Assembly (NCBI GenBank): GCA_000827325.1
Contig: KN832873.1
Coordinates: 1,998,245-2,062,244 of the forward strand
DNA length: 64,000 nt
DNA from: Oidiodendron maius Zn
Taxonomy: Eukaryota > Ascomycota > Leotiomycetes > Myxotrichaceae
Direction: 5' to 3'
Both the position numbers and the translations under genes were made by a program. The notes under the pieces were generated by a model. The model saw nothing but the letters and a program-made list of their open reading frames with translations. It was not told where the DNA came from and did not search any database. Shown in pieces: positions 1-64,000 of the stretch (position 1 is the first letter of the stretch; each line of letters begins with the position of its first letter).

Positions 1-86
1 ACTCGCCTCTGCGCCTAAACTTTTTCTCGGATATCGATAAACTCGCGTCTCCCCGAGCTACGCTCCAGACGAGTCAAACAGCCCAT

Positions 87-2502
87 ATGTCAGTCAATGG
101 GGATGCCAGCAGTGCTGCTGGCTTTGATGGCAGTGATCATCAAGTAGGACATAAAGGTTAATTGTTCGAACAACAGACTGACGTTCCACAGCCTGCCTAC
201 ATATTCAGACCTGCCGACGACGCGCCTGAAAGGCCTCCAAAACGCCGAAAGGCTCAAAAAGCCGCCACAATAGGGCCAGCAGAGCATGCGCCAGCATCAT
301 TCGACCCTTTATTAAATGGCCTGGAAAATGCTGCATGTATTAGCGTACGAGAGGAGCTATTCAAGAAGCACTGGGCAAAGACGGAAGAGAGCATCCAGGC
401 AAGAGCTGAGAAGGCGAGATTGTTTCTGATACTGACCAAGAGTACAGTCCATTTTAGGGGAGTCGAATGAAGACACGCTTGTGAGCGTCACATCATTTAT
501 ACATGATACACCGACGATACAGTATTGCAGTCTCTCCCTGCGCTTGAGCAAGAGCTAATATTTGTGGCAGGGGGAGGGTTCCAACTGCATTCATCGTTAC
601 TGGTCCCAATATTGCGTCACAGGGTCTCCTCTTCCAGCAGCTATCAGAGCGGCTCAAAGCAGAAATTAGTGGACCAGTTATCACTCTTCGCTCAGGCGGT
701 GCTTCGAATCTGAAAGCAGCCCTTAAACAGCTTATTCGAGATGCGACGAACCAGAGATGGACTGATGAAGTCGACGAGGTATCCTTTGACAAAGATGTAC
801 GCTTCGCCTGTCTCTTTCCTATTGTGATAAGCTAACTGAATAGGGACGGAAACTTCTCAGCTATGATCTAGAAATTCTCCATAGCTATATCAAGTCTCGT
901 GGCAGCAAGAAGGCAATTGTTGCGTTTCAAGATAGTGAGGCCTTCGATCCTAACCTACTAGGGGAACTCATTGCATTGTTCAGGTAAACTATGCTATTGG
1001 CTCCCTAGTTATAGCGTTTCTAACTTTACTAGCTCTTGGATGGGCCGGATCCCTTTCGTGCTCTTATTTGGCATTGCCACTTCAGTCGAGCTTTTCTACG
1101 AAAGGCTTTCGCGGTCAGCAAGCCGCTGCCTCTCCGGGATACAGTTTGACGTTGAGCAGACAAGTTCCATACTTGAGAATGTGTTTCTGAAAGTGGTTGC
1201 TGGCGCTAAGGCGCCACTTCGTCTAGGCCCAGGCCTTGTCGCAAGGCTTATGGAAAGACAAAACAACCACGTTCAGAGTATACAGGCTTTTATATCTTCG
1301 TTAAAAGTAAGGACCAACCAGCGGGACATGGCCGTATTAATGCATACTTACAATTTCAGTATGCTTACATGTGTCACTTCTTTGCCAACCCATTCAGCTT
1401 GCTTAACGATAATGAACGGGATCCGAAGTCTCTGCTAGCACTTCTTCAGCACGAGCACCTAGAGGCACTTCGAATTCTGCCGTCGTTTGCCAAATTAGTC
1501 GAGAGACTGCTCGAGGATCGCAACATCGCTCTTGCTCACAGGATACTAGAAGACGACGAAGTACTTCTGAATGAGGTCGAAAAGGCTCTCGATTCAAACT
1601 CTCAGAGAATCACAACTCTTTTACGGACACTGCATGTTTTATCGGTTGCAGTCAGCGGGCCTGTTGATAAGGTTGACCTCTACATCAAAGCATTCCGGGG
1701 CACCTTAAATGGCTCGGAGGTTGTAAGGGGCGTTCTGGATTCTGTCAAACGTATGACTCCTGATGCCCTGGTAGCATTCATCAAAGGGATAGTAGAGGCA
1801 ATAGAATACGGAAGCGCTGTCCTGGATCTTGAAGGCTGGCTCACTCCGGAGGACGAAACTTCCAGAGAGCTAGCAGATCTTCTAGCCGAAGTTACCTCTG
1901 TTGCAGAGAAATCTGCTGAGGCGAGGAAACCTGTTCGGAGTCAATATGCGATTCAAAATCAAGGTCTCCGAACTACTGTTGTTGCGCAAAAGGTTCAGCT
2001 GAGTTACGAGAAATCTACTCTCTCAAAGTTGGATCTACTATATACGGCTCTTATCGACCGAGCGTCAAAACTCTTTGAGCGGTACTTCGTATTCGAAAAC
2101 CCTAACGGTCTGTTTCTCCATGAAGTTTGGCTTTACGATTCTCTAACTCCATACTCGGACGTCTTCACTCCCCGACCAAGATTCGCAATTGAGCAGGCAC
2201 TATCTACCCCTTCCAACTACCTCCGTGGCTGTAAAGACAGGGGCGATGCTTTATCGTCGACAAATCCCACAACAGCAATATTATATCAAATGTATCTTGA
2301 ATGCGGCTCTCTCATCAACGTTTCCGATATTTGGATTGCATTTTATAGCATTGTTGGTGGCGACGGCAGCGACGGCTATGATGAACGAACAGCGTTGATG
2401 TTGTTCTACCGAGGACTTGCCGACCTGAGGCTGCTAGGAATGGTAAAGCAGAGTAAGAAGAAAGTAGATCACCTTGCAAAGTCCATATGGAAAGGTCTTT
2501 GA
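87..2502 (+). CDS. ORC3: Origin recognition complex subunit 3
   Basis: Subunit of the six-protein complex that marks replication origins and loads the MCM helicase. Seven exons fit: 87-143, 192-398, 448-521, 571-796, 844-983, 1033-1306 and 1360-2502, about 706 residues. Recognised from the N-terminal PAYIFRP...PPKRRK stretch, the PTAFIVTGPNIASQG segment (degenerate AAA+ core), the SSWMGRIPFVLLFGIATS block, and the C-terminal winged-helix region with LRGCKD and the LYQMYLECG motif. The start at 87 follows from the 48-nt intron 144-191 joining in phase. Intron 399-447 begins with GC rather than GT; without it the frame breaks, with it ESIQ joins SILGES cleanly. The other introns are 47-53 nt GT-AG. 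All phases agree, so the gene looks intact. No downstream neighbour is close (about 1.1 kb gap). Confidence 0.9.
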
Positions 2503-3638
2503 TGGAAGGTCACAAGTCACATGTCTTCTAACGTGAAGTTGTCAGGGATGTCGGATTCGAATAATATTTTACATTGTGAACGACGTTTCTCTTGTATCAT
2601 AGCCTAGACCTTTAACAAAGGCAAAGATCTGGCAATCAAAAATACAAGTTTATTCAAGATCTTCAAACTAAGACAGAAAAGAGACCATACCTAAATGCAA
2701 ACCAAGTCTCACACAATGGCTTCTATTTCTCTACCTAACCCTCAGTTCTCCTGGCATCCAGTGTAACCAAGATTTTCAGAATTCCCTTCTTCTCAACCAT
2801 TATAGAGTTATTCGCTGCTAGGTCTAGAAACATCTCCGTCTCATTACAGGTATATATGAAGTCTAATAGCGATCCTCACTTGCCACAGTCAGCTCACCAC
2901 TCCCGGAGTTTATGTCACAATAACTCAAGCCGGATCAAACCTCAGGCATACTTTCTGCACGAGCCCGGCGATGCTCTCCCAGTTGGCTCTCACGCTCGCA
3001 TCAATCGTGCAATTCACATCTGGCCAGATCCAACGTGACTTTCCTAGCACGCTTCTAAACTTCTAGCTTCAAACTTCGGAGCAGCTTGACGAACTAGCAC
3101 ATTTCTATCACAAGCGAACACCGTGTATTTGGAGGGCATATTATCCTTGCCTGGTGGTACGGGGAAGAGATCTCACGCTCGAGAAGAGAAGAAGATTGGA
3201 CGATTCATTGGGTTGAGTGGATTTGACAGCCCAGTGAAGACAGAGGAGCAAATCCTAAGAGAGGCGAGGAGAAAAGGTGGGCAGCAAGAAGGTATTTGGA
3301 ATCGGAAACTAGGGTGGCACTGAATTTCTGAGGGGAGAAGAAGAACTTTGGATTGGAGAGTACTGTACAACGTATATGCAGAGTTAATTCGGAGTCTGTC
3401 CATATCGGTACAGTTTACGGCTCAACTCTTTTACCGCCTGCGTTCCACAGTCCAGATGTGAAGAAGTCTCAGTCCTTACGATTCAGATACTATTTCCAGT
3501 CTGTGAGCAAACTATGTTCTAGTCAAATCCCAAATGTACAATACCGATAACGCCATCCTGTAGCTTGGAAGATCCACCGGGTATAGCATTTTACAATGAT
3601 AGCACCAAGTTGCCAAGGGAATAGCTCCCAAGTCGATC
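2503..3638. other. Intergenic, 1.1 kb, no gene seen
   Basis: Lies between the 3' ends of ORC3 and SEC66 (convergent). Only short frames without family resemblance or splice support. I see no tRNA, repeat or transposon signal. Confidence 0.5.
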
Positions 3639-4440
3639 CTATTTTTTACCCTTTTTTCTCATGCTTCCCGCAGCCGGCCCGCCGCCCTCTACTAAAACAG
3701 CATCCTCATCACTACCGGCTTTACTCGCCAAAGACTTCGCTGGAGTTGTAGGAATAGCTTCCAGTTCCTTCATGAACTCGGATTGAATAGTCGCGCGCTT
3801 CTTTTCCCACCACTCTTTCTCCGTTGCTGCTTGAGCTTCGATCTCATCTAGCCTTTTCCGAAGTTGGGTGTTGGCCGCGATCTCATTCGCAGATTGGAAG
3901 ATAGTCTGACCCCATTTAGGTGACAGAGCATTCGCCTGTCATGCGTCAGCCTGGTCAATTCAAGTTAGCAGACATCACACACCTCCATAACGACATCTCG
4001 AAGCTCCTCTTCCATTTCCTTCTCAGCCCTCAAGAAGCGCTGCCACAGATCGTCTCCGACACTTCCACGTTGTAATAGTGTACTGCATGCTTGTTTTGCG
4101 CTTCTAATCTGAATGATTCTGTGGATATCCTCGACAGCACGGCGCAAGAGCGCAGCACGTATAACACTCTCGGGAACAGCCGGGGCTTTATCTTTCCCTT
4201 CCTCTGGTTCGAGATGAAGTAGAGAAAGGTAGATGTTCCGTTGAAGATGGGGTGGGAACCATGGTGCCAGAGTTGCTGATGCAGCTGCGTTCAATCAGTA
4301 AAAGAGGTATGATTCTTAAAGAATTATCACTGACTGGCTTTCCGTTTTCGATATAATGAAGAGAATGTTATTAAAGAGCCAAGGAGGACCGTAATGTAGG
4401 CAAAGGGGAGGACCAGAGACCACCAGTCGATGTCGAACAT
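3639..4440 (-). CDS. SEC66: ER translocation complex subunit Sec66 (Sec71)
   Basis: Non-essential subunit of the Sec63 complex that helps post-translational protein import into the endoplasmic reticulum. Three exons, 4335-4440, 3983-4284 and 3639-3935, encode about 234 residues. The N-terminus MFDIDWWSLVLPFAY followed by a hydrophobic run to about residue 30 is the single membrane anchor. The cytosolic part has APWFPPHLQRNIYLSLLHLE, then LSPKWGQTIFQSANEIA and a coiled-coil EKEWWEKKRATIQSEFMKEL, ending in an acidic SDEDAVLVE and a lysine tail, all as in fungal Sec66. Introns are 50 nt (4285-4334) and 47 nt (3936-3982). Divergent from NPL4, with a 465-bp shared upstream region. Confidence 0.93.
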
Positions 4441-4905
4441 CGTGGCTGCGTGTTCTTGTACCCTGAGACTCTCCGCCCACGGACGCTATGCCAGAAGTCA
4501 AACGTAACTTGGTATCCAGACGAGAATGGATTGGGTAGACTCGGGTAACCAAGTATCCTCGAACTTGTCGTATTCTTAGGAAATGTGTATCCGCCCAGTG
4601 TTAAGGCCAGGTCGACGTTAATAAATTCCTCAGCCTCTCGAGTATCAATTACCGCACCCCACACCAAGGATAAACGCACGCCGCTCAGGCTGACATCACA
4701 CACGACAGCTCTCCACCACCAAGGGGAAAGAGCTACAAGCTACCCCCTCTACAATCTTCTTTGGTCTTCTTTCTTTCCTTCTACCTATTCTTTGGCTCCT
4801 CTCGCTCTCTACTCCTGACCACTTCAGCAGGGGCACATCTCTTGAGGTCAAATACGTCTTCGGTTCTCAAATATATCGCCCCAATATCCTGACATCTGCA
4901 GAATC
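4441..4905. promoter_or_regulatory. Shared divergent promoter of SEC66 and NPL4
   Basis: A 465-bp gap between two outward-facing start codons. It contains a pyrimidine-rich stretch near 4755-4810 on the plus strand, typical of fungal leaders. I see no clear TATA box or specific binding site. Confidence 0.4.
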
Positions 4906-6975
4906 ATGCTGCTCCGATTTCGAGGTCCTGATGGGACTTTTCGAATCCCCATAGAACCATCGGAGACCTTTCGCTCTCTGGGAAATAAGGCACGCGAGCC
5001 AGCTACATTGTTGGAAGATGAGGACTGACAGTTTACAGCTCGCAGAGGTCCTTCCCGAAAATGTCGACTACAACACGCTCACTCTATCGCCTCGACCAAC
5101 AGGTGGCGACCTGAAACTCCTTAAGGATATTGCAAATTACGAAGTCTCACGGATTGGCATGCAGTAAGGACAGTTATGTCAAGCTTGTATGCTCTCCCTA
5201 ACAGCTCTCTAGACATGGAGATTTGGTCTTCATCAATTACAAGACACACGACGCCCTCTCAAACGGCCACTCAAATGGTGCTACGAGCGTCCCATCCCAT
5301 CCTCTATCATCCACGAATCGTCTCAATGGACACCCCATACTGCCTACCGAAGATCTCCCAATAGACCCAGTGCCTGTTACCTCACCTTCCGAAAAGATCA
5401 AAAATCCGTGGGAAGTGGTTAAACAATCTCCGTTGGACGATAGGCTAGATAAGCTGGATGGTAAGATACCTCGAAAACGGGACCTGAAGATGTGCCGGCA
5501 TGGGGACAAGGGCATGTGCGACTACTGCATGCCGCTGGAACCTTTCAATGCCGAGTATCTGGCCGAGCGAAAGATCAAGAACCTCTCCTTCCATTCGTAT
5601 CTTCGCAAGATTAATTCTGCGACAAATAAGCCGGAGCTTGGGAGTTCATTTATGCCACCTCTGACTGAGCCGTATTATCGTGTGAAGAGGGACTGCCCGT
5701 CTGGACATCCACAATGGCCCGAAGGTATTTGCACCAAGTGCCAACCTAGTGCGATAACTCTCCAGCCTCAGTCATTCCGTATGGTCGACCACGTCGAGTT
5801 TGCAGATGCCAGCATCATAAACGGCTTACTAGACTTCTGGCGAGCGTCCGGAGCGCAGCGGTTCGGATATCTCTACGGACGCTACACAGAGTATTCCGAG
5901 GTGCCACTAGGTATAAAGGCTGTGGTTGAAGCTATATATGAGCCTCCGCAGGTTAACGAGTTGGATGGAGTTACTCTAAATGAATGGGAGAATGAGACAG
6001 GAGTTGACGAGGTGGCCAGATTATGCGGCTTACAGAAAGTCGGCGTCATCTGGACGGATTTATTAGATGCTGGTGTGGGCGATGGCTCTGTGATATGCAA
6101 GAGACACATCGACTCCTACTATCTCTCCTCTCTCGAAATCGCCTTTGCAGCACGACTCCAGGCGCAACACCCCAAACCCACGAAATGGAGCGATACAGGA
6201 AGGTTTGGATCGAATTTCGTTACCTGTGTAATTTCCGGGGACGAGTCTGGTCAGGTTACCATTTCCGCTTACCAGGTCTCAAATTCTGCAGTCGAGATGG
6301 TTCGGGCAGATATTGTTGAACCTTCAGCCGACCCAGGAGTCATGATTGTCCGAAACGAGGAAGACGAGGGCGAACCAAGCCGCACAAGATACATTCCCGA
6401 TGTCTTTTATCGCAAGATCAACGAATATGGTGCCCAGGTGCAAGAGAATGCTAAACCTTCATTCCCAGTCGAATATTTGCTAGTCACTTTAACACACGGC
6501 TTTCCTTCTAATCCAACCCCCTTATTCCAGGCGAAACCACCTAGTTTTGTCATTGAAAACCGTGACTACATCGGCCAAACCCAGGAGCTACAAAAAGTTG
6601 GAGACCGTTTGGGTCTAGACAAGAGTGGTGGACTCAAAAAATCTAATGAAGGCATCCTAGCCATTTCTGATTTCCACCTCCTTTGTTTCCTTCACGGCTT
6701 CAAGTTCCTGGACAAGGTAGGCTTAGATTCGCTTGCTCCGTATTGTTCCCATACTGACTCTATCCTAGGACGAAGAAGCTCTCCTCTGCAAGGTTGCTAC
6801 TCAACACGATCTGGCAGATGGATATGCCCTACTAGAAACTAACGGCTGGGCAACCCTACTTGCAGTATTGCAATCGACTGGTGAGCGACCCCCCAAACGG
6901 CCATCGCCTGACTCCGGTGATGGCGGTAAAGCCGATCATATAACTAAGAGGGTTGGTCGGGTAAGGCTAGAGTAG
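4906..6975 (+). CDS. NPL4: Nuclear protein localization protein 4
   Basis: Npl4 pairs with Ufd1 as adaptor for the Cdc48 ATPase and delivers ubiquitylated proteins from ER and chromatin to the proteasome. Exons 4906-4989, 5039-5163, 5213-6716 and 6769-6975 give about 639 residues. Domains: N-terminal ubiquitin-like fold ([14 protein letters not shown]), a zinc-binding block with [13 protein letters not shown] near residues 170-185 and a second [16 protein letters not shown], then the MPN-like domain ([19 protein letters not shown]) and the C-terminal domain ending [19 protein letters not shown]. The first intron (4990-5038) has a GC donor after AAG and a CTGAC branch site. The other introns, 49 and 52 nt, are GT-AG. 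Frames join without a break. Confidence 0.95.
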
Positions 6976-7394
6976 AGTAACGGTTCTATGACCTGATGCT
7001 AGCTTATGCCTCGATGATCTCTAGGTGCCACCCCACATTCATTTGCATGATAATAGATTATGATAGGAGGGTTTCGATCTTAAATATCTTAATGGAGGAC
7101 TCGGTACTCGAGGGGTAATACAGGTACTGGTTTGTGCATTAGAGGCGTAGAAAATTTATTTGGACGGCGAGCATTATACGAGGACGCAATCAGGAGTCAT
7201 CGCAGCACAATCGTACCCGAATGAATCATTTAGATCAAACTCATATCACATGAAAGGTGTGTCTTCAAGTGCGAGGTGATAAAAAAATTTCGAAAAGAAA
7301 CTTTTATGGCAATTTTCATACCCCATTTTGTTCCACCAATGTCGACGAATCCAACAACACCATAAACTCATCACATAATAGTGAATGAGAATAT
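6976..7394. other. Convergent 3' intergenic region
   Basis: Between the stop codons of NPL4 and the carbamoyl-phosphate synthase gene. AT-rich from about 7240 on; presumably two 3' UTRs. No gene seen. Confidence 0.5.
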
Positions 7395-10300
7395 TTACAA
7401 CGGCTTCCCACCTATAAAATCAGACCACCTGCGGACTTCTCCGGGGATACCTTCTTTCCGGGGTAGCTTCTCGCTCATACATTGAGCAAAGAGCTCGGCA
7501 GTCTTACAATTAGGTTAGTATGCGCGTAGGAAGAGAGGGGATGATCACTTACCTTAGGTTCCATGAACAGTGGCACGCCAAAATCAACAGCATTCCTGCG
7601 CATGACGTAGTCGACATCGAGAGTAGTCTTCCCCCTAGCCAGGGCCAAGTTAAATACGCCACGGATGTCGTACTTCTGGAAGACTTCCCTCAAAGCTCGT
7701 TTGTCTTCCGTTGGGAATTCGATGAGTTCAACGCTAATGTCGTCCTTTGCGGTCTTCTCGAGGAAGTCCTTCACCTCCTTCTCAGCTGCGTAGAGTTTAT
7801 AGCCAAGCGGTGAAAGGTAGTTCACAATGTTGGTCAGGACAGGCTTGCTGATGTCTCCGCCGAAGAGGAGACCTTCACCAGGCTCTGGGACACGGAAATT
7901 CATGGTTGCTTGCAGAGAAGCCCAGTAGGCTTCTACCAGATCCTTTCCGAAGCAGGCAATTTCGCCAGTGCTCGACATCTCAACTCCCAAGAACGGGTCA
8001 GCTCCGGCAAGGCGAGTCCAAGAGAATTGTGGTACTTTAGTAGCAAGATAGTCGCGTTTCACAGCCATTAGATCAACTGGCTCTGGGACATTCTGACCAA
8101 TAAGAGCTTTGGTTGCGACATCGATGAAGTTGACACCAAGAACTTTACTAGCGAAGGGAAAGGAACGAGATGCACGCAAGTTGCACTCGATAACCTTCAA
8201 CTGAGCAGGTCCACCGTTGGGGTCGTCGGCCTTGATGATCTGCATATTGAAAGGTCCGGTAATGCTCCAAGCCTTGGCAACCTTGACTGCAATTTCCTTA
8301 ATCCGATCCATAGTATCCTGGTCCAGAGATGCAGGAGGAAGAATGAGAGTCGCGTCACCAGAATGAACGCCAGCTTGTTCAACATGCTCGCTGACTGCGT
8401 GGAGGATGAGTTTGCCATTAGATCCAACAGCATCAATGTCAATTTCTTGGGCACCTTCAATGAACTTAGTGATAACGACAGGGTGATCTGGCGAGACACT
8501 ACTGGCTGCTTCGAGCTTCTCTTTCAACTCATCTTTGCTGTGTATCACCGTCATTGCAGCTCCGGAAAGAACATAACTAGGTCGGACAAGAACAGGATAG
8601 CTGACTTCTTGGGCGAAAGCCTCAGCGTCGGCGACTGAAGTAAGTTCCTTCCAGGCAGGTTGATCAACGCCGATGCTGTCCAGGATTTCGGAGAACTTCT
8701 GCCTATCTTCAGCCCTGTCAATATCTTTAGGATCAGTGCCAAGGATCCTAGCTGACTAGATAATATGTTAGTGATAGTAATGAGTTGTTGACAGTAAGAA
8801 ATTCGAGTCCAGAAGTCCAGAATTGAATGCCCTGGTAAGATGTTGTTGACAGTAACAAACTTGAGTTAGGAAGTGTAGAAGTTCCCACACTTGGCTTTCC
8901 CAAGCCAAACCAAATGAATGAGAATTATCATAACTTACGCCTGTTTCCTGAAGGCGGAGTGCAATGTTTTCTATCATCTAATTAGCACGGAGTGCCGAGA
9001 ATTAAGAGCGGGCTAAGGAGCTAAGGAGCCACTCCTAAGACCAGCAGAAACCGGGAAATTATTATGAGAATATGACTTACGTGGCAATTGACCTCCGACG
9101 GAGACAACAATACCGTTAGAGCTTTCTAACTCATAAATGTCTAAAACTCTCTCATAACTTAACTCTTCAAAATAAAGCCTGTCGGCCGTATCAAAATCAG
9201 TCGAAAATGTCTCCGGGTTGTCTACGGCCTAGATGTGAGTTTGAGATACACAGGAACTTGGGACTCAATAGCTTACACTTGGAGGAAGTTAGCAATGATA
9301 CAATATGACTGAAGTTAGGGTGGTTAAAATGGACGGCGTCGATTTCATGAAAGACCCAAGAGGAGGTTACTTACATTGATCATAACAGTCTTCTTTCCCA
9401 TCTTTCTCAGTGCCTGAGTGGCACTGACGGCACACCAATCGAATTCGACAGAGCTTCCAATTCTGTAGACTCCGGAACCTAGGATAATGGTTCCGTGATC
9501 ATCGAAAGTAACATCGTGAGTGCTGGCGTTATATGTTGTCTAATAATTCAGTGAGCCATAATACGGAATTTTGGAAAGTGATAACAATCCAGAGGCAGAC
9601 CCATCTTGAGGAAGGTCCATCCAAGTTGGTCGAATGGGCGGCGTCCATTCAGATGCAGGTTGATCCAAAGGCAGGCGCATCATGAGGCAGGTTCATCCAG
9701 CCGGATCCGGAAATGAAAACACAAGACAGAAACAGACAATATAGCAGAAAATGGGGCAGAAAATGGAGAGAAAATGATATTTAACTCACATAAAAATAAT
9801 TCGTGTTAGTGGGGAACTCAGCAGCGAGAGTATCAATCCTCTTCACGAACGGAGTGATACCGAAGTTCTTTCGACGAGCTCGAACTTCGAGCTCGGTACT
9901 TCCTACAGCAAGGGCAATCTGTTTATCAGAGAAGCCCAACTTTTTGGCCTTCAGGATAAGCTCTTTCTTCAGGCCAAAGAGGCTCCCGATATGCTCAAGT
10001 TCACGAGTACAGTCAACAATATTCTGAAGCTTGTACAAGAACCATTTGTCGATCTTGGTCAATTCGTGGACGCGGTCCACAGTGTAGTTCTCATGTAGCA
10101 TGGCCTGGCCAACGGCAAGCCATCGTCGGTCTGTCGGGTTTGCCAGTTCGAAGTCAAGGTCTTCGAACTTGTCACCCTGAAATCCAACGTATTTGGGATC
10201 GACTTGTCGAATAGCTTTCTGGATGGACTCCTCAAAGGTTCTGCCGATGGCCATTACCTCGCCAACAGACTTCATGGCACTGCCAATATCACGTTTGACA

Positions 10301-11738
10301 TGTTGAAACTTGGACAAATCCCACCTTGGAATTTTGGTCACAATGTAATCCAGTGCTGGCTCAAAGTTTGCCGTGGTGGTTTTGGTAACGGCGTTAGGAA
10401 GTTCCGGCAGGGTATGGCCAAGACCAATTTTCGCAGCCGTGTAGGCCAGAGGATAACCCGTAGCTTTCGAGGCAAGAGCAGATGAACGAGAGAGACGAGC
10501 ATTGACCTCGATGACACGGTAGTCGAGTCCATCGGGTTGCAGTGCGTACTGAACGTTACACTCGCCCACAACTCCTAAGTGGCGGACAATCTTGATCGCT
10601 GCAGAACGAAGCATGTGATATTCCTCATCACTCAAGGTCTGGCTAGGGGCCACAACTATGGAATCACCGGTATGAATCCCGAGGGGGTCAAAATTTTCCA
10701 TGTTGCAGACGGTTATACAGTTGTTGCTGGCGTCACGGACAACTTCATACTCAAGTTCTTTCCAACCCTTGAGGGACTTCTCAACTAATATTTGAGGGGA
10801 CAAAGTGAGAGATCTTGCAGACAAGTTCCGGAGCTCCTCCGCGTTGTTTGCAAAGCCAGAGCCAAGACCTCCGAGAGCGTAGGCAGCACGGACGATGATC
10901 GGATATCCGATTCCTTTTGCCGCCTCTAGAGCCTCATCTACAGTGCTGACAGCGATTGACTGGGCAATGGGGATGTTGATCTCCCCAAGGGCCTTGGCAA
11001 AGAGATCTCTGTCCTCGCTTGTCTCGAGTGTTTTGATGCTCGTACCCAATACCTGGACACCGTACCGCTCGAAGATCCCCATTCGCTCCATTTGTACGCC
11101 GAGATTCAGGGCGGTTTGACCACCAAACGTAAGGAATATACCATCGGGCCTCTCGCGCTCGATGACATATGTTACATATTCTGGGGTGACAGGGAGGTAG
11201 TAGACCTCATCGCTGAGGACATGGGCGGTCTGGATGGTTGCGATATTAGGGTTGATAAGAACGGACGACACACCAGCTTCTTTCAAAGCTTTTAGTGCTT
11301 GTGAGCCTGTATAGTAGAATAGATTAGCATAAGTCTACATAGACTAGTTAAGAGCATCTGTAGAGGAGTATCTCAAGTTGAGTCATTTGCAAAGAAAAAC
11401 CAACCTGAATAGTCAAACTCTCCAGCTTGTCCAATACTCAAGCCACCACTACCAATAACGAGGACCTTCTTAACATTGACAGGATTTGCAGCTCCCTTTA
11501 CCACTCCGCTCTCGAGGTATGCCTTTGCGCTGGGAGCGGGTTGTACCTGGGCCTTGCACACCGCCGGGTTCGAGAAGAGGCGCACAAGTCCGGTGTTCTT
11601 GCCAGCCGGTGCATGGCTCTTAGCAAAAAGGCATCCCGTCGATGATCTAGTAGTAAATTTTCGGACAGGTGCAGCTGGAGCCCGAACGTGACGGATAAAT
11701 GAGCCTGTTCGCCCAGCCAAGCGAACTGAGGCTGCCAT
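7395..11738 (-). CDS. CPA2: Carbamoyl-phosphate synthase, arginine-specific, large subunit (mitochondrial)
   Basis: Makes carbamoyl phosphate from bicarbonate, ATP and glutamine-derived ammonia for arginine synthesis. The N-terminus ([19 protein letters not shown], arginine- and serine-rich, no acidic residues) is a mitochondrial presequence, and there are no fused ATCase or glutaminase domains, so this is the arginine-pathway enzyme (Neurospora arg-3 type). Two ATP-grasp halves are visible: [21 protein letters not shown] opens the first, [16 protein letters not shown] the second, and the C-terminal domain ends in GGKPL. Best exon set: 11405-11738, 9790-11306, 9375-9539, 9277 (one base), 9081-9221, 8939-8970, 7553-8755, 7395-7502; about 1166 residues, the family length. 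Without the one-base exon the invariant N-Y-N-P-E-T motif would read N-A-V-D-N-P-E-T. Introns of 98, 250, 110 and 183 nt are unusually long for this window. Confidence 0.95.
8784..8873. repeat. Direct duplication inside a CPA2 intron (58-bp offset)
   Basis: Two related ~32-bp segments, 8784-8815 and 8842-8873, share an identical 14-base start (GTTGTTGACAGTAA) and diverge afterwards. They lie in the 183-nt intron 8756-8938. Confidence 0.65.
9587..9705. repeat. Degenerate ~16-bp tandem repeat inside a CPA2 intron
   Basis: On the minus strand the 250-nt intron 9540-9789 holds about seven imperfect copies of a unit like GATNNNCCTGCCTNTG. Examples begin GATGAACCTGCCTCAT, GATGCGCCTGCCTTTG and GATCAACCTGCATCTG. 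It is non-coding, since the flanking exons join in frame. Confidence 0.7.
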
Positions 11739-12619
11739 TAGGAAGGACACCGAGTTCAATTAAGTAGGCAAACGTCAAACTGAGCCTAAAATATCCTCTC
11801 AGGGCCTCTAGAGAGCACAATAGGTGTCAATATGGACTTTTTGTGTGGAATTAAGGCGGGATCGCTGTACGATATCCCAAGAATGTTTTGCGGTGAGAGA
11901 GCTAAGTAGGCTAAAACCTTGCAAGAAAGAGATTGGAAGAGGATAAGACGAATTGGGGCCTTATTCCTGGAGTTTTGAGGGCTCAAAGTCTCTCAACATG
12001 GTCAATGAGGGGGTTAGGTGAAGAGAGAATTCGAAGCAATTGCAAGTGTGACTGAGTGTTTCTTTTGGAGCCGCCCCGTGGAGAACGGAAATTTATTATT
12101 TTCTGGCCGCTACCGGAAGAGCCCACACCTCGCTTGCCCCACCCCAGACTCTCAATGGCCTGCATATGGAACATCTCAAAGTCAGAGGAACGCACGACGC
12201 TGATAGGAATACGCTTGTGATAGATCTTTTTTTTTTTCGGAGCAGTATACCAACAATTTGGTCTGTAGTGAAAAGCGAAATGCACCGCCAAAGTCTAGAC
12301 GGAGTCAACGCGGGAAGCCCTTAAAGCAATAAGCCACTATACTTTTATATGGCGAGCAATATGACAATTCGGGGCTCGAGCAAACCCACCCTAGGTACTT
12401 AGAATGGGACTGTAGGTTTGGAATGATCAATCATTACAATTCGGGTAATCCTTTGAGGACGATGATGGGGAATGAGAGACAGAAGCCACATCTGGGCATT
12501 CAATATATCTAGTATTGACTTCAGCGGTTCCCATCCGTTTAGGGTAGTTGTTGGTTACGTGGTTAAATATCGAGAAAAGAGGGGCATTCCGCTTGGCATA
12601 TATTTCATAGCTCAGTCTA
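11739..12619. other. Intergenic, promoter of CPA2 and 3' flank of FRS2
   Basis: About 0.9 kb with short unconvincing frames only and a 10-nt T run near 12227. No recognised gene or RNA. Confidence 0.45.
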
Positions 12620-14307
12620 TTAGTCCTTTTCTAGTCTAACAGCCGGATTCCTCTCAATGAAAGCTAGATCTACTTTATGTCCTAGCAATTCTCGAATATT
12701 GTTCACCTAGCGGAGTCAGCGACCGTTTCAAGGGGATAAACAAAAACCTTACCTTGTACTTAATCATTGTTGGGCGTTCCAAGCTTAAACCCCAGCCAAA
12801 TACACGCATATCCTTCGGCAGCCCAAGTGACTCCAACATCTCTGGTCTGAACATGCCACTATTGCCAATCTCAACGAGCTTATTCAAGCCCTTGTGGAAG
12901 CTGAAAATCTCCATACTTGGTTCAGTGTATGGGTTGTAAGCTGGCTTGAAAAGCAGGTTTTCGATCCCCATCTTCCCAAAGAAGATGGTCATAAACTCCA
13001 TCAGCCCACCAAGAGATAGACCATAGTCTGCAATGACGCCCTCGACCTGATGGAACTCGGCAAGGTGAGTCATGTCGACAGTTTCGTTACGGAAAACCCG
13101 GTCAATTGAGAAGTAGCGAGCTGGAGGTGGCTTTCCATCAAGACCCTTTCTTTGTGCCAGCTTGTGGAGCATAGCCGTAGACGTTGCGGTGGTGTGCGTT
13201 CGAAGAACCAATCGTTGTGATTCGTCTTCGGACCATGGGTATCGGTAGCCAATTGAACCGTACTTACCATCCTGATGCACTTCCCGGACATTATTCCAGT
13301 ATGACACATAGTCTGCCTTGTCGTTATCCGATTCAGCACGAGGTCGATCTGCTAGCTTTGGGTCTGAGATGTAGAAGGTATCTTGCAAGTCACGAGCTGG
13401 GTGTTGCTGAGGCACGTAGAGTGCATCGAAATTCCAGAAGCCGCTCTCTACGAAGTGATCGGTAGGCATTTCCTCGAAACCCATTTCGAAGAAGATTTGA
13501 CGGAGCTCATGCCGAACTTTGTTCAGGGGGTGCAAGGCACCGGGATGCTGATCCGCTCCTAGGGCCTTGAAATTATATTGCTTGAAGGCAGCGGTTTTCC
13601 ATGCACCACTATAAGAGTTAGCTCTTAACCATCTGTTAAGATATTCTAACATACGACTCAAGCATCTCTGCAGTCAAGTCGGTCTCTTCCTTTGCTATTT
13701 CCAATGCAAACTTTGGACCCTTATAGATCTTGAAACTTATGACCTTTTGCATCTTGACCAACTTTCGCTTTCTTAGGTCTTTTATGACATTAGAATCTGG
13801 ATGGGTACGTGTATTCTGGATGATCTGGAGTTCTTCCCGGGTGGTATCATTTATGGAGTCCGTCTGTAGGTATTAGTCTACGTATATCTAAGCTTCGGTA
13901 TTGCAACTCACAGATGCTACAAGCCGGCCATCCTTTCCTTTCGCAATCCACTTTGACTTGAAGGCCTTGCCTTGGCCCACCTTAGCAATGTTCTTGTCTC
14001 CAACGGCAGTCTCCAGCTCTGCGACTGTGAGACCGTTCATAGCTTGTCGCAGAGCCTCAAACACTCGCGCTTCATGACTCCCATTGGCGGCGATTTCCAA
14101 ACCCTCAGCTTCCAAAAGGGCTTCTTCTCGATCAATTGTATCGTATGTGATCATAGAGCGTGAAGCAAGTCTGTCCAGAGCGCTCTTGACTTCCACTGAT
14201 TTCGTTGAAGTGAAGGCATCTGACGACAAGATTGGTTCGTTCTCTGAAAGAGCTTGGAGAATTTGCGATGGCAGATCACCTTGACTGTCATTCTGAAGGC
14301 CTGCCAT
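12620..14307 (-). CDS. FRS2: Phenylalanyl-tRNA synthetase, alpha subunit (cytosolic)
   Basis: Catalytic subunit of the heterotetrameric enzyme that charges tRNA-Phe. Exons 13912-14307, 13655-13863, 12753-13608 and 12620-12706 encode about 515 residues. The N-terminal third holds winged-helix-like tRNA-binding modules ([20 protein letters not shown]...). The class II core starts at [20 protein letters not shown] and shows [22 protein letters not shown], the motif 2 region [17 protein letters not shown] and the motif 3 stretch [15 protein letters not shown]. The last exon gives [13 protein letters not shown] and ends in PAVRLEKD. No presequence, so this is the cytosolic rather than the mitochondrial enzyme. 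Introns are 46-48 nt. Confidence 0.95.
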
Positions 14308-15543
14308 GCTTGAGCAAATGCGCCGTCTATAAAATGCGCAGTGTGCTGGTTATTCGTGGAGCAACTCCCAATTTCAATTTACTCACTTGTGACTCTTAAC
14401 ATTTTATTTTGGTTCTGGGCGAACATCAGGCAGAAAATCATTTTGCCTCATATACAAGGCTTAAAAGTCTTATCCAAGCACCACACCCCCCTTATGACTT
14501 AGCTTTCGAGACTGCGATATATAAGTCCCTTGCAGGTAGCATCGATTTCTACACAGGCCACTGCAGAGATTTAAGTCGTGGCACCTACGGGAGCTTTTCG
14601 GTCTGGCCAGCAGCACAGTTAGTAAAACTATGTTTATTGCAATCTACTTCGAAAATATCGCCAATATTCAGAAAGACTCGTCTCAAAATTTCAGATAGTG
14701 GAGTTGGCTTGACAAATCTCGATACAAAAAAATTCGATTCTCTACTATCGAATAAGCTCGAGAAACGGCTAGAAAAGATTTCGTTAGGGGAGTTAGTTTG
14801 CTCTTAGCCAGAATAATGTGCTTAAGAGCATTACATCTTTTGTGCGCCGTGATGGAATGATTATCTTTGTTGGTCATATTATTCAACCTGACTTAAAGGC
14901 CCTAGATCTGCTTAACTTCGATATCTCAACATTCAACATGACCATTCTCGATATTCAAAGCCTAGATTACTAATTTCGCTCTTCAAGTGGACCTCGCGAG
15001 CAACAACAATGCACCCACCGTTCTGGGACACAACCTGTACCTACTCGGCGTAACTCGTCTAGTGTAAGTGTGAATTCGGATCGCATAGCTGTAGAACGTG
15101 TAGAGTAGGGTAAAAATCGAAGAGGTGGCCCCCGAGGCCGTGGAAAGCGAAAGATAGAGAGAGGGAGAGCATATTGAGCGAGATTAGCACCGAAACGGAC
15201 CGCCATTATAATCGAAGCGGAGAGAGCAGGAATACTGAGAAGGGAATGTAGTTCTGGCGGTGGTCGAGGAGAGAAAGACAGCGACAGATTGTATTTTTAT
15301 ATCCGCACTGTCGCAAGATGTAGAGTAACGCGATTTTTGTTTATAATCAAGGACTAAGTTGTTTTAGATTCGTATCATATTCATGACGCCTTCCACAAGC
15401 TCTATGCAGGCATATATCTTAAACGTACCGATAATCACGGAAAGCCGCACTACCCAGGGGAAGAACCATGCCTTACGCAACTTCATTGCAATGCTCCGGG
15501 TAGCAAATATACAGTATCGTGAGGTACACAAATTCCAACTGTC
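14308..15543. other. Intergenic, 1.2 kb, no supported gene
   Basis: AT-rich plus-strand frame 14409-14807 and a minus-strand frame 14970-15206 have no family resemblance and no convincing splice context. Much of 14600-14960 is A/T-biased. I cannot name any element here. Confidence 0.4.
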
Positions 15544-17091
15544 TCAATTGATGGAAGTTAAATTACCAACCAATGAAGCCCAAATATCTCTAGTATTTCT
15601 TTGCCTGATATTTGCCATCTGAACTTCAGTCTGTAGCCCTGCATCACCATCCTCTCCGAGGAGACGATGAAGTTCTTGCATAGTTTGCCGAGCGTCCAGA
15701 ACCTTGGCCTTACCATCCTCAGCTTTCTCTGTAACAGAATTTTTAATCGCCGTTCTTGCGGAGTCTACTGCAAAGACCCATGCTCGAGCTTTACGAGAAG
15801 AATCCAGCTTCTCATGGCTGGACATACTACCACCAAATGCAGCCAATCCGTCAAAACCACCACCATGAGAAGTGGTCCCTGGCATGGGGTGCGCCAGCAA
15901 AAGATGACTTTCCTCGGACAGCCGGTCTACACCTTGGCCTGCTTCTTTTAAGTGCTTTGCCAGGCAAATTGTAATATACGATTTCTGCTGTATCAGGAAC
16001 TTTTGCTCGTTCGCCATAGACATCATTTCAACTAAATAGGAGTGCATTGCATGATTAATTGGATCGGAATTATGTGATGCGTCGCTTGCCTCGATCTCGA
16101 CTTTTTCGTCTTTGATTATTGTAGGCGCTGGCTTGTCCAGGAGGCCTGTTGCCGCAAGGATCAATGCCCGTCTGAGCTTAGAATATTGATTGTATTGCCT
16201 TTGAATCGAGACTAGTTCATTGTCGATGAATCCCTCGTCTTCGGTTCCAGGTGCTTTAACAGTAGCGGAGCCTTTTGGATCCGGGGAGTCATCAGATGTT
16301 TTAGCAAGTTCCATCTCAATCCAATTAATAAGTTCATTTCTAGTAGTTCCAAGTGCTTGTAACTTCTGCTCAGGATTAGGAGAGGGATTAAGACGAGCAT
16401 TTTTGCGAGTTTTGACTTTGGAGAGAAGTTTCTGCTCTCTTTGAAGAAGCAACTTGGCGCGGAGAACTGCTTTCTCAAGACGGTTGACGAGGTCTTTAAG
16501 ATCGGTTTTCTCGGAGAGCTGAAGATTTTCTGTACTGCTCATGACTTCAGGAGGAAGTTTGGGCAGAGAGCCTGAAGCCTTCAGCATTACTCCAGAGCTT
16601 AGGTGATTAGCTGTCTCTGGGGACTTCTGTGCAACCGCCTCAACATAATGCTGCATAATGAGTAGGCGCTCATGCTTCCGGCAATATTTCACATTATCAA
16701 TAAAGGCTGACAAAGCTGCATCAGATTCACATGATGGTTCCAAATTATCTCGAGTGCCTCCATGCTGGTGATTGTGAGAGATTGGTTTCAGTTGGTGTTC
16801 TTTACTCGCTTTGACAAATTCTTTTCGAGCTCTAATGTTGGCTTCTAAACAACGGATATACTCCTTCTGCACACCTAGAATACCATTCAACGATGATTCT
16901 GCGCTGGGCGAGGTTTCTACCAGGGAGAGGGGGTGGAATATGGGGTACCCTTCTTTCTGGTGCACCTGAGAGCTTAGGTGAGCTGCGAGGGTCTGCCTGA
17001 TCTGTATAATTTCCTGCCGCTGCTTGATATAAGGCTCCAGAGAATGTTGAGCCTCTTGCAGGGAGTCGGGTAACTCCGTATATCGTTGCAT
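15544..17091 (-). CDS. Conserved-looking coiled-coil protein of unknown function
   Basis: Open frame of about 515 residues starting MQRYTELPDSLQEAQHSL; the upstream in-frame triplet at 17098-17100 is GTG, so the ATG at 17089-17091 is taken. The protein is mostly charged and helical: heptad-like stretches around QRQEIIQIRQTLAAHL, ENLQLSEKTDLKDLVNRLEKAVLRAK and LDARQTMQELHRLLGE suggest coiled coils, with a small glycine patch (SHGGGFDGLAAFGG) near residue 400. No enzyme motif, membrane segment or signal peptide. The C-terminus may contain a short unrecognised intron. It is head-to-head with BRR2, 205 bp apart. It could be a structural or microtubule/centrosome-type protein, but I do not recognise the family with confidence. 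Confidence 0.75.
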   Translation of the reverse strand: MQRYTELPDSLQEAQHSLEPYIKQRQEIIQIRQTLAAHLSSQVHQKEGYPIFHPLSLVETSPSAESSLNGILGVQKEYIRCLEANIRARKEFVKASKEHQLKPISHNHQHGGTRDNLEPSCESDAALSAFIDNVKYCRKHERLLIMQHYVEAVAQKSPETANHLSSGVMLKASGSLPKLPPEVMSSTENLQLSEKTDLKDLVNRLEKAVLRAKLLLQREQKLLSKVKTRKNARLNPSPNPEQKLQALGTTRNELINWIEMELAKTSDDSPDPKGSATVKAPGTEDEGFIDNELVSIQRQYNQYSKLRRALILAATGLLDKPAPTIIKDEKVEIEASDASHNSDPINHAMHSYLVEMMSMANEQKFLIQQKSYITICLAKHLKEAGQGVDRLSEESHLLLAHPMPGTTSHGGGFDGLAAFGGSMSSHEKLDSSRKARAWVFAVDSARTAIKNSVTEKAEDGKAKVLDARQTMQELHRLLGEDGDAGLQTEVQMANIRQRNTRDIWASLVGNLTSIN

Positions 17092-17296
17092 GTTTGCCAC
17101 CCAAAAAGGGTAGTCTCCCGCCTTTGTTTTGACGCGACAGATGAAAACTACCTCGAGGTGTGTTGCCGTTAGCCTCAGCCTCGCTAAATTTCAACCTACG
17201 CTAGTAAACTGAGCTTGGGAATTTTTGGAGCCGTGTTCTAAAACTGCCTACGACTCCATGTGAGAACCCACGCCTTCCCCCATCACTCACGCAAAG

Positions 17297-20200
17297 ATGG
17301 CGGATCAACAGCGCGATGTCTCTCAGTACAAGTACTCGGCGATGTCCAACCTGGTTCTCCAGGCGGACCGTCGATTCGTTACACGTCGTAACGATGAAGT
17401 TACTGGAGATCCCGAGTCACTTGCGGGAAGACTCAGTATTAGAGATATGGGATCTCGAAGTGGCCGTGATGTGGTACCCAAAAAGAAAACGGCGGGATTA
17501 GTGGGAGTCGAGAGAGGGGACCTTGCGGAGGGTCAGGATGTTTTGGAGCGAGAACAGTTGAAACGGAAACGTGGCGAGCCTGCGCAACTGCGTGGAACTG
17601 GCATATTGACTGCGGTGGACGCGTTGGTGGAGGGAATTGTGTATCGACCACGAACTTCGGCGACGCGAGCGACCTACGATTTAATATTGACAACTGTTGC
17701 AAACAATTTGGGGGACGTGTCGCATGAGATCGTTCGCAGTGCCGCAGATGCTGTGCTGGAGTATCTGAAGGACGATGACCTAAAGGATTTTGATAAGAAA
17801 AAGGAAATCGACGAGTTATTAGGAACTACCCTGAGTCCCAAACAATTCAACGAGCTGGTCAACCTTGGTAAGAAGATTACCGATTACGAAGCGCAAGACG
17901 AAGACGAAATAATGGTAGATGGAGAGAATGGTGGAGGAGATGGCGCTGAAATCGACGATCGCCAAGGTGTTGCGGTCGTCTTCGATGAGTCAGAAGATGA
18001 AGATGGCGCTGCAATGGTCGACGAAGTTCGCGACGAGTCTTCAGAAGACGAGGCTGGAGATATAGAAGACCGGCCAGGCGCAGAAGAAGCAGCTACAGCT
18101 GGAGGTGCAGGAGAGGATAGAGATGAGGGAGCACAAGAAATGCCAGAAGATGAAGCTATGATCATAGATGCCGGCCCCAATAGCCGCACTGTTGACAAAA
18201 ACAGAGACGAAAGCTTCATTCCAGCACGGGAAATAGATGCATACTGGCTGCAAAGACAAATTGGATTAATCTATTCAGATGCTCATGCAACCCAGATTAA
18301 GACTCAAGAGGCTCTACTTATATTATCAGGAGCTCCTGAGGAAGAAGGTGGAGAGGGGAGGCCGCTCAGAGAAATAGAGAACGATCTTGCAGAGCTCTTT
18401 GATTACGAGAACCATGAACTCGTCCATAAGTTAGTGGCAAATAGAGACAAAATTGTCTGGTTGACTCGGTTAGCTCGAGCTGAAGATGATGAAGCTAGAG
18501 GAGTCGTGGAACGAGAGATTGCCTCGGAAGGGCTTCGCTGGATTTTGGATGAACTACGAGGGATTGCGCCTTCTACCAATGGTTTGAAAAAGCGAAAACT
18601 GGAGATCAAAATGGACATTGACGTTCCAGCTGCGATAACAGGTGGCCCAGCGAAAGTCGAGCAACGTGAAGACGGGCTTGTCGGCGGTTTGCAGCCAAAG
18701 AAGCTCATCAATCTTGAGAATCTCATATTTGACCAGGGCAACCATCTCATGACCAATCCTAAAGTTAAACTTCCCGAGGGATCAACCAAACGTACCTTCA
18801 AAGGCTATGAAGAGATACACGTCCCAGCTCCCAAAAAAAGGAATGAGCCAGGAGACAGGGATATTCCGGTGACAGAAATGCCGGAATGGGCGCGAGTGCC
18901 ATTTAGCTCGGCAACGAAGCTGAACAAGATTCAATCTAAATGCTTTCCACAAGCATTCAACGACGATGGTAATATGCTGATTTGTGCTCCGACCGGGAGT
19001 GGCAAGACAAATGTTGGTATGTTGACCATTCTTCGAGAAATCGGAAAGAATCGCAGCCCGGAGACTGGAGAGATAAATTTGGATGCATTCAAGATTGTCT
19101 ACATTGCTCCTCTGAAAGCACTAGTGCAAGAACAGGTTGGAAACTTCGGAAACCGACTCAAAGAATATGGAATACGAGTCTCTGAACTGACTGGCGACCG
19201 GCAACTCACAAAGCAGCAGATCGCAGATACGCAAATAATCGTGACAACACCTGAAAAATGGGACGTCATAACGCGAAAAGCAACTGATCTGAGTTATACA
19301 AACTTAGTGCGGCTTGTAATCATTGATGAAATACACCTGCTTCACGATGATCGCGGTCCTGTTTTAGAGAGTATTGTCAGCCGAACAATTCGCAAAATGG
19401 AACAGACCGGAGAACCTGTTCGCCTGGTCGGTCTATCGGCCACGCTTCCTAATTATCGTGACGTTGCAAGTTTCTTGCGCGTTGACCCGACGAAAGGCAT
19501 GTTCCACTTTGATGGATCATATCGTCCTTGTCCGCTTCGTCAAGAGTTCATTGGGATTACCGAGAGGAAGGCTATCAAACAACTGAAGACCATGAATGAT
19601 GTGACTTATACTAAAGTTCTTGAGCATGTGGGAACGAACCGAAATCAGATGATCATCTTCGTTCACTCACGCAAAGAAACCGCAAAAACTGCTAGATATA
19701 TAAGGGATAAAGCCCTGGAGATGGAAACAATTGGCCAAATCCTCAGGAGCGATGCTGGTAGCAGAGAAGCTCTCAACACTGAAGCGGAGTCTGTAAATGA
19801 CCGCGATCTAAAAGATCTTCTACCTTACGGGTTTGGCATTCATCACGCTGGAATGAACAGAATTGATCGATCTTCCGTTGAAGATCTATTCAACGATGGT
19901 CTTATTCAGGTCCTTGTTTGCACAGCCACCTTGGCCTGGGGTGTTAACCTACCTGCTCACACTGTGATCATTAAAGGCACTCAAGTTTACTCGCCTGAAA
20001 AAGGTAGCTGGGTCGAATTAAGTCCTCAAGATGTTCTGCAGATGCTCGGACGAGCTGGTCGTCCTCAGTACGATACATATGGAGAAGGCATTATCATCAC
20101 GACGCAAACCGAAATGCAATACTACCTGTCTCTGCTCAACCAACAACTGCCAATTGAAAGTCAATTTGTCAGTAGGTTGGCAGATAATCTCAATGCGGAG

Positions 20201-23200
20201 GTTGTCCTCGGGAATGTTCGTAGTCGAGATGAAGGAGTTGAGTGGCTCGGCTATACGTACCTCTTTGTACGGATGTTACGCTCTCCCGGACTCTACAGTG
20301 TTGGCGCAGACTATGAAGACGACAATGCGTTAGAACAGAAACGGGTGGATCTGATACATTCTGCTGCCGTTGTATTAGAGAAGTCTAACCTAGTGAAGTA
20401 CGACAAGAAGTCTGGAAAGTTACAGGCCACAGAACTCGGCCGCATTGCTTCCCATTATTACATTACCCATAGCTCTATGCTGACATACAACCACCACATT
20501 CAGCCGTCGATCACTCCCATTGAACTCTTCCGCGTTTTCGCCTTGAGCAACGAGTTTAAGTACATCCCTGTTCGTCAGGATGAAAAGCTGGAGCTCGCCA
20601 AACTACTAGGACGTGTACCAATTCCAGTCAAAGAGAGCATCGAAGAGCCACACGCAAAGATCAATGTTCTTCTGCAAGCGTACATATCACGCCTTAGGCT
20701 GGAGGGCTTGGCTCTTATGGCAGATTTGGTTTACGTCACGCAGTCAGCTGGACGAATCCTTCGAGCAATCTTCGAGATTACACTCAAGAAGGGCTGGTCT
20801 TCAGTAGCGAAGACTGCACTAGAGCTCTGCAAAATGGCGGAGAAGCGGATGTGGCCTACTATGAGCCCACTTCGACAATTTCCTACTTGCTCTCGAGACA
20901 TCATACAGAAGGCAGAGAGGATTGATGTTCCATGGGCAAACTATTTTGACCTCGACCCACCCCGCATGGGAGAACTCTTAGGCTTGCCGAAAGCAGGCAG
21001 AACCGTCTGCAACTTGGTGTCTAAATTTCCCAGGTTGAACGCCGAGGCTACCCCAAGACCGATGACCCGATCAATGCTGCGGGTGGAGCTTAAAATAACG
21101 CCGAACTTTGAGTGGGATGAGGAGATCCATGGTACTGCTGAGAGCTTTTGGATCATAGCTGAAGACTGCGATGGAGAAGACATCCTCTTCCATGATCAAT
21201 TTATTCTGAGGAAAGATTTCGCTCAGGATGAGGACAATGAACATATTGTTGAATTTACGGTACCAATCTCGGAACCTATGCCCCCTAACTACTTCATCTC
21301 AATCATATCAGACAGATGGATGCATTCGGAGGCTAAGATTGTTCTACCTTTTCAAAACCTCATCCTCCCCGAAAAGTTCCCTCCCCATACTCAGCTTCTG
21401 GACCTACAACCCCTCCCAGTTGCTGCGTTAAAGACGGATGACTTCAAAGCCATGTATCCCAACTGGGAACGCTTCAACAAAATCCAGACGCAGACCTTTA
21501 ACTCTTTATACTCGACGGACGAAAATGTGTTCATCGGAGCGCCAACCGGAAGTGGTAAGACCGTGTGCGCCGAGTTTGCCTTGATGCGTCACTGGACAAA
21601 ACACGATGCTGGCCGCGCAGTCTATATTGCTCCCTTTCAAGAGCTTGTCGATCTTCAATTCCTGGATTGGCAAAGTCGCCTTTCAAAACTTCGAGGTGGA
21701 AAATCCATTGTCAAGCTGATTGGCGAGACGACAACGGACTTGAAGCTTCTTGAGAAAGGAGATCTGATCATGGCAACTCCGCCCCAGTGGGATGTCTTAT
21801 CTCGCCAATGGCAGCGGCGTAAAAATATCCAAACTGTGCAACTATTTATTGCAGACGAACTCCATATGCTCGGCGGACAGGCTGGATATGTCTATGAGAT
21901 TATTGTGTCTCGAATGCACTACATCCGTAGTCAGATTGAATCACCTCTCCGAATAGTTGGATTGAGCGCCTCTCTCTCTAATGCTAGAGACATCGGGGAG
22001 TGGATTGATGCCAAAAAGCATAACATATATAACTTCAGCCCACATGTTCGTTCGGTGCCTCTTGAGCTTCATATACAATCGTTCACGATTCCCCATTTTC
22101 CATCTCTCATGCTGGCTATGGCAAAACCCACGTACCTCTCAATACTCCAGATGTCTCCGGACAAACCAGCTCTTGTCTTCGTTCCGACAAGAAAACAGGC
22201 TCGCGCGACAACACGCGACTTATTACTAGCCTGCGTAGCAAGTGATGATGAAGACAGATTCTTACACGCTGACGTGGAGCAAATGCGGCCTCTTCTAGAG
22301 CGGATTCGGGAGGAGGCTTTAGCTGAGGCAATCTCTCACGGGATCGGCTATTATCATGAGGCTCTTAGTTCTGGAGACAAACGGATTGTCAAACACCTCT
22401 ACGACAATGGTGCAATTCAAGTCATGGTGGCCTCTCGAGACGTGTGCTGGGAGTTAGACTGCAAGGCACATTTGGTAATTGTTATGGGCACACAATTTTA
22501 TGAGGGAATGGAGCACAGATATGTCGACTATCCATTGAGTGAGGTCCTCCAGATGTTCGGCAAAGCCACCCGCCCAATGGAAGACAAAATCAGTAAGGGT
22601 GTTCTCATGGTGCCGGCTGTGAAGCGAGAGTACTACAAGAAGTTCTTGAACGAAGCACTGCCGATTGAGAGCCATCTTCAAGAGTACTTGCCCGATGCGT
22701 TTGTATCCGAAATCAGCACAAAGATGATCGAGTCTGCAGAAGATGCCATCAGTTGGACCACCTTTACCTACTTCTATCGACGTCTCCTCGCAAATCCAAC
22801 CTATTATGGTCTGATTGACACGTCCCACGAGGGCCTCAGTGCACATCTCTCAGAGCGTGTTGAGGCGGCATTGAAGGAGCTTGCTGATCCTCGATCCAAG
22901 ATAATTGATCTGGATGAAGAGGATGACAGCGTGACGCCATTGAATCCGGCCATGATAGCTGCTTATTATAATGTCTCTCACGTCACCATGCAAACATTCT
23001 TGTATTCGTTAAATGAGAGGGTTAAGCTGAAGGGCATTCTGGAAATCGTTACATCGGCGACTGAATTCGAGTCTATCCAAATTAGAAGGCACGAGGATAG
23101 CCTCCTCCGGCGAATTTACGAGAGGGTCCCTGTTAAAGCAGCACAGCCGAGCTATGACTCTCCGCATTTCAAAGCATTTGTCCTTCTTCAAGCCCATTTC

Positions 23201-24025
23201 TCTAGGATGCAGCTGCCCATCGATCTCGCAACTGATCAAGAGATTATCTTGAAGAAGGTCCTGAGTTTGTTGAGTGCTGCTGTTGACGTCCTATCTTCCG
23301 ATGGCCATCTAAATGCAATGAATGCCATGGAAATGTCACAGATGGTGGTTCAGGGAATGTGGGATCGTGATAGTCCGCTCAAACAGATTCCCCATTTCAC
23401 TCCTGAGGTTATTAAAGCCGCTAACGACAATGGGTATGTCCATACCTCTACTCGCTTGCATACATATGCTAACTTGGATTGCCATAGTGTAAAAGATATA
23501 TTTGAATTCATGGATGCTATGGATCCTTCGGAGAACCCAAATTATACCGTGCTGGTCAATAGCCTTGGGCTATCCCAGACTCAGCTTGCACAGGCGGCGA
23601 ATTTCACGAATTCCAAGTATCCCAACATTGAGCTTGAGTTCGAAGTGGAAGATCCGGACGAGATTACAGCTGGCGCTCCGGCGTACCTCAAGGTTAAGAT
23701 AGTTCGAGACATTGACGATGAAGATGAGTCAGCTGATGTTGACACTACTGTGCATGCACCCTTCTACCCGGTGAAGAAGATGGAGAACTGGTGGCTGGTG
23801 GTGGGCGATGAGAAATCAAAGGCTTTGCTCGCAATTAAGCGTATCACGATCTCTAGATCGCTGAACGTCCGGCTTGAATACACGGTCCCAACTCCTGGCA
23901 AGCACGAATTGAAGCTATTCTTGATGAGCGACAGCTACGTGGGGGTTGACCAGGACCCCAGCTTCGAAGTTAACGTTGCAGAGGGCATGGACGAAGATGA
24001 GGACGAGGAGGAAGAGGAAGAGTGA
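17297..24025 (+). CDS. BRR2: Pre-mRNA-splicing helicase BRR2 (U5 snRNP)
   Basis: Ski2-like RNA helicase that unwinds U4/U6 during spliceosome activation. About 2224 residues after removing a 54-nt intron (23434-23487) hidden in the open frame. The acidic N-terminus (roughly residues 200-300) precedes two helicase cassettes. The first has APTGSGKTNVGML near residue 570, DEIHLLHDDRG and the LGRAGRPQYDT motif. The second has APTGSGKTVCAEFALMRHW, ADELHMLGGQ and QMFGKATRP, a degenerate form as expected for the pseudo-active cassette. Each is followed by a Sec63-type unit; the protein ends in an acidic DEDEDEEEEEE tail. Start at MADQQRDVSQYKYSAMSN matches the family. It is divergent from the coiled-coil gene at 15544-17091. 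Confidence 0.97.
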   Translation: MADQQRDVSQYKYSAMSNLVLQADRRFVTRRNDEVTGDPESLAGRLSIRDMGSRSGRDVVPKKKTAGLVGVERGDLAEGQDVLEREQLKRKRGEPAQLRGTGILTAVDALVEGIVYRPRTSATRATYDLILTTVANNLGDVSHEIVRSAADAVLEYLKDDDLKDFDKKKEIDELLGTTLSPKQFNELVNLGKKITDYEAQDEDEIMVDGENGGGDGAEIDDRQGVAVVFDESEDEDGAAMVDEVRDESSEDEAGDIEDRPGAEEAATAGGAGEDRDEGAQEMPEDEAMIIDAGPNSRTVDKNRDESFIPAREIDAYWLQRQIGLIYSDAHATQIKTQEALLILSGAPEEEGGEGRPLREIENDLAELFDYENHELVHKLVANRDKIVWLTRLARAEDDEARGVVEREIASEGLRWILDELRGIAPSTNGLKKRKLEIKMDIDVPAAITGGPAKVEQREDGLVGGLQPKKLINLENLIFDQGNHLMTNPKVKLPEGSTKRTFKGYEEIHVPAPKKRNEPGDRDIPVTEMPEWARVPFSSATKLNKIQSKCFPQAFNDDGNMLICAPTGSGKTNVGMLTILREIGKNRSPETGEINLDAFKIVYIAPLKALVQEQVGNFGNRLKEYGIRVSELTGDRQLTKQQIADTQIIVTTPEKWDVITRKATDLSYTNLVRLVIIDEIHLLHDDRGPVLESIVSRTIRKMEQTGEPVRLVGLSATLPNYRDVASFLRVDPTKGMFHFDGSYRPCPLRQEFIGITERKAIKQLKTMNDVTYTKVLEHVGTNRNQMIIFVHSRKETAKTARYIRDKALEMETIGQILRSDAGSREALNTEAESVNDRDLKDLLPYGFGIHHAGMNRIDRSSVEDLFNDGLIQVLVCTATLAWGVNLPAHTVIIKGTQVYSPEKGSWVELSPQDVLQMLGRAGRPQYDTYGEGIIITTQTEMQYYLSLLNQQLPIESQFVSRLADNLNAEVVLGNVRSRDEGVEWLGYTYLFVRMLRSPGLYSVGADYEDDNALEQKRVDLIHSAAVVLEKSNLVKYDKKSGKLQATELGRIASHYYITHSSMLTYNHHIQPSITPIELFRVFALSNEFKYIPVRQDEKLELAKLLGRVPIPVKESIEEPHAKINVLLQAYISRLRLEGLALMADLVYVTQSAGRILRAIFEITLKKGWSSVAKTALELCKMAEKRMWPTMSPLRQFPTCSRDIIQKAERIDVPWANYFDLDPPRMGELLGLPKAGRTVCNLVSKFPRLNAEATPRPMTRSMLRVELKITPNFEWDEEIHGTAESFWIIAEDCDGEDILFHDQFILRKDFAQDEDNEHIVEFTVPISEPMPPNYFISIISDRWMHSEAKIVLPFQNLILPEKFPPHTQLLDLQPLPVAALKTDDFKAMYPNWERFNKIQTQTFNSLYSTDENVFIGAPTGSGKTVCAEFALMRHWTKHDAGRAVYIAPFQELVDLQFLDWQSRLSKLRGGKSIVKLIGETTTDLKLLEKGDLIMATPPQWDVLSRQWQRRKNIQTVQLFIADELHMLGGQAGYVYEIIVSRMHYIRSQIESPLRIVGLSASLSNARDIGEWIDAKKHNIYNFSPHVRSVPLELHIQSFTIPHFPSLMLAMAKPTYLSILQMSPDKPALVFVPTRKQARATTRDLLLACVASDDEDRFLHADVEQMRPLLERIREEALAEAISHGIGYYHEALSSGDKRIVKHLYDNGAIQVMVASRDVCWELDCKAHLVIVMGTQFYEGMEHRYVDYPLSEVLQMFGKATRPMEDKISKGVLMVPAVKREYYKKFLNEALPIESHLQEYLPDAFVSEISTKMIESAEDAISWTTFTYFYRRLLANPTYYGLIDTSHEGLSAHLSERVEAALKELADPRSKIIDLDEEDDSVTPLNPAMIAAYYNVSHVTMQTFLYSLNERVKLKGILEIVTSATEFESIQIRRHEDSLLRRIYERVPVKAAQPSYDSPHFKAFVLLQAHFSRMQLPIDLATDQEIILKKVLSLLSAAVDVLSSDGHLNAMNAMEMSQMVVQGMWDRDSPLKQIPHFTPEVIKAANDNGYVHTSTRLHTYANLDCHSVKDIFEFMDAMDPSENPNYTVLVNSLGLSQTQLAQAANFTNSKYPNIELEFEVEDPDEITAGAPAYLKVKIVRDIDDEDESADVDTTVHAPFYPVKKMENWWLVVGDEKSKALLAIKRITISRSLNVRLEYTVPTPGKHELKLFLMSDSYVGVDQDPSFEVNVAEGMDEDEDEEEEEE

Positions 24026-24721
24026 AGGGTTCATTATCCTCCCCGCTGCGAAAGACCCCATGTTGTATAGTAGAGCGGAATGCAGGAAAGTTTAACTGGC
24101 AACAGGCATATATTCCTTTCATGTGCGATCATGTCGCGGGGACATGAGGCTGGTGCATCTTGTGGGATCCATGCTTGGCAGGATGAAAAAAGAGTTTCTG
24201 TGCACAAAGAGTCGCGGCCAAGCTCAGAAGGAATTATCTGATTGGATGATGCTGGCCGCCGGCAGGGGAAGAATCGAGAATCCTGAGGACAATGGCTGCT
24301 CGCTCTTGACCTGTACTCTCTGTTCCATATTGTGCTCTGGAGTCTACGCTTGCCTTGTCGCGTGGAGTTGGGGTGAATATCAAAGTCTCCTACAGTGCCT
24401 GTGTTTACTTCCCGCTCTTCTGATTGTCACTTTCGGCTCTTTAATGCCTTCATCGTCAATACCGTAACTGGGGTTGGTAGCTCAACGCGCTAATTCCAGT
24501 TGACGAAGCGAGCGCTGAACGATTTTCTAGATCGAACATCTCCAAACCTCCCATCTCACGCCCATCCTCTATCCCACACCACAACTGCCATCACCGATCT
24601 GTCGCATCTCCTCGTGCATCGTCAACCCTCTCACAGATCGCGACATTTGCTCTTTATTTTCAAACGCGTCCACAACCTATTTTGTTTCCTTTCACCTTAC
24701 CCCAAAGTTCGCGACAACGCC
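24026..24721. other. Intergenic between BRR2 and PWWP gene
   Basis: Holds the BRR2 3' region and the promoter of the next gene. CT-rich around 24540-24710. A frame at 24123-24467 lacks any recognisable content. Confidence 0.5.
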
Positions 24722-26753
24722 ATGTCCGAAGAGGCGATCCCGCAAACTTCTGTTGTCCCCCCCGCTACAGAGTCTTTACCCACGCGCCCAGAGATGGAGG
24801 TGGCCGAGGTGAAAGGCACCGCGCCTGCAAAATTGCCCGAACATGAAGCTTCAGTTGTTGAGAACGCGAAGGGCGTCGCGACTAGTGAAGGCGCCACCGC
24901 GCCTACACATGCTGTCGACAGTACGATTGCGCCCCCACCTACTTCTCTCTTCTGCCGTTCACTTCGCTAACGGATACTTCCTCGCGTATAGTCAAGGAGT
25001 CTACCACTACAAACGACGAACAATCCACCGACACAACTCAAAACAAACCTGCCATCTCACCGGCGGTCGCCGAGATGAAGGAAGGCGCTGCAGAGCAGGT
25101 GGACAGGGAGACCGGCGAAGCCGCTCCCACTACCCCTGGTGAGGGAGCTGGCGCACAAGCTTCCGCTGGAAACTCAAAGGCTCGACGCAAGTCTGGCGGT
25201 GTTCCGGAGCACAAGGGCAAGAAGCTCAGCAAGAAAGCCTCGAAAGCGAAGATGACGCACATTGATGCTAAGCCTGGCGACTACTTCATGGTTAGACTGA
25301 AGGGATACCCTCCATGGCCAGGTATTATCTGTGACGAGTCCATGCTTCCAGCTAGTCTCCTCAAATCTCGTCCTATCACAGCTGCTGGACCTGATGGAAC
25401 CTACAGAGCAGACTACCAAGATGGTGGTAGCAAGGCTAAAGATCGCACCTTCCCGGTCATGTACCTCTACACCAACGAGTTGTAAGTAGACATCTTCCCT
25501 CTAGCTCCACTCTTTTACTGACATAACACGTTACAGCGGTTGGGTCCCCAACACCGATCTGAATGACCTAGACTTTGACACCGTGGCCGACATACAATCA
25601 AGCGTGCGGAAGGATCTTTATGCTGCGCATCAACTTGCTGCTGAGAAGCATGACCTGGACTACTTTAAGCAGATCCTGAAAAGCTTCATGGAGCAGCGCG
25701 CTGCTGATCTCCAGGCCAAAGAAGCCGCCAAAGAGGCTGCAAAGGCTGCAAAGAAGGCGAGCAAGACTAAGAAGCAGTCCAAGGCTGCTGCTAAGGAGGA
25801 CGGCGATATCGAGATGGCCGACGCTCCTGCTGAGGCAGACTCCGAGGGGGCCGAAGCCACCGGTGACAAGCCCAAGAAGAGCAAGAAACGCAAGGCCGAG
25901 GAGGATGGCCTGGTATGTTAGAGCCTGTCCCCACGTTCTGGCAAACAGCTGACCCAATTTACAGACCGATTCTGCCAAGAAGCCGAAGACTGTCCTGAAA
26001 CTGACGAACACCCCTAAATCTACGTCTACTCCAAAGACCCCAAAGGATCAGTCCGCGTCTAAATCCAAGCCCAAGCCCAAGAAGGCTGCGGCGAAGCCAA
26101 AAGAACCTGAGGCTGCTACCCCGAAAGAACCAGAGATGACGGAGGAGGAGAAGCGTGTCAAGAAGGAGGTAGGAAGTATCATTATTACATTAAATAGCGG
26201 GAACTAACAACTCGCTAGAAAGAAATTCTCTTCCTGCGCCATAGACTCCAGAAGGGCCTTCTGCTCAAGGATCAAGAGCCCAAGGCGGAAGAGATGTTAT
26301 CCATGTCAGAATTCATCGCCAAGCTCGAAGGATATGCCGATCTGGAAGTTAGCATTATCCGAGCCACCAAAATAAACAAGGTTCTCAAGGCCATTTTGAA
26401 GCTCGGCACCATCCCCAAAGAGGAGGAGTTCAACTTCAAGTCTCGCTCCCAAGCTCTCCTTGATAAGTGGAACAAGCTCCTTGCAGTCGAGCAAGATACC
26501 CCGCCTACTCCAGCTACCAATGGCGTCAAGCAAGATACAGAAGCTACGAATGGTGTCAAAGAGCGGGCAACCAACGAGAATGCTGATACTGATACGGCGC
26601 TAGGAGACATCAAGTCTAAGGAGGAGGCTCCTGGACCTGAGGGGTCACCTAAGGTAGCTCCCCGCAATGTTTTCTCTTAACACTGAGCACTTGACTAACC
26701 GGATACTCCAGCCACCTGCGACCGAACCAACAGCCGTTGAGGCCACAGACTAA
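24722..26753 (+). CDS. PWWP-domain chromatin protein with TFIIS/LEDGF-like C-terminal domain
   Basis: Likely histone-methyl-lysine reader associated with chromatin or transcription complexes (compare yeast Ioc4 or fission yeast Pdp3; exact orthology not established). Exons 24722-24920, 24992-25481, 25537-25912, 25965-26168, 26219-26653 and 26712-26753 give about 581 residues. An Ala/Pro/Thr-rich disordered start precedes the PWWP fold, visible as KPGDYFMVRLKGYPPWPGII and the closing FPVMYLYTNELFGWVPNTDL, roughly residues 155-245. Lysine/alanine-rich nuclear-localisation stretches follow (KKASKTKKQSKAAAK, KPKKSKKRKAEE). A helical bundle near SEFIAKLEGYADLEVSIIR ... ALLDKWNKLL resembles the TFIIS N-terminal or IBD fold. 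All six exons join in phase. Confidence 0.88.
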
Positions 26754-27381
26754 TTATTTGACACTGGCGTAGTCGTGGTCATGTTTTGCTGCCAGTGTTG
26801 CTGCATATCATGCTAATTCGTCAATAAGAGCGTTGATGAATACTGCGTTTCATTTGCCAGCGGTTGTTCGTCTTCAATGACATGAACTGTGGGCTGGGCT
26901 CTCTGGAACACATCGGTCTGCATCTGCGTTACGATTCTGCTTTCACTGTAATACTACGCAATAACGGGGACGCACTTTCGCAACTTAGGTCACTCAGCTT
27001 TTCATAGCCCGGCACATTGTACAAATTTCGAAATTCTAAAATTGCGATGCTGGGAAAACTCTGGGCGGTGGTTGGAAGGTGGTAGGCATCTTGATTCACG
27101 GGCGCTCGCAATGAATGAACGATACTGAGATCCCTCGTTATGCTAAGCAATAAAAGTCTGAAAATTAACACAGCTGCCTCTCATTGTATGTGACGTGTGA
27201 GCCATTTTAATATGCAGTCTGTCTTGTGTGGGACTGTTCACCAGTTCACCGTTGGGGAGCATGCTTAGCTAAAGGCGGTGACCGGATCAAGCTAACTTGT
27301 GTTTAACTTTCTGCCGCAGATTTACAAAATTATTTACGACGGAAGGCATTGGATAAACCAAATCCCGCCATAAAACAAACC
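26754..27381. other. Intergenic between PWWP gene and RCL1
   Basis: Tandem-gene spacer of 628 bp. No frame with family resemblance, no repeat seen. Confidence 0.5.
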
Positions 27382-28602
27382 ATGGCAGCTCCTCACCCCG
27401 AGTATATAAGATTTACCACTCATAAGTCGCTTGCCCACCGACTCGTTCTCTCTACCCTTACTGGCCGCCCAATACACATCTCACAGATCCGGTCCTCTTC
27501 GCCAACCCAAACTGGTCTTACCCCTCATGAAATCTCCTTACTCCGTCTCCTCGAATCCGTGACCAATGGCTCCTCAATCCAGATCTCCTATACCGGCACA
27601 ACACTCACCTACTCTCCCGGCCTGATAACGGGAAGCATGGAGGGCCTCGGGGCCTCAGGTGGGGTCATCAAATGTATATTACCAGACACAATCACGAGAG
27701 GTGTGAGTTGGTTCTTAATTCCGTTGTGCATCCTGGCACCATTTTCCAAAGCACCCATGAATGTGAAGTTTGAGGGTGAGGGCGTCATCACGAGCGCAAC
27801 AGAGACGGGCGATATCAGTGCGGACAGCGTGCGGACAGCAATCTTACCTCTGTACGAGAGATTCGGGATCCTGCCCTCGAAGCTTGAGCTGCGGATTCTT
27901 CAACGATCGTGTGCGGGCCAAGGAGGTAAAGGGGGTGGCGGAGTTGTGGAGTTGAGATTCGGGTCTCAGGTCAGACTGCCAAAGACGTTACACATGAATC
28001 GCAGCCCTGGAAGGGTGAGGAGGATAAGAGGTGTGGCATACTCCACTGGGGTATCGGCGAGCAATAATGCGAGGATGATACATACGGCGCGAGGCATCCT
28101 GAATCCGTTGGTGAGTGATGTGCATGTGGCCGCACAATACGATCAAGCACCTCTGGTGTCGAGTAAAGATAAGTCGAATCCGGGTGCGAAGAAGAGGACG
28201 GGCATTGGGTTCGGGTTGAGCTTGGTTGCGGAGAGCAGCACGGATGGCGTGCTGTACTCGGCAGACGTGGCTTCACCCAGCCAGGGAGGAGTAACACCAG
28301 AAGATATTGGGAAGCGGTGTGCATACCAACTACTAGAAGTTGTCTCACAAGGAGGGAGCGTGACAAGGATTGGGGCTACGACGGTGTTAACGTTGATGGC
28401 TATGGGATCAGAAGATGTTGGGCGATTAAGATTAGGGAGAGAAGTTATAGGAACTGAGGAAGCAGTGGGACTTGGCAGAGACCTCAAGCGGTTTGGGGCT
28501 AGCAGCTGGGGTTTAAGGGATGTCGAAGAGGATGAAAGTGGGGATATATTAGTGAGTGTCAAAGGCACTGGAGTGGGCAATGTAGGCAGGAAGATAGCAT
28601 AA
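27382..28602 (+). CDS. RCL1: RNA 3'-terminal phosphate cyclase-like protein, 18S rRNA processing
   Basis: Nucleolar protein that works with the GTPase Bms1 in the small-subunit processome during early pre-18S rRNA cleavage. Intronless frame of 406 residues from MAAPHPEYIRFTTHKSLAHR. RtcA-fold hallmarks: RLVLSTLTGRPIHISQIRSS, LTPHEISLLRLLESVTNGS, then GVSWFLIPLCILAPFSKAP and LELRILQRSCAGQGGKGGGG. The SPGRVRRIRGVAYSTGVSAS segment is typical of the Rcl1 branch rather than true cyclases, which carry a catalytic histidine that I cannot place here. The start at 27382 is the first ATG of the conserved frame. It converges with the DUF1746 gene, 84 bp away. Confidence 0.94.
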   Translation: MAAPHPEYIRFTTHKSLAHRLVLSTLTGRPIHISQIRSSSPTQTGLTPHEISLLRLLESVTNGSSIQISYTGTTLTYSPGLITGSMEGLGASGGVIKCILPDTITRGVSWFLIPLCILAPFSKAPMNVKFEGEGVITSATETGDISADSVRTAILPLYERFGILPSKLELRILQRSCAGQGGKGGGGVVELRFGSQVRLPKTLHMNRSPGRVRRIRGVAYSTGVSASNNARMIHTARGILNPLVSDVHVAAQYDQAPLVSSKDKSNPGAKKRTGIGFGLSLVAESSTDGVLYSADVASPSQGGVTPEDIGKRCAYQLLEVVSQGGSVTRIGATTVLTLMAMGSEDVGRLRLGREVIGTEEAVGLGRDLKRFGASSWGLRDVEEDESGDILVSVKGTGVGNVGRKIA

Positions 28603-28686
28603 TCAACCACTTGCCAAGATAGAAGTGCACAGAATGCTGGCATCATTCCGTCTGTTTTTCATAACTAATCAATACAGCTTGTGGAC

Positions 28687-29805
28687 TTAATCGCCAAGTG
28701 CTTCAGCACCGTCCTGAAGTTGTTGAAGCCTCCGCCTTGCTACATCCAACTGTCGATTTGCCCTCAATGCTGCAAACTCAGTGGAGATCCCGATCGATTC
28801 CAGTATAGAGGCTAAGCCGGAGTAGAATCTGTTCTCAGTCCCCAGCCTCTGGATGGTACTGATGACATGAAAATCAGCTATTATTGCCGAGCCGGACCAC
28901 ATAGCGTCTAGAATATTATCCTGGTCGGCATCATTTTGCGGAGGAGAGTCTTCCAAAAGCTGCTGGTGATCGTGGTCCCCGCCGGTCTCAGTTCCATCAT
29001 GCGATGAGGGTCCATCGACACGAGGACTTAACGCCCGCATCTCAATATCCCCGGTGTTCAGTATCCCTTCTCGCACAATGCCTTGCTCTTCAGCATCATG
29101 GTCCTGAGCGGAGACTACTTGAACACCAGGCTGAGACCCAGATACAGGGTTACTCCGAACCACCGCTAGGATCATCTTTACCATCTTTAATTCCACCTGC
29201 ACCGTCAGCATCAGGCACTGCAACGCAAACACTAGCAGATCTAAGCAGAGCAGATGTAGCTTCGAGGTCGGCCCTTTGTACCCGATCAGGTCGATGATGA
29301 CGCCTCCGTGCAGGTATCCCCTCATAGCCTCGCCAGCCTCAGGCCGTGCCGTCAAGATGTGGAGCAGGATACAAAGGATGGTCGGGACATAAATCGCGCC
29401 AAAATAGTTGACCAGCAGTGGCGGAGAGACATTCGGCTTGGGAGTGAGGAAGGTCATTTGAGGGATGACGCGAAGGAGAAAATAAAAAAGAGAACAGCTG
29501 TCGCCATTAATTAGCAGGTAGCCACAGCAGATATATTCAAAGTCTTCTCACTCCATGTAATACAAGATACACAGCTCCATGTAGATCAAAACATCAAGGC
29601 TCTTCATAAGTGAGTTGATGAACTCAAGCTTCTTCTCAAACTGCGCCTCGGCCCTCTTCAGAGCACGGCTCTGCGCAGGAGATACCTCATCCTGCTCGGC
29701 CGCGGCAGCAGTCGTCGGTGCAGACTCGCTGCCGCTAGCATTTTCGGGAGTGGAAACTCGAGGCAGGTTGTCCTCTGCGGGAGGTGGAGTTGGGTCATTG
29801 TTCAT
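28687..29805 (-). CDS. DUF1746 membrane protein
   Basis: Fungus-specific membrane protein family of unknown molecular function. Exons 29552-29805 and 28687-29497 (54-nt intron) encode about 354 residues. After a disordered acidic start, the DUF1746 core runs from KRAEAQFEKKLEFINSLMKS through LDVLIYMELCILYYMEC into SLFYFLLRVIPQMTFLTPKP. Further hydrophobic segments follow around LVNYFGAIYVPTILCILLHIL and LHLLCLDLLVFALQCLMLTV, so about four membrane helices. The motif RGYLHGGVIIDLIGYKGPTS is diagnostic. The remaining C-terminal ~150 residues are polar and variable. I infer an ER or nuclear-envelope location from family knowledge only. Confidence 0.88.
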
Positions 29806-30168
29806 AGCTCGATGGGCTCATCGGAGAGGGATGTGCGAGACGGTGTCAACAGTGCACAGTACATGACTCGATCAGAGAGGCGTGAGCGCGTGCAAGATGC
29901 TCACAGCTCGTGTCGAGGCATTCTTGCAAAAGCGTTGACCTCTGGTCTCTGATAGAGCTCCTCAAATGGGAAATAGCCGAGTTTTCGGCGCGCGGTATGG
30001 GCAAGGCGAGACCAAGCGTGCAGTGTAACGACTCCTTTTTGACGGCATACTCTCGACACTAATATACATCTTACCTCGTACATAGGAGTCCATGATCTGT
30101 AGTCCATACATATCGCTGTGCCCTCTAATATCATTCTTGTCTAAATCCAAAGTCCCTAAGAATGACGC
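29806..30168. other. Intergenic, 363 bp
   Basis: Contains the DUF1746 promoter and 3' flank of the broken secreted-protein gene. Nothing else recognised. Confidence 0.5.
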
Positions 30169-30659
30169 TTATAATACTGCAACAGCACCCATGAAACCAG
30201 CTACCATTCCCACCGAAGTTCCTAACATTGTATTTCCCGTAGCCTTGGCTACGTTGATACTTTTGGCGGTTCTCAAGGCCAGGCTAGTGGTAGTCACGGC
30301 CCCATTGGCAATGGCGATGCTATTCTCTACGCTGATGACGCTGAAAAAGATTGAGCGAGCCTCCGTGGGAAATGCCGATAGGATGGTTGTTGGTGGAGGT
30401 TGACCTGCTATTAGATAGCTGGCAAGGCTTGATTCGGCGTCTTGGAAGGAAGAAAAGGCCGCCGGATCATTTTCGAGAGATGATTAGGGTTCAAGATGGC
30501 CGGGTCTGAACTGACGGCGGAATAAAATGCTGTTACTTGGCTATGCCAGTGTTAATTCTCAACGAGATGGCTTTACGCTGGGCTTTGCGGCTCTGGAGAC
30601 GGTGATGCTAACGCGAGAGTCACCAGGACTCCGGTCACAGCAATATTCCTGAAGAACAT
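30169..30659 (-). pseudogene. Small secreted, probably GPI-anchored protein gene with a broken frame
   Basis: Exon 1 (30577-30659) starts MFFRNIAVTGVLVTLALA, a clear signal peptide, then SPSPEPQSP. A TATA-like TTTTATA (plus strand 30744-30750) lies about 85 bp upstream. The distal part reads SSLENDPAAFSSFQDAESS ... AFPTEARSIFFSVISVE and ends in the hydrophobic tail GTSVGMVAGFMGAVAVL, a GPI-attachment-like signal. This Ser/Ala-rich plan is common in fungal cell-surface proteins. The two parts do not join: reading on from exon 1 with a 66-nt intron (30511-30576) gives SDPAILNPNHLSK and then leaves the frame, while the SSLENDP frame has a stop (TAA) just upstream. Either a small indel broke the gene, the sequence has an error, or splicing is unusual. 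Confidence 0.5.
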
Positions 30660-31259
30660 CCTGTAGATGGTTGACCTGCTTTGTGGAAGCTTCAACTGGA
30701 TGCAGGATCGAGGGACGACCTTGAGTAGACCAGCGGACTGCGATTTTATAGTGTTATATTCTGCTATCCCTTACCGCCGCCCCCTTCCTAGAATGGAACT
30801 GTAATTGTCTGAGATATCAAGGAGCAAGTCAGAATTAATGTCCGTAAGCCCCGAAAATTTAGGCGTTGGTGGACGCTATCTACTTTTGACCCTGACATAC
30901 CGACAGCCTTGGATGCGGAGGCAGTATATCAAGGTAACTCGGCGGCTAGCAGCTAACAGCAATGGACCATGGCGCTGCAGAGGGTATAGCACGTCTAATC
31001 TTAACGCCAATGCTTAAATATTTATGCCTCTCGAGACCTGCTTGTACGCTGTACAACCAACACATAGGTTCGGGAACCTAGCTTGTCCTGCCTGCCTGTA
31101 GAAGGTGCCTGACCACATTCTTTCGTACAAATAGGAGCGGATGGCTGGTGGCGTTAAGTGTCTTGGCGAAGGAGGTCTGGTTTTCCTCACCGCGGATATC
31201 TCGTGAATTAATTTCGTTTCAATAATGAAGTATTTACGCCTCACTAGAATTGCACTCAC
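30660..31259. other. Intergenic, 600 bp
   Basis: Upstream of the secreted-protein gene and 3' of PPE1. Short frames only, nothing recognised beyond the TATA-like box noted for 30169-30659. Confidence 0.45.
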
Positions 31260-32596
31260 TCACACTTTCTTACCGGCACGTAAGAGGTCAGAAACCTTGG
31301 GGGGTAGCACCAAGGTACTCCTATCGTTTCGTCTATAAAAGTCCACGATCACCATGGCCGTTTTCTCGGGGAGATCCTCGTGAATAAAGTGACCAGCTTC
31401 AGGGAAGACTTGTAAAGCGTATTTGCCTATTATAATATGTTAACAGGTTCCATCATTATGCCAGCCTAAAGCTTTCGCAAAAGCTCACCTTGCATTTGGC
31501 CAATGGTAAGTTCCTTATCCAGCCTATCGGTTCCGGCGAGCAGGAGCAATTTCCCCCCTCTAGCACTCAGAAATTTGTTGCTCAACCCAACGAACCATCC
31601 CTCCCAGAAAGGTTGGGTTGCAGCTAAATTCGTTCGCCATGTCCATGCCCCTGAGCCTTTTGATTCTGCATTGTGAGTCAGAAGTGACGGCACGCTTGTT
31701 CTAGCAGATACAGAATTGCGTATCGTTCTCGAACGAACGTGCCACTCAATACCTGACTGGAGAGAAGTAAACCCTGGCGGCCGAGTTGAGAGGTAAGTGT
31801 GCATACTCTGCAACGCATCGATTGCGGACCCCTCTACGACATCAAGCACCGCATAGCCAAGAACTGCATTGCCTAATCTTCCACTCTTCGCAACGTCGGT
31901 AACAACGGCACCTCCAAGGGAATGGCCGATTAGAACCAATGGCGGCATCTCCTTCCAGTCCATCTGTGTCTTCGTATTATCGATCACCGATACCAGATCC
32001 TCGCTGAGCCTTTCCAAACTCAGGTCCAGCTTCTCTGGCACTGGGGTGATTTTCGTGGAGCCGTGGCCTCGGGCATCAAGAGAAAGAATACCAGCCGAAG
32101 GCAACTTCTTTCGAATTTCGCTGGCCACTACCGCGAAGGAGAGACCTGAAGATCCGGCTCCATGGTGTGTGACAAAGAGGGGGCCGGTCCCAACCGGAGA
32201 TGTAAGGTATGCGTGGTATGTAATTGTACCTGCGTCTTTCGTAGATTTGAGAAAAAGCTCGCGCTCAAAATACGTTGTCCAGGGAATTTGGTCGAGTGTT
32301 CGTCTGTTTGGGGACCTGGGCATTAGATAGTTAGTTAGTCCTGTGATGCTGTAATACATAAAGTGGACAAACCCTTGGGGTCGCGCGAATAGGTTGTGGT
32401 TCGAAGACGGAATTATAGTGCCAGTTGAGGAAGCCGACGAGGCCGAAGAGGCCGAAGAGGAATCATCATCGACTGGAAGGTCACCAAGGGCCTCTATCTC
32501 CTCCTCTTCCTCTTCTACCTCATTGAAAGGAACTGGAGGGTTGACTGGGTAGCCCCCCAGCTTTGATTTGGCAAATGCCTTTTGCAGGTCACTCAT
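31260..32596 (-). CDS. PPE1: Protein phosphatase methylesterase 1
   Basis: Alpha/beta hydrolase that removes the C-terminal methyl ester from the PP2A catalytic subunit. Start at 32596 (MSDLQKAFAKSKLGG); the upstream in-frame GTG is not used. Exons 32373-32596, 31489-32315 and 31260-31426, about 405 residues. After an acidic/serine-rich linker comes WTTYFERELFL, then PLFVTHHGAGSSGLSFAVVA (oxyanion region), the nucleophile elbow VLIGHSLGGAV, and the C-terminal FPEAGHFIHEDLPEKTA carrying the catalytic histidine. The 57-nt intron 32316-32372 is free of stops and divisible by three; its removal restores the expected spacing (ARPQGSPNRRTL). The second intron is 31427-31488. Downstream on the other side is the MITE-like element. 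Confidence 0.94.
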
Positions 32597-33711
32597 GACG
32601 AGCTGGTAGGACCAGTTTAGAGTTTGTTGGTGCACCACGACAACGTCAATACACCCCCCGGTCAGGCCATGCGTTACAAGGTTTGGCGCCGCGGATGCTC
32701 TGTTGTCTTAAAAGCGATGGTGGGGTGAAGGTCAATAGAGTAATTATTACATGCCGTCCCCTGTTTGCTCGGTTGTGATTACCAACACAAGTGTTGTGCC
32801 ATTCGAAAATCAAGAGCACTGGGGAAAATATATTAGTCTACTTTGTTCCTGCTCCGAGTGAAGCTATTCACGCGCCCTTCAGACCACTGGGGGTGATCTT
32901 CACTCCCAGTTTGCAGATCGACACCACTGGGCGTCAGAATTCGCTACCCGCCCACCCCCCGGAATTTAACAGAAAACACCCCAAAATCTACATACTTTAC
33001 ATAGTTATAACAAGTTAGTCTAAGAACCGATCTTCTTAAGATGAACCCGATATTTATATATAAGCTAGAATATAAGCAATTACCCATTGGAATTCTGGTA
33101 AAGCTAGGGCATTAGATAAAAACTTGTGGTTTACGACTTAGCTATATAGATTTATTAACAAAAACAAAAATTTAAAACAGTATCTTAAATCTTGATTTTA
33201 AAACAAAACTTTTGCAGATAAGACTACTCTCTAGAGGGTAACTAATCCATACATACGGTATGACATATATTTATATTACAAGTTTGCAAATTTATAAAGT
33301 TAGAAAGAGAGCGGTCTTGGTGTGTTTGCGGTTAAATTTGGGGGGCGGCGTAACGAATTCTGACACCCACTGGTGCGAGGTGAGTGCAGGAAGTGCGAAT
33401 GATGTCATGCCAAGCACAATGAAATCAAGTCTGGGGTAACCTCAACTTTAACATTCTATAAGATACATGGCCAAATGTTTCTTAACGGATATTTTAATTT
33501 ATATGCCTGCTCGAGTGGAATCAGTCGGCCCTGCAGGTCCACTTGAATGTACCTAGAATTCTCGGCTTACTGGAAATATATTCATCCCCTCATCCTCCAT
33601 CGACTCGGCAGTTCTTGCCACTCCCACGTCAAGGCTCTCCCCTCTCCCACCAGCTGCCCTCTATAAATAATAGTCTAATGCTGGCTTAAAATACCTCCAT
33701 CAGATCTCAAA
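32597..33711. other. Divergent intergenic region of PPE1 and DUF2417 gene
   Basis: 1.1 kb between two outward-facing genes; the centre is occupied by the inverted-repeat element 32922-33375. The rest (33376-33711) is the DUF2417 promoter side. Confidence 0.6.
32922..33375. mobile_element. MITE-like element with ~65-bp terminal inverted repeats
   Basis: The left arm (32922-32988) and the reverse complement of the right arm (33313-33375) align over about 65 bp: both begin CACCA(C/G)TGGG(C/T)GTCAGAATTCG, pass through a C-rich run and AATTTAAC, and end near AAACAC-CC-AA. The ~325-bp interior is strongly A/T-rich with many TA steps and no open frame, which fits a non-autonomous DNA transposon, possibly decayed by RIP-like C-to-T mutation. 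I see no certain target-site duplication, so superfamily is open (CACTA- and hAT-like termini both come to mind). Confidence 0.72.
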
Positions 33712-35385
33712 ATGGCCTCCTCACCCAGTTCTAGGAAGAAGAACAATGACCCTGAACCAAGAACTTTTGGCTCTAATGCAGGGTCGAACTTCTCGCAACC
33801 CCGTAGTTCCGAGGCAGATGAGAGAACTCGTCTGCTTCCACCACCAGCTACAGGAAGCCGTGACGGCTATCTAAGTCCTGATGACCCTGCTGTAGGTTCT
33901 CTATTTCAATGTGAACTTTTCTGAAATGTTGATGCTCCTAAGCCGTAGTGGTACTAATATAAGCTTCAGGTATCACCGTATAACCTTTGGAGTGTGCGTA
34001 TACTACGCTTCTTCACTGGAATATTTACTTTTATCACATTCCTATGGTGGGTTTTACAACTTGTGTCAATATTTGTGAGCCCACCTGGAATGCACTCTCG
34101 CGGATCAGGATTCTTTGACTATTCATATTCCACCCTCACCCTCGGACTGCTACTCATCATCCTCTTATTTTTCGTCACTCCATCCAAAGCCGCGCAGGTA
34201 ATATGCCTCCTCATCGGAATCATCTTACTGATTGATATGATTATTATTGTTTCCGTCCCACAAATCCGAGTTGAGGAAGGCTGGGTTGGCATTACCAGCG
34301 TGGTATGGGCTGTACTCATTAGTATCTGGACCATCTTCACAGACCGATTCGTCGCATGGGGGAAGCGCGAGGAGGAAGAGCGCTTAACTGGACGCCCAGA
34401 AACTCGGAGAACCCTTCAGGAGTGGCTCTCGGTTCTTATTTCTACCACTGTACTCATTGTCCTTGCAGTCGTCGTCATCCTTCTCTCCGCTACACTGATT
34501 CTCCGGGCTCGAGATGCTTCTCTACCGGCTCCTGGCGAGAAATACTATGTTGATGGCGACAAGTATCAAATTCATCTATTCTGCGAAGGCAACTTAACTG
34601 ATTCTAAGGGTAAGAAGGTCCCTACCGTGTTGTTTGAAGCCGGCGAAGGGCCATTCGAAGGAGGAATGATTCAGATTGCGACAAATGCACTGAGAAATGG
34701 CAGTATCAGCCGCTACTGCTACGCGGATCGCCCTGGAATTGGATGGTCCGACAATGCGCCGTCTCCATTCTCCGCTCGTACAGCGGCGAGCGTACTCTCA
34801 GAAGCTCTGGCCCGTGCCGGGGAAGAAGGTCCTTGGGTCCTTGCGAGCGCTGGTATTGGCAGCATCTACAGTCGTATCTTCTCTTCTCAACATGGAACAG
34901 AAGTGAGCGGTCTGCTGCTCATAGACCCTCTGCATGAGGATCTATTGTACCGCATTGGAAAATCACACAGGGGTTTTCTCCTTTGGCTCCGGGGTACCCT
35001 CTCCCCTCTTGGATTGGATCGATTGCCGGGAGCAATCTTCAAAGGCCGAACTCGAGAAGATAGGGTCTATGGCCCTGCTTCCTATCAGAGTGGGAAGTTC
35101 ATCAAAGCCAAGCTCCAAGAATCTCTTGTAGCCGAATCCTTGACGAAGGATGAAGCCAGGACTGCGAGAAATATCCAGTTCAAGGACACTCCACTGGCTC
35201 TCATTAGCTCGGGAATCGAGGTCAGGAGAGATAGTGAATGGGAGGCAAAACAGCGTGATTTGAGTCACATAACAAACAACCTAATTGCGTGGGATATTGT
35301 GAATAAAGCTCCATCTGAGGTGTGGAGGACTTATATTGGCAGGGAAGTCATCGAAAAGAGATTGAAAGAGCTCGTCCATGCATGA
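33712..35385 (+). CDS. DUF2417 integral membrane protein with alpha/beta-hydrolase-like domain
   Basis: Two exons, 33712-33891 and 33970-35385 (78-nt intron), encode 531 residues. A disordered polar N-terminus (ERTRLLPPP) leads into SPYNLWSVRILRFFTGIFTF. About five hydrophobic helices follow (for example LGLLLIILLFFVTPSKAAQV, CLLIGIILLIDMIIIVSVP, VLIVLAVVVILLSATLIL). The C-terminal half, after YYVDGDKYQIHLFCEG, has the hydrolase core VLFEAGEGPFEGG and YCYADRPGIGWSD. The expected nucleophile elbow GxSxG reads L-A-S-A-G (about residue 354), so activity is uncertain. Family function is unknown; a vacuolar or endomembrane location is only my inference. Confidence 0.88.
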
Positions 35386-35718
35386 AGTAGTCATATGAGT
35401 TAATATGGCTTCGGAGTAAGTTATCGTGTGGGTTCATGGTACAGTTACATTCGGAGAAAGGTGCAACATCAGTATGGTCATTGAGGTGTTCGCCTAGGTA
35501 TAGTTGCATGCATAGCTAAGTTCAAAGCTGAGGCTTCTTGTATTCAAATTTAGTCATATTCATCACTGATTGGGTTCCTAATGTATTTTGGGTCCTCATG
35601 TTGGCTATCCAGATTCTCCGAATCTGAAGCTCAGTTCAATACTTACTGACCATGAACGCCATGCACGCCGTGCAAGCCATGCTAAGCCAAGTTTCACTTC
35701 GTACATCAGAATCATTCC
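35386..35718. other. Convergent 3' intergenic region
   Basis: 333 bp between the stops of the DUF2417 gene and RFC2; presumably 3' UTRs, nothing else seen. Confidence 0.5.
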
Positions 35719-37017
35719 TCAAGCGCCAGCCATTATATTCGACGTCCGTAGTGCGAGATCAAGAATAGTAAGATGCTCATCAGAACCATCAACAAGCCGC
35801 TTGTCAGACTCGGAGAAGAGAAGAACAATCTTGTTCTTTTGGATATCGGGGATGGCTTCGTTGTAGATAATAGATTGGTAGAGCTGTGATAGTGTTAGAA
35901 TGACTCAAAAGGGGAAAATTGCATGCATACCTGTGCGATGACTTGGGTCGCACTCCACCCATCAGCAATCATGTCGGTAACGACATTCGCTACAGCTTCG
36001 TAAACAAGTCCCTTGGAACGAGGTTGCATTGCTTTCACCAGTCCCTCAATTGTCTTCTCTGGAATCACCCCTGCGATGTCCTCGACAATTTTGACCGTAA
36101 CCATCTTTGCATCATGATCTACATCCATAGCATCCTCATCATCCCCCTTTACTTGCGTCTCGCCCACCAATCTAGCAGCACTCTGTAAGAATGTGATGGC
36201 CTTTCGCAGATCTCCTTCGCTGCACTTGATCAGCGCATCTGCGGCTCCATCTTCGAGTTTAACTCCCTCCATGTCAGCAATCCCCTCAACCCTCTTCTTT
36301 GCATTGCCCTGATCTAAGCTCTTAAATCTAAATTTCGAGCATCTTGAGGCCAGTGGATCAATAATCCGGGTAACGTAGTTGCAGATCAGACAGAATCTGG
36401 TAATCTTGCTATACGTCTCCATCGTCCGTCGCAGCGCACTCTGCGCGTCCTGCGTCATTGAATCGGCTTCATCTAAAACAATGATCTTGTATGGCGGGCA
36501 CGGGTACCGGGTGCGGTATTCAGCTGAGGGATTCGACAGTTGCATGCGTGCGAAGTCTTTGACCTTTTCTCGGACGATGCTGATACCTCGCTCGTCTGAG
36601 GCATTGAGTTCCAGCACGCGGGTCTTGATGAGCTCAGGGCCATAGAGCTCCTTTGCTAGTGCAAGAACGGTGGACGTTTTGCCAGTTCCAGGGGGGCCAT
36701 AGAAGAGCATATGAGGCAGCTAGATATCTGTTAGTTGAAGTGATGGTGAGGACGAAGGATCGCACGTTAGACGATTGGAGTGTGCGTTGGAGGACGGTAA
36801 TAGTGTGGTCTTGTGCTGTGACATCACTGAGGCTCTTTGGTCGACTGACTTCCGATCAGCATGGGCATTGAGGGACGTTTCCGGGTTGCATAGGCACATA
36901 CTACTTCTCCACCCATGGTTGAGATCGAGTTGTCTCTTTTGTTGCCGGCGCCTTTGAAGACGAGCCATTCGCTGCTGCTGCTTCTTTACGGGCCTTTATA
37001 TCAAAGAAGTTTGCCAT
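35719..37017 (-). CDS. RFC2: Replication factor C subunit 2 (clamp loader)
   Basis: Small AAA+ subunit of the RFC complex that opens and loads PCNA at primer ends. Exons 36902-37017, 36766-36844, 35931-36719 and 35719-35883 give 382 residues. Visible motifs: N-terminal [15 protein letters not shown], Walker [14 protein letters not shown], Walker [18 protein letters not shown], sensor region [22 protein letters not shown] with the SRC arginine-finger motif. [16 protein letters not shown] is the pattern of yeast Rfc2 / human RFC4. Introns are 57, 46 and 47 nt. Three ACGCG motifs sit 77-117 bp upstream of the start. Confidence 0.95.
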
Positions 37018-38592
37018 TATTACCGGTTATGGTATTTGAATCCAAATAAATGAGAAGACTGGGTGATCGCGACTCTCGGCAGATTCGAGGTAGACGCGCT
37101 TCAAGGTTATAAAAAACGCGACTCTCTTTACGCGAAAGAGCAAGGCTGAGCGACGAGGCTGCCAGGCATTGCTAACTTGGGAGACTAAAGCACCTGCCGC
37201 TAGAATTAGACGGTCAACACCACCAATAACTACTCACATAGAGCATGGTAACCTTGCTTGGCCATGCAGCATTAATCTCGGTATCTTCATGGCTTACAGT
37301 ATGACATACGATCCGTGTCAATGGGTTGAAGGGTAATTAATGCTCATTCCTTCTCATATCAGTGCTGCCTAGAGAAGGAAATCACATTCTAGAAATCTGG
37401 ATATGGGGAGTCCGACAGTAAATATGGCTGGAATACCCTAAAGGTTACTTCAGGGGACGTGCAGGCCACCCCTTCAGCAATGGGTATGAACATAGGAGGA
37501 AGTTACAATATACCCGGAAGTATGTGAATTGTGATGCTGTAGAATGCTAATCAAAGCATAGATGTTGTGCAACTGGTACACCATTGATGCTTGTACTTCC
37601 TCCTCATAAAATTGCTTTGACACTCACTAAAGACCATTAGGCTTTATATTCAAACCATGGCGTATGAGATCGAATGCGGTCCTCGCCGGTTCCTGCATCG
37701 GTGATCGTCCTGCTCATTCTATCCGTGGAGTGCTTCAGACGGACAGCCCAGGAAATGATCGTTACATCCTTAGACAATACATCCAAGCCCACACTGCTTC
37801 GGCATACCAGAATAACAGTGGATCGGAAGAGTGTATTGTACTTGATAATTTGGGTAGTGAAGTAGCTCAGTGTGTATGCCATCCACGTTCCAACTTACAG
37901 TTCTCCAGCAGGTTGCGCGAGCAACTCTCCACATGGCACGGTTTGCTGTTGCATACTTTATTATGCTCTTGGCCATGTATTACAACGGATATATTATAAT
38001 ACCCACTATCATTGGAGCTTGGCTGCGAGCATTTGTCTTCAGCTGGTAGAAAAAATAAGGTAGGTTATGAATGGCCAACATCTTTGAACTCCGTCAACCA
38101 CCCTATAGTGCTTACGGCGCCTCCAGGGAGGATACCACCATCTGCTGTGAATGGGAGACGTAATAGAAGCGACGGCCTGGCCACGGTCCCATTCTAGTCT
38201 GGAGGGAGAGTTTGGAGGGTAGTGGAACGTGGTAAAAGGTTACCTGTTGATTGAACGAGCCTCTATACAGTACATACATGCGCCTGCAAATGCATTGATA
38301 AGTCCACTATCCACCTTGGGATGCTAGTGCGCCATCTAGATGCTCCTGTTCTCTAGCAAAAACCTTCCACTTTATAAAGCACTTATCTTGGTATATCGGA
38401 CTCTGTCCAAAGAGAGCGCACTTGGAAATCATCGACCCGTATCGCGTTGTAAAAGAGTCATATCAGCGGGCCCTGCCACTTTTTGGCCGGGTCATAGAAG
38501 GGTTACTTTTCCTATGTTGACTGTCCACTCGACATACCTGTTCACATTGACCAAGTTTGCTACGCTCTGTGAACCTATCTTTGTCCAGACAA
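37018..38592. other. Intergenic, 1.6 kb, no gene recognised
   Basis: Between RFC2 (5' side) and DUS2 (3' side). Apart from the ACGCG cluster I see only short overlapping frames around 37640-38200 on both strands without family resemblance. Confidence 0.45.
37094..37134. promoter_or_regulatory. Cluster of three ACGCG (MCB-like) motifs upstream of RFC2
   Basis: ACGCG occurs at 37094-37098, 37116-37120 and 37130-37134. In yeasts ACGCG(T) is the core bound by MBF/DSC1 to drive G1/S genes, including replication factors. Location just upstream of a clamp-loader gene makes this plausible; no binding data. Confidence 0.5.
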
Positions 38593-40446
<1,854 letters not shown>

Positions 40447-41571
40447 ATGGCCTCATCCTCTCCCTACAAGACAAGAAAGATCGCGCGCCCTAACACACTT
40501 GAGCACCGCATTTACATCGAGAAAGATGGTGTGCCCATCTCCCCCTTCCACGATATTCCCCTCTACGCCAACGAGCAGCAGACTGTCTTGAACATGATTG
40601 TTGAGATCCCCCGCTGGACCAATGGCAAGATGGAGGTAAGTCCTCGCCATTGCTGTGTTGTCCAGTCGACGCGGCAGTGAATGGCCCCGCACTCGACTGC
40701 TAACACGAGGCCCACGACCAGATCTCCAAGGAGGAACTCCTCAACCCCATCAAGCAGGATGTCAAGAAGGGCAAGCTGCGCTTTGTCCGCAACTGCTTCC
40801 CCCACAAGGGTTATCTCTGGAACTATGGCGCCTTCCCCCAGGTAAGAGCTCACCATCATAAATCTATTTACTTCGTTGTTAACCTGACCGCTTTTTAATC
40901 AAGACCTGGGAGGACCCCAACTTGATCCATCCAGAGACCAAAGCTAAGGGCGACAACGACCCATTGGACGTCTGCGAGATCGGCGAACTCGTCGGATACC
41001 CAGGTCAGGTCAAGCAGGTTAAGGTCCTTGGTGTTATGGCCCTTCTTGACGAGGAAGAAACTGATTGGAAGGTCATCGTTATTGATATTAACGACCCGTT
41101 AGCTCCGAAGCTCAACGATGTTGAAGATGTCGAGAGACACCTGCCTGGTCTGTTGAGAGCTACAAACGAGTGGTTCCGTATCTACAAGATCCCGGACGGA
41201 AAGCCCGAGAATCAGTTCGCTTTCACTGGAGAATGCAAGAACAAGAAGTGGGTTTGAATTATCTGTACACAGTTCCTAATTCCTGACGGTGAAATAGGTA
41301 TGCCACCGATATTGTGCGCGAGTGTGCTGAAGCTTGGGAGAAGCTTATCTCTGGAAAGGCTAACCCCGGTGATATCTCGACGTGAGCTTGCCCCTTATAT
41401 TCCTGTGACTAAAACTGATAATATTACAGCACCAACCTCACTGTTAAGCACTCCCCGAGTCGCGTTTCTCCAGACCAGCTGCCTCCAGTCCCACCCAATG
41501 AGGACCTCACCCCGGCTCCAATTGACCCGAGCATCGACAAGTGGTTCTTCATCTCAGGCGCTGCTAACTAG
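40447..41571 (+). CDS. IPP1: Inorganic pyrophosphatase
   Basis: Hydrolyses pyrophosphate released by biosynthetic reactions, pulling them forward. Exons 40447-40635, 40722-40841, 40904-41247, 41298-41381 and 41430-41571 give 292 residues from [20 protein letters not shown]. Signature: [60 protein letters not shown] and the metal-binding [12 protein letters not shown]. The C-terminus [10 protein letters not shown] is the usual family ending. The start chosen gives the cytosolic length. An in-frame upstream ATG at 40216 could produce a mitochondrial form. All phases agree. The first intron is 86 nt, the others 48-62 nt. Confidence 0.95.
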
Positions 41572-42020
41572 GAGAAGGCGTGACCATTAGGGCTTCTCGC
41601 AAACTCATAAGCATACACATCTTTCATTGCCACAAAAGTTGCCATAAAACATGTCTAGATGGGCTTGCATGAAATTGACCAATGTCTTCACAATCATCTT
41701 TGCGCACTATACGTGATGCTGCCATCTAAATTCGCAAGTCTTGCAGTGAACAGCCTGATAAAATTTAGTCAGATAGTAGTATTGGGCCATACCCATAATA
41801 TCGCAAATTTCGAGCGTCTTTAATAATTGAGATTAGTTTGAGGCATTGGACCCAAAAATCGATGACTTAGTGTACACTGTAGCTTCTGAATGTGACCAAG
41901 AACGGAAGAATTGATATTTTATTATACAACTCCATGTTTTTAACTCTGACCTAGTCATATACGGATATTAACGCCGCCCATATGCAAATGTTTTACTGTA
42001 CATCGAGTAAATTCCATCCT
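41572..42020. other. Convergent intergenic region, AT-rich
   Basis: 449 bp between the stops of IPP1 and the mL53 gene; 3' UTR-like sequence, nothing recognised. Confidence 0.5.
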
Positions 42021-42364
42021 TCAGTTCCCTGACAACTCGTCCTGTCTCGCTAGTATTCTCGAATGCCGGTTCACTTCTTCCAGCACCCCTTTAATGCCCA
42101 GCGTTTCCGGATCAAGTTTCATATCTCTGCCATCCTCTGTGCAGTCACGGTTAGCATCGTCCAATTTGCACCAGTCTCAGACTTACTGAATTTGATCTGC
42201 AGCACGCTCGGGTCCCTGGAGTCTCTTGGTAATAGTTTAGCAGTGACTTTTATGTTCTGCCGCGCCTCTGGTGGGAGGAAAGAGAGGAACAGGCGCGCCG
42301 TTTTCGCCTTGGGGGAGAATGGGTTGAAAACCGAGGAGACCTCAGTGATGAATCTGGTGAGCAT
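42021..42364 (-). CDS. MRPL44: Mitochondrial large ribosomal subunit protein mL53
   Basis: Small mitoribosomal protein with a thioredoxin-like fold. Two exons, 42187-42364 and 42021-42136, with a 50-nt intron, encode 97 residues. The conserved start MLTRFITEVSSVFNPFSPKA and KTARLFLSFLPPEARQ are diagnostic of mL53 (yeast Mrpl44). The second exon supplies KDGRDMKLDPETLGIKGVL and ends EVNRHSRILARQDELSGN. A possible 5' UTR intron may lie upstream, since the sequence just before the ATG carries an acceptor-like CTACAG. Head-to-head with SEC20. Confidence 0.93.
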
Positions 42365-42825
42365 CTTGACGCAGGGCGGGCCAATTCTGTAGAATAATTA
42401 GAACCTTGAAAGCTGTTCTCGCGTGTGAGGGAACTCACCCTTGACTTTGAGCAATAGTCAAAGTTGCGCATCCAGTGCTCGCGAGTTGATATGTAGGTAG
42501 GAGGACTGCAGGAGAATATTCGCTTCGCTCACAGCGTCTAACCACAGCCAAATGAGTACTATATACACTCTCTTTAATGCTTTAGGACTCAATACTCCTA
42601 TACTCCTATACTTCAATCCAAACCTAAGCAGTCGCTACGCTTCAGCGAGGGACTACGGAAAGTGTAATTTGCATTATTCAAGCCTGAAAAGTCTGCCTTA
42701 TTTACAGTATCTGTGGGCTTGCAAGTTAAGAATTCGGTTATTTCCCGAGAGTGTCGTATATGTCAACATCCCCTGGTTGCCAAGCAGCTTATTATCCAAC
42801 AATTTAGCACGTTGCGATACAGAAT
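42365..42825. promoter_or_regulatory. Shared upstream region of mL53 gene and SEC20
   Basis: 461-bp divergent spacer, A/T-rich from about 42550 on, with short repeats of ACTCCTATAC near 42592-42610. No defined binding site seen. Confidence 0.4.
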
Positions 42826-44090
42826 ATGTCTTTCGAGATAGTCTCAGAACGACTGAAGGCTTTACAAGAGTCAAATGTCCAGCTAAAAGATCTCATCGAC
42901 CGACTTGCGAATCTCAAATTCCAACCTGGATCAATACCTCTTGACGAGGAAGAGGAGAATGCTAAGGCGGAGCTCACCGCGGAAATCCACCAGATTATAA
43001 AAGACCAGGAAGAGGATCTGGATACCTTGCAAGAAGATGTGATAGATTTGGATTTTGGGAGGTCGGATGGCGAGACGCTGCAGCAAAAGGCACTGCTCGA
43101 CCGGGCTGTAAAGAAAGCGCTCGAGGAACTGAAGAGGTAGGTTTAAATCACATTCTATACTTAAGCCCTGACAACTACATCATGGTTGATACCCTTCTCA
43201 GTCTCATCTTAGCATTCCGCAGAGCACAGATAGCGGCGAAACGGAGTCTCGAAGAAGCGCAAGCCCAGGAGCGCCAGCTCCTATTGCAGTCCTATCTCGA
43301 CCCTACCCCAGACAAACCAGCACAGCTCATACCGCTACGGCGTCGGAATACGCCGACCTCAGAACTTTCGAAAGAAGAGAAGACAGTCAATGCCAGTACT
43401 GACGTTACACTAGCCCTGAGACGAACTCACGACATGATGGCTGCGGAACTCTCACGCTCCCAATTCGCACATGACACCTTGAAAGAATCGACTGCAGCGC
43501 TGGCTCAGCTATCAGAGACGTATTCTACGCTAGATACTCTATTGTCAAGCTCGAGAAGTCTACTTGGGACCCTGATAAGGAGTCAGAAGAGCGATACTTG
43601 GTATCTTGAGACCGCGTTCTATATCCTCTTAACTACGGTTTTTTGGCTGCTTTTTAGGCGCTTATTATATGGCCCGACGTGGTGGCTGATATGGTGGCCA
43701 CTGAAATTGTTCTGGAAAGGGTCTATTGGCATTTTGGCAACAACTGGAATTATACGCGGATCAAGTGTTAGCACCGAGATTAGCTCGGTCCTTGCGCATC
43801 CTACGTACAGCACCACCGCGAGTGCATCTATCATGGGATCAAATTCTCCAAGCATCAATGTTGGTGACGAGAGTGGAAAGGCTCCGAAAAGACCAGCAGG
43901 TGCTTCCTCCGAGGAAGAGAGTGTCTCTGAGCAGGTTGGTAAAATGATACACGAAAGTCAAAATAGTCAGACAGGAGCTGGCTCGAAACATTGGCAACAA
44001 GCTGAGGTGGAGGGAAATCCAAAGAAGAGGGTGTGGGATGCAGAGAAGGAGGCGGCGGAAGATCCACAGCGGAGGAAAGACGAGCTCTGA
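42826..44090 (+). CDS. SEC20: Sec20-type SNARE (BNIP1 family)
   Basis: ER Qb-SNARE for Golgi-to-ER retrograde vesicles, acting with Tip20, Ufe1 and Use1. Exons 42826-43136 and 43223-44090, joined by an 86-nt intron, encode 392 residues. The N-terminal half is coiled coil (MSFEIVSERLKALQESNVQL, EEDLDTLQEDVIDL). The Sec20 SNARE-like region RRTHDMMAAELSRSQFAHDT runs to LSSSRSLLGTLIRSQKSDTW and is followed directly by the membrane anchor YLETAFYILLTTVFWLLFRR. The lumenal tail is long and polar (KKRVWDAEKEAAEDPQRRK), without a C-terminal HDEL. The joined reading EELKRAQIAAKRS supports the intron. Confidence 0.9.
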
Positions 44091-44355
44091 TGTTCCCGCA
44101 TGGTTATGTTCAGAATACCGTGCTTCTTGTACGCGTTGTAATGCGTAGAGTTATACCCAAGATATATTTAGCTTAATTACCGTACAAGTATCGCGCTTCT
44201 GCAGAGTATATTCCCTTACCAACTATATAATAAACTGACAAGTACGATGCATTTCGGGGTGCAAGCTAAGCGAAATTCTCTATTATATTGCACCTGAAAA
44301 TGAACTACATTTCCCAAGTTAAAAAGGAAGCTTTAAGTATCTCATGCTACTATAT

Positions 44356-45952
44356 CTACCGTCTCTTAAGTGGTTCTTCGTCAAAGCGTAAAACCACCAC
44401 CTCCTGGCTCGAGTTCTCGCCGATAAGCCATCGTTCATCGCCACAGATCTTTCCTTTGTTAAGCAACTGGGGCCACATATCGTCCATCAGTGCAGCTTCA
44501 TAGCCAGGCCCAACCATATCAATCTTCGACTTTACGTTGATCGAAATCGTCTCTAGCAAGAAGCAATGTCGAGCACTGAATTTAACGCCCGCCTTAGGGT
44601 CCAAAGCCTCAGAGGTCGTAAGATATGGGAATTCCTGCATGACTTTGTCAGCCCTAACTTCTGCCGCGGATGGTCTACTTGCCTCGTGCCTCCAGCAGGG
44701 GGCAAAGCGAGGATGCCTATTATTTAAGTCTCTTTCGCAATACGATATATTCGCATCGCCGTTCGCTCCACACTCGTCCATCCAGTGCGGCCCAGCAGCG
44801 AATGGAATCCCTACTGACTTTACTTTGTGCAGCCGCGCATGGTTGTGTGCAGCTTCTGGGCCTACAAGCCATCTGTGGTCCTCTTCAATGAAGTAGACAT
44901 GGTTCTCATCTAGCTCAAGAGCACGGAGTGTAGGCGTGGAGCGCTGTCTGATCCTGTAAAAATCCATGTCGGCGAAGGAAAATCGTCTTATGACTTTAGG
45001 GCCGTCCGAATCTGTGATATAATTGCCCCTACCCGTTGGATCTTCTGACGGGCGATAGTCGGATGGTGACGAGATGTCCCATACGGCCAGCGCCTCGATA
45101 GGATCGTCTTCCCCCCACGCGCTTCGATTTGGCTGCCAGAGGTATAATGCATAATGTGATGATGTGTGGGTACTATAAAAACGGTCTCTAGAGTTCAATG
45201 GCATTCCAAGAAAGTGTATCTTCCATTCATTCCTGCTGATTGTGAGCCAAGGCCGTCAAACCAGGAGGGAGTAATGACCGGAAAACAGCCTCCCACTTTC
45301 CATTCTGGACGTTCTGAGTAAGGTTATATGCAGTAGCAAAGTGTCTGTACACCATCTCACTCTCATTAAGCTGATGGTAGGCCTCTTGCTCACACCACTC
45401 AACGACCAGGACGTTGTCCTTCAGCCTGATTCTCCGAACAATTTTACTCTCCGGCTGGAAATCGAACTCTCCAAGAGACCCATTACTTAGATCATAGAGC
45501 ATATATTTCTGAGCATCTATAGAGGGGAACACTAGCACCCCATCACTATATGTCCACAATGGATCTGGATAATGGAAAGGCGCGGCCTTCTCTTCGAATT
45601 TCAAAAGTTGATGCCAAGTTGAGACGGGATAATATCGTGCCCATTTTGGTACGACAAAAGACTTTCCCAAAGCAAACTTCTCAACACTCCTGGGTTTCCC
45701 CAACTTCAAGTAATGGTACCTAGCTGCAACCCTGGAAAATACCCGGGACCAATCCTCGCCTTGTTCGTTTGCTACATCCCGTACTTCCCTTACTCTCGGG
45801 TAATGCTGCTGGAGCAGGTGCAGACACAGCTGGGAGTCTGTAAAGGCTAAATGGAAAGCCTTAGAAACACGACGGGCGAGGACGAGATCTGAAGGAGAGA
45901 GATGTGCAACTATGAGTAGAAATAGGTCGTAAGGAAATGCTGTGATGTTCAT
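44356..45952 (-). CDS. F-box protein
   Basis: Probable substrate receptor for an SCF ubiquitin ligase. Exons 45279-45952 and 44356-45235, joined by a short 43-nt intron (donor GTCATT), give 517 residues. The F-box is at the N-terminus: MNITAFPYDLFLLIVAHLSP SDLVLARRVSK. The remainder is a conserved fungal C-terminal region with NGKWEAVFRNEWKIHFLG, YLWQPNRSAWGEDDPIEALA, RRFSFADMDFYRIRQRSTP and GKICGDERWLIGEN, which I recall from other ascomycete F-box proteins without known substrate. The start at 45952 is the first ATG; frame upstream is open but only from a GTG. Head-to-head with the dehydrogenase gene (209 bp). Confidence 0.87.
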
Positions 45953-46161
45953 AGTGCTACTGCGGCGCCTAGAATAGACATGGGAGATGTCAGGTAGACC
46001 ATGGCCGCTCCGGTCGTCCACCGATGCCAGTTACCGAGAGCCGAACAATGCCTTGAATACCCGCCATCGCTGATACTTAAGATACCCCGACATACAGCGT
46101 GGGGTACAGGCATATATCAACATTCCTCCCGCCCAGAGCCCCATCGCTCTAACGCTCGAAG

Positions 46162-47968
46162 ATGAGACGAATCCTCTCTCGCTCTGTTACTGCGGCGGCA
46201 CTGCGAACATCACGCACAACGCCCACTTTCTCAATGCCTTCCACGGCTCAGGCCTCCAAGGTCGCCACTCGTCGGCTGCATGCCACCGCTCAGCATCTAA
46301 AGCCGGCTGCAGCTCTGGCATTCAGTGCTGACAACTACCCAACGACACACGAGAAGATCCAGAACGTGCAGGACACGCCATACTTTATTGATAATAAGTT
46401 CGTCAAGTCTGAGACCACTCAATTCATTGACCTCCACGACCCCGCCACAAATAACCTGGTAACCCGTGTGCCGCAAAACACTGATGCGGAGCTCAAGGCT
46501 GCGGTGGAGAGTGCCCGGAAGGCATTTCCAGCATGGAGTGCGACGAGTATAATGACCAGACAGCAGATTATGTTCAAGTTTACGCAATTGATTCGAGACA
46601 ACTGGGACAGATTGGCTGCGAGTATCACCCTTGAGCAGGGCAAGACATTTGCTGGTATGTGCACTCGAAGTCTCAAGCTTTACTACATATTGACAGTCAT
46701 CCTTGGTAGATGCAAAAGGAGATGTCCTCCGTGGTCTGCAGGTTGCTGAGGCTGCATGCAGTATCCCTCAGCAACTGATGGGTGAGGTACTGGAAGTGTC
46801 CAAGGACATGGAGACGAGAACTTACAGAGAGCCATTGGGTGTTGTAGCTGCCATATGCCCTTTCAGTAAGTTCATTTGAACTTTTGAATGACCTAAGCTG
46901 ATCTATTTTACAGATTTCCCTGCCATGATTCCGCTCTGGTCGATCCCTATTGCTACCGCTACTGGTAACTGCCTCATCTTGAAGCCCTCAGAACGGGATC
47001 CAGGTGCTGCGATGATCTTGGCTGAATTGGCTCAGAAGGCTGGATTGCCGGACGGAGTCCTCAATGTTATCCATGGTTCACATAAGACTGTTGACTTCAT
47101 CCTTGATGAGCCAGCAATCAAGGCTATCAGCTTTGTTGGGAGCAACAGAGCAGGTGAATACATCTTCACCCGAGGGTCTGCCAATGGCAAGCGTGTGCAA
47201 GCCAATTTGGGAGCCAAGAACCACGCTGCCATACTTCCTGATGCGAATAGACAACACACTATTAACTCGATTGTCGGTGCCGCCTTTGGAGCCGCTGGCC
47301 AGCGATGCATGGCTCTTAGCACTCTGGTCATGGTGGGCGAGACCAAGGATTGGCTTCCAGAGCTAGCCGAGAGCGCGAAGTCGTTAAGTGTAAACGGCGG
47401 TTTTGAACAGGGTGCCGACTTAGGACCAGTTATCTCTCCACAGAGCAAGGAGAGAATTGAAAGCTTGATCTCAAGTGCTGAGGAAGAGGGTGCTACTATC
47501 CTTTTGGATGGCCGTGGATACAAGCCAGCCAAGTACCCGAATGGCAACTGGATCGGACCAACCATTATCACAAACGTTAAGCCTCACATGAAATGTTATA
47601 AGGAAGAAATATTTGGCCCGGTATTAGTCTGCCTAAATGTTGACTCTCTAGATGCCGCTGTCGACCTCATTAACGCTAACGAATATGGAAACGGTGTTGC
47701 CATCTTCACGAGGTCTGGAGCCACCGCCACGTCCTTCCAGAAGAATATCGAGGCTGGCCAAGTTGGAATCAACGTCCCCATTCCAGTACCCCTTCCTTTC
47801 TGGTCATTTACCGGAAATAAGAAGAGTATCGCGGGCGGCGGAGCTAGCACATTTTATGGGAAGCCGGGGTTGCAATTCTACACGCAGACAAAAACAGTAA
47901 CTAGCCTGTGGAGGAGCGAGGATGCCATTTCCAAGGCGGCAGATGTGGCCATGCCTACGCATAGCTAA
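46162..47968 (+). CDS. Methylmalonate-semialdehyde dehydrogenase (acylating), mitochondrial
   Basis: Oxidises methylmalonate semialdehyde (valine catabolism) and malonate semialdehyde to propionyl-/acetyl-CoA with NAD+. Exons 46162-46654, 46710-46865 and 46914-47968 give 567 residues. The N-terminus ([18 protein letters not shown] ... [14 protein letters not shown]) is a mitochondrial presequence. Aldehyde dehydrogenase core: [60 protein letters not shown], and the active-site loop [16 protein letters not shown] carrying the catalytic cysteine. Ends [19 protein letters not shown]. The cysteine context QRCMA distinguishes MMSDH from other ALDH classes. Introns are 55 and 48 nt, in phase. Confidence 0.95.
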
Positions 47969-48336
47969 AACAGTCTGAGGTTGGATTGGACTGGATGTAT
48001 CATAGGTTGGCTCTTCGCGGTGCCTAATACTATTCATATACGTTTGATGCTGCAGCCGTGTACTGGACTAGACTATGCATTAGGCTCTTTGACATAGATA
48101 GGATATACGCGAAATTGGCCCATCCTAGTAATTTCTTCGGTTTGCAATAATATTTCATTTTGGTATGATATCAGTTCGCCTCTGCATGCACTATTTTATC
48201 AAATCAACGACCTGCCTCTTGCCCAATTCCCCATTAAGGGGAATCCAAATTCTGATTTTCATACTGCAACTCCATATGGTATAGTACACTGGTTGCACAC
48301 GCCCGATTACACTTTTCTTGAACTGCGCATGCCACT
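47969..48336. other. Convergent 3' intergenic region
   Basis: 368 bp between the dehydrogenase and TVP23 stop codons; AT-rich 3' UTR-like sequence. Confidence 0.5.
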
Positions 48337-49118
48337 TCAACCCCTCTGGAAGAATCTCGAAATCATGCCCGTGGCTACAGTACCAGCAAGGTTTCCAGTC
48401 GAAAAGGCCGAACCCGCTAAGTTCGATGCCTGGCTGAATTTATCGCACCTCGAAAATGCAAGTGTATTCGTAATGGTCAATACCAGTGCAATGACTAGAA
48501 GAATTTAGCATCTCCCTTCACGCCTCTTCTGAGCGACAGATAGAGCATAAAACCATACCAACAAGAGTCAGCCATATAAATTTGAACCTAATAATCGCTA
48601 CTACAGCCAACGCCATCCAGAGAAGCGGTTGGCCGTACATCGCCAACCAGAAGAAGCGGCTATCCGTGGGATTAATAACCTTCGTCGAGGGATCCGAGCT
48701 CTCGAACACCCAATGCGAGTCCCCCGTCTGCGGATCGACCTCATTCCACCATCGCAGCCCTACTAAGCGGCGGCCGGCAATGTTTTTCAGGTAGTAGAAG
48801 TCAACAGCGAGGAGGAGGATAGTGATGATAAAGATGAGGACATGCCTGGACGCATTGATTAATCAGTCTCCGGCACTTCCCATTACAGAACGAGAGAAAC
48901 TCACGAGTTATTCGGAAATAGTATCCCACCGAATAGGTAAACTAGAAGACTAGCTATTCATAAATGATCAATCAGTTATCCAGCTTTCCATGAGACACGC
49001 AACATTATTTGGAAAATGAGCGCTCACAGATTCTGAAAGATAGGAAGCAAAGCAGGGTGATAGGATGCGAGCTTAGTCGCCAGCTCAGCGAGCCTGCGGG
49101 CTGCTGATTCTGCTCCAT
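48337..49118 (-). CDS. TVP23: Golgi apparatus membrane protein TVP23
   Basis: Small tetraspanning protein of late Golgi vesicles, linked to vesicle traffic. Four exons, 49028-49118, 48905-48953 (49 nt), 48559-48845 and 48337-48494, give 194 residues. Start [19 protein letters not shown], then four membrane helices: [58 protein letters not shown] and [20 protein letters not shown]. The diagnostic loop [19 protein letters not shown] and the tail [19 protein letters not shown] are those of Tvp23. All four exons join in phase, which supports the two small upstream exons. Divergent from the CitE-like gene with 267 bp between starts. Confidence 0.94.
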
Positions 49119-49385
49119 CGTGAGAAGGGTTGTAAAGAGTGACTGTGATGTTTCTTGCTGCCTGTGTCCGTTCGTCGAAGCCGCATACGTGCTATTAGGA
49201 GAGATACCGTGCCGTGGTCGAACCGAAGGCGGTGAATAGAGGCAGAATTAAAACATTCTGGGTATGTTCAGCTTCACCCTTGACTTCCATATGCCGACGT
49301 AGAGGGGAGGACCCTCAAGGACGACTGTCCATAAATACATTTTGGTAGTCAATCCTGCATTTTGTTTACAAATGAATTGAACAAT

Positions 49386-50387
49386 ATGTCTTCCAAAGCA
49401 CCCACAATTCTACGTCGCGCTCTCCTCTATGGTATATCCATCCCATCTCTAACTCTACCCCACTAATTCGTTGAAGTCCCATCCTCCTCTCCCCGATTCC
49501 TCGAGAAATCTCGCGGCCTTACTGTAGACACGGTATCCTATGACCTCGAAGATTCCGTCACCCCAGCCCAGAAACCCGCCGCTAGAGAGAACATACTCTC
49601 ATTCCTCTCCCAACCACGTCCTCCGCACATCTCCGAGCTCAGCGTACGCATCAACGCCGTGTCTTCAGGCCTCGCTCTCGCAGACCTCTCTACGGTACTA
49701 AAGGCGCCTAACCTCGATGCCTTGGTCATTCCCAAGGTGAACCGCGCCTCGGACCTGCACTTCGTGACCGACGTCTTACGGCACTCTCTCCCTGAACGAC
49801 ATTCTGCCTCTTCTCCAAACCCGCTGAAGATCGTAGCCCTGATCGAGTCTGCCGAGTCGATCGTTAATTTGGGCGATATATGCAAGGCATCGCCATACCT
49901 GAGCGGTCTGATATTTGCTGCTGAGGACTTCGCCCTCGATCTCTCCCTCACGAGGACGCCATCCTTAACGGAGTTCCTGTATGCCCGCTCGGCGATAGCG
50001 ACGGCTGCGCGGGCGCATGAGTTACCATCTACGATTGATCTGGTTTGTACATCCTTCCGCGGGCCGGAGGGGCTGAAGGTGTTAGAGGAGGAATGTCTAC
50101 AGGGGAAAGGGTTGGGGTTTAATGGGAAGCAATGCATACATCCAATCCAGGTAGAGGTCGCGCAGAGAGCTTTTGCCCCTGGAGAGAAGGAAGTAGAGTG
50201 GGCAATGAGGGTGGTTATTGGTGATGAGAAGGCTGATGCTGTCGGTAGAGGTGCATGGACTCTGGACGGAAAGATGATTGATGTTCCTGTAGTTGGAAAG
50301 GCAAAAGCGGTAGTTCAAAGAGCGGAATTATGTGGAATTAATGTTGCTGCAATTAGAGAAAGATGGAAAAACCAAGAGCCAGAATAA
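49386..50387 (+). CDS. CitE/CLYBL-like lyase (HpcH/HpaI aldolase family)
   Basis: Member of the citrate lyase beta subunit-like family; animal CLYBL acts on citramalyl-CoA in mitochondria, other members on malyl- or citryl-CoA. Exons 49386-49431 and 49477-50387 (45-nt intron) give 318 residues: MSSKAPTILRRALLYVPSSS. TIM-barrel hallmarks: LTVDTVSYDLEDSVTPAQK with the metal-site acidic cluster, LSVRINAVSSG, ALVIPKVNRASDL, ALIESAESIVNLGDI, and LIFAAEDFALDLSLTRTPS. The conserved GFNGKQCIHPIQVE motif closes the active site. Substrate cannot be told from sequence alone; the short Arg-containing N-terminus permits mitochondrial import. Confidence 0.9.
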
Positions 50388-50478
50388 TCACTAAGTTGTA
50401 CAACTGGAATCTAGCATCTTGGGACAGAGCATAAACCTAAAGCCTAAAATAGAAGCTTGATTGACCGCAGTAAGAACT

Positions 50479-53271
50479 TCAATAAGTCCGCTGAGGTCGC
50501 CAAAAATCTCTTAAAATATCTCCTACGTCGTCACTGACGTGCTTGCATCCTTTATTTTGTCCTATACCTCCTCGATATGGCGGGAAAGTACCCTGAAAAG
50601 GGATGCATTCCGGATTATCGGCATCCGTCGACTCCGGAAGAGGTAACAGTGCTTGTACTTCCCATAACTCAGGGTCGGCTGAGTGTATGCCATAATGGTT
50701 ATATGGCCCTGTCACACTTTCGTCGAACCCGACGTAGCCGCACCTATCCCCCAGTAGTGCTGCTGCAACATATTCTTGTTCCCAAATATCACATTCCGCG
50801 TGTTCGTTACAATGTACTATTGCATTCCTCCCCTCTTCAAATTGGTCATCGTACCCTTCATCCATATCGATTGTGTTACTTGGGACCTGTTTTGTCTCAA
50901 GGAAATACCTCTGTGCCAATTGACTGACACTCATTTTGTGACAATCCACAGTTGGCCATAAATATGCGGGACGAGATGCCGCGCCCACTGCCCTAATGGT
51001 GTTGGATTCCAGTACAGGAAGGGTAGAAACAGATCTCGCTGATATATCAAATGACTGTGTCTGGTAACTAGGATCCGGAGAGATTGAAGTATCAGTGATA
51101 ATATATCTACTGTGTGGTTCTTTTGGAGCGGTGACCGACTGTTGATTATCTGAGCTAATTTTTTGGATGGCTCGGCCTTCATGTCCGTCTTGCAGCAATC
51201 CATCTTTTGCAGAATTCGCTACCTGTACTGTTTCTGAGGGGTATCTGATTCGTGCCTGCTGAGCGATTTGTTCCCGAGTTATAGGAGGGCTCGTAGGCTT
51301 CTGTGGAGGTTGTGGGTATAATGCTTCTGGAAGTGCGCAACGTTTGGAACGGCACGGAAGCAGTCCTGAATTTGAAGCCAATTCCTCAGCGACAGCTAGC
51401 TGGGATCGCACTGGAGAAATTTCCCCTTGAGGGTGGCATTTGCCACAAGGGTCTTCCACTTGTTTTGGGGGAGATATGTCTAGTTTCTGACAGCGGCTTG
51501 GAGACATACATATTTTTGGAGAGTGACCTTTATTCAGAGACAGTGCAACCTGTTGATGGGGCTGAGTTAAAGGATGTTGCGACACGGTACCCTCATTGAC
51601 AGTTAACGGGCAATCTCTGATAGGAGAGTTGGACTGAAGTTGCCCGATTCCAGCCATTTCATCCAGGGATACTCGGGCTTGGTTCACAGCTAAACCCCAT
51701 TCTATTCCTGTGTCCCTGAAGATCCTCGTCTTCTCGAGAGATCTTATAATTGAATCCGGAATCGGGCTGGCTTCGAGCTCACCAATATTTCTCAGTCGCT
51801 CTAACGCTGTCCTGACAATGGGTGGCCTTTGGGATTCCGACCAATTTGCGTAAGTTGTCTCACTCCAGGGATATGCTCTGACAGGACCAGATGCTTGTCT
51901 GCGCGGTGTCGAGGAATAATAACGGCCTCCTGGTGTGCAAACCGTATCGGAGAGCTGGGATAGTTGGCTGGACACATGGTTCTGACACTCCGGGGAGGTT
52001 GTTGTAAAGCGCAGATCCATATCTTTTCCTGCAGGGCAATCGTTTAAGGAATCCTTCCTGTTGGTTGCATGCTCTTCAGTCATGAATGTTGGTGGGGTTT
52101 GTTGACGAGCATTCGCCGCTACCTGTTCAAAAGGTGCTTTTCGCTGGTTAAAAAATGTCGAAATTTCGAGTCGCTCCCTATCAGCTTCTCGTCCATCCTT
52201 TTCGCGAGATTTCGACACAACCTTCTTGTGGGCCTTGGTGGCAAGGGCGCGTTCCGGCCGTTGCAGAAACATCATTTCCGAAGAGGCAAGATCAGGTACT
52301 GTTAAAAAATGGTCAGTCACTTATTTCTATATGCATTAAAGAACATACAGCCCGTGCGCCTTTGGGGGGATGACGCTCTGCCGTTATTAAAAAGCCCCTG
52401 GCCATGAGATGGTCGGAACTATATGAATTTAGCCCCATTGTTTCGCACCGTACAACCATATGCTTACAGTTAAACGATCTTGAGCTACATATTTTGATGA
52501 GAAGCTGTGCATCAAATCTTCTCCTGATTTTCGGCCAGCTCTTTTCTTATCACTTTTCTTCCCTCCTCTTGTTCTTTGCCGCTTCTCCTGTCTATGTAAT
52601 TCAGATTTGCTCTTCCAGTCTTTTGGATCGTATAGGTCATGTCGGGTCGTGCGGCGAGGATGTTTCTCGAATGTTTCTTCAAGATTAATTGCCTTCCTCG
52701 ATGCTTCCTTTTCTGAAGCCACAGTTTCATGCCCTATTCGAGGATGTGATTGAGGTTTTTTTCCTTGCCTATATTTGCTTGACACATTTTCTCTGCCCGG
52801 AGAGTCCAATTCCGTCGTGATACCGGCGACCAGCATAGAGCTATCCGAAGACGAGTTGCGCCGCTGCCGCTTCCTCAATGTTCTAGAGTGATAATTTTTG
52901 CGTAGAGAGTTGAAATAATGACTGGAGAGGAAGTCTATATCTGGCAGCTGATCAACTTCGTGGTGCTCTAGTGCAAGATACAACCGTAAGAATATGGCCG
53001 AGGAAAACTTGCGGTAAAACTCACTCTGTTGATGTTTGGTCGTGTTGAGACTACTCTCATTCGTCACATTCTCTCGCTCTATCTTTACAAGCCATCTTCG
53101 AACAAATTCATCCTTCGTACTCATTCTAGAATCTATGGGATTTGATTTCGTGACCGACCTCTTCAAATCTCCATACTCTGACTCTCTCGAAGCCCATCTC
53201 CCTATATTATCATCTTGGATCTCTTCCGCTTCCATGTAACATTGTCTTCGCCTTGGTCGCTGGCGCTCCAT
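50479..53271 (-). CDS. Large polar protein of unknown function
   Basis: Three exons, 52468-53271, 52349-52397 (49 nt) and 50479-52298, give about 890 residues. The start at 53271 (MERQRPRRRQCYMEAEEIQ) is the first ATG in the frame. The N-terminal third has a helical basic segment (LVKIERENV ... EFYRKFSSAIFLRLYLALEH) and lysine/arginine-rich nuclear-localisation-like stretches (RQEKRQRTRGGKKSDKK). The spliced junction reads DRLTGLFNNGRASSPQRR then PDLASSEMMFLQ, a motif I recall from fungal hypothetical proteins. The large last exon is low in hydrophobics, proline- and serine-rich and probably disordered. No enzyme motif or membrane segment. I do not know its function. Confidence 0.8.
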
Positions 53272-55873
53272 GACCAAGATACTAACTTTGTGTGCCCAAT
53301 AGGGTTTTGCAAGAACCACTTGGTTTTACTATATGTCAAGGCTTAAGGTGCAAAGGAGCTGTCAAACTACTTACACTGATGGGAGAGGTACAATATAGTG
53401 GAATATCAAAATAAGAAAGTGCACTTGGTTGATGGGGAAAGAGCGCCGTTGCCATTGAGACGAACTTCGTATGATTGTCACACTACTGTCCTATTGTATG
53501 TACAGCTGTATCGTGCTTGCTCCTATTTTACTCATATCTGCTTTAAACCGTTGCGAAGAGATAGGTGAGAGACGAGAAAAATGCCTTGGACAGAGCTTAC
53601 CTATCGGCCGGCATTGGCTAACCACACTGATGGTCGCCGGGAGCCGTTTACGTAGCTCTGGCCCTGCATTAATGCTGAGCTCAAGTCATGGCGCATAACT
53701 AGGATGGAGTGAGATGGCTGCAAAATGTATGTGGTGAGACCCGCAACGAGCGTTGTGGCTCGATTACAGCCCTATGCATGGAGGAGGAGTATGCAAACGG
53801 AAGAGGTGGCGAGCCACCATCTCACTGCTAAAGATAGAAACCTCAAATATAAATTCTCCTCGAGTTTCTCCCCTTTATACAAATCGCCGGCATAGCATCA
53901 CATGACTCTGCGATGCATGCGAGTCATGCTGCGAGGAGGATGTGAAAGTGGTGAAAGGACTCGGTGGGGTCTGGATGGGCCTCTCAGTGAACGCACTGCT
54001 TTACCTGGACGGTGCGTCGTAATGCAGAGCTATAACCCTGTCAGCCATCGATTTGCAGCCAACTGGCAGGATCCGACGAAGGACCTTCTGTGCAATAGGA
54101 ATGGGTATTTATTTTGTTTTCGGCGCGAGATACCCTGAGGGGTAGAGCTAGCGGGCGATCGAAAAAAATTATATGACATCGGGCGGTGGTACGTGGTCGG
54201 TAGTACGGATCTCTCTCCAGAAGATTATCGATAAGAAGAATGACGACTGGGTCGAGGCCCCCACATGGTATGAGGAGGCCGTTTGTGCTACGCAAGGGCA
54301 GTGGAGGGCAGGTGGAAGGCACCAAGCAGGGCCTGTCCTGTCCCTCCGTGCAGTATATCGACGAGCACATAGGACTAAGGCCGCCGGTTTTCCCTTCCCC
54401 TACCCACATCCGCTCTCTGCCCGTCTCACGGCGTCCAATCGCCCCCGCCTGTCCGTCGTGGGAGGATTCCATTCCTGCCCCGACAGTACAGAGGCCTACT
54501 GTACGCCCACTCGGAAGCGCGACGCCCTGGGATTGCATCTCTGAACCGGTGATTGCGCAGTCGGAGGTGCTGTATTGCTGTCGTGCTGTGCCGGTGGCTG
54601 ATTGGGAGCTTGGACCGGGGGACAGCAGGAGCTCCCAGCATGGGATCGAAGAATGAGAGATGTGGCCTTTGCAGCCGCGTGGACCTCTCTCTATCTCTGG
54701 GCCTATTCCTATGCTTCGATTCATAAGTGGTGATGTTCCACACGGAAGACTCCACGTCCAGGGGAGAAAGGCGAGCAACCAGGTCGTCGGCGATAATCTG
54801 CCTAGGTATTCTATATGGATTTGCACGAGCTCCTCTCCAGCGGACTTTTCACCTGCCGCAGTCGAGCAGTCGTGCCGTGGAGGGGCATCTTGGATTGGAG
54901 GGCGCATCCTTGCTGCCACCCCATCACACCCAACCTCAACAACCAGAACCCGCATTCTCGAGTGGGCAGGCGGATCTGGGTGACCTTGGCACAAGGGTGC
55001 ATCTGTAGGAGCATAGGGAGAGGGAGTGATGCATGAGCTTTTGTCGTCGACACTGTCGAAGGCTTGCAGGCTCTGGGGTAGGATCGGGATGCAGCGCATG
55101 CGTCGCGAAATTCTCCTATGATGGCATCTTGGTCAGGTCGCGCTCTATCTCTCTGTTCTCCCTGCGCCCTCGTCGCCCCAGATCCAGGGCAGTGAAGGCC
55201 GACCCAGCTGAAGCCCGGATTAAGTAAGCCAGTCGCCGTCCTATCAGCGCTAGGGGCGAGAATCTCCCTCTTTAAGAAAATACGCGAGGGAGGGGCAGAG
55301 CCTTCAGATTCCCCGCTACTGCACGACTCGCACCTCTTTCTTCCCTTCTTCCTCTCTCCTTCTCTTCCTCCTTTTTCCTCCCTTCTCTTTCACTTCATCC
55401 GTCCGCATCCATCCATCTCTCTTCCTCGTGCGGGATTTCCATCTCGCAGACGCTTTCTCTCACCCTTCTTTCCCTCGCGCGCCTTCGTACTGTCCTTTCA
55501 GTCGTCCGGCAGATCACCCTTCGTGTCTCACGACCGACCCAATTTCACAGCGATCAATTCGACCACCCAATCCAATTCAATTCACCCTCGCCTTCGACCC
55601 CCTCTCTCTCTCTTTTAACTCTCCAAAGAAGTTCGTCTGCTCTCTTGCTTGCGTGCGCTGAATTATCCTCGATTCCATCACCTCTCCCTTCTTCCTTGGC
55701 TCTGCGGAGTCCTCCTGTTCTGCCTAGAATGTATCTTTCTTTGTGTGATCCGCGTTCCGTCCGTTTCCGTATGCTCACCATCGACGCCATGGCGCTGGCG
55801 CACCCTCTTGTGTGAATGCGCGCGGACATTGAGACTTGCAGCCAGGATTCCGAGATAATAAAGATCAATCAAG
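53272..55873. other. Long intergenic region (2.6 kb) with GC-rich overlapping frames
   Basis: From about 54170 to 55250 base composition is unusually G/C-rich and long frames overlap on both strands (minus 54041-55099, 352 codons; several on plus). None resembles a known protein, has a clean codon pattern, or shows consistent splice context, so I treat them as chance frames in a low-stop region. The last 550 bp form the leader/promoter of the RRM gene. Confidence 0.45.
55320..55620 (+). promoter_or_regulatory. CT-rich leader of the glycine-rich RRM gene
   Basis: Near-continuous pyrimidine tracts (for example 55331-55400), ending some 250 bp before the start codon. Such CT tracts mark core promoters and transcription start regions of strongly expressed genes in filamentous fungi. 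Confidence 0.55.
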
Positions 55874-56820
55874 ATGTCTAAGCTCTTCATTGGGTAAGTC
55901 TACTGACACATTCAACTTCGAACCGACAGTCCTCTGCGGTCAATGACTAACATGCGTCCTGCAGCGGCCTTGCATGGCACACTGATGAGAATGCTCTTCG
56001 CCAGAAGTTCGAGGAGTTCGGTGCCGTTGAGGAGGCTGTAAGTCAATTTGCTACCTTTTGTCGCTATATTATTTGAGAATACCCAACTAATATCTTTGAT
56101 GCCCTGCAGGTCGTTGTCAAGGACCGTGACACTGGCCGCAGCCGAGGCTTCGGTTTCGTCCGCTACGGTCAGGAGGCCGATGCCGAGGCTGCCATCAATG
56201 CCATGAACAACGTTGAGTATGTTCATTGTGGCGTTTAATGCGCAAGCAATTCTAATATCGGTCGCAGATTCGATGGCCGCACCATTCGTGTGGACAAGGC
56301 TTCCGAGCGTGGCTCCGGAGGTGGTGGTGGTGGTGGCGGGTTCGGCGGTGGTCGCGGCGGCGGAGGGTAAGTTGCAGCCTCTTCAAATCTCTACCTGGAA
56401 CCGAAGTTAATCGTTTAATATAGATATGGCCGTGGTGGAGGGTAAGCTTCAGTTCCCACATCTGTGCGACCTTATTGCCCATACCCGAGCTAACACTGAT
56501 GAAGATATGGCGGCAACCGTGATGGCGGGTAAGTTTCATATCTCTCTGGTCTCCCTGATATTGAGGCATAAAGCTAACTCTCTATCTCAAGTTATGGAGG
56601 CGGCGGCTATCAGCAAGGTGGTGGCTACTCTGGTGGCGGAGGCTATCAGGGTGGCGGAGGTTATGGTGGAGGTGAGGGTTAGCTCTCCAACTATCTGGAG
56701 AATATCAAATTGCTGACTAAAATACTTAGGCGGCTATGACCAGCAGCAACAGGTACTTACCATGTTCTGATCTAACGAAAAGAAGATACTAACCCATCAC
56801 AGGGTGGTGGCCGTTGGTAG
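55874..56820 (+). CDS. Glycine-rich RNA-binding protein (single RRM)
   Basis: Small RNA-binding protein of the plant GRP / animal CIRBP architecture: one RRM plus a YGGG-rich tail, usually an RNA chaperone in stress or mRNA processing. Nine exons: 55874-55893, 55965-56037, 56110-56216, 56268-56366, 56424-56441, 56505-56528, 56592-56671, 56730-56752 and 56803-56820; 153 residues. RRM: RNP2 [16 protein letters not shown] and RNP1 [20 protein letters not shown]; the tail has repeated GGYGGG and ends QQQQGGGRW. Exons 5, 6, 8 and 9 are only 18, 24, 23 and 18 nt. Three successive introns split a glycine codon after GG and are followed by TAT. The long CT-rich leader suggests high expression. Confidence 0.93.
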
Positions 56821-57197
56821 GAGAGTCCTAGTGTTGAGCTGACGTTAATCTCCGATCTCTCGCGCGTTCGTACAGAATGAAGACAAGAAAAGTAAGCCTT
56901 GGGTTGTTGCAGCGAAAGTTAATTGTGCGGTGGGCCTTTGAACACCATCTTCAATGGTAATCATGGGTTAGCCTCGTGGTCTCTGGATGCGGTTTTGACC
57001 TTGGGATGGCGGTTGAGAGGAGTTTGGGGTGTTTCCTACCTGCTGGTTTGTTCACGCATGCTAGCAGTTCGTCACTCATCGCTCGGATATCCAAATTTTC
57101 GACCTAGATCACTTTGATCATGGTCTCGTCATTTAGACTGCACTTTCTGCAGGTCTAGTCTATGAAGAAATGCAAGGGCTTCCCGGAAATCTATTTC
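56821..57197. other. Convergent 3' intergenic region
   Basis: 377 bp between RRM and ChaC stop codons; nothing recognised. Confidence 0.5.
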
Positions 57198-58101
57198 TCA
57201 AGTCTCTTCCTGTTCATCTGTGATACCGATCCTCTTGAGTTCATGATCTATAGCCTCATCCGCTGCTCGCCTGACATCTATATGTGCGTCTTGCTCGATC
57301 TTCCTAATCCTCTCGGCCAAGTCCTTGACGTGGCCATCTCCACTCTCGGCACTTAAATTGTCCAGAGCAACTTCCAGGCTGAGGAGATAATCTATATTTG
57401 GTCCACTGGGACCTACGCTCTTATAAATATGCTCGGCTAGCTTTTGAGGGTCTTGAGGCCCTACAAACTGATCATTGTCAGGCGTGCCAATATACACTAA
57501 CGTTCTGATTGTTGGAGATCCATCAGCAGGGTGGAAAGGCGTATACCGGATTGTATAGCCATTTATTTCACGTATGTCGAGGTACTGGCGGACCTCGTCG
57601 ACCTTGGAGGCTTCAATTCGATAAGCAGTACCCCAGACTTTATCTGATTCCCGCGGGTGGTGATCTTCCAGAGTCTCCCAGTATGCTCGCTCGATCAAGG
57701 TGACTACGCGCCCTGGTGCTTCTGGTGTTCCTCTGTGATCTTGACTGTTTAAGATTGTCAGGACAGCTTTGCCGCACGCGCCCGGTTGCTTACCTAGCCT
57801 GGGAGATTTGTGAGCGGTCAACCAAAGTCGAAGTTAAGAACCACAAACCTGCCAGAACCGTCGAACATAGCCAGTGATATACCCAGGGATGCGCAGATCT
57901 ACCAAGAAGCCCGATCAGTATGCCACCGGCACATCTATAGGGTAATAGACGTACCAAAGTGTGGCGGTGGCTTCCAGATCAAACTTCTACAAATCTTTTA
58001 TTAGACCCGGCCGCCAGAGACAAAGGGGTGTCCAGTGCAGCCTACCCATAGCCGAAGAGCCAGAACTCTGCGTCCGATCCCGCCTGCCCGCCAAGTGCCA
58101 T
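57198..58101 (-). CDS. ChaC-type gamma-glutamylcyclotransferase
   Basis: Degrades glutathione to 5-oxoproline and Cys-Gly in the cytosol. Exons 58046-58101, 57955-57986, 57849-57898, 57794-57798 (5 nt) and 57198-57744 give 229 residues. Family motifs: FWLFGYGSLIWKPPPHFD (the YGSL substrate loop), GYITGYVRRFWQ, ASQDHRGTPEAPGRVVTLIE and YLDIREINGYTIRYTPF carrying the catalytic glutamate of the LDxRE motif. The five-base exon GCTAG supplies Ala-Ser between FWQ and QDHRGTP, exactly where relatives carry two residues; its flanking introns (57799-57848 and 57745-57793) are normal 50- and 49-nt GT-AG introns. The C-terminal ~50 residues are helical and charged. Divergent from the PEF gene. Confidence 0.93.
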
Positions 58102-58525
58102 GTCGGAGGACAAGGCGAATATCGCGGTGGTGAAGAGGGGAAGCGATGTTGTTGCAGTGGGGGTTTCGGTTCGGTACTTTCTACAAACCCCATGGTGGAC
58201 CAGGCTACAGTGCTCCAGCTAATTATAGGTGCACACTCAGTTCGGTGCAGGAATGTCATGTACATATGACATAAAGCTTCATCGCATGAAAATGTGATAA
58301 ACTTTTGGCATTATATGCCTCGCAGATAGCCTGCTTAGACGTGGATTGCGATCATCGCCCCGAAAGTGATTACAACGCGGCTGTGCCCTCCCGTGCTGCG
58401 AATCCTTGGACCGCAGGCAGTGACCCATTAGGGCCTACCTATTCAGCGTCCCTTCTTTCTCAATAATACAAGAGCATTCAAACATCATCTGCTCTAATCT
58501 CTGCTCCAAATAATTCATACCCGAG
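58102..58525. promoter_or_regulatory. Shared upstream region of ChaC and PEF-protein genes
   Basis: 424-bp divergent spacer; no specific site identified. Confidence 0.4.
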
Positions 58526-59799
58526 ATGGCGTATAACAAAGCCTTCAACCCGGATGCTCTGCCTGCGTACGTCTCCTCCATTGCCTCTCCCCTCGCCTCA
58601 AGTTGGACTAACAAACAATAGATTCGCAGAGCCTGAAAGAGTATGTCTGCCTATGCGGCTTGCGTATACCAGAGTATTTGCTAACTATCGTGAATAGAAG
58701 CATGCAAATACCACCCAGACTGCCTCGTCGACATCTGCCAGCCCTCCGAGTCAACTGCAGCCAAATCTTCCTCCTCAACAGTACAGCAACAACAGCAGAC
58801 CTCAGCCGCCAGCAAAACAGCCAATCCAGAGCAATGCTCCGCAGAAATACCACAGCAACACCTCACCCCCTCTTCCAAATCAAGCATCGCTAGGGAACCA
58901 CTCTCAGCAATACAGCAACAACAAACCGCAGCCACCTCTGCCCTCCGGAGGAGGGCAGTATGGCAATCATCCAGGTGGACAACCCGGACGTCGATTGTCA
59001 CCGCAGTCGCAACCTCCCACAAATTACAACTACCCATCTTCTCCGCCACCTAATTATGGATTCCAATCGCCGCCCCCAGTGAACTATGGAAACCGGCCGC
59101 CATCAGTACAGAGCGGATCACACCAAAGCCCGAGACTATCCCCTTCACCTGGCCCGGCAACTAATGTGGATCCGGCACTATGGCCGCTCTTCAAAGCAGT
59201 AGACAAGAGTGGTAGGTTCCCAAAACAACATTCCAATCCCATCTAGAGCCAAACTAACAAGACCCAGGCAGCGGACAACTCACGGAGCGCGAGCTCGGCG
59301 CCGCCCTTGTCAACGGCGACTGGTCATCGTTTGACCCGCATACGGTCAAGATGATGATCCGGATGTTCGACACAGACCGCAGTGGGTCGATCGGGTTCGA
59401 CGAGTTTTGCGGGCTCTGGGGCTTCCTGGCCGCGTGGCGCAACCTGTTCGATCGCTTCGATGCCGACCGCTCGGGGAATATTAGCCTCGACGAGTACTCC
59501 AATGCTTTAGTCGCATTCGGGTACCGCCTGAGCCCGAAGTTCGTGAATACGATGTTTAAGACGTATGATAAGAAGAATGAGAATGCTATTGGCTTTGACT
59601 TGTTCGTGCAGAGCTGTATTAGCTTGAAGAGGATGACGGATGTATTTAAGAAGTATGATGAGGATAGGGATGGCTTTATTACCTTGTCATTGTAAGACTC
59701 TCTCCTCCCTTCTAATATCTCTACCTATATTCTTAGCATATCACTAACCAACAGCTATTTAGTGAGGATTTCCTACTTGAGATCCTAACACAGAGATGA
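58526..59799 (+). CDS. PEF1: Penta-EF-hand calcium-binding protein
   Basis: Homologue of ALG-2/peflin and yeast Pef1, a calcium sensor with a role in polar growth and vesicle coat or ESCRT contacts. Exons 58526-58566, 58622-58640 (19 nt), 58698-59211, 59268-59691 and 59763-59799 give 344 residues. The N-terminal half is Pro/Gln/Asn/Ser-rich and disordered (QPPTNYNYPSSPPPNYGF). The C-terminal half holds the EF-hands: DKSGSGQLTERELG, DTDRSGSIGFDEF, DADRSGNISLDEY, a degenerate DKKNENAIGFDLF, and DEDRDGFITLSFEDFLLEIL. The 59692-59762 intron uses the TTTAG acceptor, not the earlier CAACAG, to keep the fifth EF-hand in frame. The tail LTQR is the expected end. Confidence 0.92.
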
Positions 59800-60650
59800 A
59801 CCAGGAGGCACTGAGATAGATACCAATTTTATGCATTTCTTCAAGGAAAAAAATCTTTAGAAATTTATATGTGTTTTGCAGGACCACTCAGTTTAGTATA
59901 GTTGCTAGAGATAATGATACCCAAAATAGTCCCTATCGAATACTAAGTGCTTTATCCTAGATATCATACGTCGTTCTCTATCTTTATTTCTCAATCATCT
60001 CTCCTTCTTTGTGCATAAACAGATGGTTCCCTACCAACCTTAGCAGTAGAATATCGTCAGCCCATCAATGCACTTCTAATCTCTTATCCGCCACTTTCCC
60101 GAAGGGGAATATTACTCGTAGTTAATGTTCACTAACCAGAGGACGAGACGCCAACAACGGGGAATATACAGATATATTCGTTATTGGAACATATATATTT
60201 ATTAATATATATGCTGTTTCCTTTTTCACCTTTGGTCTTGATTCACTATGAGCTTCTAACAAAATAAAAGCATGGCACGAAGGAATATATTCAATACGAA
60301 ATCAGAGAGAAAGAATATATGAAGGTGAATACGAATAACAATTCCTGATTCACTTGCCTTATAGGAGCACTTGAAGCAGTCAGACTAGTGGATCGTAATC
60401 AATTTAGATTCTAAGGCGATAAACACCATAATTCATCTCTCATACCAAGCATGACAATATCCTTCCATCCAGCTTCGGTATCCAGAATCCGCATCCCATT
60501 AATGCATCAAGGAAAAGCATACGTAAAATAGAGAAACGCCTGCGCCCCCCCTATTCCTAATATCTATGATATCCAACTCGAGATAAATGCATAAACTCCC
60601 TCCTGGCCGCCCATTTTTGAAGGAGAAGAATCAAAGTTTTGTCTGGCGGT
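59800..60650. other. Convergent intergenic region, AT-rich, no gene
   Basis: 851 bp with a strongly A/T-rich core (about 60160-60360, many ATAT steps). No frame, inverted repeat or RNA recognised. Confidence 0.5.
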
Positions 60651-62182
60651 CTACCTAATGTCGAGCTGAAACGGCTTGAAGCGTCCCCCTATAGTCGCAC
60701 ATCGAGGACACTTCCGCCGCGCTCCGTGCTCGGCCATGAGTACGTCGACGCAAGCCTGACAGATGCCGCATATACACTCCGTACATGCGTAAGACTCCCT
60801 AAGAAGCGAGATGCCTTGACATGCAGCGCAGTATATCTGAATGGATTGGGAAGAAAAGCTGGGCGAAGAATCGGAGAGGCCGCGAGATTCGATGTGGAAG
60901 TTATCCCCGCTCTCTCCACTCTCTACGGAGGGAAATGGTTCAGGAGCATCAGGGAGGTTTGAAGGAGGTGTGAGTGCTTGCTGCAGTGGTGAGGCCTGGT
61001 AACCCTGGAAGTGGGATTGCGAGAAGGGAGGCAATGATGCACGATGCACTGATATAGGAGAAGGCGGGACCTGGATTTGTGAGTTGGGCGGTATCGACAT
61101 GACGGTGGGAATACGTACAGGCGTTCGCTCTTCGTCTTCTTCCGTTGCAGATGTGGCGGCATCGATTAGATCTTCCCATCGTTTGCCATATCCTGCGGAG
61201 GGCTCGGCCGAGAAGGCCTTCCGGTCATAGCTCATACGTCGCAAGTGAGGCTGTTCTCGAGACTTTTGTCTCTTGTGCTGTGGCTCTCGAGCTCGTTTTG
61301 ATAACGATTGCTTCCGAGGACGATTGGGCGGCTGGCTTCTCTGTATGGGAGGTAGAGTTGACGACCTACCGGGAGGTGATGTGTTCAGGATTGATGGCAG
61401 CAGTTCTCTTCGCCGATGAGGATTCAAGTGGGAGAAAGGGTCGCTCGTCGGTTCGATATTGCTGGCGTGAAGTGGGGGAAGTTCTATCGAGGATCGCATC
61501 GCCTGTTTATGTGCCTCCGTGTCCGACATCCAATCCTAGACGGATATCAGCTATCAATGATGCTCATCGCATTACATATTCAATTCCACTCACCCCTTCC
61601 GATTCCCACTCCGGCTCGAGCTTGTGGTTGTGGAGCTGCGCGAGGGCAGCAGCAGCGCTAGCGGCTGGCAGCATCGAGCCGGCATGGTACTCTTCCAGGT
61701 TCCGGGGGGTGTTGGGCATACTCGAGTCCTCGGTATAATAGCTATGTCTTTCGTTTGCATGACCTGGGAATTGGTTAGCAATTGTCAGGCAGCTCGAGGG
61801 CGTCGTGGTGGACCGACTTGTCTGCGGGGGCGGTCGCTCGGATGGCGGGGTATTGATCATGAGCTGGAAGCTCTCCTCGGTCGCGGGGAGCTTCGAGATA
61901 TAGTGTTCGGGGTGCGCTCGACGGATATGCTCCTGCATGGAGCGGTATCGCTTTTCCTGTTCATCGCCATCGCCTGTTACCATGGCTGATCGGGGGAAGG
62001 GAGCGAGTGGGCGGAGAGCTTCACGAAGGGAGCAGCACACAACGCAAGAGGGGCACAGAGACACTCACGCCGAGACAGCGCTTCCGACAGCCCGAGCCAT
62101 CCTGATTCCGCAATGGACAGACGACTTCATTGTTGGCATCGGAGACGGAGAAGGACGATGTCAACGAAGAACGTGGAGGCAT
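60651..62182 (-). CDS. C2H2 zinc finger plus RING-like cysteine-rich protein
   Basis: Exons 62069-62182, 61594-61956 and 60651-61535 give about 453 residues from MPPRSSLTSSFSVSD; an in-frame ATG seven codons upstream (62203) is an alternative start. The N-terminus has a C2H2-type finger, VVCPLRNQDGSGCRKRC to MQEHIRRAHPEHYI. The middle is long, Pro/Ser-rich and basic (RKQSLSKRAREPQHKRQKS), probably disordered and nuclear. The C-terminal ~60 residues form a cysteine cluster resembling a RING: YCAACQGISLLRESYACTEC, CGICQACVDVL and RRKCPRCATIGGRFKPFQ. This suggests a nuclear regulator or E3 ligase; I recognise the layout from other ascomycetes but cannot give a function. The 112-nt first intron is long for this window. 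Confidence 0.85.
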
Positions 62183-63517
62183 CGCCAAGGTAGACCCCAC
62201 CATTCCCAGCCGGGGCGAGGGGGCGAGAGGTGTATATAAAATCGCGAAACGGGGCAGGAGAGGGCTCAGCGTCAATTGCGAGCGATGATGGAGCTTCGCA
62301 TTACTCGCCGGGGGAGCTTGGGGGGGTGGAGGAGGCGATGTTGGGGCGGAGGACGGAGGAGGTGAAGGAGAAGGTGACAAGTTTGGAAGAGGCAGCGTGT
62401 GTTAGAGCGAGGAAGTAACGACTAGAGGAGAGACGAGAGCGGTTGAAGAGACAAGCAGGCAGAGAGCTCTCCCCAGGGGTCTCAAACCAGTCGAGTCCCG
62501 TCAGTGGTGGTTGCGGGTTTAGTGGGCGTTTGAAGAATGTGAGGGGCAAGTGGCCATCAATGGTCAAGTCAGGCCAAGCTGAGCTCCCCAAGTTGCTCAG
62601 GTGTAGGTCTGGGCAAGGTGATACCGACGGGCTGTATGTGAATGGCCTGCGGAAGACGGGGTGGGGCCACGACCGCGACCAGGCCAGCTCAGAGAGGCAA
62701 ATAATCTCTTGGAGATCTTATGGCAGCTCACACTCCGAAAACCAGAAGGCCCTCAATCGTCTGATGATGGGCCGGCTGATAGGGACGCCCGTCGTGGACC
62801 CTCGGCTCGAGGGGGTTCCCGTATGTGGTGGAGGCACCAGACAGCCATGGACCAGCGGTGAAGGCGCAGCCAGCTGTACACTGGTACTGTACCTAGGTAC
62901 AACTAACGCTTCCCACAAACCCGTCGAGCAGCCCTAGAGCTGGGCGAGCAGGACGCACCAATGCCGAGCTGGCCTGTCCCTCATTTGGAGCCGGTGGGTG
63001 CCCAATCAGCGCATCAGCGGGGAAGAACCAGAAGAATGTCACTTGGCAACGCGGGGGGCGCTGGAGACATTGAGAGCCGCAACAGCTCGCCACGAGGCCG
63101 CCCACCAACTTGGACCTGTACCGCCGTGATGCAAGTCGGTCTCGGAGCTTAATTCCTCCCAATTGTCCAGAGGAAAGGTCGCAGGTACCTCTCGAAGGAG
63201 TTGTTGGAAAGCTTTGCCTTGTTGCCTCAGGCTGTTATCGTGATGCCTTATCGACCACGGATCTCGATTATGCTTCACATGATGCCCGTCATCGCATCCC
63301 TACCTAGGATCATTAGATGCAAAACTGCTCTAGCGGTCACTGAGTTGGAAGCATCAATCCCCACTCCCGATGGTTTGGACGCTAGCTAGTGAAACTAACG
63401 TGTTGGCCTGTATTTTCCTGTATGATATTTACACAACCGGATTGTCTTCAGCATCTAACAAATGCTATATAACCTTGTCACAGAGCCTCTCTGATGTTGC
63501 TCTTCATTTGTCCTCAC
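62183..63517. other. Upstream region of the zinc-finger gene, 1.3 kb
   Basis: Includes the 5' region of the C2H2/RING gene and the 3' flank of the partial gene. A plus-strand frame at 62443-62937 has no recognisable content. No repeat or RNA seen. Confidence 0.4.
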
Positions 63518-64000
63518 TCATTTCTTGGCGTTCTTCAATAATGTCTCACGCATAGCAGCCCGAGCACTCCTGCTCCCGCCCAGCTTCGGCCCTTTGAGCT
63601 CCTCCTCCCTCTTCCCACCGGGTCCTCGAGATGGCGGTTGTGCGGGTACCGTCTTCTTTCTCTGTCTCTGCGAGACTGCGTCCATAAACTCTTTCCGGAA
63701 CGCCTCCGCGATGATGTCGTCCGCTGCCTGGTCGTCATTGGCCGTCACTGGCTCGGCCGGTACATCGTCGTAAATCTCCACTGTATACACATCAGAATCA
63801 AGAGAAGCTGGTCAAGCGAAGGCCACACTCACATCTATTCTCTCTCAGAACATCCTCCACCAGCTTATCCCTCTTGATATCCTCGCTCCCTCTCCTCTTC
63901 CTCGGCCTCCATGGCTTCCCGTCCCTCCCAAGCCTGACTTTGCCCTTCGGTGCCGGCTCCTCCTCTACCACCTCCCCATCCATCCTCCTTCTCGCCTGCT
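63518..64000 (-). CDS. Partial basic protein of unknown function (5' end beyond the window)
   Basis: The window holds the last two exons: 63833 to the window edge, and 63518-63780, joined by a 52-nt intron so that ENR is followed by LEIYDDVPAEP. The visible 143-odd residues are basic and helical: KVRLGRDGKPWRPRKRRGSE, DKLVEDVLRENRLE, ADDIIAEAFRKEFMDAVSQR, and the end KLGGSRSARAAMRETLLKNA KK. This resembles a conserved ascomycete hypothetical protein; I know no function. An ATG at 63981-63983 is internal to a longer open frame and may not be the start. Confidence 0.72.

What the first reader, a model, noticed from the sequence alone, without database searches (positions are those of the whole stretch)
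9222..9374. Probable one-nucleotide exon in the carbamoyl-phosphate synthase gene
On the minus strand the exon ending ATG ATC AAT (9375) is followed by GTAAGT. Downstream comes a good acceptor (CTAACTTCCTCCAAG), one T (9277), and then a perfect donor GTAAGC; the next exon opens at 9221 with AC AAC CCG GAG. Splicing AAT + T + AC restores the invariant N-Y-N-P-E-T motif of all carbamoyl-phosphate synthases. The simplest alternative, one intron 9229-9374, would replace that Tyr with Ala-Val-Asp, and a single intron to 9222 would shift the frame. Introns on each side would be 97 and 55 nt. From memory, a single-nucleotide exon has been reported in a plant APC11 gene; I know of no established fungal case.
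Basis: partly seen in the sequence, partly recalled or inferred. Interest (0 to 1): 0.82.

Follow-up and report, generated by a model that had tools for sequence, protein, structure and literature searches.

The report
One-base exon in fungal CPS gene
In a fungal gene for an arginine-making enzyme, one single DNA letter appears to be a complete exon stitched between two introns; a matching full-length protein from contigs too short to be unspliced agrees with it, and faults in other fungi's gene annotations hint that the oddity may be old and widespread.

Summary
In the arginine-specific carbamoyl-phosphate synthase large-subunit gene (minus strand, 11738-7395), exon 9539-9375 ends AAT|GTAAGT; a branch point and acceptor lead to one base, T9277, followed at once by donor GTAAGC; the next exon opens at 9221 (AC AAC CCG). 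Of 427 splice solutions enumerated here, only this one gives N[Y/F/C]NPET. A database protein (P0002, source 'lgn', longest contig 4249 nt) equals the predicted spliced product at 1166 of 1166 residues; the unspliced gene is 4344 nt, so that contig is most likely spliced RNA. Its nucleotides were not seen. The spliced junction was not found elsewhere in the genome. The pattern CTAAC-N5-15-AG-N-GTAAGY was found 15 times in 45.9 Mb. Annotated proteins of some relatives fail at exactly this residue, 13 of 240 fetched by the same four-residue loss, in four fungal classes: this suggests, without proving, an ancient one-base exon. New member of a known kind.

The parts
7395..11738 (-). Whole coding span of the arginine-specific carbamoyl-phosphate synthase large subunit (1166 aa, 8 exons counting the one-base exon)
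   Evidence: Gene model; identical to P0002; CPS structures matched
9375..9539 (-). Exon 3, ends ...K-K-T-V-M-I-N (AAT), phase 0
9278..9374 (-). Intron upstream of the one-base exon, 97 nt, GTAAGT...CCAAG, branch-point-like CTAAC at 9292-9288
   Evidence: branch point inferred from consensus
9277..9277 (-). One-nucleotide exon, T, first base of the Tyr-673 codon (T+AC)
   Evidence: only 1 of 427 splice solutions gives N[YFC]NPET; spliced product matches P0002
9222..9276 (-). Intron downstream of the one-base exon, 55 nt, GTAAGC...GTAG; skips a closer AG at 9230-9229
9081..9221 (-). Exon after the one-base exon, opens AC AAC CCG GAG
11405..11738 (-). Exon 1, start codon and probable mitochondrial leader
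   Evidence: matches P0002; leader inferred by eye
9790..11306 (-). Exon 2
   Evidence: P0002
8939..8970 (-). Short exon (32 nt) after a 110-nt intron
   Evidence: P0002
7553..8755 (-). Long 3' exon
   Evidence: P0002
7395..7502 (-). Last exon with stop codon
   Evidence: P0002

Best explanation
T9277 is a true one-nucleotide exon. Two ordinary GT-AG introns lie back to back with one coding base between them: AAT | intron 97 nt | T | intron 55 nt | AC. Both are removed, giving AAT-TAC-AAC (N-Y-N) and the full-length 1166-aa enzyme. Because the AG that ends the first intron occupies positions -3/-2 of the second donor (AGT|GTAAGC), two spliceosomes could hardly sit there together. The introns are therefore most likely cut in sequence, probably the upstream one first (GTAAGT donor, CTAAC branch point 11 nt before the 3' end), which rebuilds the donor as ATT|GTAAGC. 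Short introns recognised across the intron and not across the exon would make such an exon tolerable. Shown: the anatomy, its uniqueness among the enumerated solutions, and the amino-acid sequence of the spliced product. Inferred: that P0002 comes from RNA, order of removal, intron definition, constitutive splicing.
For: Splice enumeration: 1 of 427 solutions (40 in frame and stop-free) gives N[YFC]NPET, and it is this one. P0002, 'lgn', longest contig 4249 nt, equals the spliced model at 1166/1166 residues, while the genomic span is 4344 nt. The 21-nt spliced junction was not found in the 45.9 Mb genome within 3 mismatches, so no intronless copy is seen to supply it; the only other long match of P0002 in the genome is 57% identical. 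AG-T-GTRAG with a branch point arises in 0.015% of shuffles of the gap; 15 places found genome-wide for the N-type pattern. Among 118 homologues, 5 of the 5 indels of 2 or more residues that begin within residues 560-859 lie at residues 672-674.
Against: No read or transcript nucleotide sequence could be fetched; the RNA evidence is a protein translation plus a contig length, and what 'lgn' means (I take it to be Logan assemblies of public reads) is recalled, not stated by a tool. The same protein would arise if the assembly had lost a T at the exon end. The downstream intron must skip an AG at 9229, seven bases nearer the branch point. The one-base exon pattern is not enriched genome-wide over its reversed control (15 against 39).
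Confidence: 0.93

Rival explanations
1. Assembly error: the real genome has ATCAATT|GTAAGT and one ordinary phase-1 intron of 153 nt ending at 9222; there is no one-base exon.
For: Gives exactly the same mature protein as P0002; other introns of the gene range from 50 to 250 nt, so 153 nt would be normal.
Against: It would have to coincide with an in-phase branch point-AG-T-GTAAGC inside the intron, which arises in 0.015% of shuffles; the N-type pattern was found 15 times in 45.9 Mb. The missing base would not be in a long homopolymer. The four-residue loss in 13 annotated relatives is best explained by a donor straight after AAY, i.e. no extra T there either (inference).
Confidence: 0.04
2. 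A single intron 9374-9229 is used and the enzyme really carries Ala-Val-Asp in place of Tyr (or another in-frame single intron: V-N, or loss of Y-N-P-E).
For: These are in-frame, canonical GT-AG solutions, and 9229 is the first AG after the likely branch point.
Against: P0002 shows Tyr there with no insertion. 225 of 240 fetched homologues have N[YF]NPE[TN] and none contains A-V-D-N-P. May still occur as a minor isoform; not testable here.
Confidence: 0.02
3. A spliceosomal twin intron (stwintron): an internal intron interrupts the donor, branch point or acceptor of an external one.
For: Two consecutive introns, and stwintrons are described in several Pezizomycotina (abstracts listed); the arrangement is one base away from a [D1,2] stwintron.
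Against: Here the first intron ends one coding base before the second donor, so no splice element of the second intron is interrupted, and both introns carry complete GT...AG.
Confidence: 0.01

Closest known systems
CYP621A one-nucleotide exon of Fusarium (PMC12940212; abstract, introduction, results and discussion read)
   Same: Nuclear protein gene of a filamentous fungus; AG-N-GT arrangement; the one base restores frame and a conserved motif; reported in 20 Fusarium orthologues; SRA read support in two species.
   Different: Unrelated gene (P450, function unknown, rarely expressed by the authors' account), base G in AGGGT; here base T in a core arginine-synthesis enzyme, in a Helotiales fungus and perhaps far wider.
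APC11 one-nucleotide exon of plants (PMC4674806 outline and abstract; PMC8831610 passages)
   Same: Constitutive single-base exon between two introns in a conserved gene; in most land plants, missing from annotations.
   Different: Plant gene, base A in Arabidopsis; tested there with GFP fusion constructs.
VPS55 one-nucleotide exon of land plants (PMC8831610 passages)
   Same: Conserved one-base exon with conserved donor (GTRAGT); annotations without it give wrong proteins.
   Different: Plant gene, with isoforms or paralogues lacking it in several lineages.
Fungal mitochondrial one-nucleotide exon in rnl between two group II introns (PMC12308204, passages)
   Same: A single base separates two introns in a fungus.
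   Different: Mitochondrial rRNA gene with group II introns, not spliceosomal; the paper cites a similar Ceratocystis case that I did not read.
Stwintrons of Pezizomycotina (abstracts listed; passages)
   Same: Two consecutive introns removed in order, the first making the second usable.
   Different: A stwintron's internal intron interrupts a splice element; here one coding base separates two complete introns.

Membership tests
Single-nucleotide exon | One base flanked directly by AG upstream and GT downstream | tested here: met
   AAG-T-GTAAGC at 9280-9271
Single-nucleotide exon | Both flanking introns complete, with canonical donor and acceptor | tested here: met
   GTAAGT...AAG (97 nt) and GTAAGC...TAG (55 nt)
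Single-nucleotide exon | Base needed for reading frame and conserved sequence | tested here: met
   only 1 of 427 enumerated splice solutions gives the conserved motif
Single-nucleotide exon | Present in mature transcript | tested here: met
   At protein level only: P0002 identical over 1166 residues, longest contig shorter than the unspliced gene; nucleotide reads not seen
Single-nucleotide exon | Not explained by a missing base in the assembly | tested here: inconclusive
   Raw reads not available; decoy pattern improbable by chance
Single-nucleotide exon | Conserved in related genomes at DNA level | not testable with these tools
   No fungal DNA collection could be searched; the prokaryote scan kept 80 prokaryotic loci and the viral scan one viral contig. 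Indirect: annotation failures at the same residue
Stwintron | Internal intron interrupts donor, branch point or acceptor of an external intron | tested here: not met
   One coding base separates two complete introns

The most novel reading that the evidence does not exclude
The one-base exon in this gene was already present in the common ancestor of Leotiomycetes, Sordariomycetes, Lecanoromycetes and Dothideomycetes and survives in many of their species. It would be one of the oldest and most widespread single-nucleotide exons known in fungi, and public annotations of a central arginine-synthesis enzyme would be wrong in many genomes because gene finders cannot place it: they jump from AAY|GT to the next in-frame AG inside CC-GAG|AC and drop Y-N-P-E.
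Probability: 0.6. Interest if true: 0.78.

Novelty: new member of a known kind. Interest (0 to 1): 0.62.

Why it matters
One base is the smallest possible exon. In the papers found here there are two plant nuclear genes (APC11, VPS55), one fungal P450 group and some mitochondrial cases. A case in a conserved metabolic gene gives a clean model for how a spliceosome handles overlapping 3' and 5' sites, and a practical warning: 13 of the 199 database-annotated proteins fetched lack four residues (Y-N-P-E) of a conserved motif at exactly this joint. If the exon is ancient, it also shows that such an extreme structure can be kept for very long times.

Tried and rejected
Rejected: single intron 9374-9229 (A-V-D), 9370-9222 (V-N) and 9374-9211 (loss of Y-N-P-E), against P0002. 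Rejected: a longer cryptic exon using the second acceptor-like CTAACTTCAG at 9318-9309; 9308-9277 is 32 nt and shifts the frame (counted by hand; the enumeration covers it). Rejected: stwintron (no interrupted element). Not supported: an intronless second copy as source of P0002.

A genome-wide look for further one-base exons of the type CTAAC-N5-15-AG-N-GTAAGY gave 14 other places; read by eye for open frames, none was recognised as a one-base exon between conserved coding exons, and at least two (L098, L099) lie inside long open frames. This was not a systematic survey and no homology search was made on them. The comparison of NCBI-annotated proteins (15 of 199 anomalous) with those of source lgn, jgi or ena only (0 of 41, not all of them fungal) is in the expected direction but weak, Fisher p = 0.08. 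The Nucleic Acids Res paper on a single-nucleotide intron shift is not held.

Full report
What is there. On the minus strand, 11738-7395 encodes the large subunit of the arginine-specific carbamoyl-phosphate synthase. The spliced model has exons 11738-11405, 11306-9790, 9539-9375, 9277, 9221-9081, 8970-8939, 8755-7553 and 7502-7395, and gives 1166 residues.

Is it forced by the sequence? I enumerated solutions with one or two introns of at least 30 nt, GT or GC donors from 9405 to 9236 and AG acceptors starting from 9370 to 9196: 16 donors, 8 acceptors, 427 combinations, 40 in frame and stop-free, and exactly one that gives N[Y/F/C]NPET, with T9277 as exon. Three solutions keep the expected length; the other two change the residues around the joint. 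In 20000 dinucleotide shuffles of the gap, AG-T-GTRAG arises in 0.275% and, with a CTRAY branch point 4-20 nt upstream, in 0.015%; the window's own density, which counts this place itself, predicts 0.0024 per gap for the latter. In the whole 45.9 Mb assembly CTAAC-N5-15-AG-N-GTAAGY was found 15 times on both strands, against 39 for the pattern read backwards, so it is neither common nor enriched. The 14 other places, read by eye, were not recognised as one-base exons between conserved coding exons.

Is it in RNA? A search with the predicted protein (residues 560-860 scored) found P0002, source 'lgn', two member sequences, three contigs, longest 4249 nt. It equals the model at 1166 of 1166 residues. 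The gene from ATG to stop is 4344 nt with introns, so a contig of at most 4249 nt that encodes all of it most likely comes from spliced RNA. That 'lgn' means Logan assemblies of public reads is my recollection. The spliced junction was not found in the genome within three mismatches, and the only other long match of P0002 in the genome is 57% identical. I did not see the nucleotide sequence of the contigs.

Which residue, and how conserved? Three searches each listed the best 120 of far more hits (7989, 7860 and 774), 240 different proteins in all. Of these, 225 have N[YF]NPE[TN] (219 Tyr, 6 Phe), 13 lack exactly Y-N-P-E (I-N-T-x-S-T-D), and two (P0015, P0111) have other changes at the same spot. 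P0003 is counted among the 225 although it also repeats about 50 residues there. Human CPS1 has Cys (V-N-C-N-P-E-T).

Annotation failures at this joint. Among the 118 homologues aligned to P0002 (P0001, Albugo, left out), five of five insertions or deletions of two or more residues that begin within residues 560-859 lie at residues 672-674: losses in Lachnellula arida, Sclerotinia sclerotiorum and Hymenoscyphus albidus, insertions in Venustampulla echinocandica and Ophiocordyceps polyrhachis-furcata. Just outside that stretch, seven Penicillium proteins have losses beginning at 860 or 868. Of the gene's five other intron sites (residues 112, 617, 720, 730, 1131) only 1131 shows an indel, one insertion. 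The four-residue loss is what a gene finder would do if the exon ends AAY|GT and the next in-frame acceptor is CC-GAG|AC; the window gives the same kind of product under that splice (9374-9211). The 13 proteins come from Leotiomycetes (Lachnellula arida and suecica, Sclerotinia, Pseudogymnoascus), Sordariomycetes (Neonectria, Cercophora, Lasiosphaeris, Verticillium, Monosporascus, Colletotrichum), Lecanoromycetes (Teloschistes, Xylographa) and Dothideomycetes (Rhizodiscina); lineages looked up, those of Sclerotinia, Lasiosphaeris and Verticillium recalled.

Against wide conservation: 184 of the 199 NCBI-annotated proteins read normally at the joint, among them near relatives of Sclerotinia (Botrytis, Monilinia) and Neurospora; they may be correctly annotated, or have lost the intron, or have an ordinary one. 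None of the 13 is an Aspergillus, Penicillium or Talaromyces protein although many were fetched. Searches used a query that itself has the loss, so they favour such proteins and give no frequency; the list has 4 anomalous of 120. All 15 anomalous proteins are NCBI annotations (15 of 199) against 0 of 41 with sources lgn, jgi or ena only, p = 0.08. No relative's DNA could be read, so this part stays inference.

The fungus. Among 41 chosen homologues the best named match over the full length is Monilinia (89%), and in a FastTree tree the window falls among Helotiales next to an unnamed protein, P0006 (orders partly recalled, Chlorociboria, Lachnellula and Venustampulla looked up).

How it works. 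Two complete GT-AG introns flank one base. The acceptor AG of the first overlaps the exon side of the second donor, so simultaneous assembly is unlikely; ordered removal is the natural reading (inference). The downstream intron uses the second AG after its likely branch point; the 110-nt intron of the same gene does likewise (CTAATTAG passed over, ATGATAG used), and P0002 agrees with both.

Known before? From searches of the held library: plant APC11 (PMC4674806, outline and abstract), plant APC11 and VPS55 (PMC8831610, passages), Fusarium CYP621A (PMC12940212, abstract and three sections), a fungal mitochondrial rnl case between group II introns (PMC12308204, passages), and a placozoan mitochondrial cox1 case (PMC5436844, listing only). 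PMC8208691 only cites the Arabidopsis paper where the term occurs. One search (microexon, fungi, 1-nt) returned none. I saw no listing from these searches that ties such an exon to a carbamoyl-phosphate synthase gene, but one search listed 15 of 127 papers, and subscription journals are mostly not held.

Verdict. A well supported one-nucleotide exon, a new member of a known and very small kind. Its possible age and spread are the most interesting part and can be tested directly in public genomes.

Noticed in passing
window 9318-9309 (minus): A second branch-point/acceptor-like CTAACTTCAG inside the upstream intron; used with donor 9276 it would give a 32-nt exon out of frame.
   Followed up: partly
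window 9080-8971 (minus): This intron ends CTAATTAGATGATAG: the AG close behind the branch point is passed over and the next one used, as P0002 agrees.
   Followed up: yes
P0003, Ophiocordyceps polyrhachis-furcata CPS: The annotated protein repeats about 50 residues at exactly this joint (MIN-E-YNPEN...MINYNPEN), as if the predictor duplicated the stretch or the genome holds a tandem duplication.
   Followed up: no
homologues near residues 860-883 of the enzyme: Seven Penicillium database proteins lack 8-17 residues there, perhaps a second annotation trouble spot.
   Followed up: no
G000:C4:1573970, C6:714870 and C14:412368: Other CTAAC...AG-N-GTAAGY places; by eye not recognisable as one-base exons.
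   Followed up: partly
window 5202-6842 (plus) and 12675-14349 (minus): Neighbouring genes look like NPL4 and phenylalanyl-tRNA synthetase alpha subunit (recognised from the translations, by memory).
   Followed up: no
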